Of a stretch of DNA of 64,000 nucleotides, positions 1 to 64,000 are shown piece by piece. Positions within the stretch are counted from its first letter, which is position 1, and each line of letters begins with the position of its first letter. The stretch is from Selaginella tamariscina (Eukaryota; Streptophyta; Lycopodiopsida; Selaginellales; Selaginellaceae), in assembly GCA_003024785.1 (NCBI GenBank), contig PUQB01000114.1, positions 1 through 64,000 on the forward strand. Direction: 5' to 3'. Both the position numbers and the translations under genes were made by a program. The notes below the pieces were generated by a model. It was given only the letters and a program-made list of their open reading frames with translations. It searched no databases and had not been told where the DNA came from.

Positions 1-172
1 TCAATGTGGCCTCCCAATCCGCAGGCAGATGCATCACATTCAGTTCAGCATAAGATTTCAAACAGAAAGTCCGCCCATTAAAAACCTAGTATATGTCTTT
101 CGGTTGGCCAGTGACGGTGGTGTTTGTGTTCGGTGTATAGAATCCTTGAAGAGCTTGTTCAATTGTGTCCAA
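1..172 (-). other. Coding-like remnant, unrecognised
   Basis: Read on the - strand, this edge segment gives a protein-like stretch (…LDTIEQALQGFY… then …LPADWEATL) interrupted by one stop and cut by the window edge. I do not recognise a family. It may be the 3' part of a transposon ORF, since the neighbouring DNA to about 3.8 kb is transposon-derived. Composition and continuity are the only evidence. Confidence 0.2.
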
Positions 173-954
173 CAAAAGCTGCACCAAGCAATTTGATGTT
201 CACAACTACTTGAGACTGCATTAAACATGTAGAAATAAAAAGGAACAAAGTTATGCAAAGTAACAACATTTTCAACATGTATTTGTGCTGTGTCTTCATC
301 GACCACAACCAGCTTGTTGTCAATTCACATTTCAGGCACATCCTTCAAATCAAAGAATTAGTACCCATACAAAGCAAGAGAAGCAAACTACACACACACT
401 TATGTCTCGTTAGTGTCTTTATCCTTATCATTACTCTCATCATAATGAGTCTCTAACTCGCTAGCCTCCCCTGGCCACTGTAGCAAAACTGATTAACAAA
501 AATCGCTAAGGTATACAAAGCTGGAACCTTTTGAGAATTTGGAATAGGTCGCATGTTGTCTAGTTTACTTTTTTGTTGCACATGGTTTTCTCTGTAACAT
601 GGTCGGTGGTGTCCATGTCGAAAGGGATGGTTTTCTTGTTTGCAACGACTTGATGGCTGTTTCATTGTTCATGTTGGTTTTGTTTGCCTCCTAGATTTCC
701 TCAAAAAATTAAAATTGAAAAAGCCCGGTTTCAAAGGACACACAAACCTCTTCCATCCCCGAAGTTTGCAACTCTAGGACTTGTTCAACCTCAGTGCAAC
801 TACCTACATCGGTTCTTTTTGCTGCATCCTGCCAGCAACACAATTCAATTGGCTTTTAGAAGAAGATATAACAAGGTACTTACAACTACCTTTGCGCTTG
901 GTGCCCATGGTTTTTTTAAGCAGAATTGAAGCTAGTACTTCTTTGATCCAGGCC
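173..954. other. No supported gene
   Basis: Short frames on both strands overlap each other and show no recognisable domain or consistent splice signals. It may hold the decayed 5' part of the tnp2-like gene that begins to be readable at about 955. Confidence 0.4.
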
Positions 955-1490
955 AGGAGTTTGAGCTGCTTGTGCAATGTGAGAATTGTGAAGAATTCAT
1001 TAGACAGTGGCCGCAGAAGAATGCATGCATGGACCGTGTCGTGGTTGATGCACATGGGTATTACAACACCGACTGCCCTTTTTGCATGTCACCATTCCGA
1101 GCCAGATGAAGACTTGTACGTGGAGACCCGAGGAATCTTGCTCTGCAAATCCATTGGGATGGATTTCAAGCGGCGAGGACCAGGTTTAGAAGCAATGGCA
1201 TTGTGAATGTCCACGTTCTTAATCCGGGTATGCATGGATCTTCTGTTGCATCAATGACGCTTTCAGTTATGTACGTCCCAAAATCAGAGTTTGATGCTGG
1301 AACTAACAATATGGATTCATTTTTGGATCTTCTTCTAGACAAGATGGTGATGCTTTTCATGGATGGTGTCCAAGTAACATGCAGATTTGTATTGTGGTCT
1401 ACCACAGAAGTTCTTTTTGCATGCACTATTGTTTGTGGTGGTTGGCAACCATCCAACTCAATGCGAGCTGTTGAAATTCTCAAGTGGTAA
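955..1490 (+). pseudogene. tnp2-like (CACTA/EnSpm-type) transposase, central exon, broken
   Basis: One frame runs from about 955 to 1490 with a single internal stop near 1109. It starts with a cysteine-rich segment (CENCEEF… followed by CPFC), which looks like a zinc-binding module. It continues with …ALQIHWDGFQ…, a hydrophobic …NVHVLNPG… strand, and …SFLDLLLDKMVMLFMDGVQV. The order 'DGFQ, hydrophobic strand, P-rich loop, FL..L...L..L..DGV.V' is what I associate with the tnp2 domain of CACTA-type transposases, which cut and paste the element. A GTAAGT donor lies at the end of the frame (about 1489) and a TGTGTAG acceptor near 1542, so the original gene had introns. The stop and the poor continuation show it is decayed. 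An alternative is another DDE transposase; the family call rests on pattern recognition. Confidence 0.5.
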
Positions 1491-1542
1491 GTTTATATGT
1501 AGGCAGTGTTTATATTTGAGTTAACAAATTCATCTTGTGTAG

Positions 1543-1775
1543 GAGGGAAAAGTTGTTGTCACACGCCCATGATGTAGGATGGACACATTGGAAACACGAC
1601 AACATATTAAAAAACTCGATGGAGCCAGCAACTACCAAATGTCTGTCCGAAATACAAGTTGCAATAATAGAAGTGGAGGGAGTGCCAAACTTGTCGTGGA
1701 AGAAGGAAATTCAATGGGATACGGGAGTAAGAGGAGAAAGCAAGCTGCTACACTTGCACGAAGTGTACGGGTATG
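1543..1775 (+). pseudogene. Probable continuation exon of the tnp2-like gene
   Basis: After a short putative intron (about 1489-1542, GT..AG) a frame rich in basic and small residues (…GYGSKRRKQAA…) runs to about 1770, where another GTATGT donor appears; a TGTGCAG acceptor follows at about 1829. There is no recognisable domain. Position and splice signals link it to the upstream transposase-like exon. Confidence 0.25.
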
Positions 1776-2476
1776 TAAATTCCTGTGTGTAATTTGATAT
1801 TGAAAGTCACCTTTGCCATTTGTGTGCAGGCTGAATTTGTTGGAAATCTCTACCTTCGATGTCATGCGCTTATGGCCTTTAAACATCCTCAAGTCATGTT
1901 ATGAACACCTGTTCAGCTATCTTCAAGAGAAGAAACATGGATGAAATTATACTCTAGAACAAAACGACATTTATGTGAAAAGACCGACATCCTAATAATC
2001 CTTTAAGCAGGTTGGGGTTCTGGAAATCTCAAGACCACCAGCATTTCACCTAGTGGTACCAAGATTACGCAGTGATGGTCTTGTTGATGATGACTTCTTG
2101 CGCATTTGCTCTCTTAATACGGAATTCGCACGGATTTTGTATGACTAGAGCAGGTTGCAAGGGTGGACTATAGAGACATTGGATTGCATGCAGGAGTTGT
2201 GCAACACTCTGGAAATTTTTTGGTTTAAAAAATTCGGCACACATCAATCTGCACTCATGCACACTATGGGAAGAGGACGTGTGTGAAGACATATACTGCT
2301 ATGGTGTTTCCTCAAACACTTGGGGTTATGGTTATGAGTTCTATTTGAAGGGCCTCAATGCAGTAGAAATCAACCAGAAATAGATGGAACTCACATTCAC
2401 TAAAGCCCATTTATAATATGGTTTTTAGATCTTGTTTCAGAGGAGTCTTTTTGCTTAATAGTTTTTTTTCTTTATA

Positions 2477-2821
2477 ATGCAACATGAGTTGATGAGTGAG
2501 CATGACGGCCTTTTACCACTGGACATGTTATCCAGAAAATTGAATGAGTTATTCATCAAGCCCATGTCAGTAGGAGAAGCAGGGTCAGTACTTGTGCAGA
2601 ATGGTATGGTGGTAGTGACGTCTGAGGAGAGAACAATTTCTTTGTGGAGCAAATGTGTAGATCATGGCAATGCAGCTTGGAGAAGTCAAATTACTGAGGT
2701 CAGCATTCTCATAGGCATGCAGAAAGCCAAGCGGATTACTCCATCAAAGACAAATATTCAAAAAGGGAACACAAAGCAGCTTGTCTACATGGAGCAATAT
2801 TCAAACTTGGCAAATAAGTAG
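2477..2821 (+). pseudogene. Small ORF in the tnp2-like locus, function unknown
   Basis: This 114-codon frame is the longest open stretch between the central and C-terminal pieces of the presumed transposase. It has no domain I recognise; it is mildly hydrophilic, with …PLDMLSRKLNELF… suggesting an amphipathic helix. It probably is an exon remnant of the same element, because it is co-oriented and lies between the two pieces. Independent gene status is unlikely. Confidence 0.25.
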
Positions 2822-2981
2822 TAACACGTGATCTAGACAATGAAGGCATATCCTGCATCTCTAATAGTTTGTCAATTTACACATCACATGTGAAATATGC
2901 TATGTAGAGCTATAGGAGATTTTCTCTATTGATTATGCTGGTAGGATGAGGGGGTTGTTCGCAGGGATCTTTCGAAAGTGA

Positions 2982-3335
2982 GTGTATTTGAATTTAAATT
3001 TTAGGGAGTCATTTTGTCATATTGATGCTTACACACAGGTGCCATTGCCATCCTTGGGCTTCTGTACCCTCAAGCCTATTGCCACTAGAATGCAGATCCT
3101 TGCACTTGTGTGTGTTCAATTTGATGCCACATACATAATGCTGCTAGAAGATATTGTCCGAGAGATTTGCATTGTTCCACACACAGATCCTGCTATGGGG
3201 AACATAGGTTTTGATATAGCGCTTAAAGTCGTCGCTTCAAGTTTTCCTTTTCACTTGGAATCAGGAGCAGCCTGGTGTCCAGTTTGGATTTCAAATGGTG
3301 ATATTTGTCAAGGTAAGTACAAGAGCAGGACTTAA
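2982..3335 (+). pseudogene. Coding remnant in the tnp2-like locus
   Basis: An open frame of 117 codons, co-oriented with the transposase-like exons, ends just beyond a GGTAAGTAC splice-donor-like sequence at about 3311. Its later part (…FDATYIMLLEDIVREICIVPH…) reads as an ordinary globular segment, but I cannot assign a family. It is likely an exon of the decayed element. Confidence 0.25.
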
Positions 3336-3422
3336 ATAACCAGCACTTGTTACTTCAAGCAACACGGACATGATGGAGTTACTTTGGCTCAAAGAACACA
3401 CAGTTCATGAGGAGATAGAGTT

Positions 3423-3782
3423 ACTGCCATCTACAACGTAGTAAAATACAAAGCAAAAGTGGTCGTCAGTGAGTGGTTCCTATTCTATGAGAAGACAACA
3501 AACGATTTTGTGTTAGTGAAGGAGCATGATGTTGTCCAGTCTCAGGGAAAACAGTTTGGGGTGGTTGCATCTATGACGCGCAGGTGGAAGATACTGAAAC
3601 TCCAACGCTTGGAACAATTTGTAGATGGTTGCTACAACCTGGAAAACACTACTCCCAGCATGGTGGGCTGGTCAGATGTTGTGTGCCAAAGGAAGGTGCA
3701 AGTCACTGGTGCAGGAGATGGAGACCAAAGTTTTTTCTTGTTGATGATGATTGAAAACATCTCGTTTTATAATATGATATGA
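3423..3782 (+). pseudogene. Probable C-terminal domain of the tnp2-like transposase
   Basis: The frame is open upstream of its first ATG and reads TAIYNVVKYKAKVVVSEWFL and onwards to about 3780. A segment of the type 'vkYkgkvv...f...kt.ndfVlV......FG.v..m' resembles the surface module often found after the catalytic part of plant tnp2 proteins, where an immobile-residue-rich strand precedes an FG.I motif. This supports a single degenerate CACTA-type unit from about 0.95 to 3.8 kb. No CACTA terminal inverted repeats were located, so the element's limits are unknown. Confidence 0.35.
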
Positions 3783-4503
3783 AAAAGCCGTTACAAGAAC
3801 CACAAAGATTACACTACTACCCGCTTCTTTACATGAGAGGCCATCTTAAAGTTGACTACTATAAGCTGTTATTTTTTCACTATCCTCATATGAAATCCAC
3901 TAGACACATTCATAATCCACAATATGCATGTGTCGAACCAAATTCTACATTGCAAAGTGACTTTTGTTGGCAAAAGCTACAACCATTTCAAATGTCACAA
4001 TGTTTGGCTCCTTGTGTTTCACACTCATATTCATATATATAATAATATATATATTTTGTGTGTTATGTACGTAGGTATGTATGTATGTATGTATATAAAC
4101 TAGTAAGCTACATATTCAAATAAATGAGAAATGAAATATATAAGAAAGTAACATCTAATTATACTAATGTGCATATATTTATACATTTAACATGTTCTTA
4201 AAGGTTTTAGTTTCTTTGGAGCATGCATGTAAATTTAATGTATACATGTGTTTTTTTATTAATTTATAGAATTAACATTTTAGTTTACTATAGTATATGG
4301 TTTACTTTACAAGTATTTATAATGTGAATATTATGTATTATTTCAGTATTATTTTCTTAATTATTTGTGTTATACTTAATAAGAAACCAGTGATTAACAT
4401 ATTTTCATATATTCTTAATACATTTCAATATCAGAGCATGAACTTAAGCTTTTCACTTTTAATGTGAAATAATTATAACATGTGAACTCTAATTATAAAC
4501 CTG

Positions 4504-4542
4504 GATATATATATATATATATATATATTACACACACACACA
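4504..4542. repeat. (AT)n/(CA)n microsatellite
   Basis: An uninterrupted AT dinucleotide run of about 25 nt is followed after two bases by a CA dinucleotide run. Confidence 0.9.
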
Positions 4543-5949
4543 ATTTAACATATTACATTACAACTATTGGAGCTTAATATCAGCTACCTTTAACCATTGA
4601 ATTTGAAATATTATTTATTATACACACTAAATTTATTATAATTTGGGTCTATTATATCTATAATATACTAAACAATTCATAACACTATTGAATTCATTAT
4701 TTACGGGGGTCTATTATGGTCCAAGAACCTTTAAACACTTTACATTTATCACATGGTTTTTATTTGTGAGTTTAAAATTCTATATTTTATTCATTTATAT
4801 TTTATATTAATAATATTTTATACATGCATAAACACATTATGCAACTTAAATATATTTTAGTTATATTATTATGTTAGAATATATATGAATATTATATTAT
4901 ATTAGTATATACAAGTTATATATTAAAAATAGATTACTAACTTTAAAATTAAAATCTAAAATTTTCAATGAAATTTCATTATTGAAATTAAAATTATCAC
5001 AATCTATAAACTTACAATTTTAAACTTAAAATTATTAGTAATGCCTTGATATCAATGATTCGATTTAACTCATTCTATAAAAACTTTATTATTTTTGTGT
5101 TGTCCTAATCTATTCTTGTGTGTTACTTGCTTTTATTTATCTTATGTCTTTTCCATATTGTTCCATCCTAAAGTATACTATATATACTAAGCTATATTAA
5201 TGATGTTTTAAAAGAACCATAATTAATATAAGCTACAAAACACGTTCGTGTGCACTAGGACCTCATCATATCTAATTGATAATGACTTTTATATTTAACT
5301 AAAATTTTGATATTAAATTTTATTTTATAATAAATTTTACTTTTGAAATGTACATAGCAATTAGGCAAATGCATTCCAACATTTTTAGCTTAGTAACCAT
5401 TAGACTCATTACTTGACCCTTATACAATATGCATTTTAAAATCTTATAGAAGTATTATCAAGGTAATTTGGATTTATGAATTAATTATTTTTAACTTTAT
5501 AAGATGGTTAATTTCAAACTCTAAACAATTTTGTTTATCTATTTAAGGTTTTTTCTTCATAAAACTTAAACATGAGTTGTACATGTCTTTATTCCTAAAT
5601 AGACAAGTAAAATGGATTCATAGATAAATTCATAAACCTAAATTATATGTATAAATATTATTGATTTGAATCTTTTATACTAATAATAGCATAGTATACA
5701 GATCATCCATGTAAATTATATTCATGAATACATCTTATACATAAAACTAAAATTATAAGCATAAGTAGTAAACACTCTAGATGATTTTGATGGAATGCTC
5801 TAAACGTTCGTAAAGGTTAAAGACAATTTATTAAAGAGTTAATTCCCTTTTTAAGCTCAATTTATTGTTGATTATTTATGTACTTGTACATTTCATAATA
5901 TCTTGCTACATTGTATTTATAAGATCATTCTTTTTACTTATTTACACAA

Positions 5950-6720
5950 GATGCATATTATATATACAACTAGATACATATTAACATGTAATTGAAAATA
6001 GATTAAAAAGAATATTTAAGCTACAAAAAATGGCACTATATATTTCTTTAATCAATATACCTTGTGAGGTTGAGCATAACGTAAGCTGTAAAATGGAAAT
6101 CCCGAATTTAACCTTTTATCATACTTATATGACTATTTATATTTATGTGCATGATATTTAAGAAATTGTTATTTTTAGTTTTTAAGAGTGTAATTTATAT
6201 CATTATATTTTAAAGCAATATTGTCCTCATTTAATACTATTTATAAATATAATTTTCTCCTTGGTTATTGAAAAGAATATTTTAGATACATAATTCTTTA
6301 AGCGATTTGTTATTTCATTAAGAACGTTAAAGATAATGTTTTGAACCTAAGTATCATTATTTTATTAGGATAATAAACTAAAATGGAAACGATCTAAAAT
6401 TGGCATAAATGTATAGAAAATATTTAAAAACTAAAATATTCTTAAAACTACTAGTGTGTATATGTGTACTTCCTAAACCATATAAATTTGGGGCCATTTT
6501 CTATATAAATAGACTGATAGATATGTGTCTATGCTTAGAGAGAGATACACACACTAATTTACATGTATGTAATACACTTGGAATGGGACAGATTTCTACC
6601 ATAACATTCATATGTGCACACGTTTTATATGCGTGTTTGGTGCAAACCAGGATCCTATACACATGCACGTATATTTCTATCTATTACATGCATAATATCT
6701 ATGTACATGTCATCATATAC
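5950..6720. repeat. Dispersed duplicate, partner at about 28990-29640
   Basis: The segment matches 28990-29640 in the same orientation over hundreds of bases with small indels (for example both carry CTTGTGAGGTTGAGCATAA and the later AAATTTGGGGCCATTTTCTA). It directly precedes exon 1 of family X copy A, so it is probably the 5' flank or promoter part of the family X unit. In the second location that unit has been separated from its coding part. Confidence 0.8.
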
Positions 6721-6803
6721 AACAAACAATATAAACATAAATAAATTATAAAGTTTTGAGGGCACTTGCCCTAGGTCATCTGTGCGTATCTTGAAAAGGA
6801 AAG

Positions 6804-7168
6804 ATGGAGTGCAGGAAAAGGGATGCATCAGGGCAGCATGACCACTGTGGTGATGTTTATTTTAAGAGGCAAAAGCTGCTCCATGTTGAATGTATTCTAG
6901 ATCCAACATTATTGAAAATATTGGGGATCTTTGGTATTAATCTTCTAGCAGTCAATGAAGCCCAATGCACGGAATTCATTTCCAATTATGACAAGGATAG
7001 GTACATGGGAATTGTGGGAGGTAAGGAGATTTCTCTAGATTCATGTGTCATGTATGAGATCTTTGATCTCCCATTCCGAGTCATTTAAAACATGTGAAGA
7101 GTGCCCTGTTGTTACGCCCAATGAATTTAATAGTATATTCATTGATAATGGTGTATATTGCAAGGTAT
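6804..7168 (+). CDS. Family X copy A, exon 1 (unrecognised repeated gene)
   Basis: Begins at ATG 6804 (MECRKRDASG…). The frame is open for 94 codons to 7088, then shifts by one base compared with copy B, where the same sequence stays open. A GGTATG donor follows at about 7167. The encoded segment contains …CTEFISNYDKDRYMGIVGG… and …FDLPF…. The order 'EF....., V.G..I.LD....., .IF.LP' recalls plant retrotransposon-associated ORFs of the Transposase_32/plant-mobile-domain kind. That is inference only. Related copies lie at 24.57-25.85 kb (+), 24.06-24.48 kb (-) and 26.03-27.64 kb (-). Copy A lacks exon 2, because an LTR begins exactly after the intron acceptor AG. Confidence 0.45.
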
Positions 7169-7522
7169 GATCTTAATTTTAACAAGAGGCATTGTTTGTA
7201 TATATATATGCTTGATAATTTCTATGGAAATTATACGATGTGAATTTCTGGTTGTTGTGTGTATATTTTGATTAGATTGAATTTAGTTTATCAACGTGCA
7301 GAGATACTGACATATATAATTTTACTATTATTAATTCCCTTGTCTCGCTTTATCAAACATAATAACTATACTAATAATTAGAATTTAAATTCCATAAAAC
7401 AAATGTATTTCTATGTATTAGTGCTTATCTAATTACTTTTTCTTCTTAATAATTTGTATTTTATTAATTATGCGATGTATAATATATAGGCTAGATGTAT
7501 GTTTCTAACTTGTATAGGATAG
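7169..7522 (+). other. Family X copy A intron
   Basis: This AT-rich interval starts with GTATGATC and ends in GGATAG. It aligns nearly base for base with 24909-25259 in copy B, where exon 2 follows directly. It is therefore the intron of copy A, and its acceptor AG abuts the LTR start at 7523. Confidence 0.7.
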
Positions 7523-8113
7523 TGTTAACCCGTAAAATCCTACCCTCCGTACATTGGTAGGATTGCCGTCGATAAACCTGTACTAAGGGTCTACCGGAAT
7601 AAGATAAAGACATAATCAGACATCAGAAAGTCAGGAAAAGGGTAGGATGGCAAGGTGTATAGTAGGTGGCAATACTATGGATCCTGTCACTACTGGAAAT
7701 AAGAACAGTATACTATATAATAAAATTCAAGTAAAAGATAGACGTATTGAGAGAGAAAGGAACTTATATTATGTCCGTGCACGGCACATGGTACAAAATA
7801 ACAGTATACTCGGGATACCCTTCTAGTCCTAAACTGGTCTATTTATACCCGTACTCTAGTCCCGTACTAGCAGTTATCACAACTGCCTCCAACCTTATCC
7901 ATTCAGTTACTGTAACTCCTTCTTATCCTTATCCATAAATGCCGTACTCCGCTGATATCGTATTGCGGTGATGACCCGTATTGCGTCAGTAACTCGTACT
8001 CGATATTCCTTCCACTCTCGGTTTTCCACAATATATATTGTTTTTGATATTTTCCCATTATATTGCCCATGAAATAACAAGAAATTTACTAATGTCTAAC
8101 TATGCTCCTAACA
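7523..8113 (-). repeat. 3' LTR of the Athila/Tat-like element
   Basis: It is bounded by the inverted repeat TGTTA…TAACA (591 bp) and is flanked inside by a polypurine tract. A diverged relative of this LTR lies at about 19270-19839 in the same orientation. The outer flank GATAG (7518-7522) is the candidate target-site duplication, but the other side of the element is gone. Confidence 0.85.
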
Positions 8114-8125
8114 TCCCCCCAACTG
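8114..8125 (-). promoter_or_regulatory. Polypurine tract
   Basis: On the - strand it reads CAGTTGGGGGGA immediately before the LTR TG. This is the expected position and composition of the plus-strand primer for reverse transcription. Confidence 0.8.
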
Positions 8126-10400
8126 GAAGTGTTGCATCGCCCCGATGCAACCTTACGATGTGCCCGCATTTCCGCACATAGAACTGATGAAGCTCTTCAA
8201 CTTGAGGTTCTCTTGCGTAACTTCCGTACTTCGTCCGCGTCATCCGATGTTGGGTGTTGCGGATTGAACTCACTGATCTTCTCATGGATTACGGACTTGA
8301 TCAACTAATGTGTGTACTGTGTCCATAAGTACCTTGTTTTGATCGTACAACGGCGTATGATATTCGACTGCTCCAAGTACTGCTTGTCGAGCGTGTTGCA
8401 ACGGTCATGAAGCTGCTGACTGAAAGTAGCTTCTGCATGTTGAAGTGCTTCTGCGTAATACCATCAAATACACTGCGAAGTGAGAGAGCTGACCTTCAAC
8501 AGTCGTATCTGTGGTGGGTCTTGTGGTGGGAGTCCGGGTGAAGCTGTCTGGTCACGAGTGCGCTTCGAACTCCTGAGATGTCGCGCTCCTGTCGATCCGA
8601 AGCGTGATGACCCATCTGTTGTATCGGTGAATAGGGCTGTTGCGGGTGCTGCTCTTTATCGTAAATGTTGTTGTTCTTGGTAGATGGTCCAGGTGTCGGT
8701 TTGCCGAATCCGGTTCTTGTCCTGAGTGCCGTACTGTTGACTCCCGTACATTGTGCTGGAGGTTCTACTGTGGTGGTATGATATGAGTAGATGTACCTGC
8801 CGTACTTTGATGTTGCACCGATGGTGGCGACGGAACTACGGAGGACCGTACTGTTGAATGGCACAGAATCCTCATACTCCATGGGTTGTGTGGAAGTCGG
8901 TCCTGGTCGATTATGGTCTGGTAGTACTGTGTCATCACCCTCGTATGTGGTACAGAAGTTGATGCTGTAGGCTTTTTCGCATCTCCGCTGGTCTCCCGTG
9001 GTAATGGTCTCCGTTGCAATACTTGATCATCGCCTTCGTCCTCGTCCAGAAACTGGATTACGATTTCGGGCTCCTTTGACTGCGGCTCCTCTAGCTTCTT
9101 CGTTGCGTACGTGGTCGCTTCTTTGTCTTAGTTGGTAGTGGCGCATCCAAATTACGGACGTCGAACACATTATCGGGTACTGATTGTTAGACCTAACCAA
9201 AAGCCTATCCTGATGTGAGTACCGGTGTACCTGTGGGTGCTAAATCCGCATACGTAATGTTGAGAGTTGTGAGAATATGATGAAGCACTGGAAATACCGT
9301 CGTTTCCTTGTCCTTGCTTTTCGGGTTGTGCAACGTGTTCAACTCCCGTAGTAGCCCTACTACGACTAGTTCCCCCAATCCGGTTCTGTCCCTGCTCAGA
9401 TTGGTGATAAACATACCCGATCTCCTTGTTGAATCCTGCTGGCGTCTTGCGGAAAGCAAAGGCAGTTGATAGCCTTAATACGTCCCTTGTGCGGTTCTCG
9501 CAGGATTGATGTTGGTGCCGCATTCGCCGTCTTCTGCTTTTGCCGAAACTTGTCCATATTATCGGTGTAATGATGAACATATGTGTGACTTGAGGAATCG
9601 GATCATAAGAGATATCTGGTTCTGGAAATTGAAAAACATCCGAATGAGCTTACTTGTAAACGCAAATGCCCACCCTGTAGTTGTAAAGCCTTGTATTGTG
9701 GTAGATACGCCTTGATCGCCTGATCGACCAAGTGTTCACCTTGTTGTCCAATCGTTTGTGCACGAATGTTTCGAAATATCGCTCCAGCTGCATCCTCTGG
9801 ATCCATTCGCGTATGTCCGAAATCAGTGTTGGTGCCGGACGAACAATCCGATAAGCACTGGGTAAGTGGAATTGAAACGCCGGTTCCGATTGGGACTCCG
9901 CATTGACCCCTGTTGCCTGTTTGTATCTGTGTATACTCATCCATGGATTCCATATGCGCCTTGAAATAAAGGAAGAAAGAGAAGAAAAATTCGAAGATGG
10001 GAAGGAGGAAGAAACTAAGGAAGAATTGAAAACCCTAATGAGTGCTGGCGGGGCGAGTACCCTTAACTTATACTCGGGAATTTATGGTCTGTCAGTTTCT
10101 GCGCAGCTGTCCACGTGTCGAAATCAGATTGGTTGTGTGTAATTTCCTTGGTTTTCGATAGATTTGACAGGAAATATCTCATCATTGGATTTTGCATTCC
10201 TCGGACTTGTCGCTTTCTTGGATTCTGTCCTTCGCTCGTGTGAGTTATCCTGTCGATGTTTCGAGAAGATTCTGCTGACGTCGACTCTCCAGCTGGCCAC
10301 ATATTTTTCCTTGTCTTGTTCCGACTTACGGTTTTGATCGTATTCCGTGTTACTGTTTAGTACAGATATTTCTGTGTCCGTCGTATCGTGCCGTTCGTAT
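8126..10400 (-). pseudogene. Extra 3' ORF region (env-like position), unrecognised
   Basis: About 2.3 kb between the integrase end and the polypurine tract has coding-like - strand frames broken by shifts. It begins with a charged, hydrophilic part (10495-10124). A middle part (about 9953-9600) contains …FHLPSAYRIVRPAPTLI… and …ERYFETFVHKRLD…. A Ser/Thr/Pro/Gln-rich part follows (9020-8500). The last part before the LTR (about 8480-8160) gives pieces such as …DKQYLEQ… and …VTQENLKLKSF…, consistent with a coiled coil. Athila elements carry an extra, env-like ORF here, but I see no signal peptide or transmembrane segment. It may instead be a structural or captured host protein. The reading frame cannot be fixed because of decay. 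Confidence 0.4.
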
Positions 10401-11557
10401 TCCGGGTCATTGTCGAGATCTTCCTCTGGCTTGTTATGTATATTTCCGTATCGATTTATTGTCGTAAGTATAACCCGTGTTGTAGCGTCCATCAATGTGA
10501 CGTGTTGTTATCTCGTATGTCGGTAATTATATATGGTCCATGCCATTTGGACTTGAATTTATGACCAATCGGTCGAAGATTCCCTTGATAATGCCATACC
10601 ATTCTCCGACTCGGAATATGGTGTCGTTGTACTCGTCGTAATCGATCGTGCCATGCCTTAATACGCTTTGTATAGCTTGTATATTAAAAACTGCTTGTTG
10701 CCGTTTTTCAAGTTGTAGTAGTCGTTGCTTAACTTGCTCTGCTTCCCCAATGCCGTATTCAAGTGACATCCGCAATGATGGTATGATATACTCTATAGGC
10801 GTAATAGCTTCCAATCCGTATGTAAGTTGAAATGGAGTAAACTTTGTTGCCACTTTATACGTAGTACGGTATGCCCATAATGCTGATGGAAGTTTTTCAT
10901 CCCAGTTTTTACGATTAGTGTTTACTATCTTGGTTAGTACGGTCTTCAGTATTTTGTTAGTAGCCTCTGCTGTCCGTTTCCTTGTGGATAATACGCAGTA
11001 GAGGTGTAATGTTTTACCAAATATTCGTTGCAAAGTACTTTGATGACGTTGTTGACGAAATGAGTTCCTTGATCACTGATAAGTTCCATTGGAGCCAAAT
11101 CGTACTACGATATTCTCGTAGATAAACTTAGCTACCCGTATTGCGCGCAATCTCGTAATGCGATAGCCTCTGCCCATTTAGTAACATAATCCGTGAGTAC
11201 CAATATATATTGATTCCGCTTGCTACTTTTAGGATTGATTGGTCCCATAAAATCCATTCCCCATTTCATAAATGGAGCTAATGGTTCCGTTGGATGTAAT
11301 GGTTGGACTTGATGATGTGGAGCTGGTTGGTGTTCATTGCACTTCAAACACTTTTGACAATAGTCGATAGCGTCCTTGAATAACGTGGGCCACCATAATC
11401 CAGACTGTAATATTTTTCGTGCTGTTAATGTTCCTGCAAAATGTCCACCATGTTCTCCTGAATGAGCTTCCCGTAATACGGTCTGCACTTCCTCCATTGG
11501 TACACACCTCCTTAACACTTCATCTTTGCCTTTCTTATATAGTATACCTGACACCAT
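10401..11557 (-). pseudogene. Integrase of the Athila/Tat-like element
   Basis: Integrase inserts the cDNA copy into the genome. The N-terminal zinc-binding H-H-C-C module is visible as …[12 protein letters not shown]… and …[10 protein letters not shown]…. The core starts with WGMDFMGPI (first Asp) and [11 protein letters not shown] frame change near 11130 leads to …ISDQGTHFVNN… (second Asp) and …YYPQGNG… before the catalytic Glu in QAEATNK. The C-terminal part (…PFQLTYGLEAITPIEY…) continues to a GPY.I-like end near 10520. There is no chromodomain. At least two frameshifts are present. Confidence 0.8.
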
Positions 11558-11599
11558 GCAGTATGGCTTACATCGTAATACGAGTTGTTTGCGCTGTTG

Positions 11600-12260
11600 C
11601 GTTGTTGCGTACTTGACCGGTGCTGTTCCAGTAGTTAAAAATATTCAATATCTTGAAGATATCCTTCGTAATTTCCATGCTTTGGTGGTTGTTCTGTTGT
11701 ACCTGGAATAAGTTAGCATCTGGTAGTTCATCATTCACGCCAACACCTTCTTCTTCATTCGTAATACGACTTAGGAAATCTGCTTGTTGGTGTAATTTGC
11801 CTGGTTTGTGAATGATTTGAAAATCGAACTCCTGTAATAATAAAAACCAGCGTACTAATCTTCCTTCTAGCTTAGTCTTGCTTAACAAATGTGTCAAAGC
11901 TTGATGAACAATGAACTTGACTTTGTTTGCAAGCAAATAATGTCGAAATTTCTTTGCTGCATAAACCATTCCGAGAGCCTCTTTTCCGTAGTCGTGTAAT
12001 TTTCTTCTGCAGGTGCTAACCGTCGACTTGCGTAATATAATGGTCGATCTTTCCCATCTTCCTGGGTTTGCGTTAATATGCATCCGATAGCGTATGACGA
12101 TGCGTCCACTTGTACATGAAACTCCTGTTGCCAATTTGGACTCGCTAAAATAGGAGCCTTCATTAATGCCTGCTTTAGTGTATTGAAACTCTGTTCGCAT
12201 TGCGCATCCCATTTGAATGGTTGCGTTTTCCTCAACAGCATAGTTAATGGCTTCGCTATT
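11600..12260 (-). pseudogene. RNase H domain of the Athila/Tat-like element
   Basis: RNase H removes the RNA strand of the cDNA hybrid. Visible parts are …FHVQVDASSYAIGCIL (first Asp), …PLYYASRRLAPAE…, then in a second frame …EALGMVYAAKKFRHYLL…, …HLLSKTKLEGRLVRW and …KPGKLHQQADFLSR. The final Asp of the ADFLSR motif is retained. A one-base shift near 11990 separates the halves. An acidic, Gln-rich linker toward integrase follows. Confidence 0.8.
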
Positions 12261-13000
12261 GCTGCATAATTTTTGATAAATCTTCGATGATATCCCATCT
12301 TCCCTAAAAGCCGTCGTACTCCACTTACGTCTTTAGGTGGTTGCATTGTTTGTATGACTTTGATTTTATCTTGATCCACCATTATTCCGTCCTTGCATAT
12401 AATGTGCCCAAGCAAAATCCCTGATCTCACGGAAAACACGCACTTCTCCGGATTAAGAGCTATATTGTTCAATCGGCATTTCCCGAAACACTTCGTTAAA
12501 CAGTCCAGTGTATATCTTGTGCTCCATAAATACTGAAATCATCCAAGAAAACTTTCATAAACGTGGTCAAATAATCCCGGAATGTTTCGCTAACCAAACG
12601 TTGAAAGGTAAATGGTGCATTACATAGCCCAAAAGGCATAACGCGATACGCATATGTACCCCAAGGACTGATGAATGCCGTTTTCGGTTGATCCTCAGGA
12701 TCTACTTGAACTTGGTTGTATCCTGAAAATCCGTCCAGAAAAGAGTACATTTCATGTCCTGCTACTGTATCCAACAATTCTTCGGTGAATGGTATTGGGT
12801 ACGTATCCGCTTCGTTACATCATTCAACTTCTTATAATTGACGCAGATACGTAATTTGCCATTCTTCTTTGGGACTACGACTATTGGTGATAACCATTGC
12901 GGGTTTTCAATTGGATATATGAATCCAGCCTGTAATAACTTGTCCACTTCTTCTCTCACTTTCGCTAAAAATGTTGGATTCATTCGTATGCTTGCTGTTT
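12260..13000 (-). pseudogene. Reverse transcriptase of the Athila/Tat-like element
   Basis: Motifs read in order on the - strand: a helix with …GFIYPIENPQWLSPIVVV, …LRICVNYKKLN, …YSFLDGFSGYNQV, …[13 protein letters not shown], the catalytic FLDD at about 12538-12549, and …LGHIICKDGIMVD…. The thumb ends at …YHRRFIKNYAAIAKPL. FLDD followed by FSIYG is typical of the Athila/Tat branch. Shifts near 12770 and 12490 break the frame. It would copy element RNA into cDNA in cytoplasmic virus-like particles. Confidence 0.85.
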
Positions 13001-13366
13001 CCTCGGAACTGCATGTGGTAATAGTTCTATCTTATGAGTACAAATCGTAGGTGGAACTCCCTTAAGATCCTCGTAGCTCCATGCAAAAACATCTGCATTT
13101 TGACGTAGTACTGCTATCAATTGTCTTCGGTATTCCGGCTCGAGATCAACTGCTATTCGTACTTTTCGTGGTCCATATTCACTTGTTTTAATTTCAACTT
13201 CTTCAGTCTTCTCATTCGTAGTAATTTCCAGTTTTTGTTGAGTACGTATCTTCTGTTCATTCTGTCTCGAATTGTAACTGTTGCTGCAAGGTTGTTTAAA
13301 CTTATCCGTTAGTCCAAGAGTATTCATATGTTGCTGTTGTTGATCACTAGTTACTGTCTTCTCCAT
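13000..13366 (-). pseudogene. Protease-RT linker of the polyprotein
   Basis: This charged frame continues into the conserved pre-RT segment …RRQLIAVLRQNADVFAWSYE (the 'FAWSYEDL' motif common in plant gypsy polyproteins). It is the spacer between protease and RT of the same element. Confidence 0.7.
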
Positions 13367-13599
13367 TTTCTTCTTCCGGCGTCATCTGGTATAAATCCGC
13401 TTGTGCTATCTCTATGAGGTCTGGATTACTTTCGAATAGGAGTTTTTCTTCTTCCTTGTTCAAGCCGTAATGCCAGTCGAAATCCTCCATTTGCAATGGT
13501 CGGTCGGTCGTCCTATTGGTTTCTTCTGCTGCGTTCGAACAACCGCTTCTCGTCCACTCTTATAGAGTACCATTTCGTCATGCTCCCAATTATGTCGTA

Positions 13600-13910
13600 C
13601 TTTTGCATCCTTAACCATGGTCTTCCAGCAATATTTGGTATGGTTTACTAGTCTGCTCGATACGTAATACGACTAAAGATACCTTAAACTTGATTCCTGC
13701 AATTTCCATACACACAGATCTGATTATACCAATGGGTCTTACTTTCCTCTGATCAGCCATCCGTACCAAGAAAGGCGCATTTTCAATAGGCCCAAGACCC
13801 AATTGTTTGCAAATCTGCTCTTCAATTATGTTCACTCCTGAACCTCCATCAATAGGTATATTCTGAATATTTTTTTACCAATTCGAGCCGTAATCATTGG
13901 CACCTCCTCA
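13600..13910 (-). pseudogene. Aspartic protease of the Athila/Tat-like element
   Basis: The - strand reads NIPIDGGSGVNIIEEQ, the Asp-Gly-Gly form of the retroviral aspartic protease active site usual in Athila/Tat elements. It is followed by …RPIGIIRSVCMEIAGIKF. The frame ends at about 13611; the flap and C-terminal part are decayed. The enzyme would process the Gag-Pol polyprotein. Confidence 0.7.
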
Positions 13911-14265
13911 TCCCAGTCCTTCTCGTCTGTAAGAACTTCCGTGGTATTCACTCCTACCTGACTTGTATCGTTTGAATATTACTCATGTCCAAAGCATTTG
14001 TTATCTGTGTTCGTAAAAATGGTGCTAATGTCAGTAACTCCCTTATAGTTAACTGTACAGGTTGTTGCAGAATCACAGCAACAATACGATCTCCAAGTGG
14101 TACGTTGATGTGGATTGCTGTGAATGCGTGCTCATTTCATTAGTCATCGAGTCTTGATTTTCCCCTTGTTGCATTTTCTGAATTTGATCAGTTACTCGTT
14201 GTACTGTAGCCTTTTCTTTCTCCCAATTCTTGCGTATTGGTTCCTCTTTGCTTGGCTCCATTCGT
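13911..14265 (-). pseudogene. Gag-protease linker
   Basis: Low-complexity hydrophilic - strand frames (Glu/Lys/Gln-rich, e.g. …QIQKMQQGENQ…) join the zinc knuckles to the protease. There is no defined domain. Confidence 0.4.
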
Positions 14266-14850
14266 ACTCGCTTGGCTCGTGTTACCGCATACGTCTCAGT
14301 TGAGGGTAGTTCTGCATCTTGCTCCCATTTACACTCGTAATTTTGTTCGTGCTGGTCATCTGGTAGTCATTCTCTTGTTGAACTTCAATTCTCCGTGTTG
14401 CTGGTTCAGTGGATGATGTTCCGGTGTTAAATTCACGTTGTGGACATTCTGGTGAATAATGTCCCAATCCCCACATGTGTAACAAGCGAATATTGTTAAG
14501 TCGATTACATTCAGTAGAATAGTGTCCTTTTTTCCACATCTAAAACATGTCACATTCGGATTCTGTCCTCGTAATGCTGGTGGAGGTGGTATTGGTGGTA
14601 ATAACGGTGGTCCTGACTGTGCCGGAGCTGGTAACAAAGGCTGTCCTCTGTGGTACCTCCATATTATTACTTTGCCGGTAGAATGCTCCGGATTCACGGG
14701 GAAATCTCCTTCCATTTCCATTTCTGCGTTCCCCATTATACGATCTTTGTGGATAGTCGTATGAATTAGCATTCCATGGTTGTGGATAATCGTATGAGTT
14801 AGCATTCCGATTGTTGTTTCCATCTAGGTGGTGGTGGAAAATTGTCAGTA
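14266..14850 (-). pseudogene. Gag C-terminus with two zinc knuckles, Athila/Tat-like element
   Basis: Nucleocapsid-type CCHC boxes are visible: CFRCGKKGHYSTEC when the shift near 14510 is followed, and a second knuckle ending …GLGHYSPEC. They are preceded by a Pro-rich linker and Asn/Arg/Tyr-rich sequence. These bind genomic RNA in the particle. The upstream gag is lost at the chromovirus junction. A diverged copy of the same segment appears at 16085-16430. Confidence 0.7.
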
Positions 14851-14859
14851 CGGGCCAAA

Positions 14860-15285
14860 TGGAACGCACAATTCAGACTCTAGAACAATATCTCTAGTGT
14901 TTCATTTCTCATCTGCGTACAACAACATGGCACACTCATCCACAGGTGTGTCGCCATCAGACTCTAGAACAATATCTCCGGTGATCATCTGTGTACAACA
15001 ACATGGTACACTCATCCATAGGTGTGTCGCCATCAACACTTGGGCCCATTTCACATCATTGAGAGACTATCTAATGTGATGTTTCATCTCGAGCTTCCAC
15101 CAACCATTCGGATCCATCCCGTGTTCCATGTCTCTTTGTTGGAACCTTATCATGCTCCTTCTAAACCCGGCTCATCGAACGCACTTGGGAGCATGCTGCT
15201 CCTGATCTTGTTACCAAGTTCCATCATTAGTGAACGCACTTGGGAGCCTGCTGCTCCTGATCTTGTTACCAAGTTCCATCATTAG
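14860..15285 (+). pseudogene. Chromovirus integrase C-terminus and chromodomain start
   Basis: Readable pieces are [11 protein letters not shown], then an internal direct repeat (14877-14955 and 14957-15034, each with the same CAACAACATGG core). The C-terminal domain follows: [20 protein letters not shown], then the chromodomain tail [18 protein letters not shown]. The central part of the chromodomain (Y.VKWKGY) is deleted here. The chromodomain normally reads histone marks and steers integration. Confidence 0.7.
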
Positions 15286-15700
15286 TGAACGCACTTGGGA
15301 GCCTGCTGCTCCTGATCTTGTTACCAAGTTCCATCATCAATATCCTGATCTTGTTACTGAGTTCCATCATCAGCGAACGCACTTGGGAGCCTGCTGCTCC
15401 TGATCTTGTTACCGAGTTCCATCATCAATATCCTGCTGCTGCTGATCTTGTTACCGAGTTCCATCATCAATATCCTACTACTGCTGATCTTTTTATCGAG
15501 TTCCATCATCAATATCCTGCTGCTGCTGATCTTGTTACGAGTTTCCATCATCAATATCCTGCTGCTGCTGATCTTGTTACCGAGTTCCATCATCAATATC
15601 CTACTACTGCTGATCTTTTTATCGAGTTCCATCATCAATATCCCGCAAAACCTATATCGAGTTCCATCATCAATATCCCGCAAAACCTAAACCAATGATG
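15176..15700 (+). repeat. Tandem amplification of the chromodomain tail
   Basis: Repeats of two nested sizes are seen. The unit beginning GAACGCACTTGGGAGC occurs at 15176, 15231, 15286 and 15374. From about 15390 a 42-bp unit encodes DLVTEFHHQYPAAA and variants such as DLFIEFHHQYPTTA at least six times in one open frame. The repeated peptide is the last helix of the chromodomain plus its Tyr-Pro end. Confidence 0.85.
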
Positions 15701-15728
15701 CGCAGTGCTCATCATCGAGGGGGGATAG

Positions 15729-16080
15729 TGTAAGGATCATGGGTAATTTTTTGTCTTTCACAGGACTTGAACCTGAACCCTTTCCACACACACATATGTG
15801 TTAGCTAACTTGTCCATATGATCCTAGATGCTAAATTACACCATCAACAACAAGGTGTATTCATATGCATGTTCCAGACCAGTTGTGGACCACACATTCC
15901 AGACTAGTTGCACACAATCCTCATGACCTCAGATATATAAACAAGGTTCCAGTTCCAGGTTTATCAGAATTATTCAATACCAGTCTTCGGCCTTGTGTTT
16001 CATTTTGTATTCATTTCTCTCTTGAATACAATCTCTCCTTTCAACTCCAAAGGTTTCGCCCTTTGCACAAGGTCGTGATA
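15729..16080 (+). repeat. 3' LTR of the chromovirus fragment
   Basis: It starts TGTAAGGATCATG right after the purine-rich GAGGGGGGATAG and ends …AAGGTCGTGATA. It matches the 47609-48029 and 53512-53898 LTRs (there in - orientation), including the repeated 'TTCCAGACYAGTTG' segments. Confidence 0.85.
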
Positions 16081-16084
16081 ACAT

Positions 16085-17036
16085 TTGGAATATGTCACAT
16101 TTGGATTTGCACATTGTGGCATTGGTGGAGGCGGTAACAACGGTAATAAGGGTGGTCCGGCTTGCACTAGTGCTGGTAATAAAGATTGCCCTCCCCGAGA
16201 TATCTCTTGAATGTTATTTTTTTAGTAATATGGTCCTAGTTCGTGGGGGTACCTTCTCTCATTTTTGTTCCTCCAATCCCCATTATACGGCCTTTGTGAA
16301 TACTCATATGGGTTTGTACTCCATGTTTGCATCCATTTGGGTGGTGGGTAGCCTTTTTTGGCTAGTGGATAGCCTTTAGCACGTCCGATCATCGGTTGTG
16401 GTTTGTATCCCATACTTCAACACTGCCTTGCTTCATGTCCTACCCTCCACACAATTGACACTTCGGTATCTTGCATTCCAAAGCATTATTTTGATCATTC
16501 TTGCATGTTGTGCAATTACTGTTCTGGTTCATGCTCGTATCTTGGTCTCTTTCTTATGCAGCCTCCATGGTTCACGTTCCTCATCTTCAATGTATCTTAG
16601 TGGTATCAATATTTCGATTTGTTCAGCCTCCTTTATCGCATCTCTCAAATCATGTTGGTTTTGTTAGCGACTTGGAGTTGTAAACTTTCTTATAATCCGT
16701 TAATGTATCATTTCCTTGCCAACTTGTCACTAACATCATCCACCTCATAGCTATTATATATTCTTTGAAATCCACACGTGTAATCTTTTTACACTTCTAT
16801 AGGTCCTTGTTGTAACTCCTGCAACTAGATGCTGGATCTCGCTTGCAATATTTCCTCACATAGTAATTTTTAAATAACATGAGCAATGTGTCGTACTTAT
16901 CAATTGTGGATGGCGTTCTCGCGTAATACAATCACTGGCATTTCCCTTAAGTGTGAAAGGGAATATCTGAAGCTTCTTGAGCTCATTCGTATTTTGTTGG
17001 CTTAGCATGCCTTCTTAAATTGTTGAATATGTCAAT
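16085..17036 (-). pseudogene. Gag C-terminal half, second Athila/Tat-like copy
   Basis: On the - strand a knuckle CQLCGG…GHEARQC is readable across a one-base shift near 16440, followed by Lys/Tyr/Pro-rich repeats (…AKKGYPPPK…). Frame breaks are frequent. The gag body upstream (16500-17036) is decayed, with cysteine-rich scraps. It overlaps in content with the gag end of the first copy at moderate identity. Confidence 0.5.
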
Positions 17037-17041
17037 TCGTA
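17037..17041. repeat. Target-site duplication, left copy (TCGTA)
   Basis: TCGTA precedes the LTR TG and is repeated exactly at 18678-18682 after the terminal CA. Confidence 0.85.
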
Positions 17042-18677
17042 TGTCAGAGTTTTAACCCGAAGGGCCAACACGTGACAACACGTGGTGCTAAGTGGCCATT
17101 CAGCGTCATCACCCTGTGTGAGCAACGCTAAGTCTTCCAAGATAACCTTAAGAGTCTGACTCAGAGGCCCAATTAGGCAGAAGCTTAGAGTCCTACCCTA
17201 GAATGACCATCCCTGAACCCTAAAGGATAATCCAAGTAGACTTTAGGATCTATCCCAATAAACCTAGACAGGCTCATGCCCTAACCACAAAGGAGATGTG
17301 TCTCACACATGCCTCCGTGACAGAGCTAAGGCATTGTCACTTACCCCGTGAGGAATCACCCTCATTCGGGAGAAAACCCCTTTAGGGAGACAAAGGGTAC
17401 TTGAACATGACTAACCCTTAAGGCCAAGTTATACCCTAGACCTAGGGCTAGTACTTAGTGAGGACATGAGTGTGCGCCGTAGGCGAACACAAATGTTTCT
17501 ACTTAAGCAAACTCCTAAGGCTAGGTTTGAATAACTTTAAGTACATGACTTGCAAGTGTCTCATCATAGGGCTTTTGCTAATGAGCTTAGATTGTTCAAC
17601 CCATAGATCCTAAGGAGACACCCCCTAGCCAGGTGTGCCAAAGCACACCCAGTTACGAGACTTAATCTCCCTTGAGCGAATGCCAGCTTAGCACCTAGTG
17701 TGAACACAAGCATGTATGTTTACTAGAGTATCCAACCCCTTTGTGACAAACCCATGACACAACCCCAAAGGGTGCCTCGAGCATTGTATTGTGTGATGTT
17801 TAGTCTAGTGTCACATCTCCATGTGACACTGCCTTCCCCGATGTGGGCTATCATGCCATAGCCCTTAGATTCAAGAGTTGCACCAAGTGCCATGAACGTG
17901 ACTCCTAAATGCCAACTCTAGAACCCCTTAGTGAACCCTCAGGAACTAGGTAATGTGAACTTATCAAACAAGATCCCACACTCACGGTTGGACAAGAACA
18001 CGAATGTGCCTTGCTTGGCCATGAGTGCTACACTTAACTTGACGTGGAGGAGGAGGCTGGAGACAAGCTTCAAGTTTACCTATGCATGGTTTTATTTAAT
18101 CCAATTGTTATCCTTAATATAGTGAATTTACCCCGAAGGTGGGACGTACCCCTATCATCTAGAAGTTAGGGCAGCACAACAGATTGTGCCTTGACGACAC
18201 AAGCTAAGCTTGCACCAAGAGAAAAGTAATGAGCTCAGTCATGAACCTAGGAACCCTCACTCCTATATACTACCTTATTTATGTGACAGAGCCCCCCCTA
18301 TTTTCATGTTTACATAAGTGGGCTGGCATGAATCTCATTCCCAGAGGGAATATACTTGGTGAGTTATCCATCGACCCCTAAACCTTAACATGTCAAACCT
18401 AGGGGTATTTCTAAACATATCTGACATGCCGAACTCATCAGAACTAGCCATTAACCCAACTAGGACACGGAAAACCAAGTTAAGAGTTTTTTAGATGGAA
18501 GTGCTAGCTTCGCCCAGAGTTTCTTGCAAATACCTAATGGCAGCCGGACCATCACTAGATATCCAAGTGCACTAAGTAGGCCTGTTTCTTCTACACCTAG
18601 GGCTTATTAACATAGTACAATAGGTAACAACAGTCAACATTCAAAGTAAAAGGGGAGTCATAATAAAAACTATGACA
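17042..18677 (-). repeat. Solo LTR of a gypsy element
   Basis: A 1636-bp LTR bounded by TGTCAGAG…CTATGACA with a perfect 5-bp target duplication and no internal sequence, so it is a product of LTR-LTR recombination. It belongs to the same family as the LTR at 37205-38186 (+) and the interrupted LTR at 46439-54417 (-). It interrupts the older gag gene. Confidence 0.9.
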
Positions 18678-18682
18678 TCGTA
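18678..18682. repeat. Target-site duplication, right copy (TCGTA)
   Basis: Exact repeat of 17037-17041. Confidence 0.85.
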
Positions 18683-18779
18683 TCCTCATGCTCCAAGCCT
18701 AAAAAGGTAGAGGGTACTACTTTCCCCTAATTGTTAGTGTCCCCATCATCTCGGGTGCTTCAATCATGGGCAGATCTTA

Positions 18780-19237
18780 GTAATAACGTGTTGGTATGCC
18801 TCTTTCTCTGTATTCATATTCCTCGTTGTTGTCTTCTTCTTCAGTAGACTCGTCATGCTCCAATTGTCATTGCACTACTCCTCGTGCTTCTAACTGCTCC
18901 TTATGCCTCTGCTCCTGTCGTTCCTCCAATCTTCTTTGGGTCTCAATTCCAACTTGCCGTTGTAAGTATCGCTCCTCATTCTCATTGTTGTCCATGTCTT
19001 ATCTCCTCGTATCGTTGACGTTCTACAAGAATATGTCGGTAATCATCCATTCAACTACTACTAAAAGCAACAAATCCATTCTCGTGCGTTTTTTATTGAG
19101 CGTTCTTTCGTCTTTGTGACAATTGACCTGATCGAATTAAGTATTCGCTTCGGAGTCTGTGGAAAGCCTCAAATTTTTTCTTCTGCCATAATTTCTCTTC
19201 TAACTCTAACACTTCCTTAGGTATTGGCCTATCCATT
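18780..19237 (-). pseudogene. Gag N-terminus, second Athila/Tat-like copy
   Basis: A - strand frame begins with MDRPIPKEVLELEEKLWQ and continues as a highly charged, Glu/Gln/Arg-rich region with coiled-coil character (…ETQRRLEERQEQRHKEQL…), interrupted by stops near 19120 and 19020. Position just inside the LTR and composition fit the start of gag. No capsid core is recognisable here. Confidence 0.45.
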
Positions 19238-19269
19238 CTGGTACATCCCTACATACACCTAGTTAGTTA

Positions 19270-19839
19270 TACGACCATCCCTCCATGGTCACCATAATAA
19301 GAAATAATGAGATAGAATGGAGATTAAACTTTAGAAGGTCAGAATAGGATAAGGATGAATAGGTATGTAATAGGTAGAGTACTGCGATCCTGTCACAGTA
19401 GTACAGAGACAATAGTATACATCAAAACAAAAAAATAAGCAAGAAAAGATGCAATGAGAGTAAGATGAAACTTATATTATGTCCACCACACAACACATAG
19501 TACAATATACAATATACTCGGGATACTTTACTAGTCCTATCTTGGTCTATTTATACCCTTACTCCAATTCCTACTAGTAGTTATTGTAACTTCCTCTCAT
19601 CCTTATCCATTCAGTTGTGTAACTTTCTCCTTATCGTTATGGATAAGCCATATTCTGCTTAGTTTACTGATACATATTCCATCTCAATCTTTGTACTACA
19701 ATAGTGACTCATAATTCTATGTTCCCATTCGACTCTCGTTTTTCATAATATGTATTGTTTTTGGTGTTTTTTCCATTATATGCCCAAAGAAAAAACATAA
19801 CTAGAAATCTCCTACATGATTAATTATGATCCTAACATG
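19270..19839 (-). repeat. Diverged LTR of the second Athila/Tat-like copy
   Basis: It aligns through most of its length with 7523-8113, for example the shared core TATACTCGGGATAC and TGGTCTATTTATACCC, and ends …CCTAACA at 19839. The outer boundary at the left is approximate because the TGTTA end is not preserved. No matching target duplication was found. Confidence 0.75.
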
Positions 19840-20425
19840 TTACAAAGAGGACTTCTATGCTATTTAATTAGGTGATCATGATGTACTTGACTCAAGTGAT
19901 TCTTAGGTAAGGATTTTGATATCTTATCTTCTCTTTGAATTGCTTGTTGGTGTACTACATTTGTTAAACATTAAGTTAATGATTGTTGGTCCTTGTTGCA
20001 TTGACTTGTCATCTTGAAACTCCTAGTACTGAGTGTTTTGTAGAAGTGCCTTTGCAATCATCACAACAATCATCATAAAATATTGTGGGACTTATAACCT
20101 CTTGCAAATAACTAGTTGTTATGTTTCATTTCTTCATGATTTATTTTTGAGATCTAAATAGCTTCCACAAGCGTTTTTCCCTACATAAATTTAATAAATC
20201 TTAAAGAATGTTGTTATTAAATTAGAAATTTTATTTATCTTGTGTATAAAGTTTTCTTCTTCTAGAAGCTCTTGCATGACAACCACAAGCTTAGGTACTT
20301 CTAGTTCAAGGAACTTGGCCTTCTTTCCTAATGCTCGTTGTTTTTGAATTCCTAAAAACATTGTTATGCCTTGACTTTTGTTGGAGCATTTAACCATTCC
20401 TTGCATAGCTTAATAGTTGTTGGTC
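19840..20425. other. No supported gene
   Basis: AT-rich DNA. A - strand frame at 20191-20406 (Lys/Glu/Leu-rich) lacks any recognisable domain or support and is probably a chance frame. Confidence 0.4.
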
Positions 20426-20520
20426 ATGCTATTCGGGTTGTGTAATGCTCCAGTAATTTTTTGCATAATAATGAATGATGTATTTAGGGACTTTTTTTAA
20501 CGAGTTCGTAGTTAACAACT
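20426..20520 (+). pseudogene. Gypsy RT fragment
   Basis: A short + strand match to the RT at 34995-35080: it reads FGLCNAPVIFC and then NDVFRDFF. The shared 'attcgggttgtg.aatgctccag' stretch shows direct kinship with the chromovirus-type RT. No flanking RT motifs remain. Confidence 0.75.
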
Positions 20521-21970
20521 TGCAAATTAGAATGTGGTTAGGGAGGTTTACTTTATTATTTAAAGAAGGAGAAGTCATGTGTCTTTCATTTCAAATAAAG
20601 CCTACATATTACACACACAACACACAAATATATAGATGTAGAACATCAATAAGAACATTTTCTTTAACAAGTACAATTCAATTATCCCCTTGATTATACA
20701 TTTTTAAGACAAATGATGATAAAACTCCATCCCTAAGACAAAATAAAATTCCGTCATGTTCAATATTATCAAGTCAACTTTCCTTTCCATCCACGGATTC
20801 AAACATCAATTGCCCTAGCTACAGTTGATGTGGGAAATTAATAAATTTGCACCACATTAACTCTTGTACTAGATTTAATGTGGATTTCCTCACCTTTACC
20901 CCATTAGTGCATAAAATGTAAACAACCTTTACATTCAAATCATATGTTCAATTCATGTTCAAAAATTCTTTCTTTGTCAAATTATCTTACTATCGCGTTT
21001 TATTATTAAAAGATGAATTGTCAATTACATCCATTCTTTTAGTCTTTTTAATAAAAATTGGTTATGATCCATTAAATACTTTATTAATTAAGCTAGTAGT
21101 TGTTGTAATTGGCCACTCAATTGTTACCTATGGAATGTTGTTGATAAATCTTTTAGGTGTTCAAGAATGTGTGACCTTGTTTTCATAAATCATAGTTTTG
21201 CTTTATTATTGAACAAATGTACACATGGTGCAACATTTAACTATCCTATTTTACGCCTACAAAAATCTCTCTCCTAAGTTAAGTATGCAAAGCGAGTTAC
21301 TTGTGATTGATTGTTCTGGAACTCTATGAATTGCCCACTTTATTTGGTTAATATCTTCTTCAATTACCATTTTGCAGGTACCAATTGATCTTTTTCCAAA
21401 CTTGATGTTACATTTGGAATTGAAGTCACAAATGAGGATATTTGCACTCACATGTTTTGGATAGTGTGTGTCGTTGGATCCGATTTAAATGTCCTGCAAT
21501 CTTATTTCCTCTCGTACACTGTACATTCATTACCTAATTTCTAACCATCTTTGTTGCAAAATTATGTTTGAAAACTTTGTGATGAACATTAAAAACATTT
21601 GCTTGTGTCATCCTCTCCCTTTTACCATAAACATTAAGAGTCAATTAGTGTTACATAAAGGACTCCTATGTATTTCTCTCCCTTAGTCATAAAGACTAAC
21701 AACCAATTAGTGTTAACTGAAAGGCTTTTTATACTATCCTCTCTCTTTAACCATAAGAGATTAAGAGACAATTAGTGTAAGAATGTTTTAACCGTTCTTT
21801 TTAATAAGTTTGGTTCTGTTTTTTTGTCATTAACACATGCGGACACAATATATTTTCACAGCTTAAAATCCAACACAAAATTTGTCACCAGGCATATATC
21901 ATACATACATATACACTATCTATATATATTTGTGTGTGTGAGCAAGAGAGTTTAATCAGCTATTATGTAA
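20521..21970. other. AT-rich spacer without genes
   Basis: No coding signal. Three imperfect units of about 60-70 bp lie at 21600-21780, each ending with 'caattagtgt' and preceded by 'ccataaa.a.taa'. Confidence 0.5.
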
Positions 21971-21973
21971 GCA

Positions 21974-23088
21974 GGTTTTTTACAACGGTGATACATTGGT
22001 ATGGACAAGGCTATTGAAATGTGGAATCAAATGACCAGAGTTGGATGCCAACCTAACTGGGTTACATACACTACGACGATGAACTTGCTAAGCAAGTACA
22101 CCCATGAACTATATACATGTATGCATACATATTCTAAATTAAATATGATAAATAATGGTTGGTTCCCATAATTCATTATCTTCCCACCTAGTGAGGTTTG
22201 CATGCATGTGTGTTCGTATCTGTAAGTTTGTGAACGCATATTTGTTATAATATATGTATGTTTTATATGCTACAAATCTCTCTCTCTCTCTCGTCCGTGT
22301 ACAAACACGCATGCAAGACACATTTATTCAATACCTATGACACTTTTTTGTACCTGATTGTATTCTATTTGAACAGTGATAATCATAAAAAACATATGTG
22401 TATTATGTATATATGTAAGTACCTGCATAATATGTAGAATGTTCTATATATTATCTGGGACGATCTGACAAAGTCGAGGAGATGTTCAGGGACACGATTT
22501 CAGCAGGATGCCGTCCAAATGTGAGAACTTATACAGTTCTGATAAGATGCCTGGCATCTTTAGGAAATCTTGATGCTGCTCTACTCGTGTTTGAGAAGCT
22601 GGACAGCTTAAAAGCTTCTCCAACAACAGCTACTTTTCGAGTTTTAATGAGCTTTGCAGCTGCTAGCGGTGACTTAGAGCTTCTAAACAAGCTCTTTCAA
22701 GGTGTGTGTAGGTGTGTGAGCGTGTGATGTGCACATATTTACAAATGTATACCACTCAGACACGTTTATGCATAAACATGTATATGCATGTTCTGTTCTC
22801 CATGTCACATAAATATACAGATGTTTGCACGCCCGTGACATATATGTATACATATCCTAAACAACTTTTAGTTTTATCAAGGCCTGAAGGCGGCTAATCA
22901 AAAGCCGAACAACAAGATGTATTTTGAAGTGCTGGATTCACTAAAGTCTAATAGGGTTGAAGAAGCTAGTGAGTTGCTCAAGGACATGGAGAAGTTCATT
23001 GCAGAGAATGAACAAGAATCAACAACCACAATAAATGATCCAACTACATCAAAAGATCAAAACATATAGGAAATCCAGACTGAAGACG
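21974..23088 (+). pseudogene. PPR protein gene, upstream block (C-terminal repeats)
   Basis: PPR proteins bind organellar RNA through 35-residue helical repeats. Here exons with PPR character are split by introns: about 21998-22095 (…MDKAIEMWNQMTRVGCQPNW…), 22457-22701 (…VEEMFRDTISAGCRPN…, then …DAALLVFEKLDSLKASP…) and 22882-23069 (…MYFEVLDSLKSN…, ELLKDME). The junction 22701/22882 is a clean GT..AG intron in phase 1. A TAG at 23067-23069 ends the frame. Yet the same frame then reaches a good donor at 23089 and joins exon 23202 in phase, so either this is a nonsense mutation or two genes abut. The first exon is preceded by a frameshift and stop near 21990, and the 5' end is missing. Confidence 0.6.
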
Positions 23089-23201
23089 GTAAGAATGTGT
23101 GTATTTGATATATAATATTCATGCATTGTGTTACAAAGTGAAACATATGCTCTCTCACGCACACGAACACACATTTTGATTGCTGAATTGTGTATGTTTA
23201 G

Positions 23202-23985
23202 CACACGAGGCTTCGCCACCGCTAGAGGTTATGGAGGGGTTCAACAGGCCATTTGTTGACATGAAAGCCTTTTCAACACTTATTTTACATTGGGGCCCTC
23301 AAACTGTGGCTGCTTTAGAGTCTGCCAACTTCCGATGGGATCCTTGGAAGGTGCTAAGAATCCTCATGGGGTAATATCTTTCGTTGTTTTAGTGGGTGTG
23401 TGTGTGTGTGTTCTAATCATTTTTGTTCTTTTTAATATGAAGGATGTAAATTCTGCACTTAAGTTTTTCTACTGGGTGGAGAAGCAACCGGGTTACAAAC
23501 ACGACAGTTTCGTATATGCCAAGATGATAAGTCTACTTGGGCAAGCCCACCATTTTGCAGCTGTGGATGAGCTGCTGATTAAGCTTCAGAATTCCAACGT
23601 GGACGTTGGGATTGTCACCATGAACTCGCTTATATACACGCTTGCCCTCGCTAACAAACCCCAGCTGGTTACGATGATGTTCTACTGGATGAGAGACCTC
23701 AAGGTGTTATTGCATCTCTCTCTCTCTCTCTTCATACACACACTAAATTATGATTAACAGGTATGGCCAAATGTAAGGACTTATACAACGATAATAGACA
23801 TGCTAGTCAAAACCCGGGAGTTCGACAGAGCCATGCAAATATACAAGGAGATGGTAGAGTCCGGTATCAAACTAGACGCACACACGTACACCGTATTAAT
23901 ATGGTCACTAGGGCGTGAAGGGAACTTGACGAGGCAGAGGACGTATTTGATAAGACGTCTGAGTACGTGGTTAACTACACCTAGT
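23202..23985 (+). pseudogene. PPR protein gene, downstream block, truncated
   Basis: The exon at 23202-23370 contains LHWGPQTVAALESANFRW, and the next (about 23443-23703) contains ALKFFYWVEKQPGYKHDSF. A third exon at 23761-23985 contains VWPNVRTYTTIIDMLV… and …EMVESGIKLDAHTYTVLI…. The '…GP…AL…FFYW…QPG.KHD…Y..M' pattern matches the N-terminal region of a plant P-class PPR subfamily (from memory, the group around Arabidopsis At1g18900). The intron 23704-23760 is a 57-nt GT..AG in phase 0. The last exon has a one-base shift before the expected DEAEDVFDK reading at about 23932, then breaks off into family X DNA at about 23985. Many plant PPR genes lack introns; these are intron-rich. Confidence 0.6.
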
Positions 23986-24064
23986 TAGCTGGACGATGTT
24001 ATTGCTATACATAAAGATAACGAGGAGACATATAATCTCCAGGTTGATGACAATCCTAACATTG
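23986..24064 (+). pseudogene. Family X scrap fused to the broken PPR gene
   Basis: The + strand reads …DDVIAIHKDNEETYNLQVDD…, matching the 3' part of family X exon 2 (compare 26270-26350 on the - strand). The join at about 23985 truncates the PPR gene. Confidence 0.7.
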
Positions 24065-24556
24065 CATGTATAGAAACATTGTCAACTTGAGAGAATTGCC
24101 ACCTATACATGCAGTGTTAGGATTGTTATCAACCTGGACATTATACATCTCTAAAGATTCCTCATAAGAATTGCCAACAACATTGTCTATGTGCATAGCG
24201 CCAAGACCTTCCATTAGATTCAGCAGTCTCATGGCAATGTCCTCCTCATGAGCACAATTATCTCCATTTACAGCAATAGCATCATCCAGCTTTTGTGGTG
24301 CAATGCTAGCCATCATGGAATTCCCCTTGTCAAAGCTACTTGTACCGGTATTTCCATAAACAGCAATAACATCATCCAGCTGCCATGCCTTGGTTTTGAA
24401 ACTAATTATCCTAGTTAAATGCTGTCCACAATAGAAACACCATGGATTGAATTTCCCTTTATTTTTCACACAGATCTTTTAGAACATCGCTAAGGTACCC
24501 TACCCAATCAAGACATTGAAAGTTATCCCATATGTACTTGGCTACTTTTCGAGTTT
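24056..24556 (-). pseudogene. Family X fragment, exon 2 (reverse copy)
   Basis: The 137-codon - strand frame (24469-24056) begins KFNPWCFYCGQHLTRIISFK and continues with an acidic, repetitive tail (…QLDDVIAVYGN…, …KLDDAIAVNGD…). The sequence right of it to 24556 reads the upstream part of exon 2 (…WDNFQCLDWVGYLSDVLK). It lies head-to-head with copy B, forming an inverted repeat. Confidence 0.65.
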
Positions 24557-24568
24557 AAGAGGGATGCA

Positions 24569-25850
24569 TCAGGGCAGCATGACCACTGTGGTGATGTTTA
24601 TTTTAAGAGGCAAAAGACGCTCCATGTTGAATGTATTCTAAATCCAACATTATTAAAAATATTGGGATCTTTGGTATTAATCTTCTAGCAGTCAATGAAG
24701 CCCAATGCATGGAATTCATTTCCAATTATGACAAGGATAGGTACATGGGAATTGTGGGAGGTAAGGAGATTTCTCTAGATTCATGTGTCATGTATGAGAT
24801 CTTTGATCTCCCATTTCCGAGTCATTTAAAACATGTGAAGAGTGTCCCTGTTGTTACACCCAATGAATTTAATAGTATATTCATTGATAATGGTGTATAT
24901 TGCAAGGTATGATCTTAATTTTAACAAGAGGCATTATTTGTATATATATGCTTGATAATTTCTATGAAATTATACGATGTGAATTTTTGGTTGTTGTGTG
25001 TATATTTTGATTAGATTGAATTTAGTTTATCAACGCAAAGATACTGACATATATAATTTTTACGATTATTAATTCCTTTGTCTCGCTTTATTAAACATAA
25101 TAACTATACTAATAATTAGAATTTAAATTCCATAAAACAAATGTATTTCTATGTATTAGTGCTTATCTAATTACTTTTTCTTCTTAATAATTTGTATTTT
25201 ATTAATTATGCATGTATAATATATAGGCTAGATGTATGTTTCTAACTTGTATAGGATAGCAATGGCTACAAGATTAAGAAGATAAAGGACTCAATCTTTA
25301 AGGAGTTTGTGAGATTGCTCAATCATGGTTTCCACCCTAATGCACTCCCCAGTATGCACGTGTGCACATATTTAATGCAGCCAAGTACATATGGGATAAC
25401 TTTCAATGTCTTGATTGGGCAGGGTACCTTAGCGATGTTCTAAAAGATCAGCGTGAGAAAGCTAAAGGGAAATTCAATCCATGGTGTTTCTATTATGGGC
25501 AGCATTTAACTAGGATAATTAGTTTCAAACCCAGGCAGGCAGCTGGATGATGTTACTGCTGTTCATGGAAATATCGGTACAAGTAGCTTTGACAAGGGGG
25601 GCTAGCATTGCGCCACAAAAGCTGGATGATGCTATTGCTGTACATGGAGATAATTGTGCTCATGGGGAGGACATCGCCGGCAGAATCTAATGAAGGTCTT
25701 GGCGCTGTGCATATAGACAATGTTGTTGGTAGTTCTTCTGAGGAATCTTTGGAGATGTATATTGTCCAGGTTGATAACAATCCTAACACTGCATGTATAG
25801 GTAATAACAAGGGGAACATGAAGGCAATTCTCTCAAGTTGACAATGTTTC
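24569..25850 (+). pseudogene. Family X copy B, two exons and intron
   Basis: Exon 1 (24569-24908) matches copy A; one missing base near 24660 splits its frame. The intron is 24909-25259 (GTATG…ATAG). Exon 2 (25260-25850) carries …NGYKIKKIKDSIFKEFVRLL…, …CLDWAGYLSDVLKDQREK… and …WCFYYGQHLTRIISFK, then an acidic tail with LDD…VHG repeats and …VQVDNNPNTACIG. The CxxC-like WCFYCGQH in the other copies becomes WCFYYGQH here. No known enzyme motif is seen. The N-terminal part may relate to plant mobile-domain/Transposase_32 ORFs. Indels in both exons show it is not functional as it stands. Confidence 0.5.
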
Positions 25851-26029
25851 TATACATGCAATGCTAGGATTGTCATCAACCTGGAGATTTATGTCATATT
25901 CCATATTATTGTTCTTATAGTTATATTTTTGAAGTAATGAGGAATTTTGGAAAATATATTAAATAGGAAACATCAATTCAAAATAAAAATTAAAAGAAAA
26001 AAAAAGAGCAAACTTTGACTTATGTGCAT

Positions 26030-26740
26030 GCTCACTACAGAAGCGTCCCGACTAATTCAAGGATTTCAAGGTTTTCAAGGTGTTGATCGTTCTCTTGAAT
26101 TTGTTGTTCAAGATTAACCACCTCTGCTCTTGTTTTTTTTTGTTTTAGCTCTTCTGCAAGGAGTTTCCTCTCCTTATATTCCCTTTGCACCTCACTAGTA
26201 CTTGTATCATTAGAAACATTGTCAACTTGAGACTGGATTGCCTCCATGTTCCCCTTGTTATTATCTATACATGCAATGCTAGGATTGTCATCAACATGGA
26301 GATGATATGTCTCCTTGTTATCTTTATGTATAGCACTAGCATCATCTAGCTTATGGGGCAATGCTGGCCTCACGAATTTTCCTTGTCAGAGCTACATGCA
26401 CCACCATCTCCAGATTCATGAACAGTGACAGCATCATCTAGTTGCTTTGCCTTGGTTTTGAAGTTGATTATCCTGGTTAAATGCTGCCCACAATAGAAAC
26501 ACCATGGCTTCCCTTTAGCTTTTCCACACTGACCTTTTAGAACATCACTCAGGTACCCTGCCCAGTCAAGACATTGAGGATTGTCCCATATGTACTTAGC
26601 TGCATTAATTATTTGTGCACATGCATACTGGTGGTTCGCCTTAGGATGGAAATGATGGTTGAGCAATCTCACAAACTGCTTGAAGTTTGAGTCCTTTATC
26701 TTATCAATCTTGTAGCCATTGCTATCCTATACAGTCACAC
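26030..26740 (-). pseudogene. Family X copy C, exon 2
   Basis: Two adjoining - strand frames (26672-26370 and 26373-26035) differ by a shift. They cover …DWAGYLSDVLKGQCGKAK…, PWCFYCGQHLTRIINFK, an acidic variable part and a C-terminal coiled coil (…REYKERKLLAEELKQKK…, …LEQQIQENDQHLENLEIL). This copy preserves the longest C-terminus of the family and shows that the protein ends in a coiled coil. The acceptor side lies near 26740, where GGATAG is seen on the - strand. Confidence 0.5.
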
Positions 26741-27265
26741 AATAAAGTTAGAAATAGATATCTAACCTATATATTATTGAATAAGTACATAATTAATAAA
26801 AAAAGCATATAAGAAAAAGAAAATTACATAGATACCATAATGCATAGAAATACATTTATTTCATGTACATTTTATTCTTTTTGAATTTATATTTTAATTA
26901 TTAATATAGCTAATATAATTGTAAGTAATCATTTGATATAGTCATATGAATATACTGAAACCATATATTTATGTGGATAAAGCAAGAAAAGGGAAATATT
27001 AAGAATTATATATGTGAATGTCTTTGTAGAGTACTACTAATCTTTATACATATACATGTATATACACGAAACAAATAAATGTACATACATATGATATGAT
27101 GAAAATTCAGCCCAAATTGCAATAAGCTCTAAACCCAATCTAATCAACATGATACACACCACTATCACACAACACCCAAAAATTCACAACCCATTATTTC
27201 TACATAGAAATTATCATGAAAAATATACAAACAACTATGCTTCCTATTAAGTTTAAGATTATACC
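26741..27265 (-). other. Family X copy C intron
   Basis: AT-rich, between the exon 1 and exon 2 matches of copy C, with only partial similarity to the copy B intron. It ends at the GTATAATC donor (- strand) near 27265. Confidence 0.5.
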
Positions 27266-27625
27266 TTGCAGTGTACATCTTTTCAATGAATATATTGTTA
27301 AGCTCACTCAGAGTAACACTCGTCACAGGTTTGAATCACCTGGAGACGGAGATCAAAAATCTCATGCATGACACCTGAATCAAAGAAATCTCCTTACCGC
27401 CCACAATTCCTACGTGCCTATGCTTGTCATAGCTGGAAATGAATTCTTTACATTGGGTTCATTGACTAATGGAAGATTAATACGGAAGAAACCCTCCAAT
27501 CCGCATCTATTTAATAGTGTTGGATCTAAAGATGTTCAATCTGGAGTAGCTTTTTCTTCTTAAAACAGACGTCACCATGGTTGTCTTGTTTCTTCGATGC
27601 ATCCCTCTTCCTACACTCCATCTCT
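27266..27625 (-). pseudogene. Family X copy C, exon 1
   Basis: The - strand begins MECRKRDASKKQDNHGDV (about 27625), homologous to copies A and B but more diverged, and is broken by shifts and stops before …KEFISSYDKHRHVGIVGG…. The shared start MECRKRDAS in copies A and C supports the start codon choice for the family. Confidence 0.5.
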
Positions 27626-27679
27626 CTTTCTCAAGATACACAGAGGATAACCTAGGGGTGAGAGACAATATATATATGT

Positions 27680-28985
27680 GTATCTAGGGTTTTTGCGTGG
27701 GTCCATCCCACGGCTTCATGTTACACAAGGAATATACCCTCTTTGCTTTATATTGGTAAATTGTTAAATAAAGAATATACCCCTTATTTAGGTTTTTATT
27801 TTTTCTTGGAATTGCGAACTTGTTAATGCATCATGTGCTACAAAAATAAAAAAATGAAGTGTTAAATTCATGTAACTGAAACACACATTGTTTGTAGGGT
27901 CCATACTTCTATTAGTTGCACCCTTTTAAATTTTACATATATAATAACTTGTGCCATATATAATCGTTTGTCCCTAATTCTTATTTCTTCATAACAAAAA
28001 GAAGCTTGCTACATGAAATATATAATATAGTCTTAAGAGCATGCAAATAACTATGTATTGTTCAAATTTAAATGATATATTTTCTTGGGTATGATGTATC
28101 CATTATTGAAGTTTTATTCTTATATATATATATATATATAATGAAATGATTTGCAAGGAATGAAGACCTTATTGTTCATTGTGAATGTGATAACTATTGA
28201 CAACCATGCATTTTAATAATTGTAATATAAGTCATACGATCCATGACATTCCCATTAATTATGAATGTATAAACCATATGTTGTATTTTGATTTTATACT
28301 TCCAAATTTTATTTTGTAAGTTTGGTGGGCAACTTTGCCATACTAAATAATAAAACTATTCATTATGATAAGTGTTCTATAAGAACTTATTTACATAGTT
28401 AATAATACTCATTTCAATGGTTTAAATGACTTATAATTCTAATACATATTAATATAAGTATTTAAAGTTCAATTAAAGGGGATGCCCAAATACGAAAGTA
28501 AACGGATTGTATACATGGAAACAACTTTCGTAATTGGATCCATTATAAAGAAAATAGATATCCAACATATATAGATCGTATAATCTACTCATGTATAAAT
28601 TTTCAAACCCTCCTAAGAATATTTCAAGAATATATTCTTTATTTGAACTTATACATACAGAGGTTAAACTTTGCTTATTTACCATATTTAACCTATAAAA
28701 CAAAACAAAATAAAAAGCACACATGAAAACCCAAGTCTCAATATTTTATAATCAAAAAATAAATAAAATAAAATAAAATAATATAACGATGCCTTATCAT
28801 TCTTGATAGTTTTATTTGATAAGTTTTGAAATTTAAATGGCTTGCATCATTTCAATTTAGACATTTACTAATAAGATTAACGCATGCTTAACAAAATACA
28901 TAGATTGAACTTTTTATTTTTGTCAACATTTTATTGGATTATATCGTTATTACTGAAGTACCTTTATTTTGATTAACTTATATTT
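27680..28985. other. AT-rich spacer without genes
   Basis: No coding signal. It contains an (AT)n run at about 28121-28141 and an (AAAAT)-type run at about 28755-28780. Confidence 0.6.
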
Positions 28986-28989
28986 ATGC

Positions 28990-29640
28990 ATGTATGTATG
29001 TAAATGTCATATTATATATACAACTACATACATATCAACATGTAATCAAAAATAGATTAAAAAGAATATTTAAGCTAAAAAAGGCACTATATATTTCTTT
29101 AATTAATATACCTTGTGAGGTTGAGCATAAGGTCTGTTAAATGTAAGCTGTGAAATGGAAATCTCGAGTTTAACGTTTTATCATACTTATATATGTGACA
29201 TGACTATTTATATTTATGTGCATGATATTTAAAAAATTGTTATTATTTAGTTTTAAGAGTGTAATTTATATCATTATATTTTAAAGCAATATTGTCCTCA
29301 TTTATATATAATTTTCTCCTTGGTTATTGAAAAGAATATTTTAGATACATAATTCTTTAAGCGATTTGTTATTTCATTAAGAACGTTAAAGATAATTACT
29401 TTATTAGGATAATAAACTGAAACGAAACGATCTAAAATTAGCATAAATGTATAGAAAATATTTAAAAACTAAAATATTCTTAAAACTACTATGTGTGTAT
29501 ATGTGTACTTCCTAAACCATATAAATTTGGGGCCATTTTCTATATATATAGACTGATAGATATGTATCTAGTATATATATGGAGAGATACACACACTAAT
29601 GTACATGTATGTAATACACTTGGAATTATTACATGCATAA
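28990..29640. repeat. Dispersed duplicate of 5950-6720
   Basis: Same orientation as the 5.95-6.72 kb segment, with shared landmarks in the same order. Here it is followed by retrotransposon sequence instead of family X exon 1. Confidence 0.8.
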
Positions 29641-29649
29641 TATCTATAT

Positions 29650-31110
29650 ACATCTTTCCCTCAATTTTTTGTATAGGATACTTGAGTGGTGAATAACCCA
29701 ACTCCGCATCACTGCTCAATTTTTTGTCTAGGATACTTGAGCGGTGAACAACCAACTCCACACCGCTGCTCGGCATACCAGATGCCAACCTCTTTGAAGC
29801 CATGGTGGAACAATGAGACAATACGGATGTCCAAGAGGCAACAACCAACACACTAGTACCTCAACGAGGGATTCAATGGACTCCTGAGAATGTCCCCCAG
29901 CCACAAATGCAGCCTCATTCAAAGGACTATGACATTCTTACATATTAGAGACTAGCTATATAAGCATGGGAGAGACAACATCCTCCAAAGATGCCCCCTC
30001 GGGTGGGAAATCCTTAGGATCTTGGGGGCAGCAAATGCAAGACCTGGTATTGGGCACTTCAAGGGGGAGAAGATAGTTAGGAACATCTTGTAGATGGGAT
30101 TCAATGATCTTTCAAGATGCCACTAGGACAGCAAGGAGCTATAGCAAATGTTAGAGAATTGGATGATCAACAGCTAGCCAAGGCATGGAGTATCACCCAT
30201 CAATAGGGATGTTGGCATTCAATAAGTGGGGACTTAATTTCGTAGGATTGATAAACCCGAGGGCCCACTCAACACATTCTAAGTACATTGTGGTTGCAAT
30301 AGATTATGCGACGAAGTGGGTAGAAACAAAGGCACTTTAAGAGGCGCAAATGGCTAAGTTCATTTAAGAAACATCCTGGCCAGATTTAGCTATTTGTTGG
30401 AGTTGGTGTCAGACAAAGGGAATCACTTCATCAACGAAACGAGCCTTGAATTGGTCAACACATTCATTATTAAGCACTACACATTAACAACATACTACTC
30501 ACAAGGGAACAAACATGTAGAATCCATTAGTAAGACATTGGTGACCATCCTTATGAAGCTCTACCATGACAAACCCTGACGGTGGGAAGAGATGCTACCA
30601 CTTGTCTTATGGGCATGCCAAATAGCAACAGAAGCTACGCCCTTTCACTTGGCATATGGCCTTAAGGCCATCATGCCATGGGAATTCACCGTTCCTAACT
30701 TACGAACAAGCTTTGCCAATAGGATCACTAAAGGTCACCAAGCAGAGGTTAGAACAATTGGAGTAGCTTGACAAGGAGTGGTTTATAGCACAATTGACCA
30801 AGGAGACCCACCAATGGTAAATAAAGTAGGGAAGAGACAAAAAAAGAAGCTCTAGAGGTACGAGCCATGACAATGAATGTGGTGGTACAAAAAACCGTAG
30901 GAACTCTAGAAGGGCAAGTTTAGATCAAGATCAAAAGGATCATATGAGATCCTCAAGGTTTTCAACAACAGAACAATATTGTTGGGCCTTAACAAACAAT
31001 CACTAAGGTAGAAAGTCAATGGGAATCAATTGAAGCCATAGATCCACCCAATAGAGACCCTGAGCACAAAAACACGACAAGGAGGAGTATCAATTGCAAA
31101 ACCACCAAAT
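29650..31110 (+). pseudogene. Decayed integrase of an Athila/Tat-like gypsy element
   Basis: Integrase features are scattered over several frames. An H-H-C-C remnant lies at about 29955-30180, where the end reads CSKC.RIG-like. The core start …MLAFNKWGLNFVGLINP… is near 30215, VAIDYATKWVETKAL at about 30295, then LELVSDKGNHFINE and …YYSQGN….  …TPFHLAYGLKAIMPWEF… is near 30640, and …NGNQLKP close to 31030 marks the protein end. Stops and shifts occur every 100-250 bp. The family resembles the 7.5-14.85 kb element but is on the opposite strand. Confidence 0.7.
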
Positions 31111-31337
31111 GAGGGGACACCAGCAAGGGGCCAATACGATAAAGAGCGGCGAACACCCAGTAGGGGAACCAACCTCGAAGACACACAAGTGGCCAGCTCA
31201 CAAGGTCACAAGGATAACAAGGATGGACCACACGCATGAGGAACATACCACATATGCAATGATGGTTAGGTAGTGCCATTATTATGCAATTAAAATTTTC
31301 ATGGGAAAATTTGGACCATCACCTTGGTAGCCCATGA

Positions 31338-31656
31338 TATGTATATAGTGTTAACATTATTATGTTAATGCATATAATTAGTGTTTGCTTTGACCATGTA
31401 CATTTTCTTTATCTTCTTCCATGCACCTTCCTTGTCACCTTCCCAAGTCAAAGTGAAGTCACCTTTTTCCATAACCCCACCATTTATAAGTTAAACCCAA
31501 ATTCTTCATAACCCCCTACCATTATTCTTATGTAACTCCCATTTTACACTCTCTTTTACACCCCTACCCTACCCTGTATATATTCTTTATATTATTTTAG
31601 GTATATAAGGAACCAAGGCTCAAGGGTTTGAGGATACAGAGAGATATACAGAAGAA

Positions 31657-31722
<66 letters not shown>

Positions 31723-31960
31723 TGTCTCAAGTTTTTTCTTTTTTTTCTTACTTTATAAATAGTTGTATTGAGATTATTTTGTGTGTGCTCTTATGATGAA
31801 ATATAAAAATTAATTAGTGTATCTTTTATGTCATGAGTTTTATCTCATGTTTTTTTTTCTTTTCTTTTCTTTTCTTTTTTTCATGTGTGTGATCATTATC
31901 AAGAACTACTACAATGTCCTATCATTAAAGCCATCAAGTCCCAAACATATGAGTCCTCAA
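31338..31960 (+). repeat. Probable LTR with promoter and (AT)n tract
   Basis: Downstream of the integrase remnant, sequence starting near TGATATGTATATAG has LTR-like features: a TATATAAGG box at about 31604, a pyrimidine-rich leader and an (AT)30-like microsatellite (31660-31719). Boundaries are unproven and no second copy is in the window. Confidence 0.35.
31660..31719. repeat. (AT)n microsatellite, about 60 nt
   Basis: A pure AT dinucleotide run, the longest in the window. Confidence 0.95.
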
Positions 31961-32421
31961 GTGATTTTCCTTCGACATGTTTTGGTGCGATAAGCGTGGA
32001 ATGTTAATGACATTGTGTGTTGTTTATGAATTTTCATGAACCCGAATGTCTTTTTTGGAGAAAATTCTTTCAACTTCCAAGATCTCTTCAAAATTAAATA
32101 GTTGAAATGTTGTTTTAAGCATCCACATGGGTTTACTTTAAATAACAAGTTGGTGGTCATTCAAGTGTGGGATTTTTAAAAAATTCAAGTTTGGAATATA
32201 ACTTGCAATTGTGAATGTGCTTTTGAGAAGGCAAGAGGTGAACCAAGCATAGATCAAAATTTAGCGCCCATGCGATAGTGATGAATATCGATGAAGCACA
32301 TCGTTTGTGTATGGATCTTCCATACATTGATCCTCATATTGTAGTGTAACAGTATCTCGTTAGATTCATCCAAGTCCTTGGGAGTCTTGTAGAGTGTGGA
32401 GTTTGATAAAGCAAGAGTATT

Positions 32422-32889
32422 GTGCACATTGTGTTGTGCTTGTTAATATGGCAAGTCAACATACAAGCTCAAAAACAAGTTGCGAGTGTAGGGATCGTGT
32501 TAACTAATTCAGTAAGGAAGCAAATCAAAATTTTTAAACCAACTTCTAGTGCTAATTCTTGCAATCACACAGAGTATTCTGCATTAATTCGAGGATTGAA
32601 GGAGGCAAGGAGACAAGGAGCGAAAAACGTAGTTGCGGTTGGTGACTTTAAGTTGGTAGTGAACCAAGTGCAAGGTCAATGGAATGTGAGAAAGCCTAAA
32701 TTGTTGGTGCTTTCTAATCATGTTCAAGATCTCAAAAGGGGGTTCAACACTTTTGAGATAAAGCACGTTCCTCGAAGAGAGAATCTAGAGGCTAACAAGC
32801 TTGCACAGAGGGAGGCATTGCCTCGTCCAAGTGACCTCTCTTCATCTACTTGTAATCGGGTGAAACCTTTGCCATTTTTACACTTGTAA
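32422..32889 (+). CDS. RNase H-like (RVT_3 type) ORF upstream of gag
   Basis: The 155-codon open frame carries a plant-type RNase H fold: SVGIVLTNSVRKQIKIFK, then …EYSALIRGLKEARRQGAKNV (the Glu of the second catalytic position is present), VAVGDFKLVVNQVQGQW (third position Asp) and IKHVPRRENLEANKLAQREA. In the last motif the usual Asp of 'N..AD.LA' is Asn, so activity is doubtful. The first catalytic strand (DGA) before SVGIVL is not visible. It ends two bases before a gag-like frame in the same orientation. Plant gypsy elements can carry an additional RNase H, but I know it after integrase or RT, not before gag. It may be a relic of an upstream element abutting a second one. Confidence 0.7.
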   Translation: MHIVLCLLIWQVNIQAQKQVASVGIVLTNSVRKQIKIFKPTSSANSCNHTEYSALIRGLKEARRQGAKNVVAVGDFKLVVNQVQGQWNVRKPKLLVLSNHVQDLKRGFNTFEIKHVPRRENLEANKLAQREALPRPSDLSSSTCNRVKPLPFLHL

Positions 32890-32891
32890 AG

Positions 32892-33365
32892 ATGGTGTCT
32901 ATTCTAGTATATCATAGTTTGCAAAATGAGGATGTAAATCGGTATTTACGTTCATTTAAGCAAGCATGCATTTCGAATGAAGATAGAAGTTCTACTACTT
33001 GGGTAGAACTTCTACCATCCTTTATGGAGGATGGAACATTGAAGTGGTTTGAGTGCCAAACTAGTGATGTTAAGGCTAGTTGGGAGAGGTTGAGTGAGGC
33101 TTTTCTAAGAGAGTATGGAAAACTAGAGACATGGATGAGGTTATGAAGCAATTGGATCAATTGAGGCAAAGTGAAGAAGAGAGTGTAAAGGCATTCAATG
33201 AGGTGTGTTCAGCTCTAATGTAAGTTATGAAGTAGTTTGGGAATGGAGGCCTCCAAAGGACTAGAGGATGCATCTATGGAGTCCAAGTTGGCTGTTAGGA
33301 TAGATGTGTTGGTGTTCAACAAGTTTGTTACTAGATTGAAGCCAGTATTACGCTTGTCATAGTTC
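32892..33365 (+). pseudogene. Gypsy gag (capsid) fragment
   Basis: The frame starts at ATG 32892 and contains …DVNRYLRSFKQACISNE…, …FMEDGTLKWFECQ… and …WERLSEAFLREYG, the usual Retrotrans_gag pattern (F……, A..W……, W..l...F...F). After a shift at about 33140 it continues MDEVMKQLDQLRQSEEESVKAF. The end of the domain (…TRLKPVLRLS) is at about 33355. Then the reading runs into the direct-repeat region. It would form the particle shell. Confidence 0.7.
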
Positions 33366-34394
33366 TAACCTAGTGAGTTGACTACCTGGGTAAAGATTGT
33401 GGGATATGTAGGCAAATGACCCAAGCAGACCTGGGTCATCATGACCAGGGGCCCTTTCATAAATATCAATTGGCTCTTTGCCTAATTAGCTTAAGGGGAA
33501 AGGGAAAGGCTCTGACATTTGGTATCAGAGCGGTCTTGGGTTTAATTGCATAGCATCTTTGGGACTGCCTCTGGCTTGATTAATATGTGATACAGTCAAG
33601 TGGTTACACAAATGTGGGGATTGCCTTTGCACTGGGTGCGAGTCAAGCATACATAGAAATCGCCTCTGGCTTGATTAACATGTGATGCGAGTATAGTCAA
33701 GCGGTTACACAAATGTGGGGATCGCCTCTGCGTTGGGTGCGAGTCAAGCATACGTGAAATGCCTCTAAGCTACACCTTCTAAAGGAAGGCATAGTAGCAA
33801 CGCACTTGTCCTTGCGTAAGTAGAAACCCTTGATCACATGCTACGCTTTCTTTCATAGTAGCAACGCGCTTGTCCTTGCCTAACTAAACCCCTTGATCAC
33901 ATGTGTATAGCCAAGCGTAGCATCTCTAGGACCGCTTTGGCCTGATTAACATGTGATGCGAGTACAACCAAGCAGTCACACAAATGTGAGGAACAAGCAC
34001 TAACTAAACCCCTCGATCACATGTGTATAACCAGTGTAGCATCTCTGGGACTGCCTTTGTCCTGATTAACATGTGATGCGAGTACAACCAAGTGGTCACA
34101 CAAATGTGAGGATCGCCTCTAAGCTAGGTGCAAGTCAAGCGTAAGTAGAATGCCTCTGAGCTACACCTTTTGGAGGAAGGCATAGTACCATTCTTGAGTC
34201 CGTGGATAGGGCATCCACTTTCTCAAATGGGTGAAGAGTAATCATAATTTTAACCTTGGTGAGTTGACTACCTAGGTAAAGAATGTGGGATATGTGGGCA
34301 AACGACCCAAGCCGACCTAGGTCATCATGACCAGGGGCCCTCTCAAAACACCAATTGGCCCTTTGCCTAGTTGGCTTAAGGGGAAAGGGAAGGT
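33366..34394 (+). repeat. Direct-repeat-flanked tandem repeat block inside a gypsy element
   Basis: Flanking direct repeats of about 143 bp (33366-33508 and 34251-34394, about 90% alike by eye, each starting TAACCT.GTGAGTTGACTACC) enclose about 740 bp. This holds at least five copies of a unit of about 110-130 bp around 'GATTAACATGTGATGCGAGTA' and 'GGTTACACAAATGTGGGGAT'. The block interrupts gag relative to the downstream RT. Confidence 0.8.
33510..33531 (+). promoter_or_regulatory. LTR end (CTCTGACA) and tRNA-iMet primer-binding site
   Basis: CTCTGACA, the terminal sequence of the LTR family at 37205-38186, is followed by TT and TGGTATCAGAGC (33520-33531). The latter is the exact complement of the 3' end of initiator tRNA-Met, the standard primer site of plant LTR retrotransposons. 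The LTR body to the left is not recognisable. Confidence 0.8.
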
Positions 34395-34639
34395 TGTAAT
34401 AATGTTAGAAGGTAAAGAACAAAGAGCCTAGTAACTTATAGGAAGCTGTGAAGATTGCTATGAAAAAAGAGGCATTTTTCATGGATTTTGATGAAGTCTC
34501 AATTTCAACGATAGCACCACAACCAAGTTTGGACTAATTCTACAAACACCTCAAGTTGTGATTCTTGTAACCGTTCCAGTCAAATCATCTGAGTTGAAAA
34601 GTAGTATTGCCAAATTAATCTCAGATCTCAACGAGTTCA

Positions 34640-35325
34640 AGTTGCATTTGCTTCAAGCAAAGCCGACATGTCCAAAACCTTTGAGGCTGCCAAGGGATTG
34701 GTCGAGGACACATTTGACCTAGTCGATCGCGTATGGTGCACCTATCTTGTATGTAATGAAAAAGGATGGTACAATGCGAATGTGTGTGGACTATCGAGCG
34801 TTGAACGCGATAATATAAAAAATAAGTATCCTCTTCCACGAGTGGATGACTTATTTGATAGGCTATCGAAGGTAAAGTATTTTTCAAGAATAAGACTTGA
34901 GATCTGGGTACCATCAGATTTGGGTAGCAGAGAATGACATTGAGAAGACTGCATTTCGAACACGTTATGGATCATTTGAGTTTCTAGTCTTACCATTCGG
35001 GTTGTGCAATGCTCCAGCAACTTTTTGCACAATGATGGATGATGTGTTTAGAGACTATCTAGACGAGTTCGTAGTGGGGTATATATTGATGACATTCTGG
35101 TTTTCAGTTCGACAATTGAGGAACATGTGGAACACTTAAAAAGAGTGTTTTAGAAGTTGAAGGAGAACCAGTTGTATGTTAAAGAAAGCAAGTGCGCATT
35201 TGGTTAAATCAAGATAGATTTCTTGGGACACTTGATCTCAAGTGGGGAGGTTGCTATGGATCCAAAGAAAATTCAAGCTATTACCGAGTGGATGACTTTA
35301 AAAGACGTGTCAACTTTGGTGGATG
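34640..35325 (+). pseudogene. Reverse transcriptase fragment, chromovirus
   Basis: Motifs in order across three frames: [20 protein letters not shown] (34736), KNKYPLPRVDDLFDRLSKVK, …[35 protein letters not shown], the catalytic YIDD at about 35080-35091, and …DFLGHLISSGEVAMD. The RNase H region is missing: the frame jumps from …ITEWMTLKDVSTL directly into pre-integrase sequence at about 35320. Shifts occur near 34810, 34905 and 35070. Confidence 0.85.
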
Positions 35326-35329
35326 AATT

Positions 35330-36700
35330 TGTGACGGCGTATCTTCATGACAAGTTTGCTAAGGAGGCTTTGAGCATGGTGGTAAAGAGGAAACAAATTC
35401 ATCAATTACGAAGAGATAGTAATATTCCAACAGGAATAAAAAGTCGAACGGATGCACTCAAACAAGCGCATTTTGCGGTACGAGATGGAGTTCTTTATTA
35501 TAAAGAAAAGAGACTCTTTGTTCTAGAAGGGACATGGAGGGAGAGTCTATTAAGAGAGCATCACAATGTTCCTTTGGCAGGACATGGTGGAAGACAGAAG
35601 ACATTGGCTTTGTTGAAACAGGGATTCTATTGGCCACGATGTTGCCAAGTATGTCAAGACATGTCCCACATGTCAACAAGTGAAGAGCCGATCGCAAAAA
35701 TGAGCTAGGAAGTTGCAGTATATACCGATTCCAGAGCAGCCATTTCAAAGTGTTACTTTAGACTTTATCATGGGATTGCCAAAATCTTGTGGTTTTAACG
35801 CACTCATGGTGGTAGTTGATCAGTTTTCAAAGGTTGCTCATTTCATTCAAACTGTAGAGACAGTGAATGCAATTCAAGCAACAAAGTTGTTCTTCCACGA
35901 GTCAAAGTGCGCGGGCTATCGGAAACGATGATCTCAGATCGAGATCCTCAATTTACGGGCAAGTTTTGGGGAACATTGTTTAAGTAGTTTAGTACAATGT
36001 TGAAGTTCAGTACAGCCTACCATCTGCAAACTGATGGTCAAACGGAGAGGATGAACCGACAAGTCGAGGACTATCTCAGATGCTATGTTCAAGGTGATCA
36101 ACTTGATTGGGCTGAACACTTGGATATGGCTGAGATATGTTACAATAACTCAACACACACTGCGATCGGATGTAGCCCAATGGAATGTTGACTGGGAATA
36201 AGGGTGGTATTCCTCAAAGTATGGTGTTATCAAAAGATGATGTCAATCGAGTTCCCTCTGTTGCAGAGTTCACTGGACAATTGTATCAGACATGGGAAGC
36301 TGCTCGTCAAGCGATGGCTACAACACAGGAAAGGTATCGTCAGCAGTACAATAAGCATCGATGGGATGTAGAGTATCAGGTTGGAGATATGATATTGTTG
36401 AGTACCAAAAACCTGAAGGTTCCAACGACTCTTTCAAAGAAGTTTCTATCGCACTACATAGGTCCATACAAGGTGGTGAAGCGAGTAGGGAAAGTGGCTT
36501 ATGGGTTAGATCTTCCTCCAGAATTGGGAACAATACACAATGTGTTTTATGTCAATTTGCTCGAGCCATTCCACAAGGATGAGAAACATCCACAAAGATA
36601 TGAAAACTTACGTCCGCCCTCTAAGCTGGTTCATGAAGGTACAGAGTACGAAGTTGAATCTATATTGGGCAAAAGGAAGGTTTATGGACCATGAAAATGT
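35330..36700 (+). pseudogene. Integrase of the chromovirus
   Basis: The zinc module HH..CC is seen as REHHNVPLAGHGGR and, after a shift, VKTCPTCQQVKS. The catalytic core has TLDFIMGLPKSCGFNA (first Asp, about 35757), MISDRDPQFTGKFWG (second Asp, about 35930) and DGQTERMNRQVEDYLR (Glu, about 36040). The C-terminal part has YQVGDMILLSTKNLKVP, YIGPYKVVKRVGKVAYGLDL and HNVFYVNLLEPF. Stops or shifts fall near 35705, 35930, 35985 and 36190. It inserts cDNA, and in this family it carries a C-terminal chromodomain. Confidence 0.85.
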
Positions 36701-36830
36701 AAGTTTGAGTATCTCGTCAAATGGAAAGGCTATCCAGCGTGCAAATCGACATGGAAACCATTGGAGAATCTATAAAACGCGATGGAGTTGGTGAATGAGT
36801 TTGAGGCAAGGTCTCAAACTAATTAAGAAA
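36640..36830 (+). pseudogene. Chromodomain at the integrase C-terminus
   Basis: The frame reads YEVESILGKRKVYGP, an in-frame TGA at 36693, then KFEYLVKWKGYPACKSTW and, after another stop, …LVNEFEAR. This is the canonical chromodomain order (Y.VE.IL…YLVKWKGY….TWEP.ENL). The usual Glu after TW is Lys. It identifies the element as a chromovirus. Confidence 0.85.
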
Positions 36831-37204
36831 TAAAGTTATTTCTTCTTAACCTAGGGATTGACAGACAACATTAACTAGAGGCCTCCGATATAAATTTTAG
36901 TTAACTAAAAGAAATTAACTAACTTGTTGTCTGTGTCGGGTGACAGATTTTGTAGACATGCAAAAGTTCTCCAAATGACTTTTTGTCGTAGGTGGTACCT
37001 CCGGCAACTGAGTTCTCACTCAGTGAACGACAATTCTGAAGTATTTGGCTTTGCGTAATACAAGGGGGGTAATAAAACTTATGAACTTTTTACTGACTCT
37101 GCATAGAGTGATTAGCGTTAGTTTTCAGTTAATTTTTCCTAACCTAGTCTAGTCTTAGAGTTAGACGTCAACAAGGACGTTGACATTTTCAAAGGTGGGG
37201 AGTG
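36831..37204 (+). other. Chromovirus 3' untranslated region and polypurine tract
   Basis: Non-coding. The homologous segment lies at 54418-54720 on the other strand. It ends with the purine-rich CAAAGGTGGGGAGTG directly before the LTR. Confidence 0.6.
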
Positions 37205-38186
37205 TGTCATAATTTTTACTATGACTCGACCCTTTACTTTGGGGTTTGATTGTTGTTACCTACTAGATTATGTAGCGAACCCTAGATGTAGAAAAAACAA
37301 GCCCGCATAATGCACTTGGGTATATAGTGATTGTCCAGCTGGGTGTCGTTAGGTATTTGCAAGAAACTTTAGGCGAAGTTAACACTTCTATTTAGAGAAC
37401 TCTCTCCTGTTTTGACGTTCCAAGTTTGGATTCTTCTCAAAGTATAGCTTGTCAAAATAAGGATTAGGGACACCCCTAGGGTTGACCTAACCCTAGGGTT
37501 GCCCTAACCCCACGCCCTAAACACCCCCTAGGGGTTAGGTTTAGGGTTAGGTTAGGACAACCATTTTCTCTAAGGGCTGGCATTTCCATGCCAGCCCACT
37601 TACTCACTTAGGAAAACAGGGGGGGGGGGGGGTCTGTCACATAAATAAGGTAGAGTATATGTAGTGAGGCTTCCTGGGTTCAAAAGAGAGCTCGTTAACC
37701 TCCTACCGGTGCAAGCTAAGCTTGTGTCGTCAAGGCGCAACCCTATGTTGTGCTGCCCTAACTACCATACAACAGGGGTACATCCCACCTTTGGGTTAGA
37801 CTATCCTTATCGTTGGCAGGATCGCGCCTTTGTGACGAGAGTACGTTACTTCCAAGGAGTTAGTCAGATTCCTTGGCCCGAAAACCTGCTCGCAAGCTCA
37901 AAGGTGTTGCCCAAGTTCACGTTCTGCAAAACTAGTGGTTGAGGCCTTGCTCCAGCTGCCTCAACCAAGCCAAGCTAGGAACAATACCCATAGCTTGGCT
38001 AGTCCGCGTGTCCTGATTCATAAGGTGAGCCTCATTCGTGAACTTGGTCAACTAGGGGCTTAAGTTCCTAAGGGTTGGGTTCCTAATACGGGTTACTTTA
38101 CCAGATTTCGTGGGGTTTCTAGAGAGGGGATTCCAGGGTTGGCACCTAGCAAGCCGCCTTTGTGGCACCAGGTAAAAACTCTGACA
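37205..38186 (+). repeat. 3' LTR of the chromovirus
   Basis: 982 bp, TGTCATAATTTTTACTATGA…GGTAAAAACTCTGACA. It belongs to the same family as the solo LTR 17042-18677 (which is longer by about 650 bp) and as 46439-54417. It holds a poly-G run (about 37620-37632) and CCCTAA/TTAGGG-like motifs (37480-37555). Confidence 0.85.
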
Positions 38187-39460
38187 GACAAGAGTTAGTG
38201 GGACACAGCAAACCATTGCAATTCTACTTTAACATGTTTAAATAAGTAGCTGATGAGAACTCCTTTCTACCTCAAAGTATGGATTGACAATTTTAACTTA
38301 AACAATAATTTAAATCACCAAATAAACTATGCTAGTTTAGATGAACAAACTTCAAACTAATTTATTTAATAATTTTAAATTAAATCAAATATATAAATTA
38401 AATTTTATATTTTTTAATTTTATGAATACCTTTTCAATTTATTCATTATATAAATTATTAATTAAACTTTTTTTATTATTAAAAACTAGGGTTTATTATT
38501 CATAATTAGTAAAAACCATGGTCTAAACCAAAAAAGTTAATCCATGCCTCAAAGAAATCCAAAACCGATGCCAATCAAGGGCTATAAAATTCAAAATAAA
38601 TTATATAATCAATTTTGGCTATGCACATGGTATGATGAATTATATAAAAAAAATTTTAAAGAGCTATTATGAAACAATTTTAAGAAGACATGGTGATAGA
38701 ACAAGATGTTAATTATGTGGGCCCTAAAGCATACAAGCTCAAATAATACTTCTCACCATTGAAAGATCTTAACTAAGATATGTTTATACTTGTGCAAAAT
38801 CTAAAAAATGTTGAAGCTCATTAGGTATGTCTAATATGACTTGGTTGATCCATCACATCTCTAAAGTGTCAAGCCACGATTCAAGAGCAAGGAGGCTTGA
38901 CTCAAGAGCAGAACAAGAATTAGGAACAAGACGAAAACATGAGGCAAGGAGCAAGAATGTAAGAGAATGAATCTTTATAAGTATTTCTAAATTTGTTTAT
39001 AATACTTACATGTAAATAGCACTGAAGGAGCCGTGCTTTCCTATAAATAATGGCACCCAATTTAATGTCGCTCTTAAAGTGATCATTATTAAAAAAAATT
39101 AAAAAATTAAAAAAAAATAAATTTGAAGAGTGAAAATTACAAAAATAAAGAAACCCTTGTCGAGAAAGAACCAGATCTGAATTTGAGTAGGGAATTAAAT
39201 GCATTTTCAAATTTACATGTCAAACCAACAATACTTATGTCAGAATTTCAAAATTTTTCAAGATAAGTTAACACAAATAATGACACTCTGACATATATAT
39301 TTTCTAATTCCAATGATTTTTATAAATTACATTTAATGTGATTCAAGTGATTCAAGCTGTTTAATATTACAAAATTTTATAAATGTTCTACATTCTTAAA
39401 TTCTAGTATATATTATTAAGTATATATTATAAATATATATACTTATACAATAAATAAATT
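38187..39460. other. AT-rich spacer without genes
   Basis: No coding signal on either strand apart from short chance frames in A/T-rich sequence. Confidence 0.6.
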
Positions 39461-40210
39461 GATATATTATTATGTATCATTTAAAATATTATCATAGTGT
39501 GTTTACTAATACTATTTTCTTAATTATTCGAGTAATTAATTTACATTTCTTTATACTAATGGGATATTCTTTATTATTTTCTTATTATTCCAAGAATATT
39601 CCAATATTAAACCTGATTATCATAATTAAATTAGTATATATTCTTAATTATTTCAATAATTATTCTACATTTGTATATATTAATGGGATTTTCTCAATTA
39701 ATTTCTTATTATTTTAAGAATATTTCAATGTTAAACCTTATTATCAATATTAAATTAATATATATTATTAAAACTATATATGACTATATATTAGATAAAA
39801 TGATATATTATTATGTATAATTTAAAATATGTTCATAGTGTGTACATTAATATCATTTTCTTAATTATTCGAGTAATTAATCTACAATTCTTTATATTAA
39901 TGGGATATTCTTTATTATTTTCTTATTATTCCAAGAATATTCCAATATTAAACATGATTATCATAATTAAATTAGTTAATTATTCCAGTAATTATTCTAC
40001 ATTTGTATATATTAATGGGATTTTCTCAATTAATTTCTTATTATTTCAAGAATATTCCAATGTTAAACCTTATTATCAATATTAAATTAATATATATTAT
40101 TAAAATTATATATGACTATATATTAGATAAAATGATATATTATTATTTATAATTTAAAATATGTTTATAGTGTGTATATTAATATCATTTTCACTTTAAT
40201 TCAATGTTTC
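39461..40210. repeat. Tandem repeat, about 335-bp unit, 2.2 copies
   Basis: Units begin with GATATATTATTATGTAT or a close variant at 39461, 39802 and 40134 (spacing 341 and 332 bp). The third is truncated near 40210. Strongly AT-rich, satellite-like. Confidence 0.85.
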
Positions 40211-40239
40211 TTTTGCACACATATAAAACACAATCAAAA

Positions 40240-40544
40240 TAATGTGTGTGTATCTATATAATAAATTTTTTATCTATCTCTCGCACACACATGCACACTT
40301 TTGTATATACATACACATATTTTATTTATCTCTCGCACACACACACACACACACTCCTATATATATATACATATTATATTGTGTGTGTGTGTATAATTTT
40401 ATTGATTTATCTATCTCTGGCACACACATGCCACACTCCTGTATATACATATACATATATATGTGTGTGTGCATCTCTCGCACATTCCTGTATATATATA
40501 TATGTGTGTGTGTGTGCGCGCGCGCGCGTGTGCGTGTGTGTGCG
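40240..40544. repeat. Compound microsatellite cluster
   Basis: Runs of CA, TA, GT and GC alternate with four copies of 'TCTCTCGCACA'-like spacers. The last 56 nt (40489-40544) are perfectly alternating pyrimidine-purine. Confidence 0.9.
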
Positions 40545-41125
40545 GGATTAATAAAAGGGCGGCGAGATTAATCTTGCCACTCATGAGGCTAACCAAAGAC
40601 TTGCGTGAAGGGTGGCGGGATTAATCATGCCGACCCTTCCATGCCTAGTGAGCGGGATTAATCCCGTCCCACACTCATTGAGACATAAAGAGTGGCGAGA
40701 TTAATCCCGCTGACCCTTCCATGCCTGGTGGGTGGGATCAATCCCGTCGACCTTCCAAGGAGGCGTGGAGGTGGTGGAGGATTAATCCCATTCACTGAGC
40801 ATGGAAGGGGTGGCAGGATTAATCCCGTCACACTTTATGTCTCAGTGAGTGTGGGGCAGGATTAATACCGCCCATCGCCATTATTCAAATGAGAGTGTCG
40901 TGGGAGGGATTAATCCCGCCGACCAGGCATGGAAGATTAATCCCACCACCCTTTTATGTCTTCTGAATTGGTGAGCCAAATCAATCCCGACCACTTCTGT
41001 CTAAGACGAAGAAGGGTGGCGGGATTAATCCCTCACATCCTTTCAGAGGATTGCGAAGGGTGACGAGATTAATCCCGCGCACCATTTCATGAGGCATAAA
41101 AGGCGTGGAGAGATTAATCCCACCA
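40544..41125. repeat. Array of about 15 GGGATTAATCCC-type palindromes
   Basis: A core GATTAATC, usually extended to GCGGGATTAATCCCGC or a near variant, recurs at about 40544, 40564, 40617, 40653, 40696, 40734, 40777, 40815, 40858, 40907, 40934, 40978, 41020, 41065 and 41110. Spacing is mostly 36-49 bp. Intervening sequence is also partly repeated and inverted: 40672-40730 is an inverted copy of 40797-40853. No ORF spans it, and the adjacent sequence is AT-rich. The function is unknown. Confidence 0.9.
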
Positions 41126-41227
41126 CCCCTTCCATATGAATGTATATGTGTATTAGTATATATAAGTTGTTTATCTCATTTTATTTACTTTTATCATTTT
41201 ATCATAATATTTTGAGTAAAAGTCAGT

Positions 41228-41325
41228 AAACCATGTGAAACTATCCAAGCTCACATTTGTGATGGTTCTAAAACCAAATATTATCAGTCTTTTGCATTGT
41301 CACAAATGTGAGCTTTGGACAGTTA
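41228..41325. repeat. Inverted repeat (hairpin)
   Basis: AAGCTCACATTTGTGATGG (41252 region) faces TTGTCACAAATGTGAGCTT (41300 region), with further pairing of ACTATCCA against TGGACAGT. The loop is about 35 nt. Confidence 0.75.
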
Positions 41326-41655
41326 ATCTCGTCCACTTCTCCTTGAGACAAAGAAGGGTGTATGTGAATTTATCAGTGTATTAATTTTGTATATTCGGGT
41401 TTATACAAGTGTGTGTGCGTTTTTATATGAATTGTATTCACAGTGTATATTGTATAGAAAGACGATTTGATCAAACAAGGAGATTCAATCATTAGTATGG
41501 AGTCGTCGTTAATTTCTGGATAAGAATTAAAATAAAATCTGTTATACTTTGATATGTGTTTGAAGAACTAATCATTTTTGTATCAGATGTGGAATTGAGG
41601 TGACATTAAGGACAAGAGGAGGAGATGAGATGGGTAGGGAGATTTTGGAATTAAC

Positions 41656-42310
41656 TTGGCCATATTTCAAAATAAACAGGAAGTGTATTGGAGCAACCAT
41701 GGTTGCTGTCAAACTAACCTCTGTCACATCGCGTGGACAAGCAAAACAATGGAAACTAGATTTATTAGTCAAGCACCCGAAAGCAGGTTGCGAACCCAGA
41801 TTGGACGATGCTCACACATATGCCTTGTTCCATCCAATGTCACATTCTTGGATCTAGAGGTCGCCAGTTACGACAAGAATCTTGAATGGTTTTGTCGACT
41901 TGTGGATAATAATGTTCACGTTTTCACTAATAATATCGACCATGGAGTTCTTCTTCAATTAAATGAAAGCCTATTTATGAAGGGGATCCAGTTAAATGTC
42001 TACTTCGAAGATCTCTATACTCATCGAGTAAGTGTATTCTTAGCAGATATTGCTTCATAATACAGAACATTCACAAGTGGAGCAATTGTCCCTCTTATTG
42101 AAGAAGAACATAGCAACATCATTAGGGAGATTAAGGGTGGCTCGGTCCCAGGTTCTTTACAGATCATGTTCAATTTGCTTAGGAATCTTTGGGAGCTAGA
42201 AGAGTGTGCCGAGAACATTAGAACAGCTGCAATCGGGGCTCACACATGTTATTCTGATCGTAGAAGAAAATCATTATCGTTTTGTCAGCTGCACCTGTGG
42301 CATCTCATGC
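41656..42310 (+). pseudogene. Unrecognised coding remnant, probably transposon-derived
   Basis: A 134-codon frame (41656-42060) contains …FLDLEVASYDKNLEWFCRLV… and …GVLLQLNESLFMKGIQLNVYFE…. One stop later the same frame continues …TSGAIVPLIEEEHSNIIREI… to about 42280. The length and even composition suggest a former globular protein. I recognise no family. It is co-oriented with the methyltransferase-like remnant downstream and could be part of one unit. Confidence 0.3.
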
Positions 42311-43350
42311 TGCAATAAGCCACAAGGAAATGATGTTGGATGATAGGATTTACGAGTGTAGGGTTAAGTATTGAGTGTCAACCCAAACTTTTAATTACAT
42401 GCCACTCAACCAGGAACATGTAGCTGAGCTCATGGAGAAGATGAAGGACAACAATTCTTACACCGTTCCACATAATGCCATGTTTTGTGCCCATACTATA
42501 AAGAAAAAAGGCACTGAGATAGTGTATGACAACACCAGAACAAATTACGAAGATTCAAACAGAAAATAAAAAATCAATCATGTACTACATTATTAATGGT
42601 CAGCACACATAACGGCAGCCCAACAACTTCTCAATGAACACAAAAAAGGAACGATGGCAATAAAACTTTCCAAGCATACCCGTGAGAAGCTGACAAAAAG
42701 ATTAGCGTTTTTAGCTAAGCCGAATCTCACAACAAGCAGTACCATAAGTTATCGGCGGAATGGGACGCTGCCGACACCAACACACTACAACAGCAAAATA
42801 TGGGAAGTTTAAACACACGCGAGCCATGTGGGAATCTCTTGAGCGACCACAAAGAGCTACTGCAGGGAAAGAACAATGTGAGACTACCGGGTAAGTAAAT
42901 TGTCTTGGCGATTTATCTCGCCGTATATTAATCTGTCTTTTTTTTTTTCAGAAGTTGAAGAAATTGCAGCAGTTGATTTTGCCCAGGTGGGCGGGAAGGA
43001 AACATCTTTCTGATGATGTTGATTTCTTGCCCGAGGATAGATCTTTGCCAAATGGTGGGGATTATGGAATCCTTTTCAAAAGGAACACTGAAGAAGAAGC
43101 AGACAAGTGAAGGGGAGCCCTCGAGAAGTCTGCAAAGAAACCCAGTAAGACGCAAGGCTAAGTCTGTTCAATTACAAAGGATGTAACAACGATTTCAAGC
43201 TCACATGGTTGAAGCCTTTAAATGGAACAACGATGGAGGAGATGGAAGTCTTGTGATTTGGTGATTGATGGCAAACTACAGATTAACAACAGCAGCCCCA
43301 CCTCTCCTTTTCATGTCAAGGCAATGGAGTTGAAGACGGTCAGACTTTAA
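42311..43350 (+). pseudogene. Scattered coding remnants
   Basis: One readable piece at about 42363-42570 (…YMPLNQEHVAELMEKMKDNN…) is followed by several stops. A basic stretch at about 42960-43190 ends in a Lys/Arg-rich sequence. There is no identifiable domain. A poly-T tract followed by TTTTCAG at about 42937-42951 looks like a splice acceptor. Confidence 0.2.
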
Positions 43351-43353
43351 GGA

Positions 43354-44330
43354 GTGGTTGGGAATACACTGCACAAACTGGGTTGGACCTCAGCTTCAAC
43401 ATACGAAGAGGTCAGCAAATATTTGCATGTGACAAACGATGATATGCTTGTCCAATGGGTGAACCAATCGGAAGATCTGGGCAACTCACAACGCCAAAAA
43501 GGAGAACATTGCGATGACGCCTTCTCTTATGGCAGTCCTTCAGCAGCGAGAACCGAGTTGAACCTTATAAAGGAGGATGCTACGAATCACGACAAGCCCT
43601 ACAGATGTTTGTTGTCGATTCGAGACTTTATGGGGTAACATCACTGCTTGTAGGAAACCGTTTCAATTGTTCGTGATGGATCGGGGTGTCAAAAAATCCT
43701 TCGACAGATAGGGCACTAGAGGATTTGGTGGAGAAACTTAGCCGTGCAAGCATATATAGAGAAGGTATTTATTATTGAATTCATGCTTGCACTCTTACTG
43801 ATACCTACTTTTTAGGTATTTATTTCTTGATTCTTGCTCATGTCACCGATACTTTTGCCTTCTCTTCGCCAAGAAGAATAACATCGTTGGACAGGATTTT
43901 ATATGAACGATGCTGATCCCAAGTGCATTGATACGGTTGTTCACTTGGTTGTTAGGAATGCGCCAAACAATTTCAAACTTCCAAATGACTGGCCAGGCAT
44001 CTGTTTGCACTCCAACGGCCTGAACCTCCATCCGATACACCGATAGGGACGTATTCGGCAATGTACGTTATCCAAACATTACAAGTCAAGGCGCACGGAG
44101 CATCGTCAACTTGATCAGGGGTCCTCACAGTGATGCATGGGTTTTTGACTACTGCACTAGGGTCCGTCTTGAAGGAGTGTTACCTTCGGATACATGTGTG
44201 TTTGCCGTTGAAAAGGATAAGACCATGGTTGAGGACCTGAACAAGTGGATAGAGAGGTTCTCAACTGACTACCCAACAAACCCATACAGGAGTATTTGGG
44301 AAAGTTCCCTCCTAGAAGTGCGATAGCTCT
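43354..44330 (+). pseudogene. Possible beta-class DNA methyltransferase relic
   Basis: Two separated pieces have the layout of an amino-methyltransferase with permuted motif order. Near 43600-43645 the + strand reads QMFVVDSRLYGVTS, which resembles the catalytic motif IV (DPPY-G) with an insertion. At 44043-44326 a clean frame reads …TSQGARSIVNLIRGPHSDAW, then VFDYCTRVRLEGVLPSDTC and VFAVEKDKTMVEDLN. This resembles the SAM-binding motif I region (vlD.f.GtGttl.aal…c.avEkd), with the Gly-rich loop lost to a deletion or substitution. Between them is …MNDADPKCIDTVVHLVV…. Motif IV before motif I is the beta-class order. The assignment is inference from short motifs; the protein is certainly broken. 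Confidence 0.35.
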
Positions 44331-46438
44331 AAGAGAATCTAATTCAATGTTGAGTCTGAGGACGATCTTTAATCAGATATTAAATCGGAAGTTATCTCGA
44401 GGAGTACAGAACATTCACATACTCCATTACCATGGAAACATCAATAAATGAAATGGAAGATCATGAACCATCTCCAAGCGCTAACCTTCTTCGCCTCACT
44501 CAGAAGGTAACAGCGAAGAAGAATTGTTAATGAATTAGAGTGACGAATACTTGTAAATGAGTGTAACATAAGGCATTTTTGTATATTTCATTTATATTTG
44601 TACAGAAAAATAAATTCTCAAGGATTAAAGAAGCTTTTAGTTCAAACATGGGTCACACATTAACAAGGTAAATAATATACCTTGATAATTATAAGGCCAT
44701 CTAACTATCATTTTGCAGATGTAATGAAAGTTAAGAACATGGATTTTCAATATTGGCATGAGGTAAGAGAGGGGTTTGGCAAAAATTTCTTGTGCCACAT
44801 GTCAGAATGACAGAGTTCATGCAGGAAATGGATAATAATGCAGCTCAAAACATCCTTACCATGGGGACCACTTCAGTTTTTCATCACCATTTCTATTGTC
44901 TTCAATTCCTAAATCACTTTCTTCAGCGCCTGCAATATCTGAATCTTAAAGGATGATGTACAAGTAAATGATAAAGGATAGGCAACAATATAGTGTCAAC
45001 AGATAAATGTGAAAGGGACCAAACAAGTGAGTTGCAATGCATTCGAGAGGCAACGCTATCCTTAATACCCATGGTCCATATTGTGTTATTGAATGTCAAT
45101 GGTGTTTGCTTCATCGACAAAGGCCTGAGGATATAAAAAAGAAATCAAACAAGGAGATGTCATTCCTTGTCATGGTAAATTTTGACATGATATCATTTTT
45201 TGCCCGGGTTGGACCGTCTCTTTCAAAAGCTTAAGGAGATGGGTGCACTTGTGGGGATTTGGTCATGCATGTAATTCATAACTTGACACCAATACTGAAT
45301 TTGCTTAAGAAACATTGTAGTGTTGCAGAAGAGGTGATTCGTAAAGATTGGATTTTTGACCAGCGAATATGTTATAAACCTCTCGAATTTCACAATATAA
45401 AAAGGAAAGCAAGCCATACTTCTTCAAGAATGAAAGATTAATTGGGCTTCATGGGGAGATCAGTCGTTAAGGATAATGAAGAATGCACATATCTTAGTGG
45501 TAGACGACTCTCCTCAGAAGGCTATGCTCAACCAAAACATTGCTTGTATTCATCCAATCACTTTCGACCATATTCTGATATATCATGGATGAGCTAGTGA
45601 ACTACTTGGATACGTGCCTCAGAAAGAAGAATCTCGAAAACTTTTTGAGCAGTATCCACCGTATATCAAACATTTCCTGACTTTTCTTTCTCGTGATTTT
45701 GAATTTTATAAAATGAAGGATAGCAACCGGGCGCTTTATAATATTATTCTTAAGGAACGTCATTTTTAGATGAGCCTTTATGCCCTTCTTTATCACATCT
45801 TATGTATTAACAAGGATGGCAACTCCCAATTGCATTCGTGAGAGTGTTAAGTGGTGGCAACAACATCAAGATATTGACCAAAATGATTTGATTAATCCGG
45901 AGAGTGATGATTTAGACAAAATGATTTCTTATGTTAAGGAGATATTTATAAAAAAATTAACATGTTGATAAAAAAATGATTTCATTTGTAATTATGTTTG
46001 ATAGTATTTTTAATTATTGTAAACTATTTTTAGAATAATATGAATATTCTAAGATATTTTAGGAATATTCCTTACTAAGTAAGGTTATTGAAGGATTAAT
46101 TATTAATTAATTAATATTTAAGGCTTAATTACATATTAATTAAATAATTAATTAATAATTAAAACTTAAGTATTAATTAGCAATTTATTTTATATTCTAT
46201 TTTCATGTATCATGTCCATTTTAGTTACAACGTGCATGAACTTTCAATCCGACAATCTTCACCGTTTAATCCAGTTAAATCCAACAACAGACATGGCAAT
46301 CAAACATTTTACTTAGCAAAATATGGGTTATTTAATGAATATGGTAATTCAAATTCATTAAATAACACATGAATCTATCCCAAATTAGACTTCAAAAAAA
46401 CATCAAACTCATGGTCTCAACTGGCGAAGATACGATAT
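44331..46438. other. Decayed sequence, no supported gene
   Basis: Short frames (45037-45234, 45259-45441, 45780-45968) are co-oriented with the remnants upstream and may be exon scraps, for example …LNLLKKHCSVAEEVIRKDW…. No domain is visible. From about 46000 the sequence is very AT-rich with TTAATTAA repeats. Confidence 0.4.
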
Positions 46439-47608
46439 TGTTAAAGTTTTTACCTAAAGGGCAACACGTGACAACATGTGATTATTAAGTGGCCATCTGG
46501 CATCAACACTAATGTGAAAACACTAAGGACCTCAAGAGTCTGATTCAAATGCCTAATTAGGCAGGAGACTTAGAGTCATACCCTAAGTCCTTTAGAATGA
46601 CTATCCCCAAACCCTAAAGGATAACCCAAGTAGACTTTAGGATCCTATTCTAGTAGACCTAGGCAGGCTCATTCCCTAACCCCACGAAGAAGACGTGCTT
46701 CACACATATTCTCGTGACATAGCTAAGGCATTGTCACTTACCCCTTGAGGACCCTCGTCTGGGAGTAAAACCCCTATAAGGCAACAAGGGGTACCTTGAA
46801 CCATGACTAACCCCTAAGGGTTTGAGTGGCCAAGTCGTACCTTAGACCTAAGCTAATACTTAATGAGGACACAAGTGTGCACCATAAGTGGACATGAGTG
46901 CTCTGTTAAGTGAACTCCCTAAGGCTAAGTTTGAATAACCTTAAGTACACGACTGCCAGTGCCTCACGAAAGGGTTCTTGCTAATGAGTTTAGGTTGTTC
47001 AACCCTTATATCCTAAGGAGAACACCCCCTAACCAAGTGTGCCAAAAGCACACCTAGTTACGAGACCTAACCTCCATTGAGCTTATGCATAAGGCTTAAC
47101 ACCTAGTGCGAGTATAAGGCATGCTTGTTTACTAGAGTATCCAACCCCTTGGCAACAAACCCATGATACAATCCCAAAGGGCGTGCCTCGAGCATTATAC
47201 CTTGTGTCGTCTAGCCTAGTGTCACATCTTCATGTGACACTGTCTTTCATGATGTGTTCTATCATGTCATAACTCTTTAGATTCAAGAGTTACCATAAAC
47301 ATGGCTCTCAAATGCCAACTCTAGAACCTCAAAAACTTAGTAAAAAAACATGTCAGTTAAAATCCCACACCCACAATTGGACAAAGACACGAATGTGCCA
47401 TGTTAGTTGTGAGTGCTGCATCTAGCTTGATGTGGAGGAGGAGGCTAGAGACATGTGCATTTAGACAGAGCTCCCATGCATGATTTGCTAACATTAAGGG
47501 TAAGTTACCCCAAAGGTGGGACGTACCCCTATTGTTTGGAAATTGAGGTGGCACAATAAAGGGTTATGCCTTGCGACAACAAGCTAAAGCTAAGCCCCCC
47601 TTTGTTTT
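46439..47608 (-). repeat. LTR of the 37205/17042 family, left part (split by a chromovirus)
   Basis: It begins TGTTAAAGTTTTTACC, the equivalent of TGTCAGAGTTTTAACC in the solo LTR, and stays alignable with 17042-18250 until the insertion at 47609. The other part is at 53904-54417. Without the insert the LTR would be about 1.68 kb, close to the 1636 bp of the solo copy. Confidence 0.85.
47604..47608. repeat. Target-site duplication, left (GTTTT)
   Basis: It differs by one base from ATTTT at 53899-53903. The intact solo LTR has CTATTTTCATG at this place, so the ancestral site fits. Confidence 0.6.
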
Positions 47609-48029
47609 TGTCACGACTTGTGCAAAGGGCAAAACCTTTAAAACAAGGGTGGAACCTTGAAAGGAGGAGATTGTATTCAAGAAAGAAATGAATACAAAAT
47701 GAAACACAAGACCGAAGATTGGTGTTGAATGATTCTGAGAAACCTGGAATTAGAACCCTATTTATATATCTGAGGTCCTGAGGATTGTATGGTTCACAAC
47801 TGGTCTGGAATGTGTGATCCACAACTAGTCTGGAATGTGTGATCCACAACTGGTCTAGAATGTGTGGTCCACAATTGGTCTGGAACATGCGTATGAATAT
47901 ACGCTTTGTTGTTGATGGTGTAGTTCAGCATCTAGGATCATGGACCAGTTGGTTAACACATGTGTGTGTTAGTCAAAGGTCTCGGGTTCAAGTTCCATAA
48001 AAGGCAAAAAATAACCCATGATCCTTACA
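47609..48029 (-). repeat. 3' LTR of the chromovirus
   Basis: On the - strand it runs TGTAAGGATCATGG…AAGTCGTGACA. It contains three tandem copies of a 30-bp unit around 'TGGTCTGGAATGTGTG' (about 47797-47890); the 5' LTR has fewer. Just inside is the polypurine tract GAAGGGGAGATAG (48030-48042, - strand). Confidence 0.9.
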
Positions 48030-48042
48030 CTATCTCCCCTTC
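48030..48042 (-). promoter_or_regulatory. Polypurine tract
   Basis: GAAGGGGAGATAG on the element strand, abutting the 3' LTR. The 16-kb relative has the equivalent GAGGGGGGATAG. Confidence 0.8.
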
Positions 48043-48059
48043 GATGACGAGCACCGCGC

Positions 48060-48500
48060 GTCACTGGTCCAGGTTTGCAGGATATCGTTGATGGAACTGG
48101 TCCAGGTTTGCAGGATATCGTTGATGGAACTCGGCAACAAGATCAGGAGCATGAACAAGCGCGTCACTGGTCCAGGTTTTGCAAGATATCGTTGATGGAA
48201 CTTGGCAACAAGAGGTCCAGGTTTTGCAGGATATCGTTGATGGGCGTCACTGGTCCAGGTTTTGCAAGATATCGTTGATGGAACTCGGCAACAAGAGGTC
48301 CAGGTTTTGCAGGATATCGTTGATGGAACTCGGCAACAAGATCAGGAGCATGAACAAGCGTGTCACTGGTCCAGGTTTTGCAAGATATCGTTGATGGAAT
48401 TCGGCAACAAGATTAGGAGCATGAACAAGCGCGTCACTGGTCCAGGTTTTGCAGGATATCATTGATGGAACTCGGCAACAAGATCAGGAGCATGAACAAG
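48060..48500 (-). repeat. Tandem repeats encoding the chromodomain tail
   Basis: About eight units, each with the core GATATCGTTGATGGAACTCG (+ strand). Long units of about 70 bp encode, on the - strand, LVHAPDLVAEFHQRYPAKPG followed by PVTR; shorter ones lack the LVHAPDLV part. The peptide is the last helix of the chromodomain plus a short tail. Confidence 0.9.
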
Positions 48501-49200
48501 ATGAGTAGCAGGCTCCCAAGTGCGTTCGCTAGGTGGATAACCGATCCAGTCCACGAAATAGTGAAGCTGACCACGAACAAGTTTGGAGTCAAGAATTGCA
48601 GCAACCTCGAACTCAGATTCACCAGCAACTGTAATGGAGGAGGTAGTGGAAGAAGTTGGCCAGGTTCAAAAGGAGCATGATAAGGCTCCAACAAAGAAAC
48701 ATGGAACACGGGATGGATCCGGATCATTGATGGAACTCGGCAACAAGATCAGGAGCATGAACAAGATGAGCAGCAGGCTCCCAAGTGCGTTCGCCAGGTG
48801 GATAACCGATCCAGTCCACGAAATAGTGAAGTTGACCGAACTCAGGTTCACCAGCAACTGTAACTAGAGGAGGAGGTGGAAGAAGTCAGCCAGGTTCAAA
48901 AGGAGCATGATAAGGCTCCAACAAAGAAACATGGAACACGGGATGGATCCGGATGGTTGGCGGAAGCTCGACAACAAGATCAGGAGCATGAACAAGATGA
49001 GCAGCAGGCTCCCAAGTGCATTCGCAGGTGGATAACCGATCCAGTCCACGAAATAGTGAAGCTGACTGAACTCAGGTTCACCAGCAACTGTAACTGGAGG
49101 AGGTGGTGGAAGAAGTCGGCCAGGTTCAGAAGGAGCATGATAAGGCTCCAACAAAGAAACATGGAACACGGGATGGATCCGGATGGTTGGCGGAAGCTCG
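48500..49200 (-). repeat. Triplicated integrase-tail/chromodomain segment
   Basis: Three direct copies of a 230-266-bp unit start with ATGAG(T/C)AGCAGGCTCCCAAG at about 48500, 48766 and 48996. Each encodes on the - strand the end of the integrase ([18 protein letters not shown]), a Pro-rich linker and chromodomain pieces (LHYFVDWIGYP and the TWEP region in another frame). The unit also includes a proto-copy of the tail repeat. Confidence 0.9.
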
Positions 49201-50470
49201 AGACGAAACGTCACATCAGAGAGTTTTCGATGATGCGAAATGGCCCCAAGCGTTGATAGTCCAGCTTGTCACAGGGACGTGTGGTTGGCCAATGACGCCG
49301 GAGGAGCCACACTTGGTCACCAATTGTGAATGCTGGAGGAGAGGAACGGGAACGATCAGCAGCTTGTTGTTGCAAATCCCGAGCGCGTTGAAGATGATGC
49401 TGCACTTCTTCATGGACCTGTCGGAGATGCTCAACACGATCATCGGCAGCAGTGGTGAGGCCAGGAACCACGGCAAGCTGTAGGACCAGCGAGGATGAAC
49501 ACCAGAGAACGCGAAAAATGGCGACACACCTATGGATGAGTGTGCCGTGTTGTTGTACGCGAACTCAGCAGCAGGAAGGAGATCGACCCAATCATCTTGC
49601 AGATGAGAAATGAAACACCGAGATATTGTTCCAGAGTCTGAATCGTGCGCTCCGATTGTCCATCTGTTTCAGGATGATGTGCAGTAGACAGCTTCCCGGT
49701 GATACGTAGCCGATCTAGGAATCTCCGCCAGAATGCCGAAGTGAACTGGGGACCTCGATCAGTGACAAGTTCATCAGGAAGACCATGAAGAGGAACACCT
49801 CCCGGTACACCAGATCTGCAGCATCAGGACCCGAACATGTCTTGTTGCAGGGAACAAAGTGCGCCATCTTAGAGAACCGATCAACAATGACTAGGACAGC
49901 ATCAAACCCTCTAGAAGGCGGTAAATCCGTGAGGAAATCCATGGTGATGGATGACCATGGCCGCTGAGCAATAGGAAGAGGCTGTAGTAGTCCAACCGGT
50001 CGATGACGAGGAAGCTTTGTACGCTGGCACGTGTCACAAGATCGCACAAATCTCTCAACATACACGCGAAGCCGAGGCCACCAGAACACCCGTTGTACCA
50101 GCTCGATCGTCTTCCAATGCCAAAATGTCCTGCAGCTGTGTTGTCATGGCAGTGTTGGACAGCTCGCAACCTCAGTTCTCCGTCCGGAACATAGATTTGG
50201 ATGTGGTGGTACAGCAACCCATTATGAAGATGGAAAGCAGCATAATCTCGTAGTTGTGACCCTGAAGACAATGGCTGAACTCGTCGAACATGTGCAAGGA
50301 CATCACGAGCAAACTCGTCTTGAGGGAGATTTTCTCGGATTAGATCCAAAAACGAAGTGTCAACTGGAGCAGAAGAACGGGAAAGCGCGTTTACCAACAA
50401 CTGGTCGGAGCTCAGGATGACTTGTTCTTGTTGATCAAATCGGATTTCACCTGGTACTGGAGCTAGGTAA
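49200..50470 (-). pseudogene. Integrase of the complete chromovirus
   Basis: The zinc module is …VQHCHDNTAAGHFGI… and, after a shift at about 50080, …FVRSCDTCQRTK. The core has SITMDFLTDLPPSRGFDAVL (first Asp), and the region around 49760 encodes the second Asp in a TDRG context after another shift. The Glu lies in [12 protein letters not shown] near 49640. The C-terminal domain is AFTIGDQVWLLRRHW, LDYQRLGPFRIIE and the [12 protein letters not shown] end in the repeated region. Frame breaks prevent function. Confidence 0.85.
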
Positions 50471-50990
50471 CTGCGACGAGATAAGGCATCTGCTTTGCCA
50501 TTTAGACGACCGGGACGATGAATAATCACGTATCGGAACCGGGACAAAGACTGTGCCCATCGCGCTGACGTCGATTGAGAACTCGTGCTGTTGCCCAGTA
50601 CTGGAGGTTCTTGTGATCACAATACACCTTAACCACATGCGGGGAACCTTCAAGGAATCTGCCACTCCTCAAAGGCATCGACGATCGCCAGCAGCTCCTT
50701 GTTGTAGACATCGTAGTTGATCTCAGGTGCAGTGAACTTGCGGGAATGGAAAGCAATGGGATGGAGAAGATGATCTGGACCTTCCTGGGACAACACTCCA
50801 CCAATGGCGAAGTCAGAGGCATCAGCTTCCACGAAATATGGCTTCGCAGGGTCAGGATGGATAAGAACAGGTGCCGAGGTGAACGCCTTCTTTAGGAACT
50901 CGAACGCCTCCTCAGCCTCAGAGGACCAGACAAATGGAACATCCTTGCCAGTCAACTTCGTCAATGGCAATGCAATCTTGGAGAAATCCC
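50470..50990 (-). pseudogene. RNase H of the complete chromovirus
   Basis: KPYFVEADASDFAIGGVLSQ opens the domain (first Asp). HPIAFHSRKFTAPEINYDVY and ELLAIVDAFEEW follow (Glu), then in a second frame VVKVYCDHKNLQYW (Asp) and in a third YVIIHRPGRLNGKADALSRR (last Asp). All four acidic positions are still encoded, though in three frames (breaks near 50655 and 50545). Confidence 0.85.
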
Positions 50991-51640
50991 GAACGAAACG
51001 TCGATAGAAGTTCGCAAACCCGAGGAAACATCGAACATCACGAACATTTGATGGTCTCTCCCACTCCAATACAGTCCGGACTTTTGCAGGATCCATGTGA
51101 ACACCTTCAGCTGAAATGATGTACCCCAGGAACTCGACAGACTGCTGACTGAAAGAGCACTTCTCCAACTTGGCAAACAAGTGGTGCTTCCGGAGCCTCT
51201 CCAAGACTAACCGTACATGCCGTTCGTGTTCTTCTCGAGTCTTGGAAAATATCAGGATGTCGTCTAGGTACATGATGACAAACAAATCCAAGAAGTCCCA
51301 AAATATCGTTAGCCATGTGCTGGAACACAGCAGGTGCATTTGTCAGGCCGAACGGCATTACTACGTACTCGAAATGTCCGTAGCGTGTACGGAAAGCTGT
51401 TTTCCACTCGTCCCCTTCTCGAATTCGGATGAGATTGTACGCTCCTCTTAAATCGATCTTTGTGAAGTACCGGGCACCAGAAAGACGTTCGAGCATGTCG
51501 GAGACGAGCGGGAGAGGATACTTGTTTGGAATGGTGACCTTATTCAGATCTCGGTAGTCCACCACGAGCCGGAGACTTCCATCCTTCTTGAAACAAAGAA
51601 TACTGGAGCACCAGCCGGTGATCGCGAATGACGGATAAAT
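50990..51640 (-). pseudogene. Reverse transcriptase of the complete chromovirus
   Basis: [62 protein letters not shown] (catalytic YLDD at about 51260-51275) and [15 protein letters not shown] are all present. The frame breaks once near 51290-51340, between the NAPAVFQ block and the YLDD block, and once near 51580. This is the best preserved RT in the window. Confidence 0.9.
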
Positions 51641-52560
51641 CCGGTGACAAGATTCTCCTCAATGTATTTCCTCAATGTCTCCAACTCTGTTGGTGAGAGA
51701 CCGTAAATGGGACCGGAGGACGGCTGCTTACCCTCAACGAGATCGATAGGACAGTCGTACTCACGGTGCGGTGGCAAGGCAGAAGCTTTCTTTTTGTCGA
51801 AGACGTCTGCGAAATCGGCATACTGCTTTGGTAAGGCAGGAGGAACAGAAACATCCTTAGCAGAGCAGGGATAGACTTTGATCGCGAACACGGATGCTGG
51901 GTCATGTCGGCTATCTTTCTTGAACTGCTTCAAGGTGATATGCGAAACTGGAACAGGATCGGAATCAAAGAGTGTGGCTGGAGTTGAAACAGCTGGGAAA
52001 CTGTTCATGAAACGTTCTCTCCAACCAGGATCCACCAACTCGATCCACGGCAAACCAAGGATAATCGTAGAGTCTGGAATAGAAACAACACTGAAGGAGA
52101 TGTTGCACACAGCACCGCAAGCAACGACCTCAACGAACTCCGTGTCATTTATTACCGCTCCAGATTTGATATCTCGTCCATCAACGACCCGTACAGAACC
52201 AGGAGTCTTCAAAGGATGTAGACGGATCCCGTGCTTGACAGCAAAATTCTTGTCGATGAAATTTGCGTTCGCTCCGCTATCCACCAAAGCTTTACCAGAG
52301 AACTCCACCTCTGGTGTCTTCAGCTGCACCGGAACATGGAACGGCTTGCACACCTTCGTGGATGGAATGGATCCAAGATGAGGAAGGGAAGATGTTATGA
52401 GTGAAGAGCCTTGAGGAACATGAGTTGTTCCACGGCAATCCAGCCGGACGGCTCCTATTCGGGCTGGATCTTCTCGTTTCCCGGCAGCAAGCAAGGGCCA
52501 CTTCACGAGCTTGTTTTGGACGTCGATGACAATTCTCCAACTTGTGGTACGGGTCCCCAC
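51544..52560 (-). CDS. Protease and RT N-terminus of the complete chromovirus
   Basis: The longest open frame of the element (338 codons). The retroviral aspartic protease is at residues about 78-180, with active site [12 protein letters not shown] (Asp94-Ser95-Gly96) and the C-terminal IILGLPWI hydrophobic motif. A linker rich in Val/Pro/Lys and the RT-preceding [14 protein letters not shown] follow, then the RT entry [18 protein letters not shown] and [18 protein letters not shown]. The first about 40 residues overlap the gag end in another frame, so the real protease start is uncertain. The frame is lost at 51544 just before VDYRDLN. Confidence 0.8.
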
Positions 52561-53351
52561 AGTACAAACAAAGCTTGTACTGAATCCGCTTCTGACGTTC
52601 GGTTGGCAAAAGCTTGCCTCGGCGTGATCGCCCTAATTCCATCGGGGATGGTTCTACTGAGGAAGATGATGAATCAGCAGATGAGGGAACAGGGACTGCA
52701 GAAATGGAAGAAGACGGCACCAAGAAGAAAGAAGGATGCCGACGTTCTTGTTTCCGCTCGATCAACCGGTTGTCACAACGAATTGCCAACTCGATCATGC
52801 TGGTGAGGGTTTCCGGAACCGCAAAATTCAGCAACATGTCTTTGACCTCGTCCTGCAACCCCGACCGAAAACCTCCTTGAGAGCACGATCTCCCCATGTG
52901 ACATCACAAGCAAGAAGTTGAAACTTCGATGCGTACTCTGCTACCGACATACCCCCTTGGTGAAGCTGACGGAGTTTGGTGATGGCAGCACTCTCACGAT
53001 CCACGTCACTGAACATCGCCGTGAACCGTTCCACAAACTCGTCAAAATTCCCAAGGATCGGATCATTGTTCTCCAGCAAGGCTGAGAACCATGAAAGAGC
53101 AGAACCAGAAAGCAGCGACCCGATCAATCCAACCTTAATGGGTTCTGTGCTGTAGCGCCTCGGCTGCATCACGATCCGCAGACGAACTTGATTGAGAAAA
53201 CCTCGGAACTTCGATCGGGTACCATCGAACTTTTCGGGCATGCTGATCTTGGAGAATTCGCACGCTGTCGGAGCTGATCATTCTCCAGGTGTAGTTGTTT
53301 GAGCTGCTGCTGGAGGGCAGCAACTTGCTCATGAAGAGCATGCTCGGACAT
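52292..53351 (-). pseudogene. Gag of the complete chromovirus
   Basis: The start at 53351 (MSEHALHEQVAALQQQLKQL) gives an N-terminal coiled coil. A shift near 53240 leads to MPEKFDGTRSKFRGFLNQVR, the capsid pattern …LSGSALSWFSALLE… and …FDEFVERFTAMFSD…. A second shift near 52870 follows …ALKEVFGRG. The nucleocapsid end has the zinc knuckle [14 protein letters not shown]. The reading after that is out of frame with the protease ORF. Gag forms the particle and binds RNA. Confidence 0.85.
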
Positions 53352-53359
53352 GATGAGTC

Positions 53360-53460
53360 GAAAAGAAAAAAATCAAAAAGAAAAAGAGAAAAAATCAGAA
53401 AAGAAAAAGAAAAGAAAAAATCGAAAAGAAAATTGAAAAGAGAGAAAGAAAGAAAATGGG
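53360..53460 (-). promoter_or_regulatory. Leader of the chromovirus: 100-nt A/G-only tract on the + strand
   Basis: Between the 5' LTR and the gag ATG the + strand is almost pure A/G (so the transcript is T/C-rich). No tRNA-iMet primer site follows the LTR: the element strand reads GTTTGAATGATTCTAGG there. The primer-binding site is therefore either mutated or of another type. Confidence 0.5.
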
Positions 53461-53511
53461 ATCGATGACAAGCGGAAACAGAAGCTTGTCACTACCTAGA
53501 ATCATTCAAAC

Positions 53512-53898
53512 TGTCACGACCTTGTGCAAAGGGCGAAACCTTTAGAACAAGGGTGGAACCTTGAAAGGAGGAGATTGTATTCAAGAAAGAAATGAATACA
53601 AAATGAAACACAAGGCCGATGAATGATTTGAGAAATGGAACTGGAACCCTGTTTATATATCTGAGGTCCTGAGGATTGTATGGTCCACAACTGGTCTGGA
53701 ATGTGTGATCCACAACTGGTCTGGAATGTGTGGTCCACAATTGGTCTGGAACATGCGTATGAATATACGCCTTGCTGTTGATGGTGTAGTTCAGTATTCA
53801 GGATCATACGGACCAGTTAGTTAACATATGTGTGTGTTAGTCAAAAGGTCTCGGGTTCAAGTCTCATGAAAAGCAAAAAATAACTCATGATCCTTACA
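53512..53898 (-). repeat. 5' LTR of the chromovirus
   Basis: 387 bp, TGTAAGGATCATGAG…AAGGTCGTGACA on the element strand. It is one 30-bp internal unit shorter than the 3' LTR. Confidence 0.9.
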
Positions 53899-54417
53899 AT
53901 TTTCCTGTTTTACAAAACAGGCTAATACAAAATCTCATTTTCAATGGAAATATAAATACAAATCTCATTTTCAATGGAAATATACTTGGTGAGTTTAATT
54001 AACGACCCATCAACCCAATCTCATTTTTAATGAAAATATACTTGGTGAGTTTAATTAACGACCCATCAACCCAATCTCATTTTCAATGGAAATATACCAG
54101 GCTAATACAAAATCTCATTTTCAATGGAAATATACTTGGTGAGTTTAATTAACAACCCATTAACCCCTAAATCCCTAACTTGTGGCTAATACAAACCGAG
54201 ACATGGAAAACGAGGGTAATAGTTTTTTAGATGGAAGTGCTAGCTTCACCTATAATTTCTTATAAATACTTAATGACACCTGGCCGGACCATTACTAAAT
54301 ATTCAAGTGCATTAAGCGGGCATGTTTTTTACAACACCTAGAGCTTGTCAATATAGTTCAATAAGTAATAATAATCAATATTTAAAATAAAAAACAGTCA
54401 TAGTAAAAACTATGACA
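53899..54417 (-). repeat. Right part of the split LTR, with target duplication and internal tandem units
   Basis: Continues the 46439-47608 LTR and ends AAAAACTATGACA at 54417. The first five bases (ATTTT) are the target duplication of the inserted chromovirus. 'AATCTCATTTTCAATGGAAATAT' occurs five times between 53932 and 54132, where the solo LTR has a single copy. Confidence 0.85.
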
Positions 54418-54720
54418 TGCTCTCTGCTTTTGAAAATGTCAATGTCCTCATTGAAGTCTAACTCCAAGACTAGATAATGTTAAAAAAAATTAACTAGAAC
54501 TAACATATCACTCTATGCAGAATTAGCCAAAAAATTTCATTACCCTCCTTGCATTATGTAAAACTTAAAGACCTTTTGCACATTTACAAAGTTTGTCACC
54601 CAATGCAGACAACATAATGATTAATTTCTTTAATTAACTAAAACTTATATTTGAGGCTTCTAGTTAATGTTGAATGCCGACCCCTATGTTAACAAGAAAT
54701 AAAGCCTTACCTTATTCCTT
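54418..54720 (-). pseudogene. 3' internal sequence of the element owning the split LTR
   Basis: Homologous to 36830-37204 on the other strand (the shared 'TTTGAAAATGTCAA' and 'TTAACTAGAAC/TTAACTGAAAAC' landmarks). The split LTR is therefore a 3' LTR and not a solo one. The rest of that element is missing. Confidence 0.7.
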
Positions 54721-56340
54721 AACTTTTAAGCACACTTAACAACCCTGTCATCAAGCACACAATAAGCAATTTAAGAACATTTCAAATGCTCAACCCAACA
54801 TCTTCACATTTCTTCGATTTTCCAATAGTTCCACATCTCCACATGTTATAGTATTATAGCATCACATTTCTGCCTTCCTCGATGTTTCTCATTACCCCTT
54901 GCGTTAAGGGTCTACTACTACATTATCTTACATCAGACTAAGTATGAGACATTTATTGGAATCAAGCTCTTTTCTGATACAAGAGTATTATTTCTAAAAC
55001 CCTGTTCTTTGTATACATGTCAATTTAGCCAGAGGCGATCCTAAAGGCACACGACTGTACACATGTATATAACAAGGTCATGCCAACCTAAAATTAGTTC
55101 ATCCACTTGGTGTGTCATTAACATAAATTAATTCTCGATGGAATCAAATTCAAGTCAAATATGCAATCATGTGTCATAGCACTACCATTCGTCTTTTGTA
55201 ACCAACTTTATACTCTATCTTAACACCAACCAATTCAAGGGCAGATAAGCTAATGTGGAAACCATGAAGCTCAACCGATATCTAGTGCCTCAACCAGTGA
55301 TTTCTAGATATCACTTGTCTCAACTAAACCATTCTTTTGTATTTATTAAACCAAAAATGTAAACATATGTTTCTAACACTTTTGTTCTAGTAGATCATGT
55401 CATTTACTCCAAAACTATATCAATAAGATCACGGAATCCACAAGTTATTATCTCAAGTTTTTTTATGATTTCATATGAGTTACAATTGTAATTAAATTAA
55501 CTAAATTAGCTAACTTGAACACATAGTGAGTGCTTATAATTATCTAGGGTTTCATGTTATACTTTGTTCAAATAAAGAAGTGGATGACTTAAATGTATTC
55601 ACGCCAATCAAATTTCACTTTATGATAATGAGAGTTTATTGAGTAAACCCACATGTTCTCGTAAATTTTCTTATAAAATATTTCAAAATTAAAGCAACTC
55701 ATCTAAAAAAAATTTTTTTTTAAATGGACATGCTTACTCACTTCCTTAATAATTTGTATCACATACCGTATGAAATGACAATTATTAAATATTTTATTAG
55801 ATGTTCAATTAAATGATAAGCACACATACAATATAACCATTCGATAACAATGTCATGGCCATGTTTTGTATCATAATGTAATTAATGGTGTTCGGGTGTG
55901 ATTCAAAATCAAGGCCTCATTGTCAAAGAAAAGAAGTGTAGATTTAAACAAAATCATATTGAGTTTTTCACAAAACTAGACTGAACTGTGTTTGAACTAT
56001 GCCGGGTAGTTAAACCTTAACTAACCTCTTAAGGTAGAGGTACGATATCAATGGACCTTAAATGTCAAAAAGTCTTTCGATATCTTAAGAAAATTTCTAC
56101 TTAAGTACTGTTTCATTCCACAGCAACAAGATGTCTTATAAATGCACCACTATATGAAATGTGCCTTTAACAAGCACCTATATCAGGAAGTCTTAAATGG
56201 GATAGAAATTATTGTGTAGGTGGATGATTTCAATGTTGCGGTATGCAAAACGTCTCACATAATTAAAACGTGTTTTTTTAAAAAAAAATAAAATAAGTGT
56301 CTATGTGTTGCTTAAAAATCAGAATTAATATCACAAATTT
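54721..56340. other. AT-rich spacer without genes
   Basis: No coding signal found. A possible short RT-like echo at about 56140-56260 (…NGIEIIV.VDDFNVAV) is too weak to call. Confidence 0.5.
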
Positions 56341-56344
56341 TATA

Positions 56345-56437
56345 ATTTTTCAAGACATACCAGACGTGATCTTTGTTCTCCTTCAAGGCTTTGGAAAACA
56401 TTAGGGTATTGTCCTTGTAAATGATCATGTGCATTAT
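56345..56437 (-). pseudogene. Gypsy RT active-site scrap
   Basis: The - strand reads MIIYKDNTLMFSKALKENKD followed by HVWYVLK, clearly derived from the '.[21 protein letters not shown]' block. Catalytic LDD has become KDN. No neighbouring RT motifs remain. Confidence 0.75.
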
Positions 56438-57660
56438 ATATTACTTTATGTATGATTTTGTATTATGTATATGCATACACACACACACGTGTGTGTGTGT
56501 GTTTGTACATATACATACAGTTGCATAACACAACAATGTGTATGTATAAATCTTACTGATTGTTCAAGAGGGCTAAGAGGGGAGCGAAAACCGAAGGGAG
56601 AAGAAACCATTATTTCTGTGTAGTTTAGTGATTGTATTATTACAATATTGTGTATTTATGTTTGAGATTTGTTTTTTTAATTTGTTTCTTATATCATATT
56701 TGTATATGTCTAAGTATAATAATTATTTAAAGTATACTAAATTATGTGAAGAAATCTAATTAAGATTCTTGTGATCAAATAGGAGGGCAGCTACATTACT
56801 ATCATTATTATCCTTGCGGTTGTTGACCACAGCATCAGGACTAAACACATTACGGTTCAGACCGTCGGATTGCTTCTCTAAGGCCGAGTAGGAACTTCAC
56901 CAACAGTAAGCTACATGTGGAGATGGTGCTGCACACTCTGGGACCGGTCTCATCTTAGGATATGACTGTGAATCAAACACTGTTACATTTGTTGCTGCAA
57001 CAAAGACATAGTTGGGATGAGAAGCTTTTTTCTCAAGAGGACATCCAGGAATGCTTGATAGCAGGATATACCTCTATTTGGGACACATCCCAGGTGTTTA
57101 GTTTAGTAAGAGCTGGTGTTATAATGAGTGACATTATATTAGAGGCATTTGTCACGGTAATTACTGTACTGGGGTAACTACTTTGGCTATACCGACACTT
57201 AAGCCCGTGGTGTAAAGTCAAATAAATATCTCTATGGATCATAGGACTCTTTTTTCAGTTGGTTAGAAGGATTTTTATATGACCATTTTCTTATTTTTAC
57301 TGTACTTATGTGTGTGGCTTCAAATAATGCACTACAACAATATGTTCTGAAATTTACATGACCATTTAAAATAATACAGAACCTTATCAATCTTAATTCA
57401 GACCGATTTAAAAAGAATGATTCGATAGAAAACCGTCATTGTCATTGTCTACCATCGAATCTGAGCCACACATCATGATAAATTTACTTACAAATCAATC
57501 GATGAAAAAAAAGCACATGTTTTCCGTATAGCAATCGTTTTTCAATCAAATAATTATAACTTCTAAACAACTATATACAGGTGTTGCAGAACACAGATTT
57601 ATTCATCTGTTTTATTTCTCATCACAGGAGCACTCTGTCCCCCATTAGAATGTGGAGAGA
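56438..57660. other. Spacer with a microsatellite and an unsupported ORF
   Basis: Includes ACACACACACACGTGTGTGTG (self-complementary, about 56477-56501). A + strand frame at 56962-57177 has no recognised domain. The copia 3' LTR is expected at the right end of this stretch, but I could not define its borders. Confidence 0.4.
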
Positions 57661-57966
57661 TCATCTACCTCTCCCCTGCCTACGTGGTGGAGCCACGTGG
57701 AAGAGCCATGCTAGAGGAGTTACAAGCTTGATGTAACCGTCTTCAGTCTTCTCACAAACCAGGTGGTGTACCACCTCAATGTGCTTCATCTGAGAGTGGA
57801 AGCAAGGATTTTTGGAGATTGCTAGGCTCCCCAAATTATCAGTGTAGATTATAGTTGCGTCCTCCCGCGTGAAGCCAAGGTCCGCAACTAACATGCGAAG
57901 CCAAATGGCTTCCTTGGTGGCTGCTGAGGCAGCCATGTATTCAGCCTCCATGCTAGAGGTCGCCAC
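57661..57966 (-). pseudogene. Copia RNase H C-terminus
   Basis: MATSSMEAEYMAASAATKEA (normally '.stAEaEY.A...a..Ea.W'), then TIIYTDNLGSLAISKNP and the diagnostic MKHIEVVHHLVCEK (usually KHIdv.yHfire). The catalytic Glu and the Asp of TDN are present. The frame joins the upstream RT/RNase H frame after a shift near 57960. Confidence 0.85.
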
Positions 57967-59059
57967 TGTGGATTGGTGCTTGCTGCTCCATCAAGTTGCA
58001 GCACTACCCATGCCAAATGAGTAGCATGTGGTGGAACGCCTATTGTCTGGATCACCTGCCTAGTCAGCATCATAGTATCCCACGAGAGTGGGCTGGACCC
58101 TTCATAGCAGAGGCCGTAGTCGAGGGTGCCTTGGAGGTAGCAAAAAGTCCACTTCATAGCTGCCCAATGTGCCATGCCAGGATTATCAAGGAATTTGCTG
58201 ACCTGGCTGACGGTGTAGGCAATGTGGGGTATGGTGCAAATCATGGGGAACATCAGGCTTCGCATTGTGCTCTTGTAAGGAATGTTCATCATTGCTGCTT
58301 TCTCAACATCAATGCTTGGGCATTGCTCCATTGATAGCTTCAGATGTGTGTCCATGGGAGTTGCCACCGGATGGCAACTCTCCATGCCATACTTGCGAAG
58401 AATGTCTCGCAAGTACTTACCTTGGTGTAAATGAATTAGCTTCTTGTCTCGGTCACGACCAATCTGGATGCCGAGGCAGTATTGGGCCTCACCAAGGTCC
58501 TTCATCATAAAGTGGCTGGCGAGAACCTCCTTGCGAATGGAAGTAGTCGGTTGTTCTTGTTGCTGATGATCAGAAGGTTGTCAACGTACATTGCTATGAA
58601 ATGAAGTCAACTCCCACTCGCCAAATGTACACATTGTGGTTGGCATTGCTCCTAGAGAAGCCAGCTTGAAAGGAGGAACTTGTCTAGTCGAGTGTATCAT
58701 GCACGTGGGCTTTGTTTCAACCCGTACAGTGACTTCTTGAGCTTGCATACAACGCTCTCATGTCCATGAACTTGAAAACCTTCAGGCTGCTCCATGTAAA
58801 TCTCCACTTCCAACTCCCTATAAAGGAAAGCTGTTTTTACGTACATTTGGTGGATTTTGTAATCCCCAACTGTCGCTAGTGAGAAGAGTAGACATAGGCT
58901 GGTCATCTTTACCACGGGAGCAAATGTCTTTGTGAAGTCAACGCCAGGAACTTGTGCACATCCCTTGGCCACAAGCCTAGCTTTATACCTGGCAATGATG
59001 CCATCAGCATGAAGCTTGAGTGTGAACACCCACATGCTCTTGATTAGCTTGTGGTCCAT
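57888..59059 (-). pseudogene. Copia reverse transcriptase
   Basis: The first block (59059-58697) has WVFTLKLHADGIIARYKARL, VAKGCAQVPGVDFTKTFAPV and VVCKLKKSLYGLKQSPRA. A gap of about 190 bp in other frames contains the active site, which reads YVDN at about 58583 instead of YVDD. The second block (58508-57888) has MMKDLGEAQYCLGIQIGRD, …YLRDILRKYGMESCHPVATP and AYTVSQVSKFLDNPGMAHW. The YVDN change and the shifts make it inactive. Confidence 0.85.
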
Positions 59060-60240
59060 TAGAACTCCTCTGGTGCCACCAGGTCATAGGTCTTGTTCTC
59101 AACCAAGGATCCAAGCTCCTCCAAGCATGTTGCATGCCAATGCTCTGCATCTGGTGATGCTTGTGGCTCTCTCAAGTTGGAGGGCACTCTATGCACAACT
59201 TGTGCCTGTAGGAGCATGGTCATGATGAGTCGTGCGAGCTGGTCGCATGCGAGGTGGAGGGGGTGCCTTGCTGTGCTGACAAGTCGTTGGCCTTGTACTA
59301 ACTGCGTTTAGGGTTGTGCCAGGTGGGGAAGCTTGAGCTGCAAGGTTTGTTGTAGAAGCGCCATGTGCTGAAGTTGGTGCAGCGTCAATGCCATGGGAAG
59401 CTATTGGAGGCTGGTGACTCAAACTCCCACTGGTTGGTTGCACTTGGAGTAGGATTTCCACGCCTTTTGGAGCTGAGTCCAATGGCAAGGTTTCAATTGA
59501 GCGTGAGTACTCACCAAGTCCAGAGTTGGAAGAAGCTCCATGAATTGTTGAGGAGTCTTGATGGTAGCTGAGCAGGGGCGTTTGTTGAAGACCACATCCT
59601 TGCTCAAAATCGGTTTCCTGGCAATAGGATCATATCGCTTGTAGGCTTTCCTATCTATGCAGTAGCCCAAAAAACACACCGGATGCTCCTAGCATCAAGC
59701 TTTTTGAGTGATGAGTCATCATTGGCGTGGACATAGGCCTCACAGCCAAAGATCTTTAGTCCTGCTACAGATGGCATCCTACCAGTCCAGGCTTCATGTG
59801 GTGTCATCCCTTTCAACGCTGAGGTTGGTAGGCGATTTTGCAGGAAGTTGGCGGTGTGTATTGCTTCTGCCCAGAACATTTGTGGGAGTTGGCTTGTCTA
59901 GAGCATGCTCTGTGCACTCTCCATCAACGTCCTATTCTTCCTCTCTATCACGCCGTTTTTTGTGGTGAGTTGGTCGCTATCAGCTCCCGTGCAATGCCAG
60001 CTGACTTGCAGAATTGGTAAAAGGCATTGGAGGTGTACTTGCCACCACCATCAGAGCATAGGCATCTCAGCGTATGACCAGTCTGGGTGCTACCCAGTGT
60101 GTAGTACAACCGCATGTAATCTAGGGCTTGTGATTTTTCTCAAAGGAAATACACGGTACAATAGCAACTAAAGTCGTCCACAAAGGTCATGAAGTAGCAA
60201 GTGCCAGTGTAGGACTGAGTTTGCATCGGCCACAGAGGTC
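59060..60240 (-). pseudogene. Copia integrase core and C-terminus
   Basis: Several frames are needed. The zinc module ends in the protease/integrase frame (CRGCQLRKMPHQAFP), followed by RVFELMHTDLCG (first Asp). The middle at about 60150-60000 encodes a …LRCLCSDGGG(K)YTS-like second Asp. FWAEAIHTANFLQNRLPTSA and GMTPHEAWTGRMPS (59879-59750) mark the post-catalytic region, then KIFGCEAYVH. A Ser/Thr/Pro-rich linker to RT occupies 59490-59190. Confidence 0.75.
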
Positions 60241-61017
60241 TGTGTGCATGAGCTCAAACACTCTAGTCGCCCTGGTTGCTCCGCTGTAGGGAAAAGCTTG
60301 GTGAGGCATCTTCCTGAGCTGGCATCCCCTACAAAACAATAGTTCCCCAGTTGGGGGAATTGTTAGTCCTTCTACCATCTGTTCTCGTACCAACTGAGCA
60401 ATCCGTGAGGTCGCAGTATGGCCAAAACGTTGGTGCCACAACTCTAGCTCCTCAGTATGACCTTGAGTAACCAGAGCTTGCGGTCTAGGGGAAGTTGGGT
60501 CGAGCTCCATCTCTAGCTTATACAAGCTCCCACTACCATCATGATGTGCGTGCAGTGCTAGTGCACATCCTGTCTGGGGTGTGAAGGAGATGCGAGTGTC
60601 ATCACCATGGAAGGTGCAGCTAGCATTGCAAAGCTGCCCAAGTGCTAACAGGTTGGCCTGGAGTTCAGGGACATAGAGCACGTCCTTAATCTGCACCTGG
60701 TGTCCACTCAGCAAGGTAAGACGAATTGTCCCAAATCCTAGTATGGGAAGAGAGCGTCCATCTCCCACTAGCACATGTTGTCTAGGTAAAGTTGCTTCAA
60801 AGATCATGTACCAGCTACAGGTGTTCGTAATGTTGTGTGCTGTCAAGTCCACATAGAAGGTGTGGGGGTTCTTCACCACCACAAATGTATGGACCATGTA
60901 CATTGCTACATCACCAACAAGAAGAGCCTTGCTACGCGGGCCAAGTTTGAGTTCCGGGTGTTTAACCCAGCACTTTGTTTCCTCGTGGCCTTTCTTCTTG
61001 TAGTGAGAACACTTCAC
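60187..61017 (-). CDS. Copia nucleocapsid end, protease and integrase zinc module
   Basis: A 276-codon open frame. The nucleocapsid knuckle CSHYKKKGHEETKC has Tyr in place of the second Cys. The protease active site, normally D-(S/T)-G-A, reads VDLTAH at about 60849, so it would be dead. LPILGFGTIRL and VLYVPELQANLLALGQL are the usual post-active-site blocks. The GAG_pre-integrase module ELWHQRFGHTATSRI and CRGCQLRKMPHQAF close the frame. It continues gag (61680-61033) after a shift near 61030. Confidence 0.8.
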   Translation of the reverse strand: MKCSHYKKKGHEETKCWVKHPELKLGPRSKALLVGDVAMYMVHTFVVVKNPHTFYVDLTAHNITNTCSWYMIFEATLPRQHVLVGDGRSLPILGFGTIRLTLLSGHQVQIKDVLYVPELQANLLALGQLCNASCTFHGDDTRISFTPQTGCALALHAHHDGSGSLYKLEMELDPTSPRPQALVTQGHTEELELWHQRFGHTATSRIAQLVREQMVEGLTIPPTGELLFCRGCQLRKMPHQAFPYSGATRATRVFELMHTDLCGRCKLSPTLALATS

Positions 61018-61032
61018 CTTGGGCTTGAATTT

Positions 61033-61680
61033 TCACCTTGGTGAGCTAGATGAGCTGGTGTCCTCATTCTGTTTCCCCTTGTGCATTGCCGTGAAGAGGG
61101 CAGTGCTTAGCTGATGCTCTGTGTTCTTTCGCCGGGTATCAAGGTCTTGCAATACTGCTTGGACCTCAGCCAACTTGAGTGGAGTAGTTTGGCAACCTAG
61201 GGTGGAGACGAGTGGGTCGTACGAGGGGGGAAGTGAGCACAGGATGTACTCGCCCTCCTCAACCTTGTCTGTAGTAGCTCCCACTCCCTGGAGGGCGTCC
61301 AGTATGGCTCTTACCTTGCCGACATGATCAAGGAGAGAGTCTCCCTCAGTCATAACGGTGTTGAACAGCTTCCGCTTGAGGTAAATGTGGTTGCTTGCTC
61401 GTGGAGCCTCGTACATTGCCTTGAGGGATGTCCAGACTTCGGTAGCACTTTTCCAGTGCACCACTATCTGGAACTCGCGTTGCTCGAGGGCTTTGAATAG
61501 TTTGCCCTTGGCTTTGCGGTCCTTCTTCTCCCATGCAACTACATCAACAGCAAGAGTCGTGGGCTTGGGTTTGATGCTAGACATGATCTCCCAAAGCTCC
61601 AAGTCTTCTAGGTAGAGTTCCATCTTCACCCTCCAAAGGTAAAACTCTTGGCCGATGAATTTGGGTGGTGGCGCATCCAT
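61033..61680 (-). CDS. Copia gag (capsid)
   Basis: A 215-codon frame starting MDAPPPKFIGQEFYLWRVKM, the UBN2/Retrotran_gag_2 pattern with the 'F.G..Y..W…M' entry. AVDVVAWEKKDRKAKGKLFK, SATEVWTSLKAMYEAPR and YILCSLPPSYDPLVSTLGCQ match capsid motifs in order. The frame ends in a Ser-rich stretch before the nucleocapsid. The start fits family length. It forms the particle shell. Confidence 0.85.
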   Translation of the reverse strand: MDAPPPKFIGQEFYLWRVKMELYLEDLELWEIMSSIKPKPTTLAVDVVAWEKKDRKAKGKLFKALEQREFQIVVHWKSATEVWTSLKAMYEAPRASNHIYLKRKLFNTVMTEGDSLLDHVGKVRAILDALQGVGATTDKVEEGEYILCSLPPSYDPLVSTLGCQTTPLKLAEVQAVLQDLDTRRKNTEHQLSTALFTAMHKGKQNEDTSSSSSPR

Positions 61681-61699
61681 AACAACAATCTACTGCACT

Positions 61700-61890
61700 G
61701 TCGCCATTTTGTTGCATTGTTGGAGTGGGGTGGTTGGGAGGGTTCCAAGTGATTCAGGGGGAGACCAAGGCGGGTCTCAGCGAAAAGGAGGCTTCGTATT
61801 ATTCTAGTATATTCGCAGATATTCCAGGTATATTCTAGCATATTCTAGAATATTCACAAGAATATTCTAGAATATATAAGTTTTTTTAAT
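61700..61890. repeat. ATATTCTAG repeats
   Basis: Six to seven copies of 'ATATTC(T/C)AG' or close variants lie at about 61795-61880, ending in TATATAAG. This may be the decayed promoter end of the copia 5' LTR. Confidence 0.5.
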
Positions 61891-62016
61891 ATGCCGACTG
61901 GCTTAATATTTGCCGACCAACAAATAAATCATTTAGATTTTTAGAATTTTTTTTGAATACTTTATAAAAAAATTCAATAAATTACTATTCAAACAAAGCA
62001 TTTTTATGTAAACCAT

Positions 62017-64000
62017 TTATCCTTGTAGCATCGGCGGGTCATGAACTCTACTGCAATTCACTAGTAAACGGTGGACCTCCATCTCACTGAGCGATCGCCT
62101 TTGTAGAAAATATGTGATGTCCGGGTTCAAGCCAAGCACACGGATGTAGACGAAGTACATGTGTACACATGGGCTCCAACTTTTGTTCTTCTGAAAGGTA
62201 AAACAACTGCATGTAGGATAAGTACTAATAGTCACCTTTGTAAAGTCATTTCCTGCTGACACAACGAAAGCCTACTTCCGTCCTCTAATTGTCACTTCAA
62301 CATTTCTCACACGACCTAAAAACGTCTTGGCCTTGTGAAAATTCTTCTCTTGTTCCTTAGACATTTTTGTTGGAGTCCGAACCATGCGTCCTTCGAAAGG
62401 TGGAATTGTTGTAGATCCAGCTCCACGTGGTGGCGATGGTGTTTTGTCCTTCTGACCCTCTTCTACTCTTCTTGCCGTCCCCTGTAAACCTTCTAAAACA
62501 AAGCCTGCATCCTATAGTTCTCTGACCTCCTCACTTGTCAGCTTCGTTTCCTTGAGCACAGGCCAAACCGTTGGTGGTGTTGGAATTCTTGACTGAAGAA
62601 TTTTTATGTTTGGCTGCGTGAAACACCCTGAATCTTTTGGCAAAACCACATCATCTGTTGTACATACGCCTCATTCCCCAAGGCATCACTATACATTCGT
62701 TTTCCATAGAATCCTGGTGCTGGCACTCTGCTTGGATAATCGATTGGTTTTCCACACAAAGCAGTTCCTTCCTGATTCATCCCCAAACACTTAACCTTAC
62801 TGGATGCTCCGATTCGTCTGATGGCCCACTCTATTTGTGCAATCTCTCTCTCCAAAACCTCTTCGAACCTTAACCTCTTTCTCATGTTGTTTTGGACCAC
62901 CCGCTCTGTGTACTCTACATCATGTCTGTGTGAATGTCGAGCATCAGACTGTTTTGTTCCTGTGATTGTTCTTCTAACAATTTGCACTCAAACATTAGTG
63001 GTACTTGTGAACTCCGAGCTGGTCAAGTGTTCCTCGTCTTCCACCAAATTGATAATTGTTGATGGAGATACACTTTTCCCCTCAGAAAGTTTGCGTTGCA
63101 CTTGTTTCAACAGAGTTTCCTTCGAAGGACCTGACCCTGTATACCTCCCTTCTATTGCCGCTTTCACCTTGCACTCTACATAACTGCATCGGTGAGGTCT
63201 AACATTGTCGCCTCCAGCAGTGGTACTCTTTTGGCCAATCTTGCTCTTCTTGCTCTCGCGTGAATCACTTTAGCATTGTTTGTAGTTGGAATGCTTGCGA
63301 GTCCTTCTTTTGTCATGTTTCCCAGTTCCGCCATGGAAATGTGGTTCTCATGCTTGATCCACCAAGACAGCCATGTCTTTAAAGCACGAATGTTTGACGC
63401 TTGTCCTTCCCAAAAGGACTCGAGAATTGCTAGTTGTTCTTTCTTAGATTGTTCATTTAGTGCTACAGGCCAGGCATGAGCAAGCTTCATGTGTTCTTCG
63501 CGATGTTTTTCTGCGATTCATTTCTTTGTCACTGACGCACGGATTGCATAAAGTGAAATAGACAGCTTCTTTCCCTCCCTTTCATCTTTTCTCCATTGTT
63601 GAATACTTGGCGCAAGGCTATCCATATCGCTCCAGCCTCATTCGACATGAAACCAGCAAAGTTGACATTCTCCAAACCCTGTTTCTTACAAACCTCTAGC
63701 ATTGTGTTTCAAGAACTTCAGCACTGCAACATTATCTTCGTGGCACATATCTGCGTAAGCTATAGTCACCATGGATCTGACACTATAAGAGAGCATTAAA
63801 TAATAAAGATTAGAAAGTGTTATGAAAGAGTTACCTACAACTTACAATGGGTCATAAAGGTGTATTCCAATTGTCGCCCAGTCTGGTATACGGTGCGTGT
63901 GGTCCAGAACAACCCATTGATCATGAAGGTCTCCTCCACTTTGACACCTTCTGATGTAGTCAACTCCTGAACCCGGTCCCTCAACTGTCATTTTGAAGAT
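62017..64000 (-). pseudogene. MULE-like transposase with SWIM zinc finger, runs off the window
   Basis: Read right to left on the - strand. At 63990-63845 a piece contains VVLDHTHRIPDWATIGIHLY and an exon end with GTAAGT. After an intron of about 65-70 nt come SMVTIAYADMCHED, then AGFMSNEAGAIWIALRQVFN (about 63670-63600) and CLFHF. This resembles the 'D....., F..D...A......f......C.fH' core of MULE-type transposases. ALKTWLSWWIKHENHISMAE (63375 region) and a Cys-containing segment VKCLGMNQEGTALCGKPIDY (62780 region) follow. The C-terminal SWIM finger TCSCFTFQKNKSWSPCVHMY (62200 region) has the CxCx(n)CxH layout typical of MuDR-like and FAR1 proteins. Frame breaks at about 63695, 63520, 63180, 62610 and 62270. 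FAR1-like host genes are the alternative. Confidence 0.55.

Follow-up and report, generated by a model that had tools for sequence, protein, structure and literature searches.

How does a plant genome come to hold a row of short palindromes, and does such a row serve anything? The question is raised by a GC-rich block in contig PUQB01000114.1 of Selaginella tamariscina, which was analyzed within a stretch of 64,000 nucleotides (the window). An initial annotation of this DNA described about 15 palindromes and offered three readings, namely the subterminal transposase-binding array of a transposon, a platform with many sites for a dimeric DNA-binding protein, or a hairpin-prone structure spread by replication slippage. 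The block is a real and well-structured repeat that is probably ordinary, most likely another instance of a palindromic minisatellite, and the array is probably without present function.

Organization of the array

Fifteen dyads centered on ATTAAT lie within about 580 bp and take up 40546-41119 (Table 1). Their cores are located at 40546, 40566, 40619, 40656, 40699, 40736, 40780, 40817, 40860, 40908, 40935, 40979, 41023, 41067, and 41112. This list contains sites with at most two mismatches, which were kept where spacing and flanks fit. A further two-mismatch site at 40879 (CATTATTC) was excluded by judgement, as it is a misfit in both its flanks and its spacing. The exact octamer GATTAATC is found 12 times in the 64-kb window, and 11 of these copies fall within 40566-41119 (the lone copy outside the array is at 45890); 100 shuffles of the whole window give a mean of 1.41 and a largest count of 6. 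The annotated array of about 15 palindromes is thus real.

The characterization of these palindromes as perfect or near-perfect is overstated. Twelve sites are at most two mismatches away from the 12-mer GGGATTAATCCC, but only three are exact. Perfect palindromes of at least 10 bp number six in 40544-41130, whereas 500 shuffles average 0.66 and never exceed 3. The core had also been described as mostly extended to the longer palindrome GCGGGATTAATCCCGC, which is absent from the window. A 14-mer is the longest perfect dyad of the array.

Successive cores are separated by 20, 53, 37, 43, 37, 44, 37, 43, 48, 27, 44, 44, 44, and 45 bp. The reported spacing of 36-49 bp therefore describes much of the array, with 10 of the 14 intervals being 37 or 43-45 bp, but not all of it, as the full range is 20-53 bp. 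The contrast in composition was described correctly: G+C amounts to 50.9% in the block (40544-41125) versus 19.7% to the left (39501-40500) and 36.5% to the right (41201-42200). The CpG composition of the array is unremarkable (observed/expected ratio 0.69, which ranks 93rd among 315 segments; the whole window has 0.62).

Table 1 Positions of the array, its internal duplications, and the adjoining features in the window
Feature	Positions	Strand	Description
Whole palindrome array	40541..41131	.	15 ATTAAT-centered dyads; from dyad 40566 to dyad 41112, 13 complete monomers
First copy of the 80-bp direct duplication	40608..40668	+	85% identical over 61 nt to the second copy, 40688-40748
Large inverted repeat 1, left arm	40649..40744	+	96 nt without gaps, 81% complementary to 40779-40874; 34-nt center; E 3.75e-42
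Large inverted repeat 1, right arm	40779..40874	-	Partner of 40649-40744
Large inverted repeat 2	40935..41119	.	Center near 41027; matches its own reverse complement at 68% identity, E 3.8e-9, from overlapping, partly self-paired alignments that are unsuitable for p-values; monomers 10 and 13 closest to each other when one is reversed
Longest perfect dyad, 14-mer CGGGATTAATCCCG	40653..40666	.	From the palindrome scan
Left flank, CA/TA/TG microsatellite blocks	40239..40530	.	Repeated, 40239-40391 / 40376-40516
Stem-loop, unlike the array units	41239..41324	.	16-nt perfect arms 41247-41262 / 41300-41315; abuts the orphan unit
Orphan half unit and monomer (TTAATCTCGTCCACTTC...GAAGGGTG)	41323..41360	+	Lies beyond the block initially annotated; lacks a matching left half

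The monomer and its duplications

Tandem Repeats Finder has no entry at the array, which agrees with the initial view that it is no simple tandem repeat. The spacers are nevertheless diverged copies of one monomer of ~44 bp, as is seen when the 13 complete ones (40570-41115) are cut at the dyad centers. After removal of 4 positions at either end, monomers align with one another at a mean score of 4.8 forward and 5.0 reversed, compared with -11.6 (sd 6.3) for shuffled sequences; with a trim of 9 the scores are -2.5 forward and -2.0 reversed, and -11.1 when shuffled. The equality of forward and reversed scores indicates that the family is neutral to orientation and hence that a second, weaker dyad center lies in the middle of the monomer. 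Judged from its sequence, the monomer would thus contain two dyad centers, a strong one at the junctions (GGGATTAATCCC) and a weaker and more variable one mid-monomer. Read outward from the dyad center, the half unit starts approximately with AATCCCGCCACCCTT and is variable beyond.

The mid-monomer dyad is unclear in some copies, and four of the 13 monomers give a negative score when aligned to themselves in reverse complement (trim 4). Self-complementarity holds for the family overall, as reflected by the equal scores in both directions, while self-folding of single spacers reaches z <= -2.3 in only 4 of 14 intervals, counting the partial leftmost one. The nearest relatives among the monomers are found in mixed orientation: monomer 3 pairs with 7 reversed, 2 with 4 forward, and 10 with 13 reversed.

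Inverted copies within the spacers had been noted and are real. They include the two arms of large inverted repeat 1 as well as a second block pair, 40608-40664 / 40779-40835, which is 84% alike. The possibility that a single duplicated 80-bp unit explains the palindromes had been raised as well, and such a direct duplication exists, but it covers only part of the array. The array ends (40554-40580 / 41105-41131) are 78% alike in inverted orientation over 27 nt, and so are many inner unit pairs. Altogether, the array consists of palindromes nested at several scales, its units and blocks having been copied both forward and inverted.

Folding predictions for the 582-nt strand give two large hairpins. 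The energy is -320.2 kcal/mol (z -18.29) when it is folded as RNA and -160.4 (z -15.44) when folded as DNA, and none of 100 shuffles does as well in either calculation. When 213 segments of 300 nt were scanned with 10 shuffles each, segments of the array took second (z -8.3) and fifth (z -6.2) place. The first place is held by 24001-24300 with a z of -11.6, which shows that the array is not alone in folding strongly. That segment contains a separate hairpin at 24025-24151, with 49-nt arms that are 90% complementary and a 29-nt loop.

Conservation of the core

The core hexamer retains 82 of 84 consensus letters, compared with 102 of 140 at half-unit positions 5-9 (Fisher p 4.4e-7), in a count of the 14 complete dyads that leaves out the partial leftmost one and treats half-sites as independent, which they are not. 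Since the sites were originally located by their core, the positions of 40401-41500 were additionally ranked by flank letters 5-13 alone, a partial check because these sites had also served to train the flank matrix. The top 18 positions all adjoin TTAATC (15) or a one-mismatch form of it (3). Lower down the ranking becomes noisier, with 22 true core flanks among the first 28 positions. Ranked 29th is the orphan half unit at 41323, which lies outside the training set and likewise starts with TTAATC. Of the 30 half-sites, 21 retain the second C next to the core and 22 the third, and TCAA replaces TTAA in 2 of 14 cores. Strong CpG decay was rejected as the source of the flank changes, given the unremarkable CpG ratio and a count of 27 transitions and 13 transversions.

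Covariation of the half-sites within single palindromes is absent. At positions 4-7, 35 of 56 are paired (34.4 in shuffles), and at positions 4-13 the halves agree in 78 of 140 cases (78.3 in shuffles). Pairing therefore looks inherited, not maintained. Clear helical phasing of the 15 cores is not seen, with descriptive R values, taken without a significance test, of 0.34 (10.0 bp), 0.13 (10.5 bp), and 0.17 (11.0 bp), and the idea was dropped.

Surroundings, borders, and relatives

The microsatellite blocks on the left side of the array directly follow an AT-rich tandem repeat at 39415-40192 (unit ~332 bp, 2.3 copies, 91% matches). AT-rich DNA lies to the right, where the stem-loop and the orphan unit are located; apart from this orphan, the 64-kb window has no further match to the array units. 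Degenerate telomere-like repeats are arranged head-to-head at 37480-37562 (CCCTAAA at 37515, TTTAGGG at 37540) and contain a 37-nt overlapping palindrome of 70%.

Short plus-strand reading-frame pieces extend over ~41.56-45.8 kb (41564-45800). They are coding-like by eye and are broken by stops and frame changes. None of the 10 + 4 pieces tested from 41.5-46 kb matches a Pfam family above the cut-off, and some weak matches (three among the first 10 pieces) lie below it. The pieces have no PDB placement, and a protein search with two of them gave no relative; they may represent a decayed gene, captured fragments, or an element of a new type. LTR-retroelement domains score above the Pfam cut-offs at several sites in the window (RVT_1, RT_RNaseH_2, Retrotran_gag_2, Pol_BBD, SH3_Tf2-1, and others) and speak for a eukaryotic source. 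A protein search with the gag of an LTR element from the window returned one weak relative. Rfam has no family at gathering score in the window.

At the borders, 40501-40560 and 41111-41180 have no 8- or 9-base word in common that could mark a target duplication. They share the 7-mers GATTAAT, which is part of the unit, and TATGTGT, in a comparison that is blind to duplications of 2-4 bp, these being indistinguishable from the unit itself. In the stretches compared, neither terminal inverted repeats nor target duplications could be recognized convincingly, and the 64-kb window contains no second, mirrored array. Two inverted pairs enclose the array and were both rejected as element ends. The perfect 15-nt pair 38583-38597 / 45696-45710 is at chance level, as 23 of 300 shuffles give the like, and its flanks differ. 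The pair 37719-37818 / 47486-47585 (77% over 100 nt) has a third copy at ~18129-18216 and is thus part of a dispersed repeat.

A blastn search of 40544-41340 against phage and plasmid records gave no relative. Core searches of public contigs returned at least 120 stretches for a 14-mer (viral contigs), 15 for a two-core pattern, and 35 in prokaryote genomes. Blastn of 40401-41450 against the 170 loci listed reached an E of 0.10 at best, and no likeness goes beyond the core. The prokaryote, phage, plasmid, and viral-contig sequences searched thus yielded no relative. Short arrays of GGGATTAATCCC-like dyads, otherwise unlike the array of the window, are present in the bacterial metagenome-assembled contigs L143 (643-751, 3949-3993) and L169 (5368-5506), which were picked by the two-core pattern and are therefore uninformative on kinship. 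No published description of the array sequence was found in the open-licence literature, where absence is no proof. GGGATTAATCCC does occur in one publication and one or more of four related strings in ten, which are unrelated as far as their titles tell and include a plant G-quadruplex survey.

Origin of the array

Palindromic minisatellites and hairpin-forming tandem repeats are a known general kind of sequence. The array shares with them the diverged monomers in a row, the self-complementarity as a family, and the location in a repeat-rich stretch. It differs by its block-inverted monomers, which form palindromes at several scales, and by a core that is better kept than the rest. We place about half of our confidence in the array being a decayed, locally amplified palindromic minisatellite that grew by direct and inverted duplication. 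This is supported by the likeness of the 13 monomers, which is far above that of shuffles in both orientations, by the direct duplication (85%) and the inverted blocks (81% and 84%) together with the mixed orientation of nearest relatives, by the strong predicted fold, by the lack of covariation between half-sites, by the unremarkable CpG ratio, by the absence of further array units in the window (the orphan aside), and by the further repeats and the stem-loop in the flanks. The self-complementary unit would have driven its own amplification: as hairpins or cruciforms formed, replication or repair would have switched templates at the dyads, beside other hairpin-prone repeats. After amplification, the copies would have decayed by point mutation. 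A DNA transposon may have supplied the seed of the array in the form of its joined inverted ends.

The weak self-folding of most single spacers and the four monomers with a negative score in their reverse-complement self-alignment count against a palindromic minisatellite. In addition, plain neutral decay fails to predict a core that is kept above its flanks, which makes the well-kept core the observation least well covered by this reading. A TTAA target restored with every insertion, or a core that is a bound site, would account for it more naturally. Among the three readings initially offered, the hairpin-prone structure nonetheless seems the best supported as far as the predicted fold and the repeat pattern go. 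Duplications in both directions and strong folding speak for it, but the inverted blocks need more than slippage.

A mobile element would account for parts of this pattern. The array could be a foldback-type or miniature inverted-repeat DNA transposon, or the fused subterminal regions of one, with long inverted repeats composed of tandem subrepeats, a possibility we regard as open to serious doubt. The entire block is predicted to fold on itself, both of its ends carry related inverted sequence (40554-40580 / 41105-41131), and a precedent exists in Tetris, a foldback transposon of Drosophila virilis that has large inverted repeats with tandem subrepeats of ~220 bp and target duplications of 8-10 bp (PMC4079207). 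Tandem subrepeats inside large inverted repeats are common to both, whereas the units here measure ~44 bp and no target duplication was found. The inverted ends are, moreover, accounted for by unit-to-unit likeness alone, and the enclosing inverted pairs are a chance-level 15-mer and a dispersed repeat. In CACTA-type elements, subterminal arrays are bound by the transposase. The array resembles these in its dense short motif, which is present in both orientations near coding-like remnants, but its motif is a full dyad, it is the single array in 64 kb, where only one further GATTAATC (45890) is found in place of a matching array at an opposite end, and no transposase was recognized among the 10 + 4 pieces from 41.5-46 kb. 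The short pattern CACTA(C/G) matches at 42783, 43714, and 44155 within 38001-48000. The subterminal array of the initial annotation thus loses ground by the lack of both a mirrored array in the window and convincing element ends in the stretches compared. Alternatively, short hairpin elements with ends TCCCGCCACCC... may have inserted repeatedly into TTAA beside an earlier copy, so that neighbors share one TTAA and face either way. This is unlikely, although every dyad is GGGA-TTAA-TCCC or a worn form of it, the best-kept part consists of TTAA and the next letters, units in both orientations are equally alike, and the orphan half unit likewise starts at TTAA. Against it, intervals of 20-53 bp lie far below the length of known transposons. 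Random insertion of single units would also not be expected to mirror the order of whole blocks, as in 40649-40744 / 40779-40874, and further difficulties come from the TCAA in two cores, the missing closing TTAA at the right end and at the orphan, and the absence of a further copy in the window. Even less likely, the units would be the smallest members of an unrecognized TTAA-targeting hairpin element of ~40 bp that prefers insertion beside its own copies, with the TTAA re-made at each step while the ends drift.

The other explanations invoke a function or an error. A many-site platform on which a dimeric DNA-binding protein would recognize GGATTA half-sites draws on the core kept above its flanks, on 15 dyads per 580 bp, and on the position of the block ~0.4 kb upstream of the short plus-strand reading-frame pieces. 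It is quite improbable in view of the half-sites that lack covariation, the unclear phasing, the second and third C that are kept in only 21/30 and 22/30 half-sites, and the lack of an identifiable gene downstream in Pfam and protein searches. A long imperfect hairpin transcript could serve as a source of small RNAs, for which the very stable predicted fold of the 582-nt strand would speak. We consider this very improbable, as the window has no Rfam family at gathering score and the strength of the fold is a consequence of the inverted copies. Inverted copies are also typical of assembly or polymerase snap-back artefacts. From such an artefact near-identical arms would be expected, and with the larger inverted blocks only 65-84% alike this origin is largely refuted and deserves next to no credence.

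Significance

Should the array be no more than a palindromic minisatellite, it still offers a well-dissected case of how direct and inverted duplications make palindromes at multiple scales. If the intact cores are target or binding sites, the array would separate the core (82/84) from the adjoining arm positions (102/140).
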